A stretch of 64,000 bases of DNA from Sulfurospirillaceae bacterium. GTDB taxonomy: Bacteria; Campylobacterota; Campylobacteria; Campylobacterales; Sulfurospirillaceae. Within the stretch, counting starts at the first letter, position 1. Each line of letters opens with the position of its first letter. The position numbers were made by a program, and so were the translations under genes. The notes under the pieces were generated by a model, which was given only the letters and a program-made list of their open reading frames with translations, was not told the origin of the DNA and did no database searches. Shown here in pieces: positions 1 to 64,000 of this stretch. The stretch is from positions 1 to 64,000 of the forward strand of contig JAQUGO010000002.1 in the NCBI GenBank assembly GCA_028684065.1, read 5' to 3'.

Positions 1-818
1 TTACAGCTATTATTTATTACGGTGTTGAGCCTTTCGCTCATTCTCAAATGCACCCTCACGTCGCCCCTGCTGATTTCGCTTTTAAAGATTTAGGCCATAC
101 CGATAAAGTGGGTGATCCTGTGAAAGGCAAAGAATTAGTCAGTTCTAATTGTACGGCATGTCATGGTTTACAAGTGGAAGGATTTCCTTCCCCTATGCCC
201 AATGCCGATGCCGCCATGGCATACGGTGTTGTACCTCCAGATTTAAGTACAGCAGGTGCATTGTATGATGTCAATTATCTTGCTGGTTTTATTAAAGAAC
301 CAACAAAAGCGGCACATTTGCAGCATAAATTCGATGATACCAAGCCGTATCCAATGCCAAATTATAATTGGATGAGTGAACAAGAGATAGCTGATATGGT
401 CGCTTATTTGGAAAGCATTGCCCCTAAAACAGTTAGCGATAAAGAAGTTTTCAAAGATGCCTGTGGAAGATGCCATAGTATGAACTACGATAAAGTTTCA
501 GCACTAACAACTCCTGAGCAATTAAATGCTTACATGGGAGCGCCTGCGCCTGATTTATCCATTATGATTCGTGCCAAAAGTTATGAATATCTTGAAACAT
601 TTATTAATGAACCTCAAAAGCTTTTAGAAGGCACGTCTATGCCTCGTGTTGGCCTGACTGAAAAAGCACAAACTCAAGTCATTGCCTATATGGAAAAAAC
701 GGGTGATAGAAAAAAAGCTGAAAGAGAAGACTTAGGCTATAAACTTGTGGGCTTTATGGCTCTCTTTACACTGCTAGCCTATCTTTGGAAAGTTAAAATT
801 TGGAGAGAGGTGGAATAA
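1..818 (+). CDS. petC: Cytochrome bc1 complex cytochrome c1 subunit, di-heme (5' partial)
   Basis: Membrane-anchored di-heme cytochrome c of the quinol:cytochrome c oxidoreductase, passing electrons to periplasmic cytochromes. The reading frame is open to the left edge (first whole codon at base 3), so the Met at 48 is internal and the N-terminus lies outside the window. Two heme-binding sites are visible, CTACH and CGRCH, with Met-rich ligand regions (YPMPNYNWM; TSMPRVG) after each. A C-terminal hydrophobic segment (about the last 25 residues) is a membrane anchor. The di-heme form is typical of Campylobacterota PetC. The stop codon lies in the loop of a terminator hairpin. PetA and PetB should lie upstream, outside the window. 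Confidence 0.9.
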   Translation, partial: TAIIYYGVEPFAHSQMHPHVAPADFAFKDLGHTDKVGDPVKGKELVSSNCTACHGLQVEGFPSPMPNADAAMAYGVVPPDLSTAGALYDVNYLAGFIKEPTKAAHLQHKFDDTKPYPMPNYNWMSEQEIADMVAYLESIAPKTVSDKEVFKDACGRCHSMNYDKVSALTTPEQLNAYMGAPAPDLSIMIRAKSYEYLETFINEPQKLLEGTSMPRVGLTEKAQTQVIAYMEKTGDRKKAEREDLGYKLVGFMALFTLLAYLWKVKIWREVE

Positions 819-835
819 CCACCTCTTGCTTTTTC
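806..835 (+). terminator. Intrinsic terminator of petC
   Basis: Perfect 8-bp stem AGAGGTGG / CCACCTCT with loop AATAA, followed by TGCTTTTT. The petC stop codon sits in the loop. Confidence 0.8.
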
Positions 836-849
836 AAACCTACGTTATA

Positions 850-879
850 GATTTTTTTGCTCTTTTTTTCCCTTAAAAT
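850..879 (+). promoter_or_regulatory. Candidate promoter for the porin gene
   Basis: T-tracts (GATTTTTTTGCTC then TTTTTTTCCC) followed by a TAAAAT -10 box. Epsilonproteobacterial sigma-70 promoters commonly have periodic T-tracts and no clear -35. An almost identical arrangement precedes the torD operon at 2378. The transcript would carry a leader of about 210 nt with a hairpin. The start site is inferred. Confidence 0.45.
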
Positions 880-949
880 AATTTCACGAAAAACTTTTGG
901 TACTTTATAGGTCTTTTAAAGAACAGAAGTTTAGAGCGTCATGATAGTG

Positions 950-979
950 CGGTATCGACCTGTTTGTGTGCCGATACCG
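950..979 (+). promoter_or_regulatory. Stem-loop in the porin leader
   Basis: Perfect 8-bp inverted repeat CGGTATCG / CGATACCG with a 14-nt loop, about 120 nt before the porin start codon. There is no following T-tract, so it is not an obvious terminator. It may stabilise the leader or be a regulatory RNA element; I could not match it to a known riboswitch. The rest of 836-1100 shows only AT-rich leader sequence. Confidence 0.45.
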
Positions 980-1100
980 GGTTGTTATATGTTTAAACGG
1001 GGGTTTAAAGTGATAAAAGCAACCAAGCACATGGTAACACAAACCTATTTTTGTTTTTATTAACTAATAAAAACACCTCATGTACCAAAAAGGATTAAAC

Positions 1101-2306
1101 ATGAAATTTGCAAAACTAAGTTTGGTGGCTATCGGCGTTGTAGGGTTGTCTGTCAGTTCGTTTGCAGCAGATACGCTTGCTGATGCATTCAAAGAAGGAA
1201 AAGTAAGTGGCGAGCTAAAAGCTTTCTATTGGAACAGAGATAGAAATCCTGCAATTTCGAGTGACTCTATCTTTAACACGGGTGTTATGTTAAATTATAA
1301 AACGGCTTCTCTCAATGGCTTTAGCATGAACGTTACAGGGCAAAGCAATCATGCGGCTTTTGCCAATAAGAATGCCAAAACACAATTTGATTGGGATGAA
1401 TACGGCTCAGGTGCCCAACTCTCCGAAGCATATCTTGCTTATAATACAGGCAAAACAACGCTGCAAGTGGGACGTATGTTTTTAAATACTCCACTGATTG
1501 CTTCTCTTGGAAACCGTATTGTTAAAGAGGCATTTGAAGGAGCTATGCTTGTCAATACTGACCTTCCAAATACAACATTAACTGCGGCCTATGTTCAAAA
1601 ATTTCAAGCACAAACAGATGGTAACGGCAATATAGGACAATTTACAACGTATAACAATCCTTATGGAACATCTCCACTCTTAAATGATGGTGCCTATACT
1701 GTTGTTGCTGTGAACAAATCAATCGCAGGGCTAACATTGACAGCGGCGTATGCTGAAGATATGGATACTAAAGGTCAGATGGCCTATACCGAAGCAGCTT
1801 ATGCTGGACAAGCCAATAACTTTACCTATGGTTTAGCGGCACAATACTATTACAGTGATAAAGATATCACGGGTTCTAAAAGTGCTAGTTTAGTAGGCGT
1901 TAAAGCGAACATTGGCATGGGAGCTTTTAGTGGTTATGTCGCCTATAGTACCGTTAGCAAAGATGCTGCTGTAACACCTGGTATTGGTTGGGGTGCTGAT
2001 CTTGCTTATACAGGTACGATTATCTTATCAAGCAGTTATGGTGCTAATACCGATGCGTATACAGCTGGCATTGGTTATGCGCTTAATGCATCTACCTCTA
2101 TTGGTGCAGCATATACGGTAACAGATGATGAAGGTCTTGGTTGGGCAAAAGGCAAGGCGACTTACGTTTCACTTACTGGAAATTATGCTTTTTCTGGAGC
2201 GCTTAAAGGTCTAGGTATTGGTGTTATGTATGATAATGAAAATACGGAAAATGCAGCTACGAAAGACAAAGACGAATTTCGATTTAGCGCTAGTTACAAA
2301 TTTTAA
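1101..2306 (+). CDS. Outer-membrane porin, OprD-like / Campylobacterota major porin
   Basis: Outer-membrane beta-barrel porin for small solutes. The start at 1101 (MKFAKLSLVA) is preferred over the track start at 1080 because AAAGGATTAAAC lies just before it and a clean Sec signal peptide follows, cleaved near SSFA-ADT. The mature chain alternates short amphipathic strands rich in Tyr, Ala and Gly, for example repeated AAY and YTVTDD patterns, and ends in a C-terminal Phe (ASYKF), the outer-membrane insertion signal. Length about 401 aa fits OprD-family porins of this phylum. It lies alone between two terminators. Its substrate cannot be told from sequence. Confidence 0.8.
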   Translation: MKFAKLSLVAIGVVGLSVSSFAADTLADAFKEGKVSGELKAFYWNRDRNPAISSDSIFNTGVMLNYKTASLNGFSMNVTGQSNHAAFANKNAKTQFDWDEYGSGAQLSEAYLAYNTGKTTLQVGRMFLNTPLIASLGNRIVKEAFEGAMLVNTDLPNTTLTAAYVQKFQAQTDGNGNIGQFTTYNNPYGTSPLLNDGAYTVVAVNKSIAGLTLTAAYAEDMDTKGQMAYTEAAYAGQANNFTYGLAAQYYYSDKDITGSKSASLVGVKANIGMGAFSGYVAYSTVSKDAAVTPGIGWGADLAYTGTIILSSSYGANTDAYTAGIGYALNASTSIGAAYTVTDDEGLGWAKGKATYVSLTGNYAFSGALKGLGIGVMYDNENTENAATKDKDEFRFSASYKF

Positions 2307-2328
2307 TTCACCACATCTTCTTCTTAGT

Positions 2329-2355
2329 GTAGCCATTGTTTAAAAAAATGGCTAC
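2329..2355 (+). terminator. Terminator-like hairpin after the porin
   Basis: 9-bp stem GTAGCCATT / AATGGCTAC with an A-rich loop, 23 bp after the porin stop. The following T-tract is not immediate, so efficiency is uncertain. Confidence 0.55.
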
Positions 2356-2377
2356 CGCTCTCAAAAAATAAAATTTC

Positions 2378-2407
2378 GATTTTTTTGCTTCTTTTTTTCT
2401 TTAAGAT
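2378..2407 (+). promoter_or_regulatory. Candidate promoter of the molybdoenzyme operon
   Basis: CGATTTTTTTGCTTC, then TTTTTTTC and a TAAGAT -10 box, about 30 bp before torD. It closely matches the porin promoter region at 850-879, which suggests similar or shared control. Confidence 0.45.
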
Positions 2408-2437
2408 GCTTATGTAAGTTTCGAAAAGGGAGTAACC

Positions 2438-3010
2438 ATGAAGAAAAAAATCGAGGAGAATGCGATACAGCTCTCCAAAAGATTACAGATGAGTAAGACA
2501 CTGCGTGACATTTTCACCAGTCAAGATTCAACTTCCCTCAAAATCGCATTTGATGCCTTAGAATCGCCTATTGCCATTTCAGAAGAACTACTAGAGTCTG
2601 ATTTTAACCGTTATTTCATAGGACCACTCTCCCCTATCGCTGATCCTTTTTCGTCTATCTACTTAGATGAACTTGACCAAGTGATGTCCAAAAGTACCCT
2701 TAAAGTTCGAGCACTTTATGAGACTATGGGGTTTTCATTTCCACAACAAAACCAAATTCCTGATGACCATATAGGAATAGAGTTAGACGCATATTACCAA
2801 TTACTTTATATCGAAGAGGTCAAAAATATTGACTATCTTAGAGAGCTTCGTCACTATTTTTTACATGAACATTTGAATCTTTGGATTCCTCTTTTTATCG
2901 AAAGAGCCCTTGCATGTAAAGAAGGGCCTTCCAAGGCTATGGTCTATATCTTAACACAGCTCAAATCATTCTTGATAAGAGAAACCAATACACAAGGAGT
3001 CCCCGCATGA
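2438..3010 (+). CDS. TorD/DmsD-family cytoplasmic chaperone
   Basis: All-helical chaperone (190 aa) that guards the Tat signal and assists molybdenum-cofactor insertion of the partner enzyme before export. The C-terminal part carries the family pattern around FLHEHLNLWIP, a variant of the E-PxDHxxxE region. The start has a good GGGAG site. The stop overlaps the ATG of the catalytic subunit (ATGA), so the two are translationally coupled, which strongly links it to that enzyme. No signal peptide is present. Family assignment rests on length, context and the C-terminal motif, since TorD proteins diverge strongly. Confidence 0.75.
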   Translation: MKKKIEENAIQLSKRLQMSKTLRDIFTSQDSTSLKIAFDALESPIAISEELLESDFNRYFIGPLSPIADPFSSIYLDELDQVMSKSTLKVRALYETMGFSFPQQNQIPDDHIGIELDAYYQLLYIEEVKNIDYLRELRHYFLHEHLNLWIPLFIERALACKEGPSKAMVYILTQLKSFLIRETNTQGVPA

Positions 3011-5286
3011 GTTATTCGAAAGAAAAAGTCGATACCCTCTTACATAACGGTATCAGCAGAAGAAACTTTCTCAAAGGGTTAGCGGCGAGTGGCGTTTTAT
3101 CTTCATTTCCAGGAGGATTATTAGAAGCTAATGAAGATTTAAATACAAAAATCCCTTACTTAGGTGAAAAAAGTTACGAAACATTTAGAAATGCCTGTCC
3201 TAGAAATTGCTATGATACATGCAGCATTAAAACCTTTGTTAAAGATGGTGTAATGCAATTTATCGAAGGTGCGCAAGAATCTACGTACACACGTGGTGGC
3301 TGTTGTGTCAAAGGTAATTCGTACGTCAAACGTGTCTATTCCGCTCGTCGTCTTAAATACCCAATGCTTCAAGTGGGCGGTAAAGGTTCAGGTCAATGGA
3401 AGCGCATTTCATGGGATGATGCGATGGAAATTATCGCTAAAAAACTCCTAGAAATCAAAAAAGATGATGGCACGATGTTGGGTGCTGCGTTGACAAAATA
3501 CTCTGGTAATTTTGGTATTACACATTATGGTATCGAAGGGATGTTTAATTCTATCGGTTATACGACACGACTTGCAGGAACCCCTTGTTGGCCAGCGGGT
3601 ATTGATGCACAAAACCTTGATATGGGAAATATGTGGTGTAATGATCCTGAAGAGATGAAAGACAGTAAATTTATCATTCTTTGGGGTGTTAATCCTGCCA
3701 GCAACTCTGTTCATTCTATGAAATATATATATGAAGCAAAAAAGAAGGGTGCTAAAGTTGTTGTTATTGACCCTGTATTTACTGAAATGGCTTCAAAATC
3801 CAGTCAATATATTCAAATAAAAACAGGAACTGATGGCTTACTAGCGCTTGGAATGCAAAAGATTATTATTGATGCAAAATTGCATGATCAAAAATGGCTT
3901 GATGCAAATTCTAAAGGCTTTAAAGAATTAAAAGAGTATTTGGATAAAGATATTAAGTTAGATGATGTTTCCAAAGTTACAGGTATTCCTCTTGAAATGA
4001 TTAAAGAGTTGGCTTTATCATTTGCAAAAGCAAAACCGGCAACGATTTGGATGGGTTATGGAATGCAACGCCATACCAATGGTGGTTCAATGATTCGTGC
4101 TATTGATGCATTGGTGGCAGTAACAGGTAATGTTGGAAAATATGCAGGTGGTGCTCGTTATGGGCATTTGAGTACATGGGGCTTTAATTATGCCGCACTC
4201 AGTATGCCAAAACCTGAAGGCAGTGTTGGTTACACTGGACCAGAGGGCGCTAAAGGTGAATTTGCACACGGAGGTGGTGGTGAAAAAGCGGCCTATACTG
4301 ATCGTTTTTTAAACATCAATAAAACAGCCCGTGAACTTTTAAATTCTAAAGGTCCAAAAGTTCGCTTGTTATGGGTAGCTTGTAAAAATCCATTTTCACA
4401 AGATTTTGACCGCAATCAGCTTATCCGTGCTTTCAAACAACTTGATATGGTCGTTGTAGCGGATCAATTCTTCAATGAAACAGCTAAATGGGCAGACATC
4501 GTGCTTCCTGTAGCAACACAATTTGAAGAAAATGATGTGAACGTTTCGTACTGGCATTATTGGTTGAGTCTTAATGAACAAGCTATTAAACCTATTTTTG
4601 AAGTTAAATCCGATGTGCAAATCGCAGCACTTTTATCAAAGCATATGAATAAGCTAGAAAAGGGCTCATGTACCTTCCCACAAAGTGTTGATACCAAAGA
4701 GATGACTATCAAAGAGTTTAACCCTGGCATTTATGCACAATTTGGCATCAAATCATGGGAAGAACTTAAACATGGACCGGTTAAAGCCAAAGCGGTTATC
4801 CCTTATGCTGATGGAAAATTTCAAACACCAAGTGGCAAATATGAGTTTTATTCTGAAAAAGCTTTGGAACTCTTTGGTAGTGCCTTACCAAAATACCTAG
4901 AAGTGCGCAAGCCTTATGATAAATTTCGTATGACATCGCCTCATAGTAGATGGAGTCTGCATTCACAGTTCCAAAATTTAGAGTGGATGGAAGATGTACA
5001 TCCTGAGCCTTCTGTTTATATCAATCCTGATGATGCCAAAATGAAAATGGTAAATGAAGGAGATACGGTTGCTGTCTTTAATAAACAAGGACTCTTAAGG
5101 CTAAAAGCGAAAATCACCGATAACGTTCAGCCTGGAACAGTTTTGATGTATGAACAGTGGTATAACAATAATATTTACAATGTCAATGAACTCGTTGATG
5201 ACACAAGCTCAGATATGGGTGCGTTCAAAACAGGAGCCCCTGGTGTTGCGCTTCATGATACATTTGTAAATTTTAGAAAAATATAA
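3007..5286 (+). CDS. Tat-exported molybdopterin oxidoreductase, catalytic subunit (DMSO reductase superfamily)
   Basis: Periplasmic Mo/W-bisPGD enzyme of 759 aa. A twin-arginine signal SRRNFLK (residues 18-24) leads a cleavable N-terminus. A [4Fe-4S] site follows: C64-x3-C68-x3-C72 and a CC pair at 99-100. A GTPCWP segment near residue 194 lies where the Mo ligand occurs in relatives. If C194 is the ligand, the enzyme is closer to the Cys-ligated polysulfide/thiosulfate/arsenate-type enzymes than to Ser-ligated DMSO reductase. The C-terminal molydopterin-binding domain (about 650-759) is present. RBS AAGGAG. The substrate is unknown. The operon encodes a ferredoxin subunit but no membrane anchor, so the link to the quinol pool is not evident. 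Confidence 0.85.
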   Translation: MSYSKEKVDTLLHNGISRRNFLKGLAASGVLSSFPGGLLEANEDLNTKIPYLGEKSYETFRNACPRNCYDTCSIKTFVKDGVMQFIEGAQESTYTRGGCCVKGNSYVKRVYSARRLKYPMLQVGGKGSGQWKRISWDDAMEIIAKKLLEIKKDDGTMLGAALTKYSGNFGITHYGIEGMFNSIGYTTRLAGTPCWPAGIDAQNLDMGNMWCNDPEEMKDSKFIILWGVNPASNSVHSMKYIYEAKKKGAKVVVIDPVFTEMASKSSQYIQIKTGTDGLLALGMQKIIIDAKLHDQKWLDANSKGFKELKEYLDKDIKLDDVSKVTGIPLEMIKELALSFAKAKPATIWMGYGMQRHTNGGSMIRAIDALVAVTGNVGKYAGGARYGHLSTWGFNYAALSMPKPEGSVGYTGPEGAKGEFAHGGGGEKAAYTDRFLNINKTARELLNSKGPKVRLLWVACKNPFSQDFDRNQLIRAFKQLDMVVVADQFFNETAKWADIVLPVATQFEENDVNVSYWHYWLSLNEQAIKPIFEVKSDVQIAALLSKHMNKLEKGSCTFPQSVDTKEMTIKEFNPGIYAQFGIKSWEELKHGPVKAKAVIPYADGKFQTPSGKYEFYSEKALELFGSALPKYLEVRKPYDKFRMTSPHSRWSLHSQFQNLEWMEDVHPEPSVYINPDDAKMKMVNEGDTVAVFNKQGLLRLKAKITDNVQPGTVLMYEQWYNNNIYNVNELVDDTSSDMGAFKTGAPGVALHDTFVNFRKI

Positions 5287-5297
5287 GGGAGATTATT

Positions 5298-5936
5298 ATG
5301 CAAAAAGCTTTTTTAGTAGACGGCAGTATCTGCCTTGGTTGTAATACATGTGCAATGGCTTGTAAAAATCAGTATCATCAAGATACTGGAATTTTGTGGA
5401 GAAAAGTGAGAGAAGTGGGAGCGGAAGATTATCTTATTGATAACAACAACATCCTCCCGACACTTGTTTCCTATCAAAAAGCACCTAAAGTAACCATGCC
5501 AATAGAACGCTTTTATTTCTCTTTGGCATGTAATCATTGTGAAAACCCAGCGTGTGTAGCTATCTGCCCTGTTGGTGCTCATACCAAAGATCCTGAAACG
5601 GGTATTTGTAAACATGACCAAACGATTTGTATTGGTTGTGGTGGGTGTGTCAAAGCGTGTCCGTTTGGTGCTTCTAAATTTAATGCCAAAATGGGACAAG
5701 CTGAAAAATGTAGTATGTGTTGGGAAAGACAAGCGGATGGTAAAACAACCGCATGTGTACAAGCATGTCCTGTTGGAGCAATTGCGATTATTGACTTGCA
5801 TGACCCCAAATATAAAGAGTTAGGAACATCTGCTCCAGTAGGTATTGATTATGCCATTAATGCGGAAACAAAACCTAGTACACGCTTTATTCATCCACAC
5901 ATGCCTAAGGAGATATACCGACAGCCTAAAGGATAA
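5298..5936 (+). CDS. Four-cluster ferredoxin subunit, DmsB/PsrB/NrfC type
   Basis: Electron-transfer subunit (212 aa) of the preceding molybdoenzyme. Four cysteine groups expected to bind four [4Fe-4S] clusters are visible: CLGCNTCAMAC near the N-terminus, CNHCENPACVAIC, CIGCGGCVKAC, and CSMC with a later ACVQAC. It has no signal peptide, as expected for a subunit co-exported with the Tat-targeted partner. RBS AAGGGAG; 11-bp gap after the catalytic gene, and 3 bp before the next gene. Confidence 0.9.
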   Translation: MQKAFLVDGSICLGCNTCAMACKNQYHQDTGILWRKVREVGAEDYLIDNNNILPTLVSYQKAPKVTMPIERFYFSLACNHCENPACVAICPVGAHTKDPETGICKHDQTICIGCGGCVKACPFGASKFNAKMGQAEKCSMCWERQADGKTTACVQACPVGAIAIIDLHDPKYKELGTSAPVGIDYAINAETKPSTRFIHPHMPKEIYRQPKG

Positions 5937-5939
5937 ACA

Positions 5940-6299
5940 ATGAAACAATTTTTATATATCGTGTCACTATTCTCTTTTATATTAACACATAGCTGGGGCT
6001 CTCCTGCCCCAGCTATGTGTAACTTTGGTGACCCATTATTTGGCGAGCTCTCACACCAAAAAGTTAGTTTTGAGAAGCCAACAGCGTATAAGGTTGATAA
6101 AGAAAACTTGGTTATAATAAAACTTGAAAAGCCACATTTGCCTTCTGGTTATATGGTGAGCGTCTTTGTGGACATACTCAAATCACCTAAGAAAAAACCA
6201 GAAACGCAAGGATGGTATCCATCAACCATTATCATGCCCAAAGAAGCTGGTGTTCATGAATTGGGTATTCAGGTTAATCTAATGTATAAAGGGAGCTGA
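5940..6299 (+). CDS. Small exported protein of the molybdoenzyme operon, unknown function
   Basis: 119 aa with an N-terminal signal peptide (MKQFLYIVSLFSFILTHS) and a mature part of about 100 residues that looks beta-rich, with the motif WYPSTIIMP. It starts 3 bp after the ferredoxin stop, so it is co-translated with the enzyme. I do not recognise the family. Likely roles are an accessory periplasmic subunit or an electron-transfer or substrate adaptor, but this is context only. A perfect 15-bp inverted repeat lies inside the coding sequence at the signal-peptide end. Confidence 0.7.
   Translation: MKQFLYIVSLFSFILTHSWGSPAPAMCNFGDPLFGELSHQKVSFEKPTAYKVDKENLVIIKLEKPHLPSGYMVSVFVDILKSPKKKPETQGWYPSTIIMPKEAGVHELGIQVNLMYKGS
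5985..6020 (+). promoter_or_regulatory. Perfect 15-bp-arm hairpin inside a coding sequence
   Basis: ACACATAGCTGGGGC and its exact reverse complement are separated by TCTCCT. The structure is GC-rich for this genome and lies 45 bp into the ORF, with no T-tract. It could pause ribosomes or RNA polymerase, mark an RNA-processing site, or uncouple expression of the last gene. Confidence 0.7.
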
Positions 6300-6312
6300 G
6301 GTGGGATACAAG

Positions 6313-6327
6313 TTGCAAGTCTTGCAA
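6313..6327 (+). promoter_or_regulatory. Inverted repeat upstream of the response-regulator gene
   Basis: TTGCAAG-T-CTTGCAA, a perfect 7-bp inverted repeat 46 bp before the response-regulator start. It is a candidate operator for an OmpR-type regulator or another factor. No bound protein can be assigned from sequence. Confidence 0.45.
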
Positions 6328-6373
6328 AAACAACACTATCTTTTGTCGCACATTAGCTTTTTGGAGAATTAAA

Positions 6374-7066
6374 ATGGATACACTTTTTTTAGAGCGATTA
6401 AAAACATTAAGAATTCTCTATGCCGAAGATGAGGAAGGAATAAGATCAAATATTTCCGCCTCTCTTCGCTATTACGTTAAAGAGGTCATTGAAGCTGAAA
6501 ATGGCAAAGCAGCTTTAGCCCTCTATCATAAAGAAAAACCCGATATTGTCATTACCGATATTTTAATGCCTCTTATGAGTGGTATTGAACTTGCTAAAAT
6601 CATTCGAAAAGAAGATGAAACCACTCCCATCGTCATAATATCTGCACATACAGACAAAGAGTACCTTCTGAATGTTGTTGATTTACATCTAGAGCAATAT
6701 ATCGTTAAACCCGTTAATTTAGATGAATTAATGGCAGCGCTCTCTCGCTGTTTAAAGCGCATATCCAATACCCATACTATCGTCTATGAGCTTCCTTGTG
6801 GGTATCTGTATGACTTTGATTATAAACATCTCACCTACAGGGGTGAGCTGATTCATCTTAACAAAAAAGAGTCTGCTTTTTTAGAACTTTTATTGCATAA
6901 TAAGCAACGTATTGTCACCTACGAAGAGCTACAGTTACAAGTATGGCAAGATGATATTATGACAGACAGCGCATTACGCTCTTTAGTGCGAAATTTGCGC
7001 AAAAAGCTCCCTCGTGATTTTATTACAAATCTTTCTGGAGTTGGGTATCGATTTGAAAAGTGCTAA
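6374..7066 (+). CDS. OmpR-family response regulator
   Basis: Two-component DNA-binding regulator of 230 aa. The receiver domain (about 11-125) has the acidic pocket AEDEE near residue 17, the phospho-acceptor Asp at about 62 (ITDILMP) and the conserved Lys (IVKPVN). The winged-helix domain (about 140-230) shows LNKKESAFLELL and the terminal GVGYRFE typical of OmpR/PhoB. RBS TTGGAGAATTAAA. It is the first gene of an overlapping trio with a substrate-binding protein and a kinase, just downstream of the molybdoenzyme operon, which is its probable target. Confidence 0.9.
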   Translation: MDTLFLERLKTLRILYAEDEEGIRSNISASLRYYVKEVIEAENGKAALALYHKEKPDIVITDILMPLMSGIELAKIIRKEDETTPIVIISAHTDKEYLLNVVDLHLEQYIVKPVNLDELMAALSRCLKRISNTHTIVYELPCGYLYDFDYKHLTYRGELIHLNKKESAFLELLLHNKQRIVTYEELQLQVWQDDIMTDSALRSLVRNLRKKLPRDFITNLSGVGYRFEKC

Positions 7067-8735
7067 ATTTTCTCTTTTTATCCTTCTATTTACCGCGAGC
7101 GTACTCTTTGCTAATGATGGAGTCTCTTTAAATTATCGAAATAATAATAGTGATTCAGAGCTTATTTCAGAGCGTCTTCCTGAGTCACACATTAAGGTTT
7201 TTTTCCCAACCATGCCCTATTTATATCTCTCAAAACTCATTAATGGAACTTTAGTACGCTCCAGTGGAAATAAGGATGGATGGGAATACATGCTAGCAAC
7301 ATCGTATGTTAAAATTGACCCATTGACATATGAATTCACATTAAGGCAAAATGTTCATTTTCAAGATGGTACCCCGTTTAATGCTGATTCTGTTATCGAA
7401 AATTTTCACTACTTTCAAAAAGATCCCATTGTGTATTCAGATATTCACAAGCGACTTAAAAGCGTTACTAAAGTTTCTCCTTATACGGTGCGCTTTCACC
7501 TCTTAAAACCATATGGAATGCTTCTTAATGACTTAGCAACGATTAATCTCTACACATCTTCGTATCTCAAAAAATTCGGATGTAGTACAGGTGAGGGCTC
7601 TCAAAGTAATTGCAATAGCATGCAAGCTCCCGGTCTCTATGGCCTTGGCCCTTATATTTTAACAGAAGGATTTGCCACGGGAAGATTTCAAACACCTATT
7701 ATTAAACTCAAAGCCAATCCTTACTATTACGAAAAAGGAATGCCCTATATTGAAAATATTACTATTTTTACAGAACTAACCTCTAAAGAAGTGATTCATA
7801 GAGCACTTGAAGAAGAAGGAGCTTTAGATATAGCCCCCATTCCATTTAACAAAAAAGTGGAAACGGTTCTTTCAAAATATGCAAGACTTTATACCAAACC
7901 TTCTACCAATAATATCTCGATTTACTTTAATATGCTCAAAGCCAATAGCAAACTTAACGATAAGCGGATTCGTATAGCTCTCAATAAAGCCATCAATCAA
8001 AAAAATCTTCTTAATTTTGTATATAAAAAAGAGGGTTTTTTAGCGCCTACAGAATCTTCTGTCAATTACCGCTCTGTCAAACTTGCAACACAAGATATGA
8101 AGCCATGGGGAGAGGTTGCTCTTGAAGAAGGAGAAAAGGAAAAGAATGAACTTCACATGCTTCTGAATGGCTTACATCTTAAAGTTGTTACTTTGGAGCG
8201 TTTTATGTTTTTATGGAGAGGCATTGAATACCAGTTAAAACAATACGGTGTGACTTTGGAGTATTTCATTACACCTAATGAAAAAGAAATTTATGGACAA
8301 CTACTTACGAATAGAAAATCACCCAAAGATTGGGATATTTTGACGTGGGGAAATGATGATTGGTCCAGTAACCATCCATGGACCAGTCTATTTGCTTATC
8401 GAACATCAGATAAATGGTCGTCGATAGAGAGAGATGACATTATGCAAGACTATATTGAGCATTTTTTTGATGTGGATTTTCAAAGTAATGCTTTTGATGC
8501 TATTGTTAAAAAAATGGTACAAAGAGTATATGACCAAGCCTATATGCTTTTTGTGCCCTCCCCCAATATTGTCTTAGCTGTCAATAAAGAAATTTCCTAC
8601 GATCCCTCTTCTGTGTTACTAATGCCCTTATGGAAAGCCAAACTAACACGTTTTCATTGGTCTATAAGAGGCAACATACCGTATCCACAAAAGAGGCAAC
8701 AACCAATGCGCCCATTAAGGTTTAGTCATGATTAA
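7053..8735 (+). CDS. Periplasmic solute-binding protein (SBP_bac_5 family), probable sensory partner
   Basis: 560-aa extracytoplasmic binding protein of the oligopeptide/nickel (OppA/NikA-like) family, with the family signature around YEFTLRQNVHFQDGTPFNAD. The track start at 7014 is inside the upstream gene. A TTG at 7053 gives a typical signal peptide (KSAKFSLFILLFTASVLFA) and overlaps the regulator end by 14 bp. No ABC permease or ATPase is present. It lies between a response regulator and a kinase, and its stop overlaps the kinase start, so it probably presents a ligand to the kinase rather than feeding a transporter. Confidence 0.75.
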   Translation: MKSAKFSLFILLFTASVLFANDGVSLNYRNNNSDSELISERLPESHIKVFFPTMPYLYLSKLINGTLVRSSGNKDGWEYMLATSYVKIDPLTYEFTLRQNVHFQDGTPFNADSVIENFHYFQKDPIVYSDIHKRLKSVTKVSPYTVRFHLLKPYGMLLNDLATINLYTSSYLKKFGCSTGEGSQSNCNSMQAPGLYGLGPYILTEGFATGRFQTPIIKLKANPYYYEKGMPYIENITIFTELTSKEVIHRALEEEGALDIAPIPFNKKVETVLSKYARLYTKPSTNNISIYFNMLKANSKLNDKRIRIALNKAINQKNLLNFVYKKEGFLAPTESSVNYRSVKLATQDMKPWGEVALEEGEKEKNELHMLLNGLHLKVVTLERFMFLWRGIEYQLKQYGVTLEYFITPNEKEIYGQLLTNRKSPKDWDILTWGNDDWSSNHPWTSLFAYRTSDKWSSIERDDIMQDYIEHFFDVDFQSNAFDAIVKKMVQRVYDQAYMLFVPSPNIVLAVNKEISYDPSSVLLMPLWKAKLTRFHWSIRGNIPYPQKRQQPMRPLRFSHD

Positions 8736-10404
8736 ATATCTATCCATGCGATATAAGTTTTTCGTAATGGCTTCATTAGGAGTGTTAGCTATCGTTACAC
8801 TCTCTTTTTTAGCATTCTCTATTACTGAAAAAGGTGTTTTAAATGTCAATAAGGTTTTTGAAGATTCTAAAAGAGTACAAAATATTCAGCAACTCTATAT
8901 TTTGCCACTTTTCAAACTTAGAGAACTTTCACTTTCTCTGGTAATGGCACCTAATGAAGATTTGAGAAAAGACATTACAACACAGATTGCTAAAGCAATT
9001 CATGATATGGAACCCTCCTTTTCAAAACTTGATGCTTCTGTTTATAAAAATTGGACCTATTATGTTCAACTTATTTCTACAACGGAAAAGTATTTGAACC
9101 AAGGATTTGATGAAGGCGCTTTTATCAGTGCGAATACTTTTGAGCGGGATCAGTTTTATTCACTGATGCATACTTTAGAAATTTTACAACAAAATGAACT
9201 CAACAACTCTTCAAAAACATTTAACGATGCCAACAAACAAGCAATTAACTCTAAATACTTTATTGCCAGTTGGCTTGCAGTCGTCGTTTTATTGACCCTA
9301 TTATGTGGTTTTTTAATTGCCAAAAATATTGTCGAATCTATCGAAAAAGTTCAGCAAGGCTTGCGACAATTCTTTGACTATCTTCAGTCACCTTCAACAG
9401 AAGAAGCAAAGCGAATTAATATTTCTCTCATCAATAAAGATGAATTAGGCGATATGGCACGCAGAATTAATAAAAAAATAGAAAATATTCAGCGTAATCT
9501 TGAAAAAGACAGCTTGCTAATCGAAGATGCTACAAGTGTTGTAGCAGATTTAAAAAATGGCAATCTCAATCGTAGACTTGTAAAATTAGGTAATTCAGAA
9601 CAACTCAATTTACTCAAAACAGTCATGAATGAAATGCTCGACAATCTAGAACTCAGAATTCAACAAGAAATAGATGAACGAACGAAACAAGAACAACTTT
9701 TGATTCAGCAAAGTAAGCTTGCTGCTATGGGAAATATGATAGGCAATATTGCCCATCAATGGCGGCAACCATTGGGTGAAATCAATGCTATTTTGATGCT
9801 CTTACAAGTTCGTTATAGTTTTCATGATTTTAATGAAGCTTTTTTAATGCAAAAAATTAATGAATGCAATAAAATTACCTCTTACATGTCGAATACTATT
9901 AGCGATTTCCAAAACTTTTTTAAACCCTCAAAAGATAAAGAAATTTTTGAAATCAATGAAGCATGCAAACGTGCAAGTGCTATATTACATGCATCCTTAA
10001 AATACCATGCTATCACTTTTCGCTTTACAGAATCACCTGAGTCTCTAGCTTTAGGCTATCCAAATGAATTTGCACAAGCTCTCTTAAATATCCTATCGAA
10101 TGCCAAAGATGTCCTTATTGACAGACAAATTGCTGATCCCTACATCGAAATGAGCGTTAAAAATGGTGAAAAATATATCTTGATTAAGATTGAAGATAAC
10201 GGTGGAGGCATTGCCCCAGAGTATCTAGAACGAATTTTTGAGCCTTATTTTACAACAAAACATGCAAAACAAGGTACAGGCATTGGTTTATATATGACAA
10301 AAATGATTATAGAAAATAATATGAATGGGATTATCGTTGTCAGCAATACAGAAAAAGGCGTACTGTTTACCATCAAACTGAAACATTTTACTGAAACATT
10401 ATAA
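8728..10404 (+). CDS. Membrane histidine kinase
   Basis: Sensor kinase of 558 aa. TM1 at about 11-31, a periplasmic helical domain 32-177, and TM2 at 178-198 are followed by a HAMP-like linker and coiled coil. The phospho-acceptor is H343 in IAHQWRQPLG, an H-box variant common in Campylobacterota. The ATPase domain shows the N box (LLNILSNAKD), G1 (EDNGGGI), F box (IFEPYFTT) and G2 (GTGIGLYM). It overlaps the binding-protein gene by 8 bp (ATGATTAA), so the three genes form one unit. Confidence 0.9.
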   Translation: MIKYLSMRYKFFVMASLGVLAIVTLSFLAFSITEKGVLNVNKVFEDSKRVQNIQQLYILPLFKLRELSLSLVMAPNEDLRKDITTQIAKAIHDMEPSFSKLDASVYKNWTYYVQLISTTEKYLNQGFDEGAFISANTFERDQFYSLMHTLEILQQNELNNSSKTFNDANKQAINSKYFIASWLAVVVLLTLLCGFLIAKNIVESIEKVQQGLRQFFDYLQSPSTEEAKRINISLINKDELGDMARRINKKIENIQRNLEKDSLLIEDATSVVADLKNGNLNRRLVKLGNSEQLNLLKTVMNEMLDNLELRIQQEIDERTKQEQLLIQQSKLAAMGNMIGNIAHQWRQPLGEINAILMLLQVRYSFHDFNEAFLMQKINECNKITSYMSNTISDFQNFFKPSKDKEIFEINEACKRASAILHASLKYHAITFRFTESPESLALGYPNEFAQALLNILSNAKDVLIDRQIADPYIEMSVKNGEKYILIKIEDNGGGIAPEYLERIFEPYFTTKHAKQGTGIGLYMTKMIIENNMNGIIVVSNTEKGVLFTIKLKHFTETL

Positions 10405-10410
10405 TTTAAG

Positions 10411-10487
10411 TGGTGTCCCCAGCGCGATTCGAACGCACGGCCTCAGAATTAGGAATTCTGTGCTCTATCCGGCTGAGCTATGGGGAC
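10411..10487 (-). tRNA. tRNA-Arg(CCT)
   Basis: Full cloverleaf on the minus strand, 77 nt with encoded CCA. Acceptor GTCCCC pairs with GGGGAC. Anticodon loop TTCCTAA gives anticodon CCT (AGG codons), and the T-loop has the GTTCGAATC pattern. It lies between the end of the kinase gene and the fusA terminator. Confidence 0.95.
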
Positions 10488-10496
10488 AAAAATTGA

Positions 10497-10538
10497 AGTA
10501 AAAAAAAAGCCGAATGCGTGAAAACACATTCGGCTTTT
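10497..10538 (-). terminator. fusA operon terminator
   Basis: Perfect 12-bp stem AAAAGCCGAATG / CATTCGGCTTTT with a 10-nt loop, followed on the minus strand by a run of T. It ends the rpsL-rpsG-fusA unit just before tRNA-Arg. Confidence 0.9.
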
Positions 10539-10551
10539 AAGTTTTGGCGTA

Positions 10552-12630
10552 TTAGCCGTTACGTTTTTTGATAATCTCTTCTGCAACGTTTCTTGGAACT
10601 TCATCATAATGATCGAATTCCATAGAATAACTTGCACGACCTTGTGTTTGAGAACGAAGATCGGTTGAGTAGCCGAACATTTCAGCCAATGGACAGAATG
10701 CGTTAACAATTTTGTTACCACTTCTATCATCCATAGAGTTGATTTGTCCACGTCTTCTGTTAAGATCGCCGATAACATCACCCATAAAGTCTTCTGGAGT
10801 TTCAACTTCAACTTTCATGATTGGCTCAAGAATAACGGGTTTTGCCTTACGACAACCTTCTTTAAAGCCCATAGAAGCAGCCAATTTAAATGCCATCTCA
10901 GATGAGTCAACATCATGGTAGCTTCCATCATAAAGTGTAACTTTAACGTCTTCTACTTTATAGCCAGCAAGAACACCTGCTTGAAGTGATTCTTTGATAC
11001 CTTTATCAACAGCAGGAATAAATTCTTTTGGAATTGCTCCACCTTTGATATCATTAACAAATTCATAACCCTTACCAGCATCTTGAGGTTCAATTTTAAG
11101 GTAAACGTGACCGTATTGTCCACGACCACCAGATTGTTTTGCGTATTTGTATTCTTGGTTAACTGAGGCACGAATAGTTTCACGGTAAGCAACTTGCGGT
11201 TGACCTACTTCGGCACTTACTTTAAATTCACGCAACATTCTGTCAACAAGAATTTCAAGGTGAAGCTCACCCATACCAGAAATAATCGTTTGACCACTCT
11301 CTTCATCGGTTTCAACTCTAAAGCTAGGGTCTTCTTGCGCCAATTTTTGAAGCGCAATACCCATTTTTTCTTGGTCAGCTTTTGTTTTAGGCTCAACTGC
11401 AACAGAAATAACGGGGTCTGGGAATACCATTCTTTCCAAAATAACGTGATCTTTATCGCCAGCAAGAGTATCACCTGTTAGTGTCTCTTTAAGACCCACA
11501 ACAGCACCAATTTCACCGGCATGTAAAACTTTTATCTCTTCTCTTTTGTTCGCATGCATTTTCAACAAACGACCTACTCTCTCTTTTTTATCTTTTGTCG
11601 TATTGTAAGCATAACTTCCGCTTTCCAATGAACCACGATAAACACGAACGAATGTCAGCTGACCAACAAAAGGGTCCGTCATAATTTTAAACGCAAGAGC
11701 AGCAAATTCGCCCTCATCTGTTGAATCTACAACACATTCTGTACCATCTTCATATTCACCTTTAATCGCATGAACTTCCGTTGGTGAAGGCATATAGTCG
11801 ACAACAGCATCAAGAAGCGGTTGAACACCTTTATTTTTAAAAGCCGTTCCACAGATCATAGGGATAAATGTCATAGCTAAACATCCCGCTTTAATACCAG
11901 CTTTAATTTCTTCTTGGCTTAATACTTCACCACCGAGGTATTTTTCCATTAATTCATCACTTGTCTCAGAAACTGCTTCTACCATTTTTTCACGGTATTC
12001 TTCAGCTTTTGCACGTAAATCAGCAGGAATTTCAAGAACTTGGTAATTTGATCCCATTGCAGCATCTTCATCCCAAATTAATGCTTTCATAGTTACTAAA
12101 TCGATGACACCTTTAAAAGCATCTTCTGCACCAATAGGAATTTGAATAGGAACAGGATTTGATTTAAGTCTATTTTTAATTTGTCTCTCTACTTCGTAAA
12201 AATCTGCTCCAACACGGTCCATTTTATTAACAAATACCATTCTTGGAACTTTATAACGATTTGCTTGTCTCCATACGGTTTCTGATTGTGGTTGAACACC
12301 ACCTACCGCACAAAATACAGCAACTGCACCATCGAGAACACGCATAGATCGTTCAACTTCGATCGTGAAATCAACGTGGCCTGGGGTGTCAATAATATTA
12401 ATTTGGTGGTCTTTCCATGTACAAGTAGTTGCAGCAGAAGTAATTGTAATACCTCTTTCTTTTTCTTGTTCCATCCAATCCATAGTAGCAGCGCCATCAT
12501 GAACTTCACCAGTTTTATGAGAAATTCCGGTATAAAAAAGGATTCGCTCAGTCGTGGTGGTCTTACCGGCATCAATATGCGCAGCAATACCTATGTTTCT
12601 TACCATGCCTATAGGTGTATTTCTTGCCAT
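10552..12630 (-). CDS. fusA: Translation elongation factor G
   Basis: GTPase that drives ribosomal translocation. 692 aa, full length. The G1 motif [10 protein letters not shown]3 DTPGHVDFT and G4 NKMDR are intact, with downstream domains II-V (for example GMGELHLEI in domain III). RBS AAGGAAATTATA. It is the last gene of the str operon, followed by a strong terminator. Confidence 0.98.
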
Positions 12631-12714
12631 TATAATTTCCTTGTATTCTTAGGGGTGTAATTCTTGAAAGAGAGGGAATGCCTATGTATAAGTACAGACA
12701 TCCCGATCACCATT

Positions 12715-13197
<483 letters not shown>

Positions 13198-13261
13198 TCA
13201 AATTTTAAAAATTTTACTCAAATGATGTCAAAATCTAACGAACATCACCTGTGCTTTAAAT

Positions 13262-13639
13262 TTATTTTGCTTTTGGTCTTTTTGTACCGTATTTACTTCT
13301 AGACACCGTTCTTTTTGCAACACCTGATGTATCAAGCGCACCACGTACAATGTGATACTTAACACCTGGTAAATCTTTTACCCTACCGCCACGTACTAAT
13401 ACAATAGAATGTTCTTGTAGGTTATGTCCCTCGCCACCGATGTAGCTAATGACTTCAAAACCGCTTGTCAATTTGACTTTGGCAACTTTTCTCAAAGCTG
13501 AGTTTGGTTTCTTAGGAGTGGTAGTATACACTCTTGTACAAACGCCTCTTCTTTGAGGGCACTTATCAAGTGCTGGTGATTTTGATTTTTTAATCACCTT
13601 TTTTCTCTCATTTCGGACCAGTTGGTTAATGGTTGGCAC
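13262..13639 (-). CDS. rpsL: 30S ribosomal protein S12
   Basis: Decoding-centre protein, 125 aa. The start codon is GTG with AAAGGAAATATT in front. The streptomycin-related loop [16 protein letters not shown] is present with Lys at the usual position, so nothing suggests streptomycin resistance. It heads rpsL-rpsG-fusA after the rpoC terminator. Confidence 0.98.
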
Positions 13640-13698
13640 AATATTTCCTTTGTTACTTTTTTACAAAAATAGGAAGCCATTTTATTTAAAAATAGCTT

Positions 13699-22433
<8,735 letters not shown>

Positions 22434-22481
22434 TCAGAGGACGGAATCTTTAACGACTATAATATTGATTTCCTGAGAAAA

Positions 22482-22519
22482 AATTTTTAGGGAAGTTCTA
22501 CAAAATGTAGGCTTCCCTA
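22482..22519 (-). terminator. Attenuator hairpin between rplL and rpoB
   Basis: TAGGGAAG / CTTCCCTA outer stem with an inner CTACA / TGTAG stem, followed on the minus strand by AAAAATTTTTTC. A partial terminator at this site is well known in other bacteria, where it sets the ratio of ribosomal protein to RNA polymerase. Confidence 0.7.
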
Positions 22520-22527
22520 GTGAAAAA

Positions 22528-22899
22528 TTACTTAATTTCAGCGACAGCGCCAGCTTCTTCAAGTTTCTTTTTGATTTCTTCAGCCACTTGTTTAGAAACG
22601 CCTTCTTTAATAGTTGTAGGAGCACCTTCAACAGCATCTTTTGCTTCTTTTAAGCCAAGACCTGTGATTTCTCTTACGACTTTAATAGCATTGATTTTCT
22701 TCTCACCAGCATCTTTAAGAATAACATCAAACTCAGTTTTCTCTTCTACAGCTTCAGCAGCTACAGCAGCACCACCAGCTACCATTACAGGAGCAGCAGA
22801 TACACCAAATTTTTCTTCGAAATCTTTTACTAATTCACTTAATTCAAGTACACTTAGACCTGAAATATACTCTAATACGTCTTCTTTTGAAATTGCCAT
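22528..22899 (-). CDS. rplL: 50S ribosomal protein L7/L12
   Basis: Stalk protein of 123 aa. The start at 22899 ([12 protein letters not shown]) has AGGAG in front; the track start at 22935 is too early. The N-terminal dimerisation domain, Ala/Val-rich hinge ([13 protein letters not shown]) and C-terminal factor-binding domain ([14 protein letters not shown]) are all present. Confidence 0.97.
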
Positions 22900-23036
22900 T
22901 CCAAATCTCCTAATTATTATTTTAAACAACGCCAAAAAAGCAAAGCTTCTTTGACTGCATTAGCCACTAAGGCACTAAAACTAACCAACTTTGTTGGCAG
23001 TGTTTTTTAATTGCTTTACATGCAAACCCATAAGGT

Positions 23037-23519
23037 TTACGCTGATTCTTGTTTTTTAGCGCGAAGTGCGTCAAGACCGATTGTAAAGTTTGTAATTGGT
23101 GCCATCCAAGTTGATAATAACATTCCAATAAGCTCATTACGTGATGGCATTTTTGAAAGTGCTTCAACTTTAGCAGCATCAACCACAATACCGCCAGCAA
23201 AACCAGATTTAATAATAAAATTTGGATTTGTTTTAGCAAAAGTTGCTACAACTTTAGTTACGGCTAACTGATCTGCACCCCAAACAAAAATGTTGGTATC
23301 TTTAAGCTCAAGCCCATCCATATCAGCATCTTTCATTGCGATCTTTGCTAAAGTATTTTTTATAACTTGAACATTAACATTTTCAAGACGTGCATTATTT
23401 CTTAAAACTTCAATTGCTTTAACATTAAGACCTTTATAGTCACAAACTATTAAGCCGTCGGAAGCTTTAAACTCTTCAGTTAGAGAATTAATAAATTCAG
23501 CTTTCTCTTTTCTTGTCAA
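23037..23519 (-). CDS. rplJ: 50S ribosomal protein L10
   Basis: Stalk base protein of 160 aa that binds L7/L12 dimers and 23S rRNA. It starts with TTG, seven nucleotides after a strong AAAGGAG site. The family segment VIKNTLAKIA is clear. An L10-type leader precedes it, so autoregulation by L10 is expected. Confidence 0.95.
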   Translation of the reverse strand: MTRKEKAEFINSLTEEFKASDGLIVCDYKGLNVKAIEVLRNNARLENVNVQVIKNTLAKIAMKDADMDGLELKDTNIFVWGADQLAVTKVVATFAKTNPNFIIKSGFAGGIVVDAAKVEALSKMPSRNELIGMLLSTWMAPITNFTIGLDALRAKKQESA

Positions 23520-23547
23520 TTTTTCTCCTTTCCAACTGGTGATTTCA

Positions 23548-23588
23548 AGTAGAGCTGAGTTTCCTCAAATTAAGCTTTCGCCTCTACT
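23548..23588 (-). promoter_or_regulatory. Ribosomal protein L10 leader (autoregulatory mRNA element)
   Basis: In the rplA-rplJ gap the minus strand folds into an outer stem AGTAGAG / CTCTACT enclosing a GAG-GAAA-CTC hairpin and a GCGAAAGC element. Position and shape match the leader bound by L10-L12 to repress rplJL. The assignment is by eye, not by covariance model. Confidence 0.6.
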
Positions 23589-23624
23589 CTCTCCAATCAA
23601 GATATAATTCTAAATTTTAACGCG

Positions 23625-24329
23625 TTATCTAAGGTCAATAAGTTCTTGGTTATCGAGATACATAGCAGGGCTCATTGTTAATGAAATAGCACCGCTTTTA
23701 ATATATTTACCTTTTGAAGCAGAAGGTTTATGTTTGTTAATCGCTTTTAAAAATGCATCAAAATTTTCTTTAATTTGTTCACTTGTAAAACTAATTTTAC
23801 CAATTCCTGCGTGGATATTTCCTTGTTTATCAACACGGAAATTTACTTGGCCACCTTTGTTATTCATAATTGCTTTAGCAACATCCATAGTAACTGTACC
23901 TGTTTTAGGATTTGGCATAATACCTTTTGGTCCTAAAATACGTCCAACTTTACCCACAAGACCCATCATGTTTGGTGTTGCGATTAAAACATCAAAATTG
24001 ATACGACCTGCTTGAATCTCTTCAATTAAATCATCGCTACCAACAATATCAGCTCCTGCAGCTCTTGCTTCATCCGCTTTTTCGTCTTTTGCAATAACAG
24101 CAACACGAACTGTTTTTCCCGTACCCGCTGGAAGAACAACTGAACCTCTAACCATTTGGTCCGCATGTCTTGGATCAACATTAAGTTTCAACGCAATTTC
24201 AATTGTTTCATCAAATTTTGCAGAAGCTAAATTTTTAATATTTCCTAATGCTTCATCAACAGAATATTTCTTTTCTTTTTCAATTTTTTTCAAGAGCTCT
24301 TGAAAACGTTTATTTACTTTCTTTGCCAT
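23625..24329 (-). CDS. rplA: 50S ribosomal protein L1
   Basis: 234 aa, full length. The conserved [18 protein letters not shown] segment is present. It is the L1 stalk protein at the ribosomal E site. Order rplK-rplA-rplJ-rplL is standard. Confidence 0.97.
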
Positions 24330-24389
24330 TACAATCTCCGCATAATTTTGCTTCCGCCTTTTTTAAATCCCGACGGTATAGGATTTGAA

Positions 24390-24815
24390 TTAATTAACGA
24401 CGTTAATACCAATACTTCTTGCGCTTCCAGCAATAATCTTAGCAGCCGCTTCTTTATCAGTCGTATTTAAATCTGCAATCTTTTGATCAACAATAGCAAG
24501 AATTTGTGCTTTTGTAAGCGTTCCTACTTTGTTTTTTAAAGGGTTGCTTGATCCACTTGTAATTCCAGCAGCTTTTTTAATTAAATCTGTTGCTGGTGGC
24601 TGTTTTGTGATAAATGTAAAACTTTTATCTGCATAAACAGTAATAACAACAGGGATTCTATAGCCCGCCATATCTTTTGTCTTTTCATTAAATGCTTTAC
24701 AAAATTCCATAATATTTACACCTTTTTGACCTAGTGCTGGGCCAACTGGAGGTGATGGATTTGCTTTAGCAGCTGCAATTTGCAATTTAATCTCGCCAAT
24801 TACCTTTTTTGCCAT
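24390..24815 (-). CDS. rplK: 50S ribosomal protein L11
   Basis: 141 aa, with the N-terminal [18 protein letters not shown] motif and the C-terminal rRNA-binding [10 protein letters not shown]. It forms the GTPase-associated centre. RBS AAAGGACAAAAG, 16 bp after nusG. Confidence 0.97.
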
Positions 24816-24831
24816 CTTTTGTCCTTTAAAC

Positions 24832-25362
24832 TTAAACTATTTTTTCAACTTGTGAGTAGAGTATCTCTACTGGTGTACTTCTGCCAAATATCGAAACATT
24901 TAACGTCAACTTTCCATGAACCATATCATATTCTTCAACTGAACCCGTAAAGTTAGCGAAAGGACCTTCTGTAATCCTAACACTCTCGCCGTTTTCAAAG
25001 AAAATTTTTGGTTTAGGAGCACCTTTCTTTTGAGCCTTTTCCAAAATTAGTGTAATATCTTTTTCACTAAGTGGTGTTGGCTTTTTGGCCTCACCAATGA
25101 ATCTTCCTACTTTAGGTAGAGACTGGATGAGATGCCATAATGCTGTGTCTAAATCCAAATTTGCAAATGCATATCCTGGATATAAACTTCGCTCACTAAT
25201 CTTTTTCTTACCGTTTTTAACCTCAATAACATCTTCCGTTGGAACAATAATTTGATCCACTTTCTCGGATATACCGCGGTCTTCTACAAGATTTATAATC
25301 GCTTTCTTAACTGCTTGCTCACTCCCTGCATAGGTTTGAATTGCATACCATCGATGTGCCAT
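24832..25362 (-). CDS. nusG: Transcription termination/antitermination factor NusG
   Basis: 176 aa with the N-terminal NGN domain ([13 protein letters not shown]) and a C-terminal KOW domain ([17 protein letters not shown]). It travels with RNA polymerase and couples to Rho or the ribosome. The start is 9 bp after secE. Confidence 0.97.
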
Positions 25363-25371
25363 TGTTTATCC

Positions 25372-25551
25372 TTAAATAATCGTTGACAACGAAAACGACA
25401 TGATCGCATCAATCAATGCTAGAAATAGAGAAATGACGGTTACTACGACAAAAACAGAAATGAATGCATTTCGAATCTGCTCTTTAATCGGAAAAATAAC
25501 TTTCGACAACTCAGCTTTAGAATGGTTATAATACGCTCTTAATTTTTCCAT
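25372..25551 (-). CDS. secE: Preprotein translocase subunit SecE
   Basis: Too short for the ORF track. 59 aa starting MEKLRAYYNHSKAEL and ending LSTII. It is the single-TM bacterial form: the amphipathic segment SKVIFPIKEQIRNAF precedes one hydrophobic helix. It clamps SecY. Position between tRNA-Trp and nusG is diagnostic. Confidence 0.93.
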   Translation of the reverse strand: MEKLRAYYNHSKAELSKVIFPIKEQIRNAFISVFVVVTVISLFLALIDAIMSFSLSTII

Positions 25552-25570
25552 TTGTATTACCTTCGACTAG

Positions 25571-25646
25571 TGGCAGGGCAGGGGGGATTCGAACCCACAA
25601 CCTACGGTTTTGGAGACCGGCGCTCTACCGTTGGAGCTACTACCCT
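25571..25646 (-). tRNA. tRNA-Trp(CCA)
   Basis: 76 nt on the minus strand with encoded CCA. Acceptor AGGGTAG pairs with CTGCCCT (one G-T pair). Anticodon loop CTCCAAA gives CCA. It sits between rpmG and secE as usual in bacteria. Confidence 0.95.
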
Positions 25647-25672
25647 ACATATAAGTTAAGTCTTTTAAAGAC

Positions 25673-25831
25673 TTAACTTTTTAATTTAATCTCTTTATGA
25701 ACAGTATGCTTTTTAAGGCGTGGACAGTACTTACTTAATTCCATTTTTTCAGTAATTGTCTTGCTATTTTTAGTCGTTGTGTAGTTAATGTCACCACATT
25801 CTACACATTTTAGTCCGAATTTAACGGTCAT
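25673..25831 (-). CDS. rpmG: 50S ribosomal protein L33
   Basis: 52 aa, not in the ORF track. It starts [14 protein letters not shown] and ends HKEIKLKS. It has the CxxC pair (CVEC) but only one Cys in the distal YCPRLKKH site, so zinc binding may be incomplete compared with full C+ forms. It lies between tuf and tRNA-Trp. Confidence 0.93.
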
Positions 25832-25849
25832 TGGATTTCCTTACTTTAA

Positions 25850-25879
25850 ATACAAAAGAGGAATAATCCTCTTTTGTAT
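25850..25879 (-). terminator. Hairpin between tuf and rpmG
   Basis: Perfect 13-bp stem ATACAAAAGAGGA / TCCTCTTTTGTAT with loop ATAA directly after tuf. The following T-tract is weak, so it may be a partial terminator or an RNA-processing site that raises tuf relative to downstream genes. Confidence 0.6.
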
Positions 25880-25887
25880 GACTTAAT

Positions 25888-27087
25888 TTACTTAATGATT
25901 GTTGAAACAACACCCGCACCAACAGTTCTACCACCCTCACGGATTGCAAAACGAGTACCCTCTTCAAGAGCGATTGGAGCAATCATTGCTACTTTGATTT
26001 TTACGTTATCACCAGGCATAACCATTTCAGTACCTTCTGGTAATGTGATAGAACCTGTTACGTCTGTTGTACGAACATAGAATTGTGGTCTATAGTTGTT
26101 AAAGAATGGAGTATGACGACCACCCTCTTCTTTTGACAATACATAGATTTCAGCTTCGAAATCAGTATGAGGAGTGATAGATTTTGGCTTACAAAGAACC
26201 ATACCACGCTCAACGTCTTCTTTTTTGATACCACGGAGTAGAATACCACAGTTATCACCAGCTTCACCACGCTCCATCTCTTTACGGAACATTTCAACAC
26301 CTGTAACTGTTGTAGTTTTTGTATCTTTAATACCAACGATTTCGATAGTTTCACCAATCTTTACAGAACCTCTGTCAATTTTACCAGTAACAACGGTACC
26401 ACGACCTGAGATTGAGAATACATCTTCGATTGGCATCAAGAAGTCTTTTTCAGTTTCACGAACGGGCGCTGGAATATAAGAATCAACAGCAGCCATAAGT
26501 TCAAGAATTTTTGAAGCCCAAACGTCAATTTTACCAACTTTAGCTTCTTCAAGTGCTTTAAGCGCTGAACCAGCTACAATTGGAGTATCATCACCTGGAA
26601 AATCATATGCTGAAAGAAGTTCACGAATTTCCATTTCTACGAGTTCTAATAATTCTTCATCATCAACCATATCGGCTTTGTTCATAAATACAACGATATA
26701 TGGAACACCAACTTGGCGAGAAAGAAGGATGTGCTCACGAGTTTGAGGCATAGGACCATCTGCTGCAGAAACAACTAAGATAGCACCGTCCATTTGAGCA
26801 GCACCAGTAATCATGTTTTTAACATAATCCGCGTGACCAGGACAGTCAACGTGTGCATAGTGGCGATTTTCAGTTTCATACTCAATATGAGAAGTAGCGA
26901 TAGTAATACCTCTTTCTCTCTCTTCTGGAGCATTATCAATACCATCATAATCTTTAAAATCACAAAGACCTTTTGATGCAAGAACTGCTGAAATTGCTGC
27001 TGTAAGTGTAGTTTTACCATGATCAACGTGACCGATGGTTCCAATGTTAACATGTGGCTTGGTTCTAGAGAACTTTTCTTTTGCCAT
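25888..27087 (-). CDS. tuf: Translation elongation factor Tu
   Basis: 399 aa, full length. G1 [10 protein letters not shown]3 DCPGHADY and G4 NKADMVD are intact. It delivers aminoacyl-tRNA to the ribosome. It is preceded by tRNA-Thr and followed by a hairpin and rpmG. Confidence 0.98.
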
Positions 27088-27162
27088 TTTTTCCTCCGTA
27101 TTGGGTTTGTTTTTAAATATAGACTTTTTTGCTTTAAAGTTATTGAAAACTTTTTAAGTGAA

Positions 27163-27237
<75 letters not shown>

Positions 27238-27382
27238 CGACTACAACAGGGTAAACCGATATTCTACCAGCTAATAGTAACAATTTGATTTCATAGTGAT
27301 TGTGAGAGTGAGTCTACTGAACTTGTTCTGTAGTGCAGTGTCGCAGAAAAAATTCAACAGCTCCCAGTTTCGTATAAAATCA

Positions 27383-27459
27383 TGGAGCGGGAGACGGGAC
27401 TCGAACCCGCGACCCCCAGCTTGGAAGGCTAATGCTCTAGCCAACTGAGCTACTCCCGC
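27383..27459 (-). tRNA. tRNA-Gly(TCC)
   Basis: 77 nt with encoded CCA. Acceptor GCGGGAG pairs with CTCCCGC. Anticodon loop CTTCCAA gives TCC. It is separated from tRNA-Thr(GGT) by about 145 bp in which I see no gene. Confidence 0.95.
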
Positions 27460-27465
27460 ATTCAA

Positions 27466-27550
<85 letters not shown>

Positions 27551-27600
27551 GTATTTTTACCATTTTTATTGCTGGTCAAACACTGTTTTTTCACAAAAAA

Positions 27601-27676
27601 TGGAGCTGGTGAACGGAATCGAACCGCCGACCTACTGCTTACAAGGCAGTTGCTCTACCAACTGAGCTACACCAGC
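27601..27676 (-). tRNA. tRNA-Thr(TGT)
   Basis: 76 nt with encoded CCA. Acceptor GCTGGTG pairs with CACCAGC. Anticodon loop CTTGTAA gives TGT. It is the first gene of the tRNA-tuf transcription unit. Confidence 0.95.
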
Positions 27677-27696
27677 ATCTTTTTATGTGAGGTGAA

Positions 27697-27725
27697 ATTA
27701 TAGCTCAAAAGAATCGCAAAGTCAA
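27697..27725 (-). promoter_or_regulatory. Near-consensus sigma-70 promoter of the tRNA-tuf cluster
   Basis: On the minus strand TTGACT, a 17-bp spacer and TATAAT stand about 20 bp before tRNA-Thr(TGT). It is the closest match to consensus I found in the window, fitting a stable-RNA and translation-factor operon. Confidence 0.85.
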
Positions 27726-27811
27726 TACTTTTTTAGTATTTTTCTAAGATTTATGCGCTAAACTATATTTGTTATATTAAGACTCTTAAAACTCTATTCA
27801 AGGTTAATGTT

Positions 27812-28555
27812 ATGAAAATTCTTTTTTCTCCAAGTGAAACTAAAACATCACATGGTACTTTTCAACCCATTTCAGAACAAAGCTTTCTTTTTCCAGAACT
27901 TTACAGCAAACGACTTGAGGTACTCAAACGTTATCAAGATATTTTAAATCAATGTGATTTAACAACCTTACAACAACTCTTTGGTATTAAAGATAAAAGC
28001 AAATGTTTGGAACTTGCTACTAGTGATATTTTTTCTACTTTAACGTATAAAGCAATTGAACGCTATAGTGGCGTAGCTTATGAGTCTCTCTCTTATCATA
28101 CCCTTTCACAAGAAGAGAAAGATTTTTTAGATCACAATACTATTGTCTTTTCTAACCTTTTTGGTCCTCTTTTAGCAAACAATCTTCTTCCCGATTATAA
28201 ATTACACCAAGGCATATCATTGCTAGGATTTAGACCAGAGCTTTTTTACAAAGATATCTTTACCCCTGCATTAGATAGCTTTTTAAAAAATGAATTTATT
28301 ATTGACTTACGTGCAGGTTTTTATGAAAAATTTTACACTCTAAAACAACCTTATATTACTATGAAATTTCTCAAAAATGGTAAAGTAGTAAGCCATTTTG
28401 CAAAAGCATATAGGGGCTTGATGTTACGAGAATTAGCACACTATAAGCCTATCAATGAAGATGCTCTACGCTTGATTCGCTTTGAAAACCTCAGTATTTA
28501 TGAAATTGTAACATCTAAATTGAAAACAGAATATGTTTTTAACATTATTGATTGA
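27812..28555 (+). CDS. yaaA: YaaA (DUF328) family peroxide-stress protein
   Basis: 247 aa with the family opening MKILFSPSETK (compare the ISPAKT start of E. coli YaaA). In E. coli YaaA lowers free iron and DNA damage under peroxide stress. The C-terminal YRGLMLRELA block lies where the family has its conserved segment. RBS AAGGTTAATGTT. It is transcribed away from the tRNA cluster. Confidence 0.8.
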   Translation: MKILFSPSETKTSHGTFQPISEQSFLFPELYSKRLEVLKRYQDILNQCDLTTLQQLFGIKDKSKCLELATSDIFSTLTYKAIERYSGVAYESLSYHTLSQEEKDFLDHNTIVFSNLFGPLLANNLLPDYKLHQGISLLGFRPELFYKDIFTPALDSFLKNEFIIDLRAGFYEKFYTLKQPYITMKFLKNGKVVSHFAKAYRGLMLRELAHYKPINEDALRLIRFENLSIYEIVTSKLKTEYVFNIID

Positions 28556-28607
28556 TTTATTTTAAAAAGGTACAATGTTGAAAAATTTAATTACAAAGGA
28601 TTATACA

Positions 28608-28913
28608 ATGGGAATTTTACAATGGGTTATTGTTGGTGCATTAGCTTATGTTATCTACTATCTAATTAACAAATATGAAAAAAGAGTAGAAGAATTAACA
28701 CGCTTAATAGAACTTAACCGTGAAGAAATCAAAAGCAATCGAGAAAAAATAGCCAAGAATGCTGAAGCTGTTGCAGTACATCATGAAAAAATTACTAAAC
28801 ACGAAGAAGTAGTGGCTGTACATCATGAAAAAATTACAGCAAATGCAGAAGGCATTTCTCACAACAAAAAAAGACTTGAACTTAATCAAGAAATCATCGA
28901 AAAACTAAAATAA
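28608..28913 (+). CDS. Small membrane-anchored coiled-coil protein
   Basis: Single N-terminal TM helix (GILQWVIVGALAYVIYYL) followed by about 75 residues of charged coiled coil. A 14-residue (two-heptad) unit of the type AVHHEKIT is repeated, matched by two exact copies of a 20-nt DNA repeat at 28776 and 28818. The start at 28608 has AAAGGATTATACA; the track start at 28575 (adds 11 aa) also has a possible site, so the N-terminus is uncertain. Function unknown. Confidence 0.7.
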   Translation: MGILQWVIVGALAYVIYYLINKYEKRVEELTRLIELNREEIKSNREKIAKNAEAVAVHHEKITKHEEVVAVHHEKITANAEGISHNKKRLELNQEIIEKLK

Positions 28914-28932
28914 TTTTTATCAAATAAGCTTT

Positions 28933-28966
28933 AGAAGGAGGAGCAAGATGCTCATCCTTCTTTTTT
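28933..28966 (+). terminator. Terminator between the coiled-coil gene and putA
   Basis: AGAAGGAGGAGCA / TGCTCATCCTTCT stem (one mismatch), 3-nt loop, then TTTTTT. It can serve the plus-strand gene and possibly the converging putA. Confidence 0.85.
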
Positions 28967-28975
28967 GTGGTTTGT

Positions 28976-31900
28976 TTACTGCTTATTAGACCATGTTCTC
29001 CCACCAATATTTCCATAACGATGATAGCTATGTGATATACTTTGTTCTAAACAATAATGTAACAACTCAATGCGACCTTCCATCATAGGCTTTGTTCGTA
29101 CAATAAACTTTGCCATTTTTGCTGCTTCTGTATAGACCAAATCTGAAATCAAGTCTACTCCACTGTAAAATAGTTTATCTACGTCGGCAAAACACTTAAC
29201 AAAATCTTTCTCACTTTCTCTCGCTATACTATCTTTTGGTCCAAAGAGAACTTCTTTATTTTCATATAAGAAAGAGACTACTCCATTTTCAATAGGCATA
29301 TCAATGCTTATATGTAAAGCTACTTTGCAAATTTTTGCTGCTACAATGCGACTCATAATATCAAATAAAGTATCTTTTGCCGTAATGCGTAAGGCAATTT
29401 TATGTAAAGGAAGATATTTAAAGATATTATCCTCACCTCTAACATTGGCATAATCTTTGGCTTGGCTAAACTCTTTTTCATAATTCTCAACATAACTGGC
29501 TGTAGCAAGTTGTAATTTGGAAATATCCTCTTTAAAACTTGTATGAGCTCCTTTTTGAGAGGCATTCATCCATTTCTCAACAAGATTTAACATAGGATGC
29601 TTAAGTGCGTTTACGACAACGGGTTCGGACACTTCTTCAAAATCCATAAATTGGGTAATATAATTGTGTACACCTGCTTTTCGGCCTGAACCAATAGCTG
29701 ATTTTCCCATACCTCCAAATGGCTGACGTAGAACGATTGCACCTGTTGTTCCACGGTTAATATAAAGATTCCCTGCCTTAATATGCTCTCTCCAATAATT
29801 GACTTCTCGCTCATCTAATGATTCGATACCTGAAGTTAACCCATAACCGGTTGCATTAACAATGTTAATGGCATGCTTTAAATCTTTAGCACACATAACA
29901 GATAATACTGGTCCAAAAAGTTCATTCATGTGACAGAAACTTCCCTCTTTGACACCCCATTTAATAGCAGGTCTTAACATATATTCATTATCGCTTGCGT
30001 ACTCTGGCTTAAGGGCCCAACTCTCTCCATTTTCTAAATTCTCGATGGCATGTTTAAGAGCACCGTCCACTTTATTGGCTAGTGTTCCAATACGATTTTT
30101 AAAGTCCCACACAGAACCTACATGAGTACTTTTTGCCGTATCTATAAGTCCTGCTTTGAAACTTGGATCATTGAAAACCTCTTCTTCTAAAACCAATAAA
30201 GAGGTTGCTGAACATTTTTGGCCACTATTTGAAAAAGCGGAATGTGCTACATTTTTAATGGCTTGCTCACGATCAGCCATAGCAGTGACAATCGTAGCAT
30301 CTTTACCACCTGTTTCAGCACTTAACATAAGATTAGGTCTGCTCTCTAACATCTTATAGGCGGTCTCTTCACCACCTGTTAAAATGACAAAATCTACTTT
30401 TGGATTTTTAATCAAATACTCTCCTGCTAAAGCACCAGGGCAGGGAACATACTGTAACGTATTTTTACTAATACCTGCATCCCAAAAACATTTGCATAAT
30501 TCGTAGGCACATAAAGCTGCGGCACTTGCTGGTTTCATAATGACACAGTTACCAGCGGCCAAGGCTGCTGTTAATCCACCTACGGGAATAGCAATAGGGA
30601 AATTCCACGGAGGTGTTACAACGCCAACACCCTTACCTTTAAATTTTAAATTGGTGTATTTTTCAAAATAACGCGCACTGTAACCGTAAAACTCTAAAAA
30701 GTCGATAGCCTCACTCACTTCTACATCCGTTTCTGTGAAAACTTTACCCACTTCTGCCGCTGCAACCCCGATAAGGTCACCTCTTTTTTTACGTACTTCA
30801 ATTGCCACATTACCTAAGATTTTTTGACGCGCTTCATGGCTGAGACTTCTCCATCCATCTTTATCTGCATGGGCTACTTCAACGGCGCGTGTTAAATCTT
30901 CAGCTGTTGCAAGAGAAAATGAACCACAAATAACACCCTCTTTTAATTGTGATTTATCAATGACTACTTTACTTTCTCGCTCAGTAATCTCTTCTCCACC
31001 CACTACAATAGGCGCAACACTCAGTGCATCACCTGCTTTTTTCATCCACTTTGTTCGAATCTGTTTAACCCACTCTTTATTAGGAGGTAAAATAAAGTCT
31101 GTATCCGCTTCACCGTGATACTCACCTGTATAATAGCTACCACCTTTATAATCATCCCATACCTCTTCAAGACGATTTTGCTGTCGTTTGGCTCCAATAA
31201 ATATATTTTTGGTGTTTTCAAAAGATTTTAAAAATTTCTCTTTTTGCTCTTCCCATGCAGGTGTTCCAACTTTCATACCAAAGGAATAACGAATAAAGTT
31301 TTCAATCCCTGTATTTTCATCTAAACGGCGTACCAAATAGGCAATAGCGTTGGTAAATTGCTCTTTTTTAGCGGTTGGAGCATATAAAATAATTTCACCA
31401 CTAATCTCTTTAATTGCTAAACGTGCACTTTCGCTCATACCCTCTAGCATTTCCATCGTAAAATATTCGCTAGTACCATATTCTTTGGCTAATTCAAAAC
31501 CATAAGCATGTTCAAAAAGATTGTGTGACGCAAAACCTATATTGACATACGGTGCATTTTCAGGACGTAAAGCAAATTCACCCATCACTTTATAGTTACT
31601 ATCGGTATCAATTTTACGTGTATGTGTAACTAGTTCCCAATGGCGAAGAGCTGATTCAGTCTCTTCCATCTCCATATTAGCACCCTTAACTAAGCGCATT
31701 TTAACAGGCACGCCACCATTTTCTACACGTTCTTTCGCCCACGCAATCAATTTTTGTTGCCATAAATGAGAATCTGGCAAATAGGCTTGTAAAACAATCC
31801 CTGCGCGAAAATCTTGAAATTCTGGCTTGTCAAGTGTTTTAGTAAATGCATTAACCGTTAAAGAAAGGTCACGGTACTCTTCCATATCAAGATTGATAAA

Positions 31901-32578
31901 TTTATTTTCTTGCTCACCTTTGGCATTCGTAAAACTGTATTTTTTGGCTTGTGCATAGATACGGCTCAATCGTGCCACTAACTCTTCAATAGTATCTTCG
32001 TATGCAAGGGCATTGATTTGCGAAAAAATAGTCGAAATTTTTATCGAAATATAATCCACATTAGGATTTTCTAATACTTTAAGATATTTTTCTATTCGTT
32101 CTTCTGCTTCATCTTCTCCCAAAACAACTTCACCAATCAAGTTTAGGTTAATACGTGTCCCTTCTTTATGACGTTTAATCAAATGGGCATTAAGCAGTTC
32201 ATCTTCACCTTTAAGAACAACTGTTTGGGTGTCATCGCGTACACTTTTGATAAAAAGAGGTACTGATATTTGAGGTAAATAAATTCCTGCATTGAGAAAT
32301 AAAAAAACCAAAAAACGTTCAGATGTTGTAAAAAACGATGCCATTTCGTATTTTGCAAAAAGATACTCAATTTGATTGGCAACACGCGTAGGATTTTTAC
32401 TACGAAAGCTTTGATCCATGAGTTCAATTAAAAACACTTTATCTTCTGGATTACTTAACATCTTATTCATTTTAATATGAAATTTTCTATCGAAATCACT
32501 CACTAACTCTGTAGCTCTGGTTTGCCATTTTTCAGCGAGTAGAACAGCTCGTTTGATGACCTCTGGATTATGTGACAC
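28976..32578 (-). CDS. putA: Bifunctional proline dehydrogenase / glutamate-semialdehyde dehydrogenase
   Basis: 1200 aa enzyme that oxidises proline to glutamate in two steps, feeding electrons to quinone and NAD. The FAD-dependent proline dehydrogenase domain occupies about 30-450 and the aldehyde dehydrogenase about 520-1000, with the Cys motif GQKCSATS and Glu motif LSAETGGKD. The start is GTG after a strong AAAGGAG. It has no N-terminal RHH DNA-binding domain, unlike E. coli PutA, so regulation must be by another protein; a stand-alone RHH gene with a matching operator lies 6 kb away. The C-terminal 200 aa are less conserved. Confidence 0.93.
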   Translation of the reverse strand: MSHNPEVIKRAVLLAEKWQTRATELVSDFDRKFHIKMNKMLSNPEDKVFLIELMDQSFRSKNPTRVANQIEYLFAKYEMASFFTTSERFLVFLFLNAGIYLPQISVPLFIKSVRDDTQTVVLKGEDELLNAHLIKRHKEGTRINLNLIGEVVLGEDEAEERIEKYLKVLENPNVDYISIKISTIFSQINALAYEDTIEELVARLSRIYAQAKKYSFTNAKGEQENKFINLDMEEYRDLSLTVNAFTKTLDKPEFQDFRAGIVLQAYLPDSHLWQQKLIAWAKERVENGGVPVKMRLVKGANMEMEETESALRHWELVTHTRKIDTDSNYKVMGEFALRPENAPYVNIGFASHNLFEHAYGFELAKEYGTSEYFTMEMLEGMSESARLAIKEISGEIILYAPTAKKEQFTNAIAYLVRRLDENTGIENFIRYSFGMKVGTPAWEEQKEKFLKSFENTKNIFIGAKRQQNRLEEVWDDYKGGSYYTGEYHGEADTDFILPPNKEWVKQIRTKWMKKAGDALSVAPIVVGGEEITERESKVVIDKSQLKEGVICGSFSLATAEDLTRAVEVAHADKDGWRSLSHEARQKILGNVAIEVRKKRGDLIGVAAAEVGKVFTETDVEVSEAIDFLEFYGYSARYFEKYTNLKFKGKGVGVVTPPWNFPIAIPVGGLTAALAAGNCVIMKPASAAALCAYELCKCFWDAGISKNTLQYVPCPGALAGEYLIKNPKVDFVILTGGEETAYKMLESRPNLMLSAETGGKDATIVTAMADREQAIKNVAHSAFSNSGQKCSATSLLVLEEEVFNDPSFKAGLIDTAKSTHVGSVWDFKNRIGTLANKVDGALKHAIENLENGESWALKPEYASDNEYMLRPAIKWGVKEGSFCHMNELFGPVLSVMCAKDLKHAINIVNATGYGLTSGIESLDEREVNYWREHIKAGNLYINRGTTGAIVLRQPFGGMGKSAIGSGRKAGVHNYITQFMDFEEVSEPVVVNALKHPMLNLVEKWMNASQKGAHTSFKEDISKLQLATASYVENYEKEFSQAKDYANVRGEDNIFKYLPLHKIALRITAKDTLFDIMSRIVAAKICKVALHISIDMPIENGVVSFLYENKEVLFGPKDSIARESEKDFVKCFADVDKLFYSGVDLISDLVYTEAAKMAKFIVRTKPMMEGRIELLHYCLEQSISHSYHRYGNIGGRTWSNKQ

Positions 32579-32622
32579 GTTTTCTCCTTTTGAGATTTTA
32601 TAGTTTTAGTTTCATTTTTATT

Positions 32623-32880
32623 TTAATACGCAAAATGAGCCAAGCTCATTTCACTACGTTGCACTGGGCGCTAAAGCTTTTCTCTTCCGAGAAAGAACTT
32701 AATTCTTTAATACGCAAAATGAGCCAAGCTCATTTCACTACGTTCGCACTGGGCGCTAAAGCTTTTCTCTTACGAGAAAGAACTTAATTTTTTAATTCAC
32801 ATTAATTCACAAAATGAGCCAAGCTCATTTCACTACGTTCGCACTGGGCGCTAAAGCTTTTCTTTTATAAGGAAAGCTCA
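32623..32880. repeat. Three tandem copies of an ~80-95 bp intergenic repeat
   Basis: Units begin near 32623, 32707 and about 32804. Each contains AAAATGAGCCAAGCTCATTT (a TGAGC-CAA-GCTCA hairpin), CACTGGGCGCTAAAGCTTTT and, in the first two, an imperfect TTCTC/GAGAA hairpin. They fill most of the 397-bp gap between putA and livF and would lie in the putA leader or promoter. The short ORF reading through them (32572-32787) is a by-product. They look like a REP-type element. Confidence 0.85.
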
Positions 32881-32883
32881 AAT

Positions 32884-32905
32884 AAGTATTACTAAAAGTA
32901 GTACC
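32884..32905. promoter_or_regulatory. Palindromic operator upstream of putA, matching the RHH-gene operator
   Basis: Arms AAGTATTACT and AGTAGTACC around AAA. The same two arms in reverse orientation occur at 38517-38538 in front of the RHH regulator gene, differing only in the 3-nt centre as read on one strand. It lies 306 bp before the putA start codon and downstream of the liv terminator, so putA is the plausible target. Confidence 0.65.
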
Positions 32906-32931
32906 TTTTTTAAAATATGAAAATTAGGCAA

Positions 32932-32959
32932 AAAAAACCGCCTGCAATTTGCAGACGGC
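32932..32959 (-). terminator. liv operon terminator
   Basis: On the minus strand a GC-rich stem CCGTCTGCAA / GCAGGCGG (imperfect) is followed by TTTTTTTT, just after livF. Confidence 0.85.
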
Positions 32960-32975
32960 CTTACATCATATATAC

Positions 32976-33698
32976 CTACTTTTTCTTACCCAAATAAGCC
33001 TCTTGAATCACTTCAGAATTGAGTAATTCGTCACTACTTCCTTCATGGCTAATTTTTCCTAATTCCAACACATAACCTCTATTGGCTAAGCGAAGGGCTG
33101 CTTTAGCATTTTGCTCGACCAATAAAACAGTAACGCCTGTATTGGCGATTTGTCTAATCGCTTTAAAAATAACTTTTACCAAAACAGGGGCCAAACCAAG
33201 ACTTGGTTCATCTAAAATCAATAGCTTTGGTTTACTCATAATTGCTCGACCAATGGCCAACATCTGTTGTTCACCTCCACTAAGCGTTCCCGCTAATTGT
33301 CCGTGACGCTCTTTAAGGCGTGGTAATATTTCATAAATCCATTCTAAGGTTTTAACATCATGCTTTTTAAGGCTATATGCACCCATCATCAAGTTTTCGG
33401 CCACACTTAGCGTTCCAAAAACACGACGACCCTCAGGCGAATGACTCATACCAAGACTTACAATATCGTGTGCTGGTGTTTGAGTGATGTCTTTACCATC
33501 AAACATAATGCTTCCCGATATAGGTTTGAGTAATCCACTAATCGTTCGAAGTGTCGTTGTTTTTCCGGCCCCATTAGCACCCAAAATTGTCACTACTTCG
33601 CCCTTGTTGACATATAAATCAATGCCTTTAATCGCAGCGATGGCACCATAGCTTACATGTAGGTCTCTGACTTCTAATAATTTTTCAGTATTACTCAT
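32976..33698 (-). CDS. livF: Branched-chain/hydrophobic amino-acid ABC transporter ATPase
   Basis: 240 aa second ATPase of the HAAT transporter. Walker A GANGAGKTT, signature LSGGEQQ, Walker B LLILDEPSLGL and the H-loop region (VLLVEQN) are intact. The track start at 33788 is too early. The Met at 33698 (MSNTEKLLEV) overlaps the livG stop in ATGAGTAA. Confidence 0.92.
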   Translation of the reverse strand: MSNTEKLLEVRDLHVSYGAIAAIKGIDLYVNKGEVVTILGANGAGKTTTLRTISGLLKPISGSIMFDGKDITQTPAHDIVSLGMSHSPEGRRVFGTLSVAENLMMGAYSLKKHDVKTLEWIYEILPRLKERHGQLAGTLSGGEQQMLAIGRAIMSKPKLLILDEPSLGLAPVLVKVIFKAIRQIANTGVTVLLVEQNAKAALRLANRGYVLELGKISHEGSSDELLNSEVIQEAYLGKKK

Positions 33699-34473
33699 GT
33701 TCATCTTCCTCATCACTACCAATGTACGCTTCCACGACGACAGGGTCATCCTGCACAAAAGCAGGTAAACCAGCACTGATTCTGGCACCGAAATTGATAA
33801 CGGTAATATACTCAGTCAAACTCATAACCATTTCCATGTCATGTTCAATCATCATAATGGTTACACCCATTGCTTGTATTTTGAGAATAGTTTGTGTTAA
33901 TTCTAAGGTTTCATTTTCATTCAAGCCTGCGGCGGGTTCATCTAAGATGAGAAGTTCTGGTTCAGCGGCCAATGCTCGCGCCATCTCAATGCGACGCTGA
34001 ATACCATAAGAAAGATCACCCGCTGGAATCGTTGCATATTCGGAGAGATTAAAAAAGTCCATCAATTCGCCGACTTTCTCCCAGTTTTCTTTTTCATCTT
34101 TATAGTAAGCTGGTGTATGAATGATACCGTTGTACCATTTTTGTTTGGATTTGATATGTCGACCTGACATAATGTTCTCAGCCACACTCATCTCAGCAAA
34201 TAAACGAATCGTTTGAAACGTTCGCAAAATTCCAAGTTCAGCAATTTTAAAAGGAGTCGTTCCTTTAATTTCTTTGCCTTTCCAAAGAATTTGACCTTCT
34301 TCAGGTGTGTAAATTCCTGTGATACAGTTAAACAAGGTTGTCTTACCAGCACCATTAGGTCCAATAATGCCATATATTTGACCTTTTTTGACTTTCATGG
34401 AGAGATCATTGATTGCAACAAGGCCGTGAAAATATTTGCTGACGTGCTTAATTTCTAAGATGTACTCACTCAT
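33691..34473 (-). CDS. livG: Branched-chain/hydrophobic amino-acid ABC transporter ATPase
   Basis: 260 aa first ATPase. Walker A GPNGAGKTT, signature LSYGIQRRIEMARAL (LSYG variant common in LivG), Walker B LLILDEPAAGLN. It overlaps livM by 4 bp and livF by 8 bp. Confidence 0.92.
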   Translation of the reverse strand: MSEYILEIKHVSKYFHGLVAINDLSMKVKKGQIYGIIGPNGAGKTTLFNCITGIYTPEEGQILWKGKEIKGTTPFKIAELGILRTFQTIRLFAEMSVAENIMSGRHIKSKQKWYNGIIHTPAYYKDEKENWEKVGELMDFFNLSEYATIPAGDLSYGIQRRIEMARALAAEPELLILDEPAAGLNENETLELTQTILKIQAMGVTIMMIEHDMEMVMSLTEYITVINFGARISAGLPAFVQDDPVVVEAYIGSDEEDEHE

Positions 34474-35420
34474 TTGACATCCTTTTTCAAGAAACTTGGG
34501 ATATTCCCAAATTTAACCGGCCAAATACCGCGAGGGCGTAAAATCATCGTTAAGATCATTGCTAAACCAAAGACTAAATAACGCGCTGTTGCAAACTCTC
34601 TAAAGACCTCAGGAAGAACAAACATAATGAACGTTCCTATTAAAACACCTGGCAAGGAGGCTGAACCACCCACTAAAACAATTGTAAAGAACATAATGGA
34701 TTGGGTCACGTTAAAGGCTTCGGGGCTTACCGCTGAATATTGAACAGAGAACATACTCCCTGCCGCCCCTGCGATACCTGCACCCAAAATAAATGCATAG
34801 AGTTTATAATAACGAATACTAATGCCCATACTTTGCGCGGCAATTTCATCTTTGTTGATATAAAACATCGCCCGACCAAATTTACTTTTATCGAGATTGC
34901 GCATAATAAAGAGTGTAATACCCAAAAGGATAAATGCCATATAATACATGTACGTCTGTGAGGCAAATTGAATACCAAAAAGTCTCACAATATCAATGCC
35001 AAAAATCCCATTTGGTCCACCGGTAAGGCCAAAGACATCATTTTCTAATATTTGAATAAAGATAATATTAAATCCAATCGTGGCCACCAAAAGATAATCA
35101 CCTTTTAGATGGATAATGGGTCCTGCCAATAAAAAAGCACAGACCATAGGAATCAATACAGAAGGTGCCCATGTAGCCAAAATTGGCCAACCAAACTGGA
35201 CATTTAAAATCGCTGTCGTATAAGCACCCAATCCAAAGAACAAAGCGTGTCCCATGTGAAAAACACCCGCACGTCCTAAGATAATATCTTGGGAAAAGGC
35301 CACAACGGAGAACACTAAAAATGTTGTACCAACTGCTAACCAAGCTGAATCTACAAACATAGGAAAAAATCCCATAAAAATCAGTAGCACTAAGGCTATC
35401 ATACTTGTTTTAGTCATCAT
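34470..35420 (-). CDS. livM: Branched-chain amino-acid ABC transporter permease
   Basis: 316 aa inner-membrane permease with about eight to nine hydrophobic segments and the family region GRAGVFHMGHALFFGLGAY. The start ATG-ATG at 35420 overlaps the livH stop. Confidence 0.92.
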   Translation of the reverse strand: MMTKTSMIALVLLIFMGFFPMFVDSAWLAVGTTFLVFSVVAFSQDIILGRAGVFHMGHALFFGLGAYTTAILNVQFGWPILATWAPSVLIPMVCAFLLAGPIIHLKGDYLLVATIGFNIIFIQILENDVFGLTGGPNGIFGIDIVRLFGIQFASQTYMYYMAFILLGITLFIMRNLDKSKFGRAMFYINKDEIAAQSMGISIRYYKLYAFILGAGIAGAAGSMFSVQYSAVSPEAFNVTQSIMFFTIVLVGGSASLPGVLIGTFIMFVLPEVFREFATARYLVFGLAMILTMILRPRGIWPVKFGNIPSFLKKDVK

Positions 35421-36319
35421 ACTTTCTCCGCTACTGTTTCACCGAGTATTCCCGTTGGTCTGAAAACTAAAATGACTATCAAAAGAATAAACGTAAATGT
35501 TTCTGCCCATTGAGACGAAATGTAACCTGTAATCATGGCGTTAAAAAGACCTAAGAGAAGCCCACCAAGCATTGCGCCTGGAATATTTCCGATACCACCC
35601 ATAATGGCTGCAACAAAAGCATTAAGGCCATACATCCATCCCATATCAAATGTTATACCTCGATAATATGCACCAATGAACAATCCCGCTACGGCACCAA
35701 GAGCTGAACCAATAATAAAGATAACCATAATGATACGATTGACATTGATACCCATCAATTTTGCGGCATCTTGATCAATGGCTACGGCGCGTATCGCTGT
35801 TCCCATTTTTGTACGATTGATAAAGAAAAAGAGAGTTACCATCAGCATGGCAGAAATACCTAAAATCATGACCTGTGTAAACGTAACGACAATGCCCCCT
35901 ATTTCCCAAATCGTGGAGGGGAATATTTCGGAAGGAAATATTTTCATATTAGGTCCCCAAATAAGCATCACAGCATTTTGAATCACAAGCCCTGCTCCCA
36001 AAGCTGAAACGACTGCACTTAATCGCGGTGCCGTTCGTAAAGGCCTATATGCTAGACGTTCAAGAAGAACACCAACGACTGCAATAATCGCTGCAGTAAA
36101 CATAAAGACAGCAATGACAGCAACAAGGGAGGTAATTCCCTCTCCAAAAATCTGTGTATATACGGTTAGTCCTACAAAGGCCGATAAGGCTACTAAATCT
36201 CCATGGGCAAAGTTAATCAATCGCATAACCCCATAAACCATTGTGTAACCTAAAGCGACCAATGCATATAAGCTTCCTATTGTCAAACCGTTGACAATTT
36301 GTTGAAGAAAAATATCCAT
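35417..36319 (-). CDS. livH: Branched-chain amino-acid ABC transporter permease
   Basis: 300 aa permease with multiple TM helices and the family opening IVNGLTIGSLYALVALGYT and INFAHGDL motif. It pairs with LivM. About 90 bp separates it from livK, enough for differential expression of the binding protein. Confidence 0.92.
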   Translation of the reverse strand: MDIFLQQIVNGLTIGSLYALVALGYTMVYGVMRLINFAHGDLVALSAFVGLTVYTQIFGEGITSLVAVIAVFMFTAAIIAVVGVLLERLAYRPLRTAPRLSAVVSALGAGLVIQNAVMLIWGPNMKIFPSEIFPSTIWEIGGIVVTFTQVMILGISAMLMVTLFFFINRTKMGTAIRAVAIDQDAAKLMGINVNRIIMVIFIIGSALGAVAGLFIGAYYRGITFDMGWMYGLNAFVAAIMGGIGNIPGAMLGGLLLGLFNAMITGYISSQWAETFTFILLIVILVFRPTGILGETVAEKV

Positions 36320-36409
36320 GGGCTTTGTTTATCCTAACATTTGATATAGGCAGACAAAGAAAAACTCTTTGTCTGCTTTGTAACGTATCCGATAAGTTCG
36401 GAAATTTCT

Positions 36410-37537
36410 CTATTTATAAACGATTTTATAACTTTTGTCGGCTTGTACTTCATAAGTCATATAACCACCGCCTAATCTTTCGCCATCTTCTCTAAAAGTA
36501 ACTGGACCTGTAATTCCTGGGAAATCTTTGAGTTTATGCATGGCTGCTGCAATCACTTTGGTATCTTCTGATTTGGTTGTTTCCATACCATTAAGAACCG
36601 CACGTAGACCATCAATGTTCATAAGTGACCAGATAGATGCTGGCATCATGTTGTATTTTGCTTTATAATCTACTAAGAATTGCTTTGCAATGTCATACGG
36701 TAATATATCTGGAGTTGGTACATTGATAAGGAATGTTCCTTCGGCACTTCCGCCTGCAAGTTTCATAAAATCTGGATTATCATTTGAATCTCCACCAACG
36801 AAGTCTGCTTTAATGCCAAGTTGAATTTGTTGTGCACGAAGTAATCCACCATCTGTGTAGTATCCACTATAATAGATAACATCTGGATCCATTGATTTGA
36901 TTTTAGTCAAAGCCGCTGTAAAGTTTTGTGTACCTGATTTGATTTTACCTTCATAAATGATATTTCCATTTTTAGCTTTAAGCGCTTTTACGACTGAATC
37001 AGCGAGATCCGTTGAATAACTAGAATAATCAGAAAGAACAACGATTTTTTTGTATTTTTTCCCATCTACAAAATATTTCGCTGTATATTCAGCTTCTGCA
37101 CTATTAGGGAATGAATTTCTAAAGAATGTCCAATACTTGTGCGTAATCAAAGAATCACTTGTACCATCACTGGTTTGAAGAATACCTGCTCTAAAATAGG
37201 TTGTTTGAGCTGCTTCTGTTGCACCTGAAGTATAGGAACCAATAACCGCTTTAACACCTTCGTTTACCAATTTTTTTGCACAAATCGCAGCTTGTTGTGC
37301 TGTACCTTGGTCATCACAACTTACAACTTCGATTTTTTTACCTAAAATACCACCTTTAGCATTGAATTGATCAACGATAAGTCTAACACCGTTATCAATA
37401 CTTTGACCTTCACTAGCATACTGACCAGTAATAGGTGCTTGCACACCGATTTTAATTACATCAGCAGCAACGCTTGCTGAAACGAGGGCTGTACATACTG
37501 CAAGTGATGCAGCAAACTTTGGAAACATTTTTGTCAT
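36410..37537 (-). CDS. livK: Periplasmic branched-chain/hydrophobic amino-acid binding protein
   Basis: 375 aa type I periplasmic binding protein. A Sec signal ends near VSASVAA-DVI, and the mature chain starts IKIGVQAPITGQYA as in LivJ/LivK. RBS AAGGAGAACGA. Ligand is unknown. Flanking putA and the shared operator make proline or a related amino acid a reasonable guess; relatives in this family do transport proline (NatB of cyanobacteria). It heads the livKHMGF operon. Confidence 0.88.
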   Translation of the reverse strand: MTKMFPKFAASLAVCTALVSASVAADVIKIGVQAPITGQYASEGQSIDNGVRLIVDQFNAKGGILGKKIEVVSCDDQGTAQQAAICAKKLVNEGVKAVIGSYTSGATEAAQTTYFRAGILQTSDGTSDSLITHKYWTFFRNSFPNSAEAEYTAKYFVDGKKYKKIVVLSDYSSYSTDLADSVVKALKAKNGNIIYEGKIKSGTQNFTAALTKIKSMDPDVIYYSGYYTDGGLLRAQQIQLGIKADFVGGDSNDNPDFMKLAGGSAEGTFLINVPTPDILPYDIAKQFLVDYKAKYNMMPASIWSLMNIDGLRAVLNGMETTKSEDTKVIAAAMHKLKDFPGITGPVTFREDGERLGGGYMTYEVQADKSYKIVYK

Positions 37538-37565
37538 TCGTTCTCCTTAAGATTTTTTAAGCTCT

Positions 37566-37612
37566 ATTAAAACCCAATGAGAGAAGCCTTACATGTAAAG
37601 CTTCTCTCATTG
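37566..37612 (-). terminator. Terminator before livK with TTACATGTAA loop
   Basis: 13-bp arms CAATGAGAGAAGC / GCTTCTCTCATTG enclose CTTACATGTAAA. The minus strand continues GGGTTTTAAT. It ends the 222-aa gene, whose stop codon is in the arm, and separates it from livK. Confidence 0.85.
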
Positions 37613-38275
37613 AATTTCCACTTTTGGTTCAATGATATAGCATCCCGCCATCCATTCTCCTACATCTACTACTTTATGAATTGGCGTAGAAACAAAACGT
37701 GAAGAGAGTGAATCAAACCCCGCAACAACATTATCAAAACTAGCAATAATTTCAGGTAATCGTTTATCTAATTTTTTACGCGCTAAAGATGACAAATCAG
37801 CATAAAAGGCAAATACACCATAATCGAGTGTTGAATCTTCTCCCTTTTTACGATGAATCATTTTACAGAGTCGTTCAATTTCACTGGTGTATTCTGGTTT
37901 ACTATTACGAACACCATTTTTAATCGTTGCAATCACTCGCGAAATCGAATCATTATTGTTTTGGTGCACAAAACGCTCGTCAAGCGTAATGCTAAAAGTA
38001 CCTTGGGCAAGAGCATTTTTTTCCATAAATGTTTTAAAGGCTTTTCGGTCAGGTAGCGAACAACGTAATATATCCGCTACAGTAGCATCAATAAAAATTT
38101 CTGGTGCATTTTCCATAGCACTAAGAGCTTGTGCTACATGAATGCCGATAATTTTATGTGGACCACTGGAGAGAGAAAGACGATTGTTTGTCCAAAAAAG
38201 AAAATTTTGCTCCGCATTTTGGATGCCTTGCAAAAGCGCTTCAATAACATCTTTTTGGTGTGGGAAATTACTCAT
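37607..38275 (-). CDS. Conserved-type hypothetical protein, co-transcribed with an RHH regulator
   Basis: 222 aa, soluble, no signal peptide. The Met at 38275 (MSNFPHQKD) overlaps the stop of the RHH gene in ATGAGTAA; the track start 18 codons earlier lies within that gene. I do not recognise the fold. Visible blocks are a helical N-terminal part with FLFWTNNRLSLSSGPHK and a middle stretch with SITLDERFVHQNNND. Operon position suggests a partner, co-sensor or toxin-like protein for the RHH protein, but this is not shown by sequence. Confidence 0.7.
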   Translation of the reverse strand: MSNFPHQKDVIEALLQGIQNAEQNFLFWTNNRLSLSSGPHKIIGIHVAQALSAMENAPEIFIDATVADILRCSLPDRKAFKTFMEKNALAQGTFSITLDERFVHQNNNDSISRVIATIKNGVRNSKPEYTSEIERLCKMIHRKKGEDSTLDYGVFAFYADLSSLARKKLDKRLPEIIASFDNVVAGFDSLSSRFVSTPIHKVVDVGEWMAGCYIIEPKVEIQ

Positions 38276-38492
38276 AATAATTTTCCTCCACTTCTTGCAT
38301 AATGCCACTTTCAAATAAAATATCTTCAATTAACCTATTTTTAGAGATATTTAGCGCATTGGAAAGTTTACTTAGAGCATTGTCAAGATTGCTATCTATT
38401 TTAATCGTTAATTGTGCAATTTCACGTTTTTTAGTCTGATTTTTTTCGATAACACTCTGAATAATTTCACGACCAAATTTTTGCTTTGCCAC
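38268..38492 (-). CDS. Ribbon-helix-helix DNA-binding protein
   Basis: 74 aa. The C-terminal half reads as a ribbon-helix-helix: strand IAQLTIKID, helix A SNLDNALSKLSNAL, helix B ISKNRLIEDILFES. The N-terminal 25 residues are basic. The start is GTG at 38492. A palindrome with AGTA/TACT arms lies 25-46 bp before the start, overlapping the probable promoter, so it probably represses itself. A matching palindrome precedes putA. It could also be read as the antitoxin of a toxin-antitoxin pair with the downstream gene. Confidence 0.75.
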   Translation of the reverse strand: MAKQKFGREIIQSVIEKNQTKKREIAQLTIKIDSNLDNALSKLSNALNISKNRLIEDILFESGIMQEVEENYYE

Positions 38493-38516
38493 GTTTTAAC
38501 CTATTAATATAATTTA

Positions 38517-38538
38517 GGTACTACTAAAAGTAATACTT
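38517..38538. promoter_or_regulatory. Palindromic operator of the RHH gene
   Basis: Arms GGTACTACT and AGTAATACTT around AAA, overlapping the promoter of the minus-strand RHH gene. The arms match the putA-proximal site at 32884-32905 in inverse order. A TACT/AGTA half-site pair is typical in size for two RHH dimers. Confidence 0.65.
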
Positions 38539-38771
38539 TTTAATAAACAAGAAAATCATAATATAATTTTTTGATTTCTGTATCCTTTCGAGTGATGAAA
38601 TTTTACGCATTTAGTATGATTTAATTGAAAGTTGTTATAAAATTGCCCATTTTAAGGCATTATTAATATAAAATGACATTTTTTAAGCATTCTAGAGTCG
38701 TTACAAAAAGTATCATTATAAGCACTAAAAAAAATAGTATACTTACAAAAAGTAAATTTAAAAGGAAAAAT

Positions 38772-39524
38772 ATGTCAAAAATTGTTCTTATTACAGGTGC
38801 AACTTCAGGTTTTGGCGAAGCAACTGCAAAGCTTTTTGCTAATGCTGGGTATAAAGTCATTATCACTGGTCGTCGTAAAGAAAGACTTGAGGCCTTTAAA
38901 CAAAGTTTACCGCAATGTGATATTTTGTCACTTTGTTTTGATGTTACCAAAAAAGAAGAAGTTTTTAATGCCATCAATACTTTGCCTGAAGCTTACAAAA
39001 ATATCGATATTTTGGTCAATAATGCAGGTCTTGCTCTTGGTCTTGGACGCGCACCAGAAGCTGATTTAGACGATTGGGATACAATGGTTGATACCAATAT
39101 CAAAGGATTATTATATGTCACAAGAGCTGTTTTACCGACGATGGTTGCTCGCAAAAGTGGCTATATCTTCAATTTAGGGTCTATCGCTGGAAATTGGCCA
39201 TATGAAGGAGGTAATGTTTATGGTGCAACCAAAGCGTTTGTCAAACAATTTTCCCTCAACCTTAGAACAGATCTTAAAGGTACGAATATCCGTGTTACCA
39301 ATATAGAACCTGGTTTTTCACAAACTGAATTTTCTGATGTCCGTTTTAAAGGGGATAAAGAGAAAGCTGATCAAGTGTATAAAGGTACAAAAGCCTTGGA
39401 TAAAGAAGATATTGCCAATACGATTTTTTCACTTTCACAACTTCCAGAGCACGTCAATGTTAACCGCATCGAAATTATGCCAACCAAACAAAGCTGCGGC
39501 GGTTTATTTGTCGAGCGCGATTAA
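38772..39524 (+). CDS. Short-chain dehydrogenase/reductase, YdfG-like
   Basis: 250 aa NAD(P)-dependent oxidoreductase of the classical SDR type. Cofactor motif TGATSGFG, structural NNAG, and catalytic Ser-Tyr-Lys (LGSIAG ... YGATK) are all present. The start at 38772 (MSKIVLITG) has AAAAGGAAAAAT; the track start is 33 codons too early. Similar to serine/3-hydroxy-acid dehydrogenase YdfG of E. coli. Substrate not certain. Confidence 0.87.
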   Translation: MSKIVLITGATSGFGEATAKLFANAGYKVIITGRRKERLEAFKQSLPQCDILSLCFDVTKKEEVFNAINTLPEAYKNIDILVNNAGLALGLGRAPEADLDDWDTMVDTNIKGLLYVTRAVLPTMVARKSGYIFNLGSIAGNWPYEGGNVYGATKAFVKQFSLNLRTDLKGTNIRVTNIEPGFSQTEFSDVRFKGDKEKADQVYKGTKALDKEDIANTIFSLSQLPEHVNVNRIEIMPTKQSCGGLFVERD

Positions 39525-39532
39525 AACTCTTT

Positions 39533-39557
39533 GCATGTAAGGGTTACCCTTACATGC
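39533..39557. terminator. Bidirectional palindromic terminator
   Basis: Perfect 25-bp palindrome: GCATGTAAGGGT, a single T, and its complement. It lies between two converging genes and contains the modD stop codon. It is another variant of the TTACATG terminator core. Confidence 0.75.
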
Positions 39558-40383
39558 TTTCTATCTTTTTCACGCGTGTCCCAATGTCCACAGGCTTAGC
39601 AAAATAAGGTGCACTACTGACTATCACATCCGGGAAACATGCGGCATATTCGCGCACATTATGTTCGTTAATACCACCGGCTAATGCTATGATAATACGA
39701 GGATTGAGCGTTCTTAGTTGTTCAATGCTTTTTTTAAGCACACTTGGCTCTTCCTTATCAAGTTGTATTATATCCACCTCTTTGACATAGCGAAGTGCTT
39801 CTTCAATACTTTTAGCCTCAAAACCAATCTTTTTTTCACTAAATTTTTTGGATTTCCACTCTTTATTGTTTTTGAATGCAAAATAATAGGGGAAAATTAA
39901 AATTGAATCATACAAGCCCAATCGATGAGGAATACCTCCGCCTGCAATTGCTGCGTTAATGGAGAGTTTCTTAGCCCCAACAATATGTTTACGAGTGGTT
40001 GCTATTTCAATATCTGGAGCGACTTCTTTCGCATAAGTCACCATTTTATTTGTTCGCTTGGCGATTCCACAGCTGTATTCTAAGACATTTTGTGCCACTT
40101 TATGCATCTTTAATAGCTCCACACCATTACCATGCGCAACTAATAATGACTCATTAGCCTTGACATGCAAGCCATCTTTTTGCGCAAAAACAATCGTTGC
40201 ACCAAAAAGCTCACACATGCGCTTTGCCACATTAACCCCTGCACAAATGGTATCTTCACGTGTAAAAAAGGTTACTTCTCCTAATGCGCTCGTATCAACC
40301 TCAAGATATTCTGCTGTCAAATCATACAAACCAACATCATCATACACCATGGCTAAAAGTTCACTATCTAAAAATTGAATCAT
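39550..40383 (-). CDS. modD: ModD-type pyrophosphorylase (QPRTase-like)
   Basis: 277 aa from the Met at 40383 (MIQFLDSELL). It resembles nicotinate-nucleotide pyrophosphorylase (NadC): the tail of the barrel shows IIALAGGINEHNV and the catalytic region has ATTRKHIVGAKKL. ModD is encoded beside molybdate transporters in other bacteria and its exact reaction is unproven. No modABC genes are visible here, but a molybdoenzyme operon is 33 kb away. NadC itself is the main alternative; the ModD reading is based on the TTRKH...GAKKLSINAAIAGGG block. Confidence 0.75.
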   Translation of the reverse strand: MIQFLDSELLAMVYDDVGLYDLTAEYLEVDTSALGEVTFFTREDTICAGVNVAKRMCELFGATIVFAQKDGLHVKANESLLVAHGNGVELLKMHKVAQNVLEYSCGIAKRTNKMVTYAKEVAPDIEIATTRKHIVGAKKLSINAAIAGGGIPHRLGLYDSILIFPYYFAFKNNKEWKSKKFSEKKIGFEAKSIEEALRYVKEVDIIQLDKEEPSVLKKSIEQLRTLNPRIIIALAGGINEHNVREYAACFPDVIVSSAPYFAKPVDIGTRVKKIESM

Positions 40384-40514
40384 TACCTTACCTTTTGTTT
40401 TCATAAAGCAAAAATTATACAGCGACCTTTTAGTATAAGTCAATGACTTAAAGGCTCATTGGCTTTTTCTTTAGTAACACTTGGTATAATTATCAAAAAA
40501 TTTAAGGCATCTTT

Positions 40515-40739
40515 GTGAGTATAGAAAATCCAAAAAATCCACTGCATGGCATTACTCTGGCTATGATTATTGATGAATTGTACCAACTCTATGGTTGGGA
40601 AGGTTTGGGTGAAAAACTAAATGTCAACTGCTTTAAAAGTAATCCCAGTGTCAATTCAAGTTTAAAGTTTTTTAGGGCCACACCATGGGCACGAGAAAAA
40701 CTCGAAAAACTTTATATCAATACTAAAAAAAACCGATAA
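40515..40739 (+). CDS. VF530 family DNA-binding protein (DUF2132)
   Basis: 74 aa, starting with GTG. It carries the family pattern NPLHGITLAMI and SSLKFFRATPWAREKLE almost in full. VF530 was solved as a small four-helix protein with a DNA-binding feature; its cellular role is unknown. The next gene starts 3 bp later. Confidence 0.85.
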   Translation: MSIENPKNPLHGITLAMIIDELYQLYGWEGLGEKLNVNCFKSNPSVNSSLKFFRATPWAREKLEKLYINTKKNR

Positions 40740-40742
40740 GCT

Positions 40743-41609
40743 TTGCAAGCAGCCTATTCAAAAGCTTTGCTTTTTACCGTTATTGGTGTTTTTTTAATGA
40801 GTTTTGAATCATGGCTGATTCGGATAGCAAACGTCTCTGCGCAAACGGTGACTTTTTATTTCGGCCTCTTTATGTTTAGTGCGACATTTTTAGCACTTCT
40901 TAGTATTGAAAAAAGTCATATTTTCAATGTTTATACCAAAAATCCTAAACCTATCATCTTAAGCGCCCTATTTATGGGAACAAGCAATCTCTTTTTTGTG
41001 CTTGCTATTAAGCATACAACCGTAGCCAATGCTGTTTTTATCCTGAGCTCTGCCCCTATGGTTAGCTCTTTGATTGGTTATGTACTTTTTAGACGCAAAA
41101 CGCCTCGCCGTATTTTTGTCGCTACTTTTTTTGTTTTTATTGGACTTTTTATGATTCTCAGTGATGGTTTAGGAATGGGTCGATGGGAAGGAAATCTTTA
41201 TGCACTTTTGTGTGTGATCTCTTTTTCCTCTCTTTTTGCCGTTCTTGAAAATTATAAAAAGGTAAGCCGATTGGCATGTATTGGAGGCGGTGGTTTGTTC
41301 GCTTCTTTTTTAGCCTTCACAACAGCAACCATTGTGATTCCAGATACACATTCATTTTTAGTCATTTTATTTATGGGTGGAATTTTAACACCGATTTCTC
41401 GTGTCCTTATTGGTGCTGGGACCAAAGTGCTTGCATCGGTGGATGTAACGCTTCTTACGCTGATAGAAACGGTTTTAGCACCGATTTGGGTGTGGTTATT
41501 TTTAAACGAAGTCCCAGCATCTAGCACCCTTTATGGGGGTGCTATTATTATTGTAACACTGGTGATAAACTCATTACAAGCGCATCGAAGTTATACTAAC
41601 TATCCATAA
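40743..41609 (+). CDS. EamA/DMT-family transporter
   Basis: 288 aa inner-membrane protein with ten hydrophobic segments in two EamA repeats (GTSNLFFVLAIKHTTVANAV in the first; LLTLIETVLAPIWVWLFLNE in the second). Drug/metabolite exporter family; substrate unknown. The start is probably TTG at 40743, directly after the VF530 stop; ATG at 40797 would remove part of TM1. It converges with the next gene and overlaps it by 14 bp. Confidence 0.85.
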   Translation: MQAAYSKALLFTVIGVFLMSFESWLIRIANVSAQTVTFYFGLFMFSATFLALLSIEKSHIFNVYTKNPKPIILSALFMGTSNLFFVLAIKHTTVANAVFILSSAPMVSSLIGYVLFRRKTPRRIFVATFFVFIGLFMILSDGLGMGRWEGNLYALLCVISFSSLFAVLENYKKVSRLACIGGGGLFASFLAFTTATIVIPDTHSFLVILFMGGILTPISRVLIGAGTKVLASVDVTLLTLIETVLAPIWVWLFLNEVPASSTLYGGAIIIVTLVINSLQAHRSYTNYP

Positions 41610-42009
41610 CGTTGATTTGACCGTACAATGCATTTAGGTCACCGAGAACCCACGCATCAATAATCTTATCATTTTCAAATTTAAAGAATGAGGCACCCGA
41701 ATAGCGAATGCGATTTCCTGTGGGTTCAAAACCAAATAAACGTCCACTATGTGTTCCTGTATAAACAACACGAACAGCTGCTTTATCGCCTTCCACAACC
41801 ACATCTTCAATCACATGGTAAAGATTAGGAAAAGCACTAAAAAGCATTTTGGCATAATCACAAAAACCATTAATTCCTTCAACACGCATGCCGAGTGAAC
41901 CGCGAAAACTAATCGTAGAGTGTAAAAAGCGATTGGCTTGGTCTAATTTTTTCTCGTTCCATAGAACATCATAATACTCTTCGATAATTTGTCGTGGATT
42001 CTTTGACAT
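41596..42009 (-). CDS. SnoaL-like (NTF2-fold) ester-cyclase family protein
   Basis: 137 aa single-domain NTF2-like fold. The pattern ANRFLHSTISFRGSLG, AFPNLYHVIEDVVVEGD and the conserved GTHSGRLFGFEPTG match the SnoaL-like ester cyclases. True substrate unknown. It starts directly after the stop of the upstream small gene, so both are one operon. Confidence 0.85.
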   Translation of the reverse strand: MSKNPRQIIEEYYDVLWNEKKLDQANRFLHSTISFRGSLGMRVEGINGFCDYAKMLFSAFPNLYHVIEDVVVEGDKAAVRVVYTGTHSGRLFGFEPTGNRIRYSGASFFKFENDKIIDAWVLGDLNALYGQINVMDS

Positions 42010-42264
42010 TTACTTTTTTCCCTTTTCTAAAGTCTCTTTACTTGGAGCTTTGTGCGCACTTTGTGTACTGCTCCCACCTTCATACCAACTCTCATATTCA
42101 TCATATTCATAAACAAACACTTTATCAAAACCTCGTGCTTCGAGTTCCGCATCAATATTTTGAGGACTAATACCCTTCTTTTTGCAGATTTCTAAAATAT
42201 CTTCAATATCTTCTTCAGGAATCCCACCGTAACGCATTTCTACTATTGCTTCATGTATCGTCAT
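42010..42264 (-). CDS. Small acidic hypothetical protein
   Basis: 84 aa, rich in Glu and Tyr (YEYDEYESWYEGG) with a Ser/Lys-rich tail. The N-terminal half reads as a helical UBA- or CUE-like three-helix segment (IVEMRYGGIPEEDIEDILEI), but I cannot name a family. It abuts the SnoaL-like gene. No strong RBS. Confidence 0.6.
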   Translation of the reverse strand: MTIHEAIVEMRYGGIPEEDIEDILEICKKKGISPQNIDAELEARGFDKVFVYEYDEYESWYEGGSSTQSAHKAPSKETLEKGKK

Positions 42265-42463
42265 AATTTATTCTCATCAAAATAAGACCTGTAAAACAAC
42301 AGGTACAAGACGTTTGAACATCTTCCAAACACAGCCAAATAACAACCATTGCTAAAATACTGAGCTAAAATTTCTGTACAAAACTCCTTACAACTATTTT
42401 TGAAATTATAGTCACATTTTTACAAAAAAAAGATAAAATTATTCACCAATTAAAAGAGTTCTG

Positions 42464-43357
42464 ATGCTTAAATCACTTTTTTTTCTTCTTTTGCTCTCAT
42501 TGTCGCTTTTTGGTATAGAAAACTATCAGGTTTTCATTAAGCAGTACCAAGCGGAAGATGGCCAATTATTTTTAACACTACGCCAATTTACTCGTGATTC
42601 AAAAACTTTTTATCTCACACTGAATACCTCAACGCTACAAACACGTATCGAACCTTTAGAGGTAATACGATTAATGCCGATAACCCAACAATGGCAAAAA
42701 AGTGAATTTGGAGAATTACTTTACAACGCAACAAAGCTCTCACGTTTTGGGGGAATTCGCGAAGCTACAAATCCCTTGCCTCATACCATTTTTTTAACGA
42801 TGGATATGTGTCCTTCTCAAAAAAGTGGCTACGAAGAAGAGTTTGTACATCACCTTACTCAGCGTTTTGGTAAAACACCTATTGCTATTGCGATGACATC
42901 GGCATGGCTCAAAGCGCACGAGAAAGAATTTGATGCACTTGCAAACAATCCTCTTTTAGATATCACGTGGATCAATCATACTCATACCCATTTTTACGAT
43001 CGAAATTTACCCAATGAAGAAAATTTTATGCGTCATGAGGGAACCAATGTCAAAGAAGAGATTTTGGGATTGGAACAAACATTAATCGAAAAAGGGGTAA
43101 CGCCTTCAGTCTTTTTCCGTTTTCCAGGTCTTATTGCCGATGAGAGCTTGATGAAAGCATTACGCGATACTTACTTTTTAATTCCGATTAGTTCACATGC
43201 ATGGATTGCCAAAAATGAAGCGATTAAAAGGGGAAGTATCATTCTTATTCATGGCAATAAAAACGAACATCAAGGCATTACGTTATTGGAACACAAACTT
43301 CCCTCTTTGGCTTCGACTTTTACATTTAAACCACTAAGAGAAGCTTTTGTCAAATAA
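42464..43357 (+). CDS. Exported polysaccharide-deacetylase-like protein
   Basis: 297 aa with a signal peptide (SLFFLLLLSLSLFG). The C-terminal two-thirds follow the NodB deacetylase fold: LTMDMCPS in the place of the catalytic Asp motif, NHTHTH as the metal-binding His pair, RFPGL as the substrate loop, and ILIHGN near the end. It may act on cell-wall or capsule glycan in the periplasm. The N-terminal 90 residues match nothing I recognise. Confidence 0.75.
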   Translation: MLKSLFFLLLLSLSLFGIENYQVFIKQYQAEDGQLFLTLRQFTRDSKTFYLTLNTSTLQTRIEPLEVIRLMPITQQWQKSEFGELLYNATKLSRFGGIREATNPLPHTIFLTMDMCPSQKSGYEEEFVHHLTQRFGKTPIAIAMTSAWLKAHEKEFDALANNPLLDITWINHTHTHFYDRNLPNEENFMRHEGTNVKEEILGLEQTLIEKGVTPSVFFRFPGLIADESLMKALRDTYFLIPISSHAWIAKNEAIKRGSIILIHGNKNEHQGITLLEHKLPSLASTFTFKPLREAFVK

Positions 43358-43378
43358 GCCTTACATGTCAAGCTTATT
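43353..43378. terminator. Bidirectional hairpin between converging genes
   Basis: AATAAGC / GCTTATT arms around CTTACATGTCAA. It contains the stop codons of both flanking genes. Confidence 0.7.
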
Positions 43379-44141
43379 CGTAGTATTCACTGTCCATGAC
43401 ATCACTGACAAACATATGTCCTGGTGCATGCGTAATAGCAAAAGGTAATTTCATCTTTGCAATGACATTTTGAGGTGTAACACCACATGGCCAGAAAAGA
43501 GGAATTTCATCTGCCTTTATCTCTACACTATCACCATAATCGGGCTTTGCGATATCATTTACACCAATCATCTCAGGGTACCCCACCTGTATAGGGGAAC
43601 CATGCATTCTTGGAAAATGACTGGTCACCACACATGCATCGGCTACTTTTTCTTTTTTGACAGGACGCATACTGACGACCATTTCACCACTAAAGCCATC
43701 TACTTCATTGAGTTTGATATTAGTCCGATACATAGAAACATTTTTTTGCTCATCCACATAACGAAGCGGTATGCCATTTTGTATCAAGGCATTTTCAAAT
43801 GAAAAACTACACCCGATTAAAAAGAACACTAAATCAGACGTATAATACGGCGTAATATCCGTCACTTCCTCTACTACAACTCCATCTTTGAGTATATTAT
43901 AACGTGGAATATCGGTTAAGATATTAGCACCTTTGGCGATTATTTTTGAGGTAAATCCTTCATCAATGACTTCCAACACAGGGATTGCCTTGGCATTAGC
44001 ACGTGCAAATTTTTCAAAACTTTGAGCATATTCTCGTGGTAAGGCTACCATATTAGCCTGAACATACCCAGGGCACTGTCCACCTGTTGGTTTATCAAAT
44101 TTTCCTAGCGCAATTTGTTCACGTAATGCTTTTGGGTTCAT
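43374..44141 (-). CDS. DUF1445 hydro-lyase family protein (N-terminal half of D-glutamate cyclase type)
   Basis: 255 aa with the family marks GGQCPGYVQANMVALP near the N-terminus and PLFWPCGVTPQ and THAPGHMFVSD near the C-terminus. DUF1445 is the N-terminal part of mitochondrial D-glutamate cyclase (DGLUCY) of animals. The divergent neighbour encodes a DUF4392 protein, the C-terminal part of the same enzyme. RBS AAAAGGATAGAC. Confidence 0.88.
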   Translation of the reverse strand: MNPKALREQIALGKFDKPTGGQCPGYVQANMVALPREYAQSFEKFARANAKAIPVLEVIDEGFTSKIIAKGANILTDIPRYNILKDGVVVEEVTDITPYYTSDLVFFLIGCSFSFENALIQNGIPLRYVDEQKNVSMYRTNIKLNEVDGFSGEMVVSMRPVKKEKVADACVVTSHFPRMHGSPIQVGYPEMIGVNDIAKPDYGDSVEIKADEIPLFWPCGVTPQNVIAKMKLPFAITHAPGHMFVSDVMDSEYYE

Positions 44142-44239
44142 GTCTATCCTTTTACATTATAAATTCAACTTTTTCATGAGATTGTAGCAGATTTTAGATA
44201 CAATTTTCGAATAAACTTTTTACATATAAAGGTAGTACT

Positions 44240-45070
44240 GTGGAATTTAAAACAACAGAAGATATTATTTTACAACACTCTACACGAGGTATGGATAAGA
44301 TACAAAAACATTTTCCCTACCAACATTGTCACAAAGCTGTAGAAGCTTTTTTAAAACAACCCAAAGGATGCATCTTTATTTATACTGGTTTTTATGTCGC
44401 TGGTTTTGCAGAAACCGATGGCCCAATCGGTGCATACTTTTTAGCCAAAACTTTTAAAACATTAGGTTACCGCCCTATCATTATTACGGATGCTTTTTGT
44501 GAAGGTTATTTTGAGCCCTATGAAACCATTTTTATTCCTATTGAAGGACTGGATAATACAGGCTATGAAGCCCTATTAGATACTTACCAACCAATGTGTC
44601 ACTTCTCGATTGAACGATGTGGACAAAATAATGATGGCAACTACCTCAACTCTCGTGGTGTTAATATCAAAGAATTTACAGCTCCGGTGGATGAGCTTTT
44701 CAAACGTGGCAATAAGCGTACCATAAGCATTGCTATCGGAGATGGTGGCAATGAAGTGGGTATGGGAAGCTTTGAAGAAGTGTTGCGTAACAAAGAGGAC
44801 TTTTTTGATTACTGTGCTGTTCCTTCTGATTTTCCAATTATTGCCTCTGTATCTAATTGGGGAGCATACGGCTTTATTGCGGAGCTTGAAAAAGCTTTAC
44901 ATGTACACCTTTTACCAAGTTTCAACGCAGTCGATGCTTACTTAGAATTTATCGTTTCAAAAGGCAGTGTTGATGGCATTAAACGTGAATCTGTTAAATC
45001 CGTTGACGGTAAAGAGTGGTCTATTGAAAAAGAGATATTAGATGCTTTAGAACATTTTGTAAAAGGATAA
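44240..45070 (+). CDS. DUF4392 protein (C-terminal half of D-glutamate cyclase type)
   Basis: 276 aa, starting with GTG after AAAGGTAGTACT. The glycine-rich motif AIGDGGNEVGMG and the ETDGPIGAYFLAKTF block mark the DUF4392 family. In animals this domain is fused to DUF1445 in D-glutamate cyclase, which converts D-glutamate to 5-oxo-D-proline. With the divergent DUF1445 gene 98 bp away, a shared pathway is likely. trxC follows 3 bp later. Confidence 0.85.
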   Translation: MEFKTTEDIILQHSTRGMDKIQKHFPYQHCHKAVEAFLKQPKGCIFIYTGFYVAGFAETDGPIGAYFLAKTFKTLGYRPIIITDAFCEGYFEPYETIFIPIEGLDNTGYEALLDTYQPMCHFSIERCGQNNDGNYLNSRGVNIKEFTAPVDELFKRGNKRTISIAIGDGGNEVGMGSFEEVLRNKEDFFDYCAVPSDFPIIASVSNWGAYGFIAELEKALHVHLLPSFNAVDAYLEFIVSKGSVDGIKRESVKSVDGKEWSIEKEILDALEHFVKG

Positions 45071-45073
45071 AAA

Positions 45074-45496
45074 ATGAAAGTGATTTGTCCCCATTGTCTA
45101 GCAACCAATAACATTCCAAAACTTGAAGTCTATAAAAAAGTGGATTGTGGCAAATGCAAAAAATCGTTTTTTGATGTTAAGCCAATTGAACTTAATAGCG
45201 ATACCATGGATAAAATCATCAGTCGCTCAGAAATTCCGGTTATCGTCGATTTTTGGGCGCCATGGTGTGGCCCATGCAAAAGTATGAGCCCCGTTTTTAA
45301 AAGAACAGCCAATGCCTTTCCTCTTAAAATGCTTTTTGCTAAAGTGAATGTTGAAGACGAAAAATTTCTAGGCACTCGCTTTAAAATTCGCTCCATCCCC
45401 ACCATCATCGTCTTCAAAAATGGTGCTGAAATCAACCGTACCACAGGGGCTATGGATGCTGAGAGTTTAGAAAAATACGTCGAGAGATTTATCTAA
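45074..45496 (+). CDS. trxC: Thioredoxin 2 with N-terminal zinc ribbon
   Basis: 140 aa. A zinc ribbon of two CxxC pairs (CPHC, CGKC) lies in the first 35 residues. The thioredoxin domain has the active site WAPWCGPCK and the cis-Pro RSIPT. This is the TrxC (Trx2) type, linked to oxidative stress. RBS AAAGGATAAAAA; likely operon with the DUF4392 gene. Confidence 0.92.
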   Translation: MKVICPHCLATNNIPKLEVYKKVDCGKCKKSFFDVKPIELNSDTMDKIISRSEIPVIVDFWAPWCGPCKSMSPVFKRTANAFPLKMLFAKVNVEDEKFLGTRFKIRSIPTIIVFKNGAEINRTTGAMDAESLEKYVERFI

Positions 45497-45505
45497 ACTC
45501 TTCGA

Positions 45506-45527
45506 AGAGCCTTACATGTAAGGCTCT
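45506..45527 (+). terminator. Palindromic terminator of trxC
   Basis: Perfect 22-bp palindrome: AGAGCCTTACA and its complement, centred on TTACATGTAA. It lies 9 bp after trxC and before the converging pseudogene. Confidence 0.75.
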
Positions 45528-45532
45528 GACAC

Positions 45533-45809
45533 TTACTTTTTGTTGGCTATGTTTAACATCCACTTTGCTATTTCATCGGTTGATTCACCTGAAGCGTTTA
45601 GGTGCGTAGCGTTTGGTTCATACAATGTGGCATAAGGATTTGGGAGTAGTGCTGTAAACATCTTTTGTTTGACTTTAAGCAAGTCCGGATACATGTTGTG
45701 TTGGTAACCCACCTTTACCATGCATCATGACAATACCAATTTTAGAAGAGAGTAATTCTTCGGCCAAAGCATGGGAGCTTAAAGAAAAAATGCAGAGTAA
45801 TACAAGCAT
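45533..45809 (-). pseudogene. Remnant of an exported alpha/beta hydrolase gene
   Basis: From ATG at 45809 the frame gives a signal peptide (LVLLCIFSLSSHA) and the hydrolase opening IGIVMMHGKGG, then stops after LPTQHVSGLA. A second frame (the 62-aa track ORF) continues to ATHLNASGESTDEIAKWMLN, a plausible hydrolase C-terminus. About 90 codons remain of an expected 230-260, so a large internal deletion plus a frameshift has occurred. It is not expected to make a working enzyme. Confidence 0.7.
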
Positions 45810-45854
45810 ACTACGTAAATAGAAATAGTGCAATATGATAGACTCTTTGTCACT

Positions 45855-46559
45855 TTAATTAGGCGCGTTAACCCATTTTTTTATCTCTTGAGATAATTCT
45901 AAAGGTTTTTCTAAAGGCAACATGTGTGAGCCTCCTTCAAACTCTACAAATTCTGCATACTTGCTCTGTTTAGCAATGATTTGTAACCACAATTTACTAA
46001 TAAGCTCATCTTCTTTACTGTAACAAAAAGTGATGGGAATATGAAGCATAGCAATGTCCATGAGAAGATTTTCTCGTTTAACCATTGCATCGATTTGCTT
46101 CGTTAACACATCAACTCCTAATTCCATATACATCGTCTGAATCATATCAATCAAGGCTTGATTGGAATGGTTTTTTTTATCTAAAAGACTCATAATCCTA
46201 GTGTGACTTAAAGCTCTAAAACCATTGTTGAGGATATCATTTAATCCCTCCTCTCGCTTTCGAATCTCTTCAGGAGGAAAAGAACGAGGAGCGCTTCCTG
46301 CAAGAAAGAGTTTCCCTACTTTATGAGGATATTTTACTGTAAAAAAAGCAGAGAGATAACCACCCATTGAAAAACCAAAAAGATTGATTTTTTCTTCTTT
46401 AAAGTAAGGTAGCAAAGCATCCGCCATAGCATTAAAATTGTCTTCCATAGGAATAGGGACATGGACCAATTCGTAATGCTCATCAAAATAGGTGTAGAGC
46501 TTATCCCACAAGCGTTCATTGCACATTGAACCTGGTAAAAAATAGATTTTTGTTTTCAT
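45855..46559 (-). CDS. Alpha/beta hydrolase
   Basis: 234 aa cytoplasmic hydrolase. The nucleophile elbow GFSMGG and the oxyanion-side PGSMCNERLWD are clear, with an Asp-containing YSKEDELIS and a late His in GGSHMLPLE completing a triad. Similar to small carboxylesterase or lipase-like proteins; no substrate assigned. Confidence 0.82.
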   Translation of the reverse strand: MKTKIYFLPGSMCNERLWDKLYTYFDEHYELVHVPIPMEDNFNAMADALLPYFKEEKINLFGFSMGGYLSAFFTVKYPHKVGKLFLAGSAPRSFPPEEIRKREEGLNDILNNGFRALSHTRIMSLLDKKNHSNQALIDMIQTMYMELGVDVLTKQIDAMVKRENLLMDIAMLHIPITFCYSKEDELISKLWLQIIAKQSKYAEFVEFEGGSHMLPLEKPLELSQEIKKWVNAPN

Positions 46560-46686
46560 AGTAAAATGGTATCAAAATGCCTTTAAAAATACGGCTATTT
46601 AGCTGTAATTTTTCAAAATGAAATATTTTTAGGTACCTATTTACACATTTGTTATTATAACAGTACATTTTAAAGAAGGAGACGTG

Positions 46687-47040
46687 ATGATAATTGGGAA
46701 ATGTCCCTATTGCGATGGCAATGTCATCTCTCAAAAAATAAATGTTCAAGGCCAAAATGTTATCGTATATGCTTGTGAACATGCGAGAAAAGAGTATGAC
46801 CTTACCGAATCTTACGTTTTTAGTGCTGAGTCTACATGTCGATTTCGCATTTATTCCAATGCTTTAAAACGCTGGAATAAACGCTCGATTGGACACTATG
46901 AAATCAAAAGTCTTTTAGAAGAAGGGCAAATCAAAGTCAGGCTACACGGACGAAAAGGAACAAGAGAATATTTTAAATATGCCATTACAGATGAAGAATA
47001 TGGTATCTCTATTCTCTGGGATGAAGAAGTTTCTCTATAA
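46687..47040 (+). CDS. Hypothetical protein with topoisomerase-type zinc-binding start
   Basis: 117 aa. The N-terminus IIGKCPYCDGNVISQKI resembles one half of the C-terminal zinc-ribbon repeats of DNA topoisomerases and related small proteins, followed by a single Cys in YACEH. The C-terminus (RLHGRKGTREYFKYAI) is basic. The RBS AAGGAG points to ATG at 46687 rather than GTG at 46684. It overlaps the converging GGDEF/EAL gene by 32 bp. Confidence 0.7.
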   Translation: MIIGKCPYCDGNVISQKINVQGQNVIVYACEHARKEYDLTESYVFSAESTCRFRIYSNALKRWNKRSIGHYEIKSLLEEGQIKVRLHGRKGTREYFKYAITDEEYGISILWDEEVSL

Positions 47041-48322
47041 TTTTAGGAGAAGGTTCATCAATATAATAACCTTGTGAATAGTCAATGCCAAGTTTTTTTA
47101 CAGCTGATAGAACTGTGCTGGAGTGAACAAATTCTGCAACCGTTTTAATGCCTAATTTTTTGGAAAAATCAACAATCGTTTCTACTACAATTTGTGCATT
47201 TTTATCGGTATCTAATGCTCTTATAAGGCTTCCATCAATTTTGATAAAATCTGGATGAAGATTGATAATATAGGAAAAATTTGAAAATCCACTTCCAAAA
47301 TCATCTATTGCAATTTTGACTCCATACCGTCTAATCTCCTTAAAAAAGCGCATGACCTTATCAAAATCATCTACATTTTCTGATTCAAGTAACTCAAACG
47401 TAACACGCTCTCCCATCTTTGAATCTTGAAGCACTTTTATAATATAGCCGTAAATTTGTTCGTTGATAATATCTTCAAAAGAGAGATTGATACTAAAATC
47501 ATACGGTACTTTTGAAAATATATCAAAACTTTTTTGGATAATTGTTTTGGTGATGATGTCATATACTTTTATCTTTTTAGCTACAGGGATAAAAGCATCA
47601 GGCGCGTGAATAGAACCTTGCCCATCAATCAGTCTTGAAAGTGATTCGAATTTAACAATTTTATTACTCTTATTATCAATAATAGGTTGGAAATAAGGAA
47701 CAATACCCGATAAATCTACAATAGCTTTACGAATTTTGGTAGCATAGGCAAGATTGTTTTCATACACTTGCGAAAGTTTCATTGTATCTTCATAAATCCA
47801 AAATTTCAAACGCTCTTCTTTAGCATATTTAAGTGCCATATTCACCTTCGAGAAGATATCACTTTGCACCTCTCCTGAACTCGAAGCAAAAGTACAATCC
47901 ACAAATATCTCTGTTTGTGCATAAGCATACTGTAAATGGGCTAAGTCTTTGGAGAGTTGTACCAAATAGTCTTTGAGTGTATAAAAGCTCATATGTTCTT
48001 GCTTAACGATAGCAAATTCATCTCCTGCAACTCTATAAATTGTTGCATCTTCAAGTGTTTGTTTGAGTGTATTGGCAAATGATTCCAAGATGAAATCGCC
48101 AACGATAAAACCGTAAAAATCATTCAAAAGTTTAAAGTTATCAATATTTACAACGATAAATGTAAAATGTCTTTTTGCTTCAAGATCGTGGCGTAATTTG
48201 TAAAGATTGGGAAGGGAAGTTAAAGGGTCAATGTAAAATTGCTCCATTAACGTTTTGCGTGTGCTGGCTAACTCAGTGCGTAGTTGTTTGCATTCTTTTT
48301 CATACAATAACTCTTTTTTCAC
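47009..48322 (-). CDS. GGDEF-EAL protein, probable c-di-GMP phosphodiesterase
   Basis: 437 aa, soluble. The N-terminal GGDEF domain (about 30-165) has AGDEF in place of GGDEF, so cyclase activity is doubtful. The EAL domain (about 190-430) keeps ESLSRL (ExLxR), DDFGSG and TVAEFV, so hydrolysis of c-di-GMP is plausible. No sensory or TM domain is visible; there is a short coiled N-terminus. Confidence 0.88.
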   Translation of the reverse strand: MKKELLYEKECKQLRTELASTRKTLMEQFYIDPLTSLPNLYKLRHDLEAKRHFTFIVVNIDNFKLLNDFYGFIVGDFILESFANTLKQTLEDATIYRVAGDEFAIVKQEHMSFYTLKDYLVQLSKDLAHLQYAYAQTEIFVDCTFASSSGEVQSDIFSKVNMALKYAKEERLKFWIYEDTMKLSQVYENNLAYATKIRKAIVDLSGIVPYFQPIIDNKSNKIVKFESLSRLIDGQGSIHAPDAFIPVAKKIKVYDIITKTIIQKSFDIFSKVPYDFSINLSFEDIINEQIYGYIIKVLQDSKMGERVTFELLESENVDDFDKVMRFFKEIRRYGVKIAIDDFGSGFSNFSYIINLHPDFIKIDGSLIRALDTDKNAQIVVETIVDFSKKLGIKTVAEFVHSSTVLSAVKKLGIDYSQGYYIDEPSPKIIEKLLHPRE

Positions 48323-48348
48323 ACAACGTTCCTTATCATAAAAAGGGC

Positions 48349-48726
48349 CTAAGGAGTCATTGTATCCAAATTCTGATAAAATTGATTCAATATTGTCGAA
48401 GGTTTTTCGCCTCGTTTGCTCATTTCTTGGAGTAATTGTAACTTATACGCCGCAACTTGAGTATCAAAGAAATTACTCTTTGTGAGAAAATTTAAATTAT
48501 CAACACCTAAGGCATCCATAGCACCTAAAACCTCTGGAGAAGTGATACTTGCAAAGGTATCTTGGTTTATTAAATTGGTTAACCAGCTATTATCACCTTC
48601 ATTAACACTATGAGAATCATAATGCACTAAAAAGTCCTCAAAACTGCCTTCGCCTTTTTTCATAGCATTGTACAACCCGTAGTTAATCGCCGCCAGAGGG
48701 TCTACTTCAAATAATCTATTATCCAT
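48349..48726 (-). CDS. Hypothetical protein
   Basis: 125 aa, acidic, helical, no signal peptide, with a good AAAGGATAAACC site. It starts MDNRLFEVDPLAAINYGL. I do not recognise a family. It lies 26 bp upstream of the GGDEF/EAL gene on the same strand, so the two may be co-transcribed. Confidence 0.65.
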   Translation of the reverse strand: MDNRLFEVDPLAAINYGLYNAMKKGEGSFEDFLVHYDSHSVNEGDNSWLTNLINQDTFASITSPEVLGAMDALGVDNLNFLTKSNFFDTQVAAYKLQLLQEMSKRGEKPSTILNQFYQNLDTMTP

Positions 48727-48777
48727 GGTTTATCCTTTGAAATGTAGAAGCAAAAAATAGTCCCTCTGGTACTTTTT

Positions 48778-49521
48778 TTAGTGTAACGTTTCTTTTAAAA
48801 ATTCACTAAAACGTCTCCATGATTTTTTATCGGCATCTTCACGGTATCTATCGGTGTCAAATACCGTAAAAGCATGTGGAGCTCCACTGTACGTTGTCAT
48901 TTCATGCTTGACACCTGCTTTTTCCAACTCTTTTGCTAAGGTCGCAAATTCATCTAAGCTTACACTTTGATCGGCTGAGCCATGAAAGACAAGAATAAAG
49001 CCTTTATTTTTAGAATAATCTTCATCTTTTGGGGTAGCTAGACCTCCGTGAAAACTCACAAAAGCTTTCATGTCTGCACCCGAACGAGCCATTTCTAAAA
49101 TCGCTGCGCCACCAAAACAATACCCTATTCCCACAGCATTGTTAACATTAGCACCTAAAGATTTTGCGGTACGCAACCCTGCATCTAAAAGTTTGCGCAT
49201 TTTTGCACGGTCTTTATAAAGAGCTGCAGTAAATGCTTTTTTTTCTTCAAGGCTTACAGGTCGTGTATCTTTGCCAAAAAGGTCCACGGCAAATGCAGCA
49301 TAACCTAGTTTATTGAGCATTTCTACTCTTTTGATTTCATAGGCATTGAGTCCATCCCAATCGTGAACAATGAACACTAAAGGTGCTTTTTTGGAAGGGC
49401 TACTGTAATATCCTTCATAGACTTTACCATCCACTTCATACGTCACAAAAGGACTTGATTTGGCAATCGCACCGACAGTAAAAAGAGAGACCATCAATAA
49501 GGCATAAAAGCTTTTTTTCAT
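48778..49521 (-). CDS. Exported dienelactone-hydrolase family protein
   Basis: 247 aa with a signal peptide (SFYALLMVSLFTVGAIA). The alpha/beta fold has the Cys nucleophile in GIGYCFGGAA, the Asp in HGSADQSVS and the His in GAPHAFTVFD, the Cys-Asp-His triad of dienelactone hydrolases. Natural substrate unknown. Confidence 0.87.
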   Translation of the reverse strand: MKKSFYALLMVSLFTVGAIAKSSPFVTYEVDGKVYEGYYSSPSKKAPLVFIVHDWDGLNAYEIKRVEMLNKLGYAAFAVDLFGKDTRPVSLEEKKAFTAALYKDRAKMRKLLDAGLRTAKSLGANVNNAVGIGYCFGGAAILEMARSGADMKAFVSFHGGLATPKDEDYSKNKGFILVFHGSADQSVSLDEFATLAKELEKAGVKHEMTTYSGAPHAFTVFDTDRYREDADKKSWRRFSEFLKETLH

Positions 49522-49623
49522 CGAGCACTCCTTAAATAATATTGTTGTGATAGTTTAAGATAGATGAGTTAAAAAAGTGTGTAGAAATTTATCTAAGTAG
49601 GGATTTTAAGTCTAAAAAAAAGA

Positions 49624-49698
49624 TGGAGCGGGCGACGGGAATCGAACCCGCTACTTTCAGCTTGGGAAGCTAACACTCTACCGATGAGTTACGCCCGC
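49624..49698 (-). tRNA. tRNA-Gly(CCC)
   Basis: 75 nt with encoded CCA. Acceptor GCGGGCG pairs with CGCCCGC. Anticodon loop TTCCCAA gives CCC. It stands alone and marks the left end of the accessory stretch; tRNA genes are common integration sites, but no integrase or direct repeat of its 3' end is visible in the window. Confidence 0.93.
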
Positions 49699-49706
49699 AT
49701 AAAGAG

Positions 49707-49925
49707 TTATTGTTGCTCCGCCTTAAGCCTTGCATATTCTTGCTGGCTTAATTCAAAAGTCTGTCCATTGTCAAGACTTTTGAGTTTTTTTTCAACTTTA
49801 TGCCTCTCATAAAACTCATGTAATGCTTGTGCAATAACCTCTTCTTTGGAGAGTTCAAGGTGTGCTGTGACATTGTCTAAGATATTACATGTAGGACGAT
49901 CAAGTGTTAAAGATAAAAGTGGCAT
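49707..49925 (-). CDS. Small RHH/CopG-like protein
   Basis: 72 aa. The arrangement of a strand (LLSLTLD), helix (ILDNVTAHLEL) and helix (SKEEVIAQALHEFYER) fits a ribbon-helix-helix protein such as an orphan antitoxin. It has no clear toxin partner next to it; its 3' end is 8 bp from tRNA-Gly(CCC). Confidence 0.6.
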   Translation of the reverse strand: MPLLSLTLDRPTCNILDNVTAHLELSKEEVIAQALHEFYERHKVEKKLKSLDNGQTFELSQQEYARLKAEQQ

Positions 49926-50030
49926 AGATAAAATATCCTCTCGGCTATAAAATTTTTAAATTGCGTTATTATACTGTATCATTCCCAAAAAAATAGCTAA
50001 GTTTTACACTTAGTACCTCTCCCTAAGCAT

Positions 50031-50945
50031 CTAATACTTTTTACCCGTATAAGCCCATAAATCTTTCTCGCTAATATCTTCAAGAAGCACTTTGAGACTT
50101 TTTAAGGTAAATAATTTCACCGTTTCACTTTTAAGAAGTTTCAGCTCATTAGTAAAGCCATTTTTTGCAAAAATAACTAAGATATCAGGTTTTAACTCAG
50201 CAAGAGTACATTTTTCTTTGAGTTTACTCAATTCTGTTTTTTTCACTTTAGCATTACCGTATTTGCATACACCTGCGATTAGTTTTCCAGATTTTGTTGT
50301 CGCTAAAATATCAATTTCAGTATTTCTATCCCAATAAGCACCTACTTTAACGATAGGGTCATCTTCAAAGCTTTTTTTGAGTAGCTCTTCGCACAATTTT
50401 TCAAAAATCAAATCTGAAAAACCTTGTTCTCGATTGACCAATCGCTCTTTCACTTCTTTGTAATTTCCCTCTTTGATGCTTTTATAAAAAGGCGAGATAA
50501 ACGCAAACCAAAACCGCAAATACTCTTGCATAAAATGTAATTTATCCGAGATATTATCTTCCTCCCGCAGGGGAAGTTCCGTAGAATACTCTATCTCAAT
50601 CAGTCCATTTTCATATAAAAAATCAACTGCTCTATCGCCTTCTTCACGACTAATCTTAGCCCTCTTAAACGAAGAGAACATGCGACGGTCCCCTGTGGCA
50701 ATGGCACTTAACAGGGCATGGGTTATTTTATTGCTCTGCGTTATCTTTGTAATATCACCGTGAATATACGCATAATTTTTGAGAAACTTTGATTCGATTA
50801 AGTCTAAAAGTGGTTTTTGCATATCTACATGCCAACCACTCCCACCAAAAACTGAAAAATACTCAATGGCTTGTTCAATGTCTTGAGGTTTGTTTTGAAT
50901 ATAAAAAGAACGAAAATGTTGTAAAAAAGTAGGTTGTTGTACCAT
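50031..50945 (-). CDS. DUF234 / PD-(D/E)XK-type protein lacking the AAA+ ATPase part
   Basis: 304 aa. It matches the C-terminal half of archaeal-type ATPases that carry a DUF234 nuclease-like domain: a winged-helix region (about 60-130), the LRFWFAFISPF block, and a nuclease-like core NTEIDILATTKSGKLIAGVCKYGNAKV, where Asp and a Lys are present but the usual Glu of ExK is Cys. The N-terminal Walker A/B ATPase is absent, with no remnant upstream. Function unknown. Confidence 0.75.
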   Translation of the reverse strand: MVQQPTFLQHFRSFYIQNKPQDIEQAIEYFSVFGGSGWHVDMQKPLLDLIESKFLKNYAYIHGDITKITQSNKITHALLSAIATGDRRMFSSFKRAKISREEGDRAVDFLYENGLIEIEYSTELPLREEDNISDKLHFMQEYLRFWFAFISPFYKSIKEGNYKEVKERLVNREQGFSDLIFEKLCEELLKKSFEDDPIVKVGAYWDRNTEIDILATTKSGKLIAGVCKYGNAKVKKTELSKLKEKCTLAELKPDILVIFAKNGFTNELKLLKSETVKLFTLKSLKVLLEDISEKDLWAYTGKKY

Positions 50946-51089
50946 AAAAAAAGCCTTTGATAATTTTTTAAATTATACTAAAATAAGCCTTTGATGATAA
51001 ACTAGGTATTATCTCATCATCATTAAAAGATACTAATGTTATAATTTTTTCCTAAGTCAATAACCTAAATAATACCAATAAGGTGCGAA

Positions 51090-51707
51090 ATGTTTGCAAA
51101 ATTTATCCGTTTATTTAAAGTTAAAGAAGACACAACACTCGATTATATGGATCCAGACAAACTCCTTAAACCCAATAAAAAAGTATTGAGAGACCCTTTA
51201 AACCAAGAAGATGAAGATGCTTTTTTTCGTGAACTTGATGCAGAAAGAGATGCCCTTGAAAGCTTTGAAGCTCAAGATAAAATCCCTCTTTTCAACGAAG
51301 AAGAAGCCCCTTTCAGAGAATCTGTATTAAAAAAAATGCGTCAATGCATGCAAGAAAAAGACTGGAATCCCAAGCATCACCCTAAATTATTACTTTCAAT
51401 AGCTTTTATCCTTAGTGCAACAGCCCTAACGATTTTTATCCTACATGAAACACCCAACCCTCTCCTCGGCAAATGGAAACCCTTAGGCAAAAATATCTTT
51501 TTACCCACAGGCGATATCGAATTTAGCAAAGATAAAGTGCAGGCTATGGGCAACAGTACCCCCGTGAAATACGACATCGAAGAACATTCCATTGAAGTCA
51601 TTGACCTCACCACTAAAATGCGCCTCACTTTTTTCATCAAAGATGAAAAAAATATCGAACTGACTATTTTAGGCGTCAAGACGTCTTATAAAAAGGCAGA
51701 TAAATAA
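51090..51707 (+). CDS. Hypothetical protein with one central TM helix
   Basis: 205 aa. An acidic cytoplasmic N-terminal half (about 1-100) rich in Asp and Glu is followed by a TM helix (LLLSIAFILSATALTIFIL) and a C-terminal domain of about 80 residues with beta-strand character. RBS AAGGTGCGAA. No family recognised. Confidence 0.7.
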   Translation: MFAKFIRLFKVKEDTTLDYMDPDKLLKPNKKVLRDPLNQEDEDAFFRELDAERDALESFEAQDKIPLFNEEEAPFRESVLKKMRQCMQEKDWNPKHHPKLLLSIAFILSATALTIFILHETPNPLLGKWKPLGKNIFLPTGDIEFSKDKVQAMGNSTPVKYDIEEHSIEVIDLTTKMRLTFFIKDEKNIELTILGVKTSYKKADK

Positions 51708-51854
51708 ACATTGTGCTTGTAAAGAATTTTGTTTTTTACTCGTGTTCGCATCAATTTTCATCCATGATGAGCTTTCATCTCATTATAGTATGGACTACAC
51801 GTTCCAGAAAATTCCTTGAACACTATCATTCATTAAAGAGATTTGGAGGGTAAT

Positions 51855-51869
51855 TTTTGCTAAAATACA
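51855..51869 (+). promoter_or_regulatory. Candidate promoter of purC
   Basis: Extended -10 element TTTTTGCTAAAATAC about 55 bp before the preferred purC start. No clear -35, as usual in this phylum. Confidence 0.45.
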
Positions 51870-51923
51870 CATCTAACATGGATAATAGTGAATCTTATAA
51901 GCAAACGTCGAAAAGGAAAAATA

Positions 51924-52901
51924 GTGTTAACATTAAATGAATTAAAAACAACTGGTATATGGCCAAAAAATAAACCTTTTACTGAAAAGCCAGGAGAAAA
52001 GGCACTCAACGAACTAGGTTTGGTGATGTTTTATTCTGGTAAAAATGGTGATCTTTATCTTATCCCCGATGCCAATAAAGATGTCGTTTTACTGATGAGA
52101 TCCGACAGAGTTTCTGTTTTTGATATCCCTATTGGTGACGTCGTCGAAGGTAAAGGTAAAATTCAAAACTCTATTTCTACGCTTGGCGCAAATTATGCTA
52201 ATAAATTGGGCATCAGAACAGCGTTGAATACGAACTACGAAATCAAAAATCTTCCTGAAGAATTTAAACAAAGAAGTCAAGTGATTGAGCTTTGCCGTCC
52301 TTTTGAAATTGATATGGATGGTGAAACGGTGCAACTTGAACTTATTTTTAGAAATTATCTCACGGGCTCTTTGTATAAGGCATATAAAAATGGGCAAGAC
52401 CCATACAACTTACACCTTGAAGATGGCCTACAAGAGTGGCACAAGTTCGATGCACCTATCTTTACACCCACAACCAAAGGCGAAACCGATGTTCCACTTG
52501 ATGGCTCTAAAGTCGCACTAAAAATTCCAGAAATTGCGAAGACTTTAAAAAGTCTTTTTATCGATTTTTCTAACTATGCTCACGCTCGTGGCATTACAAT
52601 TATTGACACAAAATTTGAAGTTTTCCTCAACGCAAAGGGTGAATGGGTACTAGGCGATGAGATACTGACTCCTGAGAGTAGTAGATTTATCATGAGTGCA
52701 GATTTTGACGCTGGTAATTTTAAATCAATGGACAAACAACTCATCCGAAACTATGCTATCAGTGATGGCTGGAAAGAACGATGGCTCAGCGAAAAAACAG
52801 CCAATCCTAGTCAAAAATTCTTAAAAGCGTCTATTCCTGCAGAAATCAAAAAAGCAGTCATCAAAGGTTACGAGTATATCTACTCTCTCCTCAAAAATTA
52901 A
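51924..52901 (+). CDS. purC: SAICAR synthase, long form
   Basis: Purine-pathway ligase joining CAIR and aspartate. About 325 aa, longer than the about 236-aa bacterial form and closer to the fungal or long bacterial type. Motifs include LLMRSDRVSVFDIPIGD, LIFRNYLTGSLYKAY and ILTPESSRFI. I prefer GTG at 51924, with AAAAGGAAAAATA in front, over GTG at 51888. It is surrounded by accessory genes, and a hairpin terminator follows. Confidence 0.9.
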   Translation: MLTLNELKTTGIWPKNKPFTEKPGEKALNELGLVMFYSGKNGDLYLIPDANKDVVLLMRSDRVSVFDIPIGDVVEGKGKIQNSISTLGANYANKLGIRTALNTNYEIKNLPEEFKQRSQVIELCRPFEIDMDGETVQLELIFRNYLTGSLYKAYKNGQDPYNLHLEDGLQEWHKFDAPIFTPTTKGETDVPLDGSKVALKIPEIAKTLKSLFIDFSNYAHARGITIIDTKFEVFLNAKGEWVLGDEILTPESSRFIMSADFDAGNFKSMDKQLIRNYAISDGWKERWLSEKTANPSQKFLKASIPAEIKKAVIKGYEYIYSLLKN

Positions 52902-52907
52902 AAGAAC

Positions 52908-52940
52908 GCTTACATGTAAAGATTTTCTTTACATGTAAGC
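52908..52940 (+). terminator. purC terminator built from two TTACATGTAA palindromes
   Basis: 15-bp arms GCTTACATGTAAAGA / TCTTTACATGTAAGC with loop TTT. Each arm is itself palindromic at its core. Confidence 0.8.
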
Positions 52941-52956
52941 CACTAAAGTTTAAACT

Positions 52957-53019
52957 TCTTTCAATTTCCTAAGCACCTTCACCATCGCCAAAGTATCGAG
53001 TTCACAGTACTTCAACAAC
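52957..53019 (-). pseudogene. Fragment of the DUF2779 gene 3' end
   Basis: Bases 52980-53019 are identical to 53731-53770 inside the 3' end of the DUF2779 gene, with weaker similarity on the left. The fragment encodes part of the KYCELDTLAMVKVLG segment. It is a decayed copy in the same orientation as the intact gene, with a 212-aa gene in between. Confidence 0.85.
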
Positions 53020-53024
53020 ATATT

Positions 53025-53663
53025 TTATGCTTGTAAATTTTCTACATGCAAAGATATATTTTCATGTTTTTTCAACTCTTTTCTACCTATTTTGGCAGAA
53101 ATAATATGGCGTAAATTATAAAAAAGAAAAAAACTAGCAAACAAACAAATAGCACTCAACACAAAAGTAGGTATAGACGTAACAATAGAAAAATTGAAAA
53201 ATCCATAAAGAAACGAAGCTATTCCAGAGAGATAGAAGAATACAGTAAAAATGGCGTTTGCATAAAAAATAATAGCATCAACTTTTGAAATTTTTACTTT
53301 TAAAATTCCATCTTCATAATCAAAAAATTGTAGTCCTCTTTGAAAATGCCTAAATCCAACTTCTCCTTTTGCATCTTTATACGCTTTTATAATCACTTCT
53401 CTAAATTCTTTTTCTACATTGAGTCCTAGTGTTGTTGAAAGATACTCTTTTGTAAGTTGATCCTCTAAAAGCTCTCTATCTAAACCTTTTATATTTTCAT
53501 GTTTTAAAGCTTCTTCTATTTTTATAATTTTTACTTTTTTTCTGCTATCTATAAACTCAATGATATTTTTATAATTTATAATCAACGCTATAAGTATTAT
53601 CAACAGCACAATTAAAACATTCCCTTTTTCAATACTGTCTATAAGTTTATTTATTAATTCCAT
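53025..53663 (-). CDS. Hypothetical multi-pass membrane protein
   Basis: 212 aa. TM helix near the N-terminus (VLIVLLIILIALIINY), a cytoplasmic helical section rich in Lys and Glu (about 40-130), then two TM helices (AIIFYANAIFTVFFYLSG; FVLSAICLFASFFLFYN). It sits between a 3' fragment of the DUF2779 gene and the intact DUF2779 gene, so it is likely an inserted cargo gene. AT-rich. Function unknown. Confidence 0.65.
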   Translation of the reverse strand: MELINKLIDSIEKGNVLIVLLIILIALIINYKNIIEFIDSRKKVKIIKIEEALKHENIKGLDRELLEDQLTKEYLSTTLGLNVEKEFREVIIKAYKDAKGEVGFRHFQRGLQFFDYEDGILKVKISKVDAIIFYANAIFTVFFYLSGIASFLYGFFNFSIVTSIPTFVLSAICLFASFFLFYNLRHIISAKIGRKELKKHENISLHVENLQA

Positions 53664-53694
53664 TCTTACCCCTTATCTTCAAAGAATTCAAATC

Positions 53695-55179
53695 TCATTC
53701 ACACACTTTTCTTAATTTCCCCAATACTTTCACCATCGCCAAAGTATCGAGTTCACAGTACTTCAACAACTGTTCTCGCACTTTCATTTGTTCTTCCAAA
53801 CTCTTACCATATAAAGAGGCAAAGGCGTTCATAGCATCACCGCCATTTTGGATGCCATCAAGTTTTTTATAGGCGAGTTCCATCTCAGGTACAAGCGCAG
53901 GAAGGACGTATTTGATGGAGTAACTACCTTGCATGACTGGGGTGACGTAGTGTCCTTTTTGGAAAGGAAGCATCAAATCTTTGATGGTGTCGTGTAGGTG
54001 CATAAGCCTTACATGTAAGTCCGGAAACAGCTGCGCAAGTGAGGCGATGACGCCTTTTTCGAAGCTCATATTGTATGCCAAAATGTTTACATGTAAAGGT
54101 ATATCTTCGACCAATTTCTCCGCCAAAGTGCGTCTTGGGTCGCTTCCTGTCTCAGCTAAAAATGCTTTATGCTCCAATGTGCCATCACGGTGTTCTACAT
54201 GTAAGGAGTATTGAAACGGTATTTGTTTGTAAGGGCTGACACCGTTCCACTCTGGCACGGCTTGTTGAAAGGTCTCAAAGTCAAGATGATAGATCGGATA
54301 CGTGAGGGTTTCTAAAAACTCAGCGATTGCGGCATGGTCGATGAACGTGTGTTGCTTTTTCCAGTTCTCGACCTTTTGCCACTGCAAAGGTGTCATCGCA
54401 AAGTCTTCGGGGATGTCTTCGATAGCCACGATATTTTTGGCATAAAGCTCTTGTTGTTTTTTACTGCCAAGGTTGAAGATATTGAAGATGCTGTACTCTG
54501 GGATATTTCGCTGAACTTTCCAACAATACGCCTTTGCATCGCACTCGTACGGGTCATTGCACTGTTTGCCAATGTCGATGTTTGGCTCATGAAATTTATC
54601 GTCTAAATACGCCTCAAACGCTTCAAGTTTTGCAGGGATAGAGCCTTGCAAATCTCGCACCTCATCTGTGACATCGACCACCACAAAAAGTTTTTCAAGT
54701 TCCAACGCTTCTTCTCGCACATAACTAGAGTTAATATGCACCACATGACACGCCCCAACCCTAAAACCAAGGGCTTCTAAAACATACAGCTGAATGGAAA
54801 TATCATGCAGATAGATAGGCTTCACATCGGTGGAACTCTTCACTTCATACAGCTCTAAGCCAAGAGGCGTTTGGCGCAAGATGTCCACCATCACCACGAT
54901 GCCCTCGTAAATAAACGTCGCCTCGTAGATGTTTTCCACACCCTCATCAAAATACGTTTTTGTAAGCCTCGCCATGCTTTTAAAATCGTGTGCATCAAAA
55001 GGTATCTCACGCCCATTTGGAAACAACTCACACGCCAAATCCCCCACAACATTACCCGTTTCAAACCGTGCTTTAGCACTGGCATCGGGCGGGCTCAATT
55101 CCTCTGGCTTGTACTTTTTCAGCCAAAGGGACTTTGGGCATTGAATGGCTCGGGTGTAGAGGGATTTTGAGAGGGTCAT
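53695..55179 (-). CDS. DUF2779 protein (Cas4-like PD-(D/E)XK plus C-terminal exonuclease-like domain)
   Basis: 494 aa. The N-terminal half has the Cas4-like start LSKSLYTRAIQCPKSLWLKKY, YEVKSSTDVK with the acidic/Lys core, and a cysteine-containing CNDPYECDAKAYC patch that may hold an Fe-S or Zn site. The C-terminal half (about 290-490) is DUF2779, with YHLDFETFQQAVP (DEDD-like first acidic pair) and YCELDTLAMV. This suggests an RNase T/DnaQ-like nuclease fold. It abuts RhuM (1 bp gap). Decayed partial copies of this gene lie on both sides of the region. Confidence 0.8.
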   Translation of the reverse strand: MTLSKSLYTRAIQCPKSLWLKKYKPEELSPPDASAKARFETGNVVGDLACELFPNGREIPFDAHDFKSMARLTKTYFDEGVENIYEATFIYEGIVVMVDILRQTPLGLELYEVKSSTDVKPIYLHDISIQLYVLEALGFRVGACHVVHINSSYVREEALELEKLFVVVDVTDEVRDLQGSIPAKLEAFEAYLDDKFHEPNIDIGKQCNDPYECDAKAYCWKVQRNIPEYSIFNIFNLGSKKQQELYAKNIVAIEDIPEDFAMTPLQWQKVENWKKQHTFIDHAAIAEFLETLTYPIYHLDFETFQQAVPEWNGVSPYKQIPFQYSLHVEHRDGTLEHKAFLAETGSDPRRTLAEKLVEDIPLHVNILAYNMSFEKGVIASLAQLFPDLHVRLMHLHDTIKDLMLPFQKGHYVTPVMQGSYSIKYVLPALVPEMELAYKKLDGIQNGGDAMNAFASLYGKSLEEQMKVREQLLKYCELDTLAMVKVLGKLRKVCE

Positions 55180-55180
55180 G

Positions 55181-56185
55181 TTATTTATTTTCCACCTCTA
55201 GCAATAGTTTGTCAAAATCACTCCTAAAAAGTCTATCTTGAACCACACGGTATTTTTCAAATTCGCTCAAAGCTTTTTCATCGGCTATTTTTTTAGTGAT
55301 TTGCCCTGCATCGTGCAAAATCTCTCTATCATCAAACTCCAAAAAGGCATCGAGTCTTTTAGCCCAATCGTCCATGCTCATAGGAATATTTCGTTTGGCT
55401 CTACTTTCTGCAAGGTCTAAAAAAGCATTGACAATTCGCCCAAGAGAGTCAAGTTCTTCTTTTGAGAGATAGTTTTTTGCTACAGTGACATCAGATTTCA
55501 GTACCTTTCCACTAGGTGCATTTTCCCAAGACGTTAGCCCCATATATTCTTTCTCACTATCTGCTCTATTGTGGATGAGTTCCGCCGCCGTATGTCCGTG
55601 AATGGCAAAATGAAGTTTGTTCTGCACCTTTGCAAAAAACGTTTTGGTTGTCTCGTCGTCTTTGTTGTAGTCCACACTTGTGGCATAAATATCGGTAATC
55701 TTTTGGTAAAACATCCGCTCACTCAGTCGTATCTCTCGTATCTCTTCTAAGAGCTTATCAAAATAGTTTTGTCCTAAAAACGAACCGTTTTCAAGTCGCT
55801 TTTTATCAAGCACAAACCCTTTAATGGCAAACTCTTTCAGTACGCTTGTCGCCCACTGTCTAAACTGTGTCGCTTTTTTGGAGTTTACTCTATATCCTAC
55901 GGAGATGATGGCATCGAGGTTATAGTATTTTGTGTTATAGGTTTTACCATCATTGGCAGTATGTCGGAATTCCCGACATACTGATTTTTCAACTAACTCT
56001 TCACTTTCAAATATATTTTTAAGATGCTCAATTATAGTTGTTCGACCTTTATCAAAAAGCTGGGCTATCATCGTTTGAGTAAGCCAAACGGACTCTTCAA
56101 AAACTTTTACCTCGATGCTGTTTTCTCCACTTTGTGAGGTAAATATCAAAAATTCAGCAGTCGAGTTTCTTATGAGTTTATCCAT
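55181..56185 (-). CDS. rhuM: RhuM family protein
   Basis: 334 aa, full length. The N-terminal half has the virulence-RhuM pattern SVWLTQTMIAQLFDKGRTTI followed by VCREFRH and YYNLDAIISVGYRVNS. The C-terminal half contains the Fic-like helical region with IHGHTAAELIHNRAD. The RhuM family is widespread on genomic islands and prophages; its molecular function is unclear. It is directly upstream of the DUF2779 gene. Confidence 0.88.
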   Translation of the reverse strand: MDKLIRNSTAEFLIFTSQSGENSIEVKVFEESVWLTQTMIAQLFDKGRTTIIEHLKNIFESEELVEKSVCREFRHTANDGKTYNTKYYNLDAIISVGYRVNSKKATQFRQWATSVLKEFAIKGFVLDKKRLENGSFLGQNYFDKLLEEIREIRLSERMFYQKITDIYATSVDYNKDDETTKTFFAKVQNKLHFAIHGHTAAELIHNRADSEKEYMGLTSWENAPSGKVLKSDVTVAKNYLSKEELDSLGRIVNAFLDLAESRAKRNIPMSMDDWAKRLDAFLEFDDREILHDAGQITKKIADEKALSEFEKYRVVQDRLFRSDFDKLLLEVENK

Positions 56186-56221
56186 CTATCTTAGCCTTTT
56201 ATTCATGTGTAATATTCTTTT

Positions 56222-56308
56222 TAGCAACTATTTTACTCTTCATCGCTCAATGGCTTTGAAAAAATTTCAATATGAAATGCCTTACAACGCAACAATCCAC
56301 ACGCTAAA
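56222..56308 (-). repeat. Duplicated upstream region, copy A (before RhuM)
   Basis: Matches 57200-57286 with frequent substitutions. It contains the inverted repeat TTGAAAAAATTTCAA at 56256. It lies just upstream of the RhuM start, so it may carry the promoter or operator. The rest of 56186-56385 holds two TTACATGTAA motifs and no gene. Confidence 0.8.
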
Positions 56309-56385
56309 GCCCATCGTTTTTTTTACATGTAAGAATCAAAAAATAGCCTGTCACATTTTTCTTCTTACATGTAAACACACTTTAC

Positions 56386-57186
56386 TCATTTTATCAGCCT
56401 ACTAACCACGTTATCGGTTAATATCTGCATCTGTTGGATAGCAATTGTATTGAGCTTTTGAAGCCTCTCTTTTTGCCCTAATCCTTCTTGGATAAATAGC
56501 GCATTAAGTGTTTCTAGATTTGCCAAACAGACAAGCTGGCTGACATCGGCATCGTCGCGGATATTGCCTTTTCTCTCAGGATTTGCATCACGCCACATTT
56601 TTGCACTCATGCCAAAAAGTGCTACATTTAAGATGTCAGCTTCACTGGCATAGACATGGCTAATTTGTTGAGGCGTAAGAGTTTTTGGTATGAGATTTAT
56701 CTGAATTGCATCGGTGTGAATGCGGTAATTAATCTTGGTGAGATTCCTTCTGATATCCCAACCCAACTGTTTTTGCTCATCATCTTTGAGTCTTTGAAAC
56801 TCTTTAATGAGATAGAGTTTAAACTTGACCGAAATCCACGATGCAAACTCAAAGGCGATGTCTTTATGAGCATATGTGCCACCGTATCTGCCTGATTTTG
56901 AGACGATACCAATGGCATTGGTAGCTTCAATCCACTTTTGAGGACGCAGGGTAAAGCTGTTGAGTCCGGCTTCTTTTCTAAACCGGTCGAATTCGACCGG
57001 TTTAAAATTTGGATTGTAAAGATGCTCCCAAATACCTAGAAATTCTATGGTATTTCGGTTGCGTAGCCAATTACGAATAATTTCATTGGCTTCGCTGTCT
57101 TCTTTGTACTTTGCGATGTCTGTCAGGGAGATATAATCATCTTTATTGATTGCTATGCTTTGATCAAAAACAGTTATATTTGCCAT
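56386..57186 (-). CDS. KilA-N domain protein
   Basis: 266 aa. The N-terminal KilA-N DNA-binding domain (about 10-120) shows YISLTDIAKYK, IRNWLRNRNTIEFLGIWE and GRYGGTYAHKDIAFEFASWIS. The C-terminal half is helical with a second conserved part (SEADILNVALFG). Such proteins occur in phages and mobile islands. Its upstream region duplicates that of RhuM. Confidence 0.87.
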   Translation of the reverse strand: MANITVFDQSIAINKDDYISLTDIAKYKEDSEANEIIRNWLRNRNTIEFLGIWEHLYNPNFKPVEFDRFRKEAGLNSFTLRPQKWIEATNAIGIVSKSGRYGGTYAHKDIAFEFASWISVKFKLYLIKEFQRLKDDEQKQLGWDIRRNLTKINYRIHTDAIQINLIPKTLTPQQISHVYASEADILNVALFGMSAKMWRDANPERKGNIRDDADVSQLVCLANLETLNALFIQEGLGQKERLQKLNTIAIQQMQILTDNVVSRLIK

Positions 57187-57199
57187 GTTTTACCTTTTT

Positions 57200-57286
57200 T
57201 AACAACTACTTTACTATTAATTGTTCAATTTCTTTGAAAAAATTTCAATTTGAAATGCTTTACAATGCAACAATCCACACGCTAAA
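57200..57286 (-). repeat. Duplicated upstream region, copy B (before KilA-N)
   Basis: Same element as 56222-56308. It has TTGAAAAAATTTCAA at 57234, followed by a further overlapping palindrome ATTTCAATTTGAAAT. Such a ladder of TTGAAA/TTTCAA sites could bind a repressor. It runs straight into the DUF2779 remnant. Confidence 0.8.
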
Positions 57287-57391
57287 TTCCCCACAACATT
57301 ACCCGTCTCAAACCGTGTTTTGGCACTGGCATCTGGTGGAATTAAAACCTCTGGTGTACTTTTTCAGCCAAAGGGATTTTGAGAGGGTCAT
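57283..57391 (-). pseudogene. Fragment of the DUF2779 gene 5' end
   Basis: Similar to 55035-55179, the first ~50 codons of the intact gene, with the start codon at 57391 still visible. A deletion of about 31 bp lies between GGGA microhomologies, and many substitutions are present. With the 3' fragment at 52957 it makes a split, decayed copy flanking the island. Confidence 0.8.
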
Positions 57392-57401
57392 GTTATGTTA
57401 T

Positions 57402-58253
57402 TCATTCGATTTTATATCCTGGAGGAATTTTAAAGACTTTAGACGTAATTTTTTGTTGAGCTTGAATTAATTCATTAACGGGTAAATGCACTACTTGAGT
57501 TGCAAATAAATCAGCGCCTTGATTTCTAAAAATCATTCTTTTGTAACTATCACTATATGGAGAAAACACCAATGAGTCCCCGAACTTTCCGGTATTGCAA
57601 ATTAGGACATTACACATCACTAATCTAGCAATTCCTTCAGCTAATGAAAAAAAAGAATTCGTATCTTGATTGTATGCAATAATAATCATATGTTGAACTT
57701 TTCCTTTGTACGCAACATATCGTTCTATATCATAAAAATCTGCACAAATTGCAAAACCTATTTTCCCATACTCACCAGAATCAATCAAATACATATTTTC
57801 GTCAGAATCAAACGTAAAGTCTTTAGTTGAATATTCATTAATTGTTTTTTTTTCAGCATTTGCAGGATATTTTTTACCTAATAATCGAATAGTAGTTGAA
57901 GATGATTTCATATCTTCATTCCATTTATTTGGGACAATTAAAATTGCATTATTCTTAACTTTTTTTTCTTTGTTTACATCCCAGTCTAGTCCAGCTATTA
58001 CAACAGCATTCATTTCCTGAGCAAGTTTTCTAAGTTCATATTGATACCCATTTGGAACTGTAAGTTCGGGCATTACAATAATATCTGGCTTTGTATGATG
58101 ATTATATAGTTTATGAAATCCTTTTTTCATTTCTTGCCAAATATAATTTTCTGCTTCTTCTTTCATTCGCAAAGTTATATTTTCCCTAGGCCCCCAAGCA
58201 ATGTCATTATCAAGATTTGTTTGAATAAATCCTATTTTCAAATACTCAGTCAT
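57402..58253 (-). CDS. Nitrilase-superfamily hydrolase of the reverse-transcriptase operon
   Basis: 283 aa carbon-nitrogen hydrolase. With numbering from the GTG at 58262, the triad is E66 (MPELTVP), K130 or K131 (LLGKKYP) and C173 (GFAICADFYD), so it should be catalytic. I prefer ATG at 58253, with AAGGTGAAAGTA upstream; it overlaps the RT stop in ATGACTGA. In DRT type 1 proteins a nitrilase domain is fused to the C-terminus of the RT. Here it is a separate but coupled gene. Its substrate is unknown. Confidence 0.85.
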   Translation of the reverse strand: MTEYLKIGFIQTNLDNDIAWGPRENITLRMKEEAENYIWQEMKKGFHKLYNHHTKPDIIVMPELTVPNGYQYELRKLAQEMNAVVIAGLDWDVNKEKKVKNNAILIVPNKWNEDMKSSSTTIRLLGKKYPANAEKKTINEYSTKDFTFDSDENMYLIDSGEYGKIGFAICADFYDIERYVAYKGKVQHMIIIAYNQDTNSFFSLAEGIARLVMCNVLICNTGKFGDSLVFSPYSDSYKRMIFRNQGADLFATQVVHLPVNELIQAQQKITSKVFKIPPGYKIE

Positions 58254-61200
58254 TACTTTCACCTTGTTGAAAAATATCTTTTTTAATTTTATTCAAGCTA
58301 ATAGGCACAAGATAACGGGCATTATCTTTAAATACATATTTGTTTTCTTCTACCAATCGTATTGCATTATTAATAGCATCACGTAATTCATACACAGTAT
58401 AAAAAATCAATTCATCTTTTTCATCATTATCAAAATCTGAGTCATACTCAAAAGGGTAGGACTTAAATTTACGTGTTTCTCTTTTTCTTTTAGAAAGGCT
58501 ACTTTCAATTATTTCAGCTGTATACGAAGATATAGGATATTTTTCCAGTTTAGAAAGGAAGTACCCTAGATTAAATAATTGCGTACTTGGTAGAAACATT
58601 GCATTTGGCAACCATCTTGTTTGAGTCACTAATTGAAACATTAAAATTCCAATTGCAAATATTTTACGTTCTTCTTGATGTGTAGATTCAATAAAATCAG
58701 AAAAATATCTATTGTCAATTATTTCTTCACAATCTATCATATTAATTTCATCATCCTTTTGCAAGACTATATTGTAAGGGAATGAGGTAAAAATTTTATC
58801 AGGACTTTTTACATCTTCGATATTTACATTACAATATCTATCAAGTATTTTTTTGATATATCCTAGAATTTTTAATTCTTTATCCTGTTGAAAATCCTTA
58901 TTTTTTAAGAAATCTAAAATAAATGTTTGTGATTCTTTAGCTTTCATATATTTTACATATTTTAATGCATCTATATTTACGATAACATCTTTAGAAAAAT
59001 TCACACTTCTATTCTCAAATACTTTATACCACCATGAAAAAGCAAGATATGAATTATTTTTTTGCTGTAAAAGTTTTTTAATTCCATTATCATTTATTGA
59101 ATCTGGGTATAAAGCAGCAACAGCAGTGAATGCGAAGTTATTTTCAATATTTGCACTTTCTAAATAAAGCTTAGCTATAGATAAATGATTATTTTCATTT
59201 TGACTTGAAAATTTTTCAATTAAACTCCAAATAATCTTATCTGCATCTAAATTTTTATTTTCTAGATATTCAATAGGTGAATTATTCCAATCTATAAGTT
59301 CAAAATTATTTATAAGGGTATCACTATTTTCAAGCTTTAGTTTGTTGACTATATTGTCATTTAATTCATTTAAGAGAAAAAGTATCGTGCCAATTGTAGT
59401 TTTTAAATATTCTTGTGATTGCTTAAAATAATATGTCTGATCGCTTCCTGGAAGTATCTTTTTTAAAAAATTTGGACTCAAGATTTGCCTAAAATAACTA
59501 CATTTTCGATTTATCTCTCTATAAGAAAGTTGTGTATTTTGCAGTAATTTATAAACACGTATTAAAGAATGTATTAATAAATCATAAAAAAAAGTTTTGA
59601 TATAAATATTAGATACTTCATTAATAATCTTGGATTCTTTCATTTCATTTACTAAATCCCAAATTGTTATAAGTTCATTTTTATAATGGGTATCTTTGAT
59701 TTCTATTTCTGAAAAGCCATTTTTTTCACAAAACAGCAGAGCATTTTTCCACAATCTTAATTTTTCAGGATGCTTATGGATAGCATAAATCAGAAGTTTA
59801 AATATTCGTCTTCTATCTTCTTGAATATTCTGTTCTAAGTCATTCTTTGTTTGTACCAAATCTTTATTTAACTGTTCCACTTTTTTATCATTTTTATCTT
59901 TATTTAACTGTTCAAATAATTTTCTTTTTTTGAGATATATTTCAGAAAAATCATGATTTTTTCTGGATGTCAATAATGCCAATCTTGAAGCAGCATACGA
60001 AACTCTAGTGTCTTTTCTAATTTCATCATCAGGAAAGTCAGTAATTAGTAAATGCTCTAAATCACCCAAAACTCGTTTTCCTTCAGCTTCATCCAATAAA
60101 TCAAATGGAGTATGGTTTATCATAGACATTTTTTCAAGTGTCAAATTCATTAGCGTAGATGGGTAGTGAGGATCTAACCTCATTTCGTGAATTGCTTTTT
60201 CTCTCAATTCCTCTAACTTATCATTAGTTTGTCCACTCTTCGGATTGAATTTTTTGTCTAAATATTCTGCATATTCATCTGGTTTTGTTTTCTTCCAATT
60301 TATTTCAATACATGATCGGCCTGATGAATCCTTAAAATGCGTTTCAAGTAATGATTTATATTGTTCAACCCAATTAACGAGATTGTCCACATTAGTAGAT
60401 AAAAAAGTATGATCATCCACAAATCTAAAATGTGCAATTTCTTTTTTTTCTTCAATGAGTATATTAGCCTCAATATCAACTTTAAGCATAGCGATATTTG
60501 AAAGAAATCCAGCACTAAATAATCCTGTTGGGATACCATTGTAAATTAAATCTTTTGCACCCAAACCAATGATCTCAAAATATTTATCATCTAAATGTTC
60601 TAGCCCATGATATGAAATTTTAAATTTCAATAATAATGATATAAGATTTTTCAACTTGTGGGAATCTGTATAATCTTCTTTTAGTTTAACTCCAAAATTT
60701 TCAAAATTTTGTTCAATTATTTCAACTTTCGCACTGGGATAAAACTTTGTTAAATCAATACTACACCAATATAAATCAGATTGGTTTTTTTTCCAATAGT
60801 TTGGTTCTTTATATCTTACTTTATGTGTTTTATTTAGATGATTATTTTCTTCAATATTATCTTTCTCTTCTTTATTTAAAGTGCCTTTGTTGCTGGTCAT
60901 AAGTTTTGCTGTGAGATAAATATCTTTCCTAAATCTTGGCCAGCTTTGCTGAAAACTTCTATATGCATTTGTTATTGTGTTACGATAAGGTCCATATCCC
61001 CATACTATTTTGCCATTTTTCTTTTTTTCTTTAGGGAACATACTAATATATAATCTATTTCCATAGCTCCAAAATGGCATTTGTTTATCATAATATCTAC
61101 CAATAATATTCATGACAGCTAACCAAACCACTTGATCTCTCACTGCAACCCAAAACATTTGACGACTCTGTGCTTCGCCCTTTTCATCTTGTCCTTTTGG

Positions 61201-61413
61201 AAAAAAAATAGGTTGTAAAGGAGTTAGCGTATAATTTTCTTGTTGAATTTCTTGTACTATTTTTTTTAACTCGTTTTCATAATTTGCTGAGAAAGAAGCA
61301 AGCTCTAATTGATCATACCAATGTTCATGTTTTTGATAAAAAGATTTTGCTTTTTCCCATGCCCAGTGAAGATTTTCTAATTGAACAATTTCCGCAATAA
61401 TAGATTGGTTCAT
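58246..61413 (-). CDS. UG-type (DRT1-like) reverse transcriptase
   Basis: 1055 aa. The RT domain fills about 60-420. Residues of the blocks include D220 in SIDLTKFYPS (motif A), GIPTGLFSAG 293-302 (motif B) and FVDD at 331-334 in place of YADD. All three catalytic Asp are present. The remaining ~600 residues are helical, like the helical repeat of UG enzymes. No group II intron maturase (X) or HNH domain is seen. It overlaps the primase gene (ATGA) and the nitrilase gene. AT content is higher than in the flanks, a sign of transfer. DRT1 (UG1) is the closest known arrangement; assignment to a UG group needs a tree. Confidence 0.85.
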   Translation of the reverse strand: MNQSIIAEIVQLENLHWAWEKAKSFYQKHEHWYDQLELASFSANYENELKKIVQEIQQENYTLTPLQPIFFPKGQDEKGEAQSRQMFWVAVRDQVVWLAVMNIIGRYYDKQMPFWSYGNRLYISMFPKEKKKNGKIVWGYGPYRNTITNAYRSFQQSWPRFRKDIYLTAKLMTSNKGTLNKEEKDNIEENNHLNKTHKVRYKEPNYWKKNQSDLYWCSIDLTKFYPSAKVEIIEQNFENFGVKLKEDYTDSHKLKNLISLLLKFKISYHGLEHLDDKYFEIIGLGAKDLIYNGIPTGLFSAGFLSNIAMLKVDIEANILIEEKKEIAHFRFVDDHTFLSTNVDNLVNWVEQYKSLLETHFKDSSGRSCIEINWKKTKPDEYAEYLDKKFNPKSGQTNDKLEELREKAIHEMRLDPHYPSTLMNLTLEKMSMINHTPFDLLDEAEGKRVLGDLEHLLITDFPDDEIRKDTRVSYAASRLALLTSRKNHDFSEIYLKKRKLFEQLNKDKNDKKVEQLNKDLVQTKNDLEQNIQEDRRRIFKLLIYAIHKHPEKLRLWKNALLFCEKNGFSEIEIKDTHYKNELITIWDLVNEMKESKIINEVSNIYIKTFFYDLLIHSLIRVYKLLQNTQLSYREINRKCSYFRQILSPNFLKKILPGSDQTYYFKQSQEYLKTTIGTILFLLNELNDNIVNKLKLENSDTLINNFELIDWNNSPIEYLENKNLDADKIIWSLIEKFSSQNENNHLSIAKLYLESANIENNFAFTAVAALYPDSINDNGIKKLLQQKNNSYLAFSWWYKVFENRSVNFSKDVIVNIDALKYVKYMKAKESQTFILDFLKNKDFQQDKELKILGYIKKILDRYCNVNIEDVKSPDKIFTSFPYNIVLQKDDEINMIDCEEIIDNRYFSDFIESTHQEERKIFAIGILMFQLVTQTRWLPNAMFLPSTQLFNLGYFLSKLEKYPISSYTAEIIESSLSKRKRETRKFKSYPFEYDSDFDNDEKDELIFYTVYELRDAINNAIRLVEENKYVFKDNARYLVPISLNKIKKDIFQQGESND

Positions 61414-62417
61414 ATAATACGCCCTTTTATTACTTCATTTAAATCATTGTATTGCTTAGGTATTTGTATACGCTTAATTGTTTTTATTTGGCTGAAAAAC
61501 CTTTGAATACTTTGGAAAAATTTTTCTCCACCTGCATCATTGTCTGGTGCAATATAAATATCATAATTCTTCAATATTGACACATATGAACTTTTAAAAT
61601 TTGATGCACCCATTATCCCAATTACATTCCAACCAAATTCTTTTGCTGAGAGCGCATCAGTTAATCCTTCTGTAATAACTACTTTTTCACCTACTTTTAG
61701 ATCTTTTAAAATTTGTTCATTAAATATTGTTGATTCTATGGAAGATAAGTTCATCCAACGAATTTTAGGATGGTCATAAAATCTTCCTTGTAAATAGTTT
61801 ATTTTATTTTCATGATTATAAAAAGGAAAAACAATAACATCTTGCCACCATATGGGTCTACTTTTCTGGTCATTATTAATCCATAATCCACATTGCACTA
61901 ATCTATCAATCCCCCACCGTTTTTTTGCTTCATTAAAAAATTCATTTGTTAACAGAATATCTCTAATATTGAAATATCTAAGAGTATCTTCATTTATATT
62001 TCGTGCTTTAAAATAGTCAATCGCTTTTTTACTTAACGTTGTATTATTAATTATCCACTCATATATTTCTGCGTTAGGTTGATACTCATTAGTTTCAATT
62101 TTTTTTATATCTTGTTTGAATACTTTCTTTTTTATACATTGATTTGAAGAATCATGAATAAATCGATCCATTAGCCATTGGCAAGCTTCTTGAAAATCAA
62201 CTCCGCCATATTCCATAATTAAATTAATCGGACCTCCACCAATTCCACAACCAAAACATTTGAATTTATTTTTTGAATACTGAAAAGAAAGACTAGGTGT
62301 TTTTGTATCATGTCCAGCAAAGCACATCGCCTTTGTATTTTTATTTATCTCTATCCCTAAGATTTGCGCTACTTCTTTGATGGGAATATTATTTAATAAT
62401 TCCGTATCATATTTCAT
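61410..62417 (-). CDS. DnaG-type primase (CHC2 zinc finger plus TOPRIM)
   Basis: 335 aa. The CHC2-type zinc site is C32-x3-H36 with KTPSL, and C54-x2-C57 in KCFGCGIGG. The TOPRIM domain has E250 (VVITEGLTDALSA) and D292-x-D294 (APDNDAGGEKF), so the active residues are complete. It lacks the C-terminal helicase-binding domain of DnaG, as in phage and plasmid primases. It overlaps the membrane gene by 11 bp and the RT by 4 bp. A primer-making role for the RT is possible but inferred. Confidence 0.88.
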   Translation of the reverse strand: MKYDTELLNNIPIKEVAQILGIEINKNTKAMCFAGHDTKTPSLSFQYSKNKFKCFGCGIGGGPINLIMEYGGVDFQEACQWLMDRFIHDSSNQCIKKKVFKQDIKKIETNEYQPNAEIYEWIINNTTLSKKAIDYFKARNINEDTLRYFNIRDILLTNEFFNEAKKRWGIDRLVQCGLWINNDQKSRPIWWQDVIVFPFYNHENKINYLQGRFYDHPKIRWMNLSSIESTIFNEQILKDLKVGEKVVITEGLTDALSAKEFGWNVIGIMGASNFKSSYVSILKNYDIYIAPDNDAGGEKFFQSIQRFFSQIKTIKRIQIPKQYNDLNEVIKGRII

Positions 62418-63147
62418 TTTTAAGAACTTTTGTACAACATTTTTTAAGTTCAGATAATGAAGAACAAATAGCTCTCAATTGTTCTTCATTAGATATTTCT
62501 CCATTTATTCCTTGAATCAATTTTTCAATAGGAAAAATAATTAGTCTAAATTTTTCACTTTTATAATTTTCTTCGAATTCATAATAAGATTTACAAATCC
62601 TTTTTCCATTTTCATGACTTATCATCATTTCTGCAATTTGCCGTTGTTGCAAGGAATAGATAGGAGTCATAAATGCTGTAGACCTAAGATTCACATTCAC
62701 GGAATGAATGGCATTAAAAAAATCTTTTTCATCTTTTTTTTCGTTAAAAATTTCATAGTTAATTTCTTCTTTTAAAACTTGTATCCAACACAAATATTGT
62801 GCAAAATAATAAAGTGAACTTGGCATATAATAGTTATATTCTAGTTCATCCTCCAGAAGAGCTTTCTTACCATTTTTATTAATAAAATAATCCAATCTAC
62901 CTATCAATCCATTGACTGAACTTAAAACAGGATTTGTCCATTTTTTTAGTTCTTCAAATTTTCTATTATCTTTTTCATACAATTTTTTAATTTCGTTTTT
63001 TTCATTTTCTAATTCTATCTTTAACTCATTTTTATATTTTTCTAATGTCATTTTTGATGCTGTATCTAAAATCTTTTTACCAAGAAAAACTACTCCTGTC
63101 GTAATAACTGATATGCTAGAAAAATAAACAATTATTTCTTGAATCAT
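62407..63147 (-). CDS. Membrane-anchored coiled-coil protein of the RT operon
   Basis: 246 aa. One N-terminal TM helix (about 8-24, SISVITTGVVFLG), a long charged coiled coil (about 32-70, rich in Glu and Lys) and a helical C-terminal domain. RBS TAGGAGTAATTATA. It is the first gene of the four-gene operon, 21 bp after the SbcC-like gene. Known DRT1 loci also contain a small membrane protein beside the RT; whether this is its homologue is uncertain. Confidence 0.75.
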   Translation of the reverse strand: MIQEIIVYFSSISVITTGVVFLGKKILDTASKMTLEKYKNELKIELENEKNEIKKLYEKDNRKFEELKKWTNPVLSSVNGLIGRLDYFINKNGKKALLEDELEYNYYMPSSLYYFAQYLCWIQVLKEEINYEIFNEKKDEKDFFNAIHSVNVNLRSTAFMTPIYSLQQRQIAEMMISHENGKRICKSYYEFEENYKSEKFRLIIFPIEKLIQGINGEISNEEQLRAICSSLSELKKCCTKVLKNEI

Positions 63148-63168
63148 TATAATTACTCCTATTTAAAT

Positions 63169-64000
63169 TTAAAGTTCCACAACTCTCTCAAACATCTCTT
63201 TTATCTCCATTTCATGGCTTATCAAAAATATCTGTCTGTACTGTTCTTTTATGGTATGAAATGCTTCTAAGATTTCCATTCTTCGGTTTTCGTCTTGACT
63301 TCCAAAGACTTCGTCAAACGCTAAAAATCCCACGCTACTGGCACCGTTCAGTTCACTCAGTGTTTTAGAGATGGCGATACGAAGCACTAAGTTAGCAAGG
63401 TCTATCTCTCCGCCGCTGAAGCGTTCTATGGGGTAGCATTTGCCCTCGTCGTAGATGAAAAAGTCAAAGTCGTTGTTCACTTCGATGTATTGGTATTTGC
63501 CTTTGGTGATGGTGGCGTACATCTGCGAGGCGATTTGCGAGATGCGTGGGGCTATTTTTGAGTTGAGTTTGGTTTTAAACTCACTAAGGCTCAGTTTGAT
63601 TTTCTCATAGTCTTGCAAATCGTCTTTTTTACTCTGTACTTTTTTAAGTTGTATGTCGTTATTTTCCAGAGCGTTTTGCAAGGTTTTTATCTCGCCTTCA
63701 TTTTTGGCTATCTTTTCTTTTAGCTCTGAGATAACGCTGTATTGTTTCTCTTTTTGCTTTTGAAGTTCGTCGTATTCACTTTGTTTTGCGGTGTGTTTTG
63801 GCTCATCGTAGAGTGTTTTTTGCACTTCCAATTCTTTCTCTTTTGACTTTACATGTAAAGCTTCTGCACTTTTTACTGTAAGTGCCAAATCCTCTCTCAC
63901 GCCCTGCTCTCGTTTGAGTTCTGTTTCAAGACTTAGGACGGCTTCATACTTTGGTTTTAGCTCCAAAAAGCTTTTTTGTAGGCTTACATGTAAGGCTTCA
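63169..64000 (-). CDS. SbcC/SMC-like ATPase, C-terminal part (5' partial)
   Basis: The frame is open to the right edge, so the track start (TTG at 63966) is internal and the Walker A end lies outside the window. Visible are a coiled coil (about the first 120 residues), the ABC signature FSGGEIDLANL, Walker B FLAFDEVF and the H-loop LISHE. It belongs to the SbcC/Rad50 family of DNA-end nuclease ATPases. It is less AT-rich than the adjacent RT operon. Confidence 0.85.
   Translation of the reverse strand, partial: EALHVSLQKSFLELKPKYEAVLSLETELKREQGVREDLALTVKSAEALHVKSKEKELEVQKTLYDEPKHTAKQSEYDELQKQKEKQYSVISELKEKIAKNEGEIKTLQNALENNDIQLKKVQSKKDDLQDYEKIKLSLSEFKTKLNSKIAPRISQIASQMYATITKGKYQYIEVNNDFDFFIYDEGKCYPIERFSGGEIDLANLVLRIAISKTLSELNGASSVGFLAFDEVFGSQDENRRMEILEAFHTIKEQYRQIFLISHEMEIKEMFERVVEL

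Follow-up and report, generated by a model that had tools for sequence, protein, structure and literature searches.

A DnaG-type primase is inherited together with UG6 reverse transcriptases and their nitrilases

Genes for a DnaG/TOPRIM-type primase, a UG6 reverse transcriptase (RT) and a nitrilase form a co-inherited, overlapping core, in which the catalytic residues of all three enzymes are intact. We describe this core in a 64,000-nucleotide stretch of DNA from a Sulfurospirillaceae bacterium, referred to here as the window, and in related loci from many phyla. The characterised DRTs covered here begin DNA synthesis from a protein side chain or a non-coding RNA. In many phyla a putatively antiviral RT has become tied to a cellular-style primase, independently of the AEP primase of DRT7. 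This makes it possible to test whether a defence RT relies on RNA primers and whether what it makes controls a nitrilase. The parts of the system are not new. All four window genes match DRT entries in PADLOC-DB 2.0.0 (2023), with every gene of the operon matching its own model in the UG6 set (RT_UG6, RTasDnaG-like, RTasNitrilase, RTasTM), and an operon of UG6 RT and nitrilase is an already catalogued kind of DRT. A literature search, with the defining UG/Abi RT survey outside it, returned no functional study of UG6. The main addition of the present analysis is an adjacent exonuclease gene, a largely unlisted partner of UG6.

The window operon has the following features, all on the minus strand:

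57402..58262, minus strand: stand-alone nitrilase, 286 aa
58246..61413, minus strand: UG6 RT, 1055 aa, with a long alpha-helical region after the catalytic part
61410..61413, minus strand: ATGA, the 4-bp overlap of the primase stop with the RT start
61410..62417, minus strand: DnaG/TOPRIM-type primase, 335 aa, with CHC2 zinc finger, DNAG_N and TOPRIM
62407..62417, minus strand: overlap of the membrane-gene stop with the primase start, 11 nt, ATGAAATATGA
62407..63147, minus strand: membrane/coiled-coil protein of 246 aa, optional

Among the open reading frames of the window, those of the RT and then the nitrilase lie downstream of the primase in the same direction. As a preliminary description of this DNA had noted, the primase start lies inside the end of the membrane gene and its stop inside the RT start; the ATGA overlap suggests that primase and RT are translationally coupled. 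No RNA family was found by Rfam at window positions 53000-64000.

The same description had called the protein a DnaG-type TOPRIM primase, and this identification is borne out by domain profiles, invariant residues and predicted fold. The window primase contains a CHC2 zinc finger (PF01807, 3e-13), DNAG_N (PF08275, 2.5e-6) and Toprim_2 (PF13155, 6.8e-11), and matches the PADLOC model RTasDnaG-like at 2.7e-88. In 39 aligned primases the CHCC zinc site (C32, H36, C54, C57), Q210 and R212, and the TOPRIM residues E250, G251, D254, D292, D294 and D325 are all invariant. An AlphaFold model built from the 39 rows has a pLDDT of 91.7, and its top Foldseek matches are the zinc and RNA-polymerase domains of DnaG, the best being Aquifex DnaG (2au3, E 7.4e-16). 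Judged from its sequence, the protein is thus a DnaG-type primase with intact catalytic residues. It shares with cellular DnaG the zinc-binding and RNA-polymerase domains and the active-site acids, but it ends after TOPRIM: the UG6 primases are all 333-369 aa long, lack the C-terminal helicase-binding domain, and are encoded apart from the host dnaG, which in the window's genome lies on a different contig.

These features bear on whether the protein makes primers at all. It could instead be a sensor or effector, one that binds phage single-stranded DNA, poses as DnaG within the phage replisome or cuts nucleic acid, thereby switching the RT-nitrilase. For example, retron-Eco2 also has an RT with a TOPRIM domain, fused to it, which has been called an effector (PMC13275509), and a few UG6 loci dispense with the primase. 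The window protein, however, is not a lone TOPRIM but has the complete primase architecture, with zinc finger, DNAG_N, every polymerase acid invariant and the fold of the DnaG zinc and RNA-polymerase domains, and the nitrilase already supplies an effector. We therefore regard a sensor or effector role as improbable.

An RT joined to a primase is also known from DRT7/UG10, where AE_Prim_S is found in 61% of UG10 members (PMC8934634) and DRT7 has been characterised as a fusion of RT and primase-polymerase (PMC13213688). There, however, an AEP/PrimS domain lies in the RT chain, whereas the window has an unrelated TOPRIM primase in a separate gene, plus a nitrilase; a domain search found no AEP domain in the window primase or RT. 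The proposal that the pairing is an independent solution accordingly stands insofar as the primase is distinct from the PrimS of DRT7/UG10, but not as a claim of novelty, since its parts were already in the 2023 database. The window primase likewise matches (1.3e-25) a DnaG-like stretch close to the N-terminus of another PADLOC model, RT_UG29. That model describes one very long protein (2280 positions), and the general dnaG model gives the window primase a higher score.

The two downstream genes are similarly well preserved. The RT, which carries an RVT_1 domain, matches RT_UG6 at 4.3e-132, the next family being Drt1a at 2.5e-15. Its catalytic residues, D220 and D333-D334 (FRFVDDH), are invariant across all aligned sequences. 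The N-terminus is group II-like, and an AlphaFold model (pLDDT 83) matches group II RTs and DRTs in Foldseek, with a fold like that of template-primer RTs. In three loci (L009, L029, L036) the RT frame is split into two ORFs, through decay or sequencing error. The nitrilase matches RTasNitrilase at 3.1e-95, and Glu66, Lys130, Glu137 and Cys173 are invariant among its aligned relatives. It is closest to the effector domain of DRT1: a family profile matches the DRT1 nitrilase domain (9yfd) at 1.9e-28, in an alignment that reaches the DRT1 nitrilase C-terminus.

To place the window among its relatives, we scanned 85,462 genomes for RT motifs and obtained 48 loci. Two of them, L054 (in which RT and nitrilase are fused) and L056, are not UG6 and were excluded; with the window added, the census comprises 47. 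The scan alignments (A3/A4) contained real rows and synthetic diverged rows, the latter solely for steering to RT motifs and absent from every tree, profile and structure. Each match was confirmed by tblastn against the real window sequence. The scan depends on an RT-motif match, and UG6 members with altered motifs can escape it. Trees and interval counts omit L051, a near-copy of L018.

Of the 46 UG6 loci that could be judged for the primase, from many phyla, 43 have it immediately upstream of the RT (in L053 the contig ends); the nitrilase is directly downstream in all 46 loci judgeable for it (in L019 the contig ends too early). An overlap of the primase stop with the RT start occurs in 34 of the 36 loci measured, its length being 4 nt in 18 and 8 nt in 11. 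Because this overlap recurs across phyla and the catalytic residues are invariant, the arrangement seen in the window is not a matter of chance. Evolutionary distances are also strongly correlated (primase-RT, r=0.96; primase-nitrilase, 0.91; RT-nitrilase, 0.95), with a permutation maximum of about 0.2 (0.23 for primase-RT). Thus the coupling of the primase to the RT and their joint inheritance are upheld well beyond the window, and loci pairing RT and nitrilase in the absence of a primase are far from being the rule. In one metagenome-assembled example (L035), primase and RT form a single open frame of 1467 aa, whose junction contains a ribosome-binding-like AGGAGG, so internal starts are possible.

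The reverse comparison gave a concordant result. When a primase profile (E<=1e-45) was applied to 1,570 genomes (397 from Campylobacterota, 401 from the order of Sphingopyxis, 384 from the order of Proteiniphilum and 388 from the order of Flavobacterium), nine primases of the clade were found. All nine adjoin a UG6-type RT, although in one (L078) the RT match is fragmentary, and the possibility that such primases sit more often beside integrase or replication genes is not what these samples show. Phages often carry DnaG-like primases (phrog_47), and a phage or ICE primase could in principle have chanced to settle beside the RT. Yet such an RT was absent from the plasmid, phage-record and viral-contig searches made (viral contigs being scanned at first with peptide patterns of low quality), as was the primase from the plasmid search, and the frequency, overlaps, distance correlation and reverse matches given above leave an accidental neighbour with virtually no credibility; the census refutes it.

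By contrast, the idea that the primase is locked to the membrane gene applies to the window only. The membrane ORF matches RTasTM at 1.5e-29, but none of the 48 scanned loci contains a relative of it, and it is an optional, non-core part.

The primase itself is absent from three loci (L034, L048 and L049). In the RT tree these absences fall at two places within primase-bearing groups, indicating two losses, and the primase is therefore not strictly indispensable. All three genomes hold a host DnaG, accompanied at most by one unrelated extra primase; that of L048 has further primase-like matches away from the RT. The RTs of the primase-less loci differ at many conserved sites in the Flavobacterium pair and at hardly any in L034; since other long branches, including the window, differ likewise, no primase-RT interface can be read from these sites.

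What could a primase contribute to such a system? Its place as a core partner in almost all related loci makes it the likely initiator of the DNA made by the RT. Our best model, which seems to us quite plausible although short of probable, is that primase and RT form a complex, a mini-replisome trimmed by an exonuclease, that makes DNA controlling the nitrilase effector. The primase would synthesise a short RNA primer on a single-stranded nucleic acid template, either phage single-stranded DNA during replication or the first strand made by the RT itself, and the RT would extend this primer into DNA. Lacking the helicase-binding domain of cellular DnaG, the primase may be positioned by the RT rather than by DnaB. 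An exonuclease, dedicated where present or else the host's, would keep the DNA product short. The DNA-bearing RT would then gate the nitrilase, which would act as a toxic effector once phage infection upsets the balance, as in the fused RT-nitrilase DRT1. In DRT1 (UG1, PDB 9YFD), both RT and nitrilase are required for immunity, and the DNA made gates the system's own nitrilase (PMC13275509). DRT1 resembles the window system in having an RT, an alpha-helical repeat region and a nitrilase with the same catalytic residues. Unlike the window, where RT and nitrilase are separate genes, it is one fused protein with no primase, and priming is by its own Ser402 (PMC13275509). The broader proposal, that UG6 systems are self-contained mini-replisomes of a TOPRIM primase, an RT polymerase and often a dedicated 3'-5' exonuclease, whose RNA-primed DNA gates a separate nitrilase, is more speculative still. 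An RNA-primer start in place of a protein side chain, if true, would be a priming route unreported for any DRT in the literature searched.

The chief rival to this best model keeps the same parts in a different order. DRT1 and DRT5, the best-studied relatives, are protein-primed and template-free (PMC13275509), so a separate priming enzyme is not needed in principle. The UG6 RT could likewise be protein-primed and untemplated, with the primase acting second on the single-stranded DNA that the RT makes, to give a duplex or an RNA-DNA hybrid. Protein priming in class 3 relatives (PMC13275509) speaks for this order of events, and the loss of the primase from three loci would be easier if it acts second. 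Three hydroxyl residues of the RT (T425, S430 and T469) are invariant, of which T425 and S430 lie beyond the catalytic site and may serve in priming; the three are compatible with protein priming but do not decide it, and conservation of the priming Ser of DRT1 does not extend to other class 3 DRTs (PMC13275509). Such a two-polymerase scheme resembles DRT7 or DRT3, whose reports suggest duplex products; in DRT7, with its RT joined to a primase-polymerase, duplex-like DNA is made (PMC13213688). The product of a TOPRIM primase, however, is RNA and not DNA, as established for DnaG, and no duplex product is known for UG6. We consider second-strand priming rather unlikely, but the computed data do not separate it from the model in which the primase starts the RT's DNA.

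The trimming step of the RNA-primed model draws on the genes adjoining the core. In 19 loci (L051 not counted), a gene for a 3'-5' exonuclease immediately precedes the primase or follows the nitrilase, and several of these genes overlap the nitrilase or primase gene:

DnaQ-like DEDDh exonuclease: 13 loci (L011, L013-L015, L018, L022, L023, L025, L026, L029, L037, L044, L050)
ExoI/SbcB-like exonuclease: 4 loci (L027, L030, L032, L034)
PolB-exo2 exonuclease: L038
DUF2779, with DEDD-like motifs read by eye: L017

Among alphaproteobacterial loci, 17 of 21 have such a neighbour. Of the exonuclease families found here, only the ExoI/SbcB-like partner has a PADLOC RTas model. The DnaQ-like exonucleases match nothing there but a DEDDh model associated with Cas and some weak candidate families, and no RT-associated model, and the nucleases of L038 and L017 have no PADLOC match. 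In L018 and L051, which belong to two genera, there are 2 differences in about 12.7 kb; the near-identity continues for about 35 nt beyond the exonuclease stop codon and is lost after that. That it ends just past this gene indicates that the exonuclease travels with the system, and we read the pair, from sequence identity, as a recent horizontal transfer of the operon including the exonuclease. A partner of this kind is in line with DRT9, whose DNA is restrained by ExoI (PMC12483538), which suggests that the exonuclease beside the UG6 operon may play a similar role.

The defence role claimed for UG6 is a prediction from classification and neighbours. Neighbouring genes in L048, L049, L016, L045 and L008 include AbiE-like genes (by eye), SduA, a YhcG/DUF1016 nuclease, a NERD-helicase and a UvrD/GajB-like helicase, as would be expected of defence islands. 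In the window, KilA-N and RhuM-family genes (55181-57186, minus strand), which match the PADLOC candidate families PDC-S22 and PDC-S05, separate the nitrilase from a DUF2779 gene (53695-55179, minus strand). The latter, at most a candidate partner of the operon, is 2.2 kb beyond the nitrilase with two genes between; its protein has Cas4-like N-terminal and DEDD-like C-terminal motifs (by eye) and is related to the one encoded right beside the nitrilase in L017 (7e-84). Similar short stretches at about 56115-56405 and 57150-57470 (plus-strand frames), with the translations KFQYEMPYNATIHTL and KFQFEMLYNATIHTL, flank the KilA-N gene and are possibly a direct repeat.
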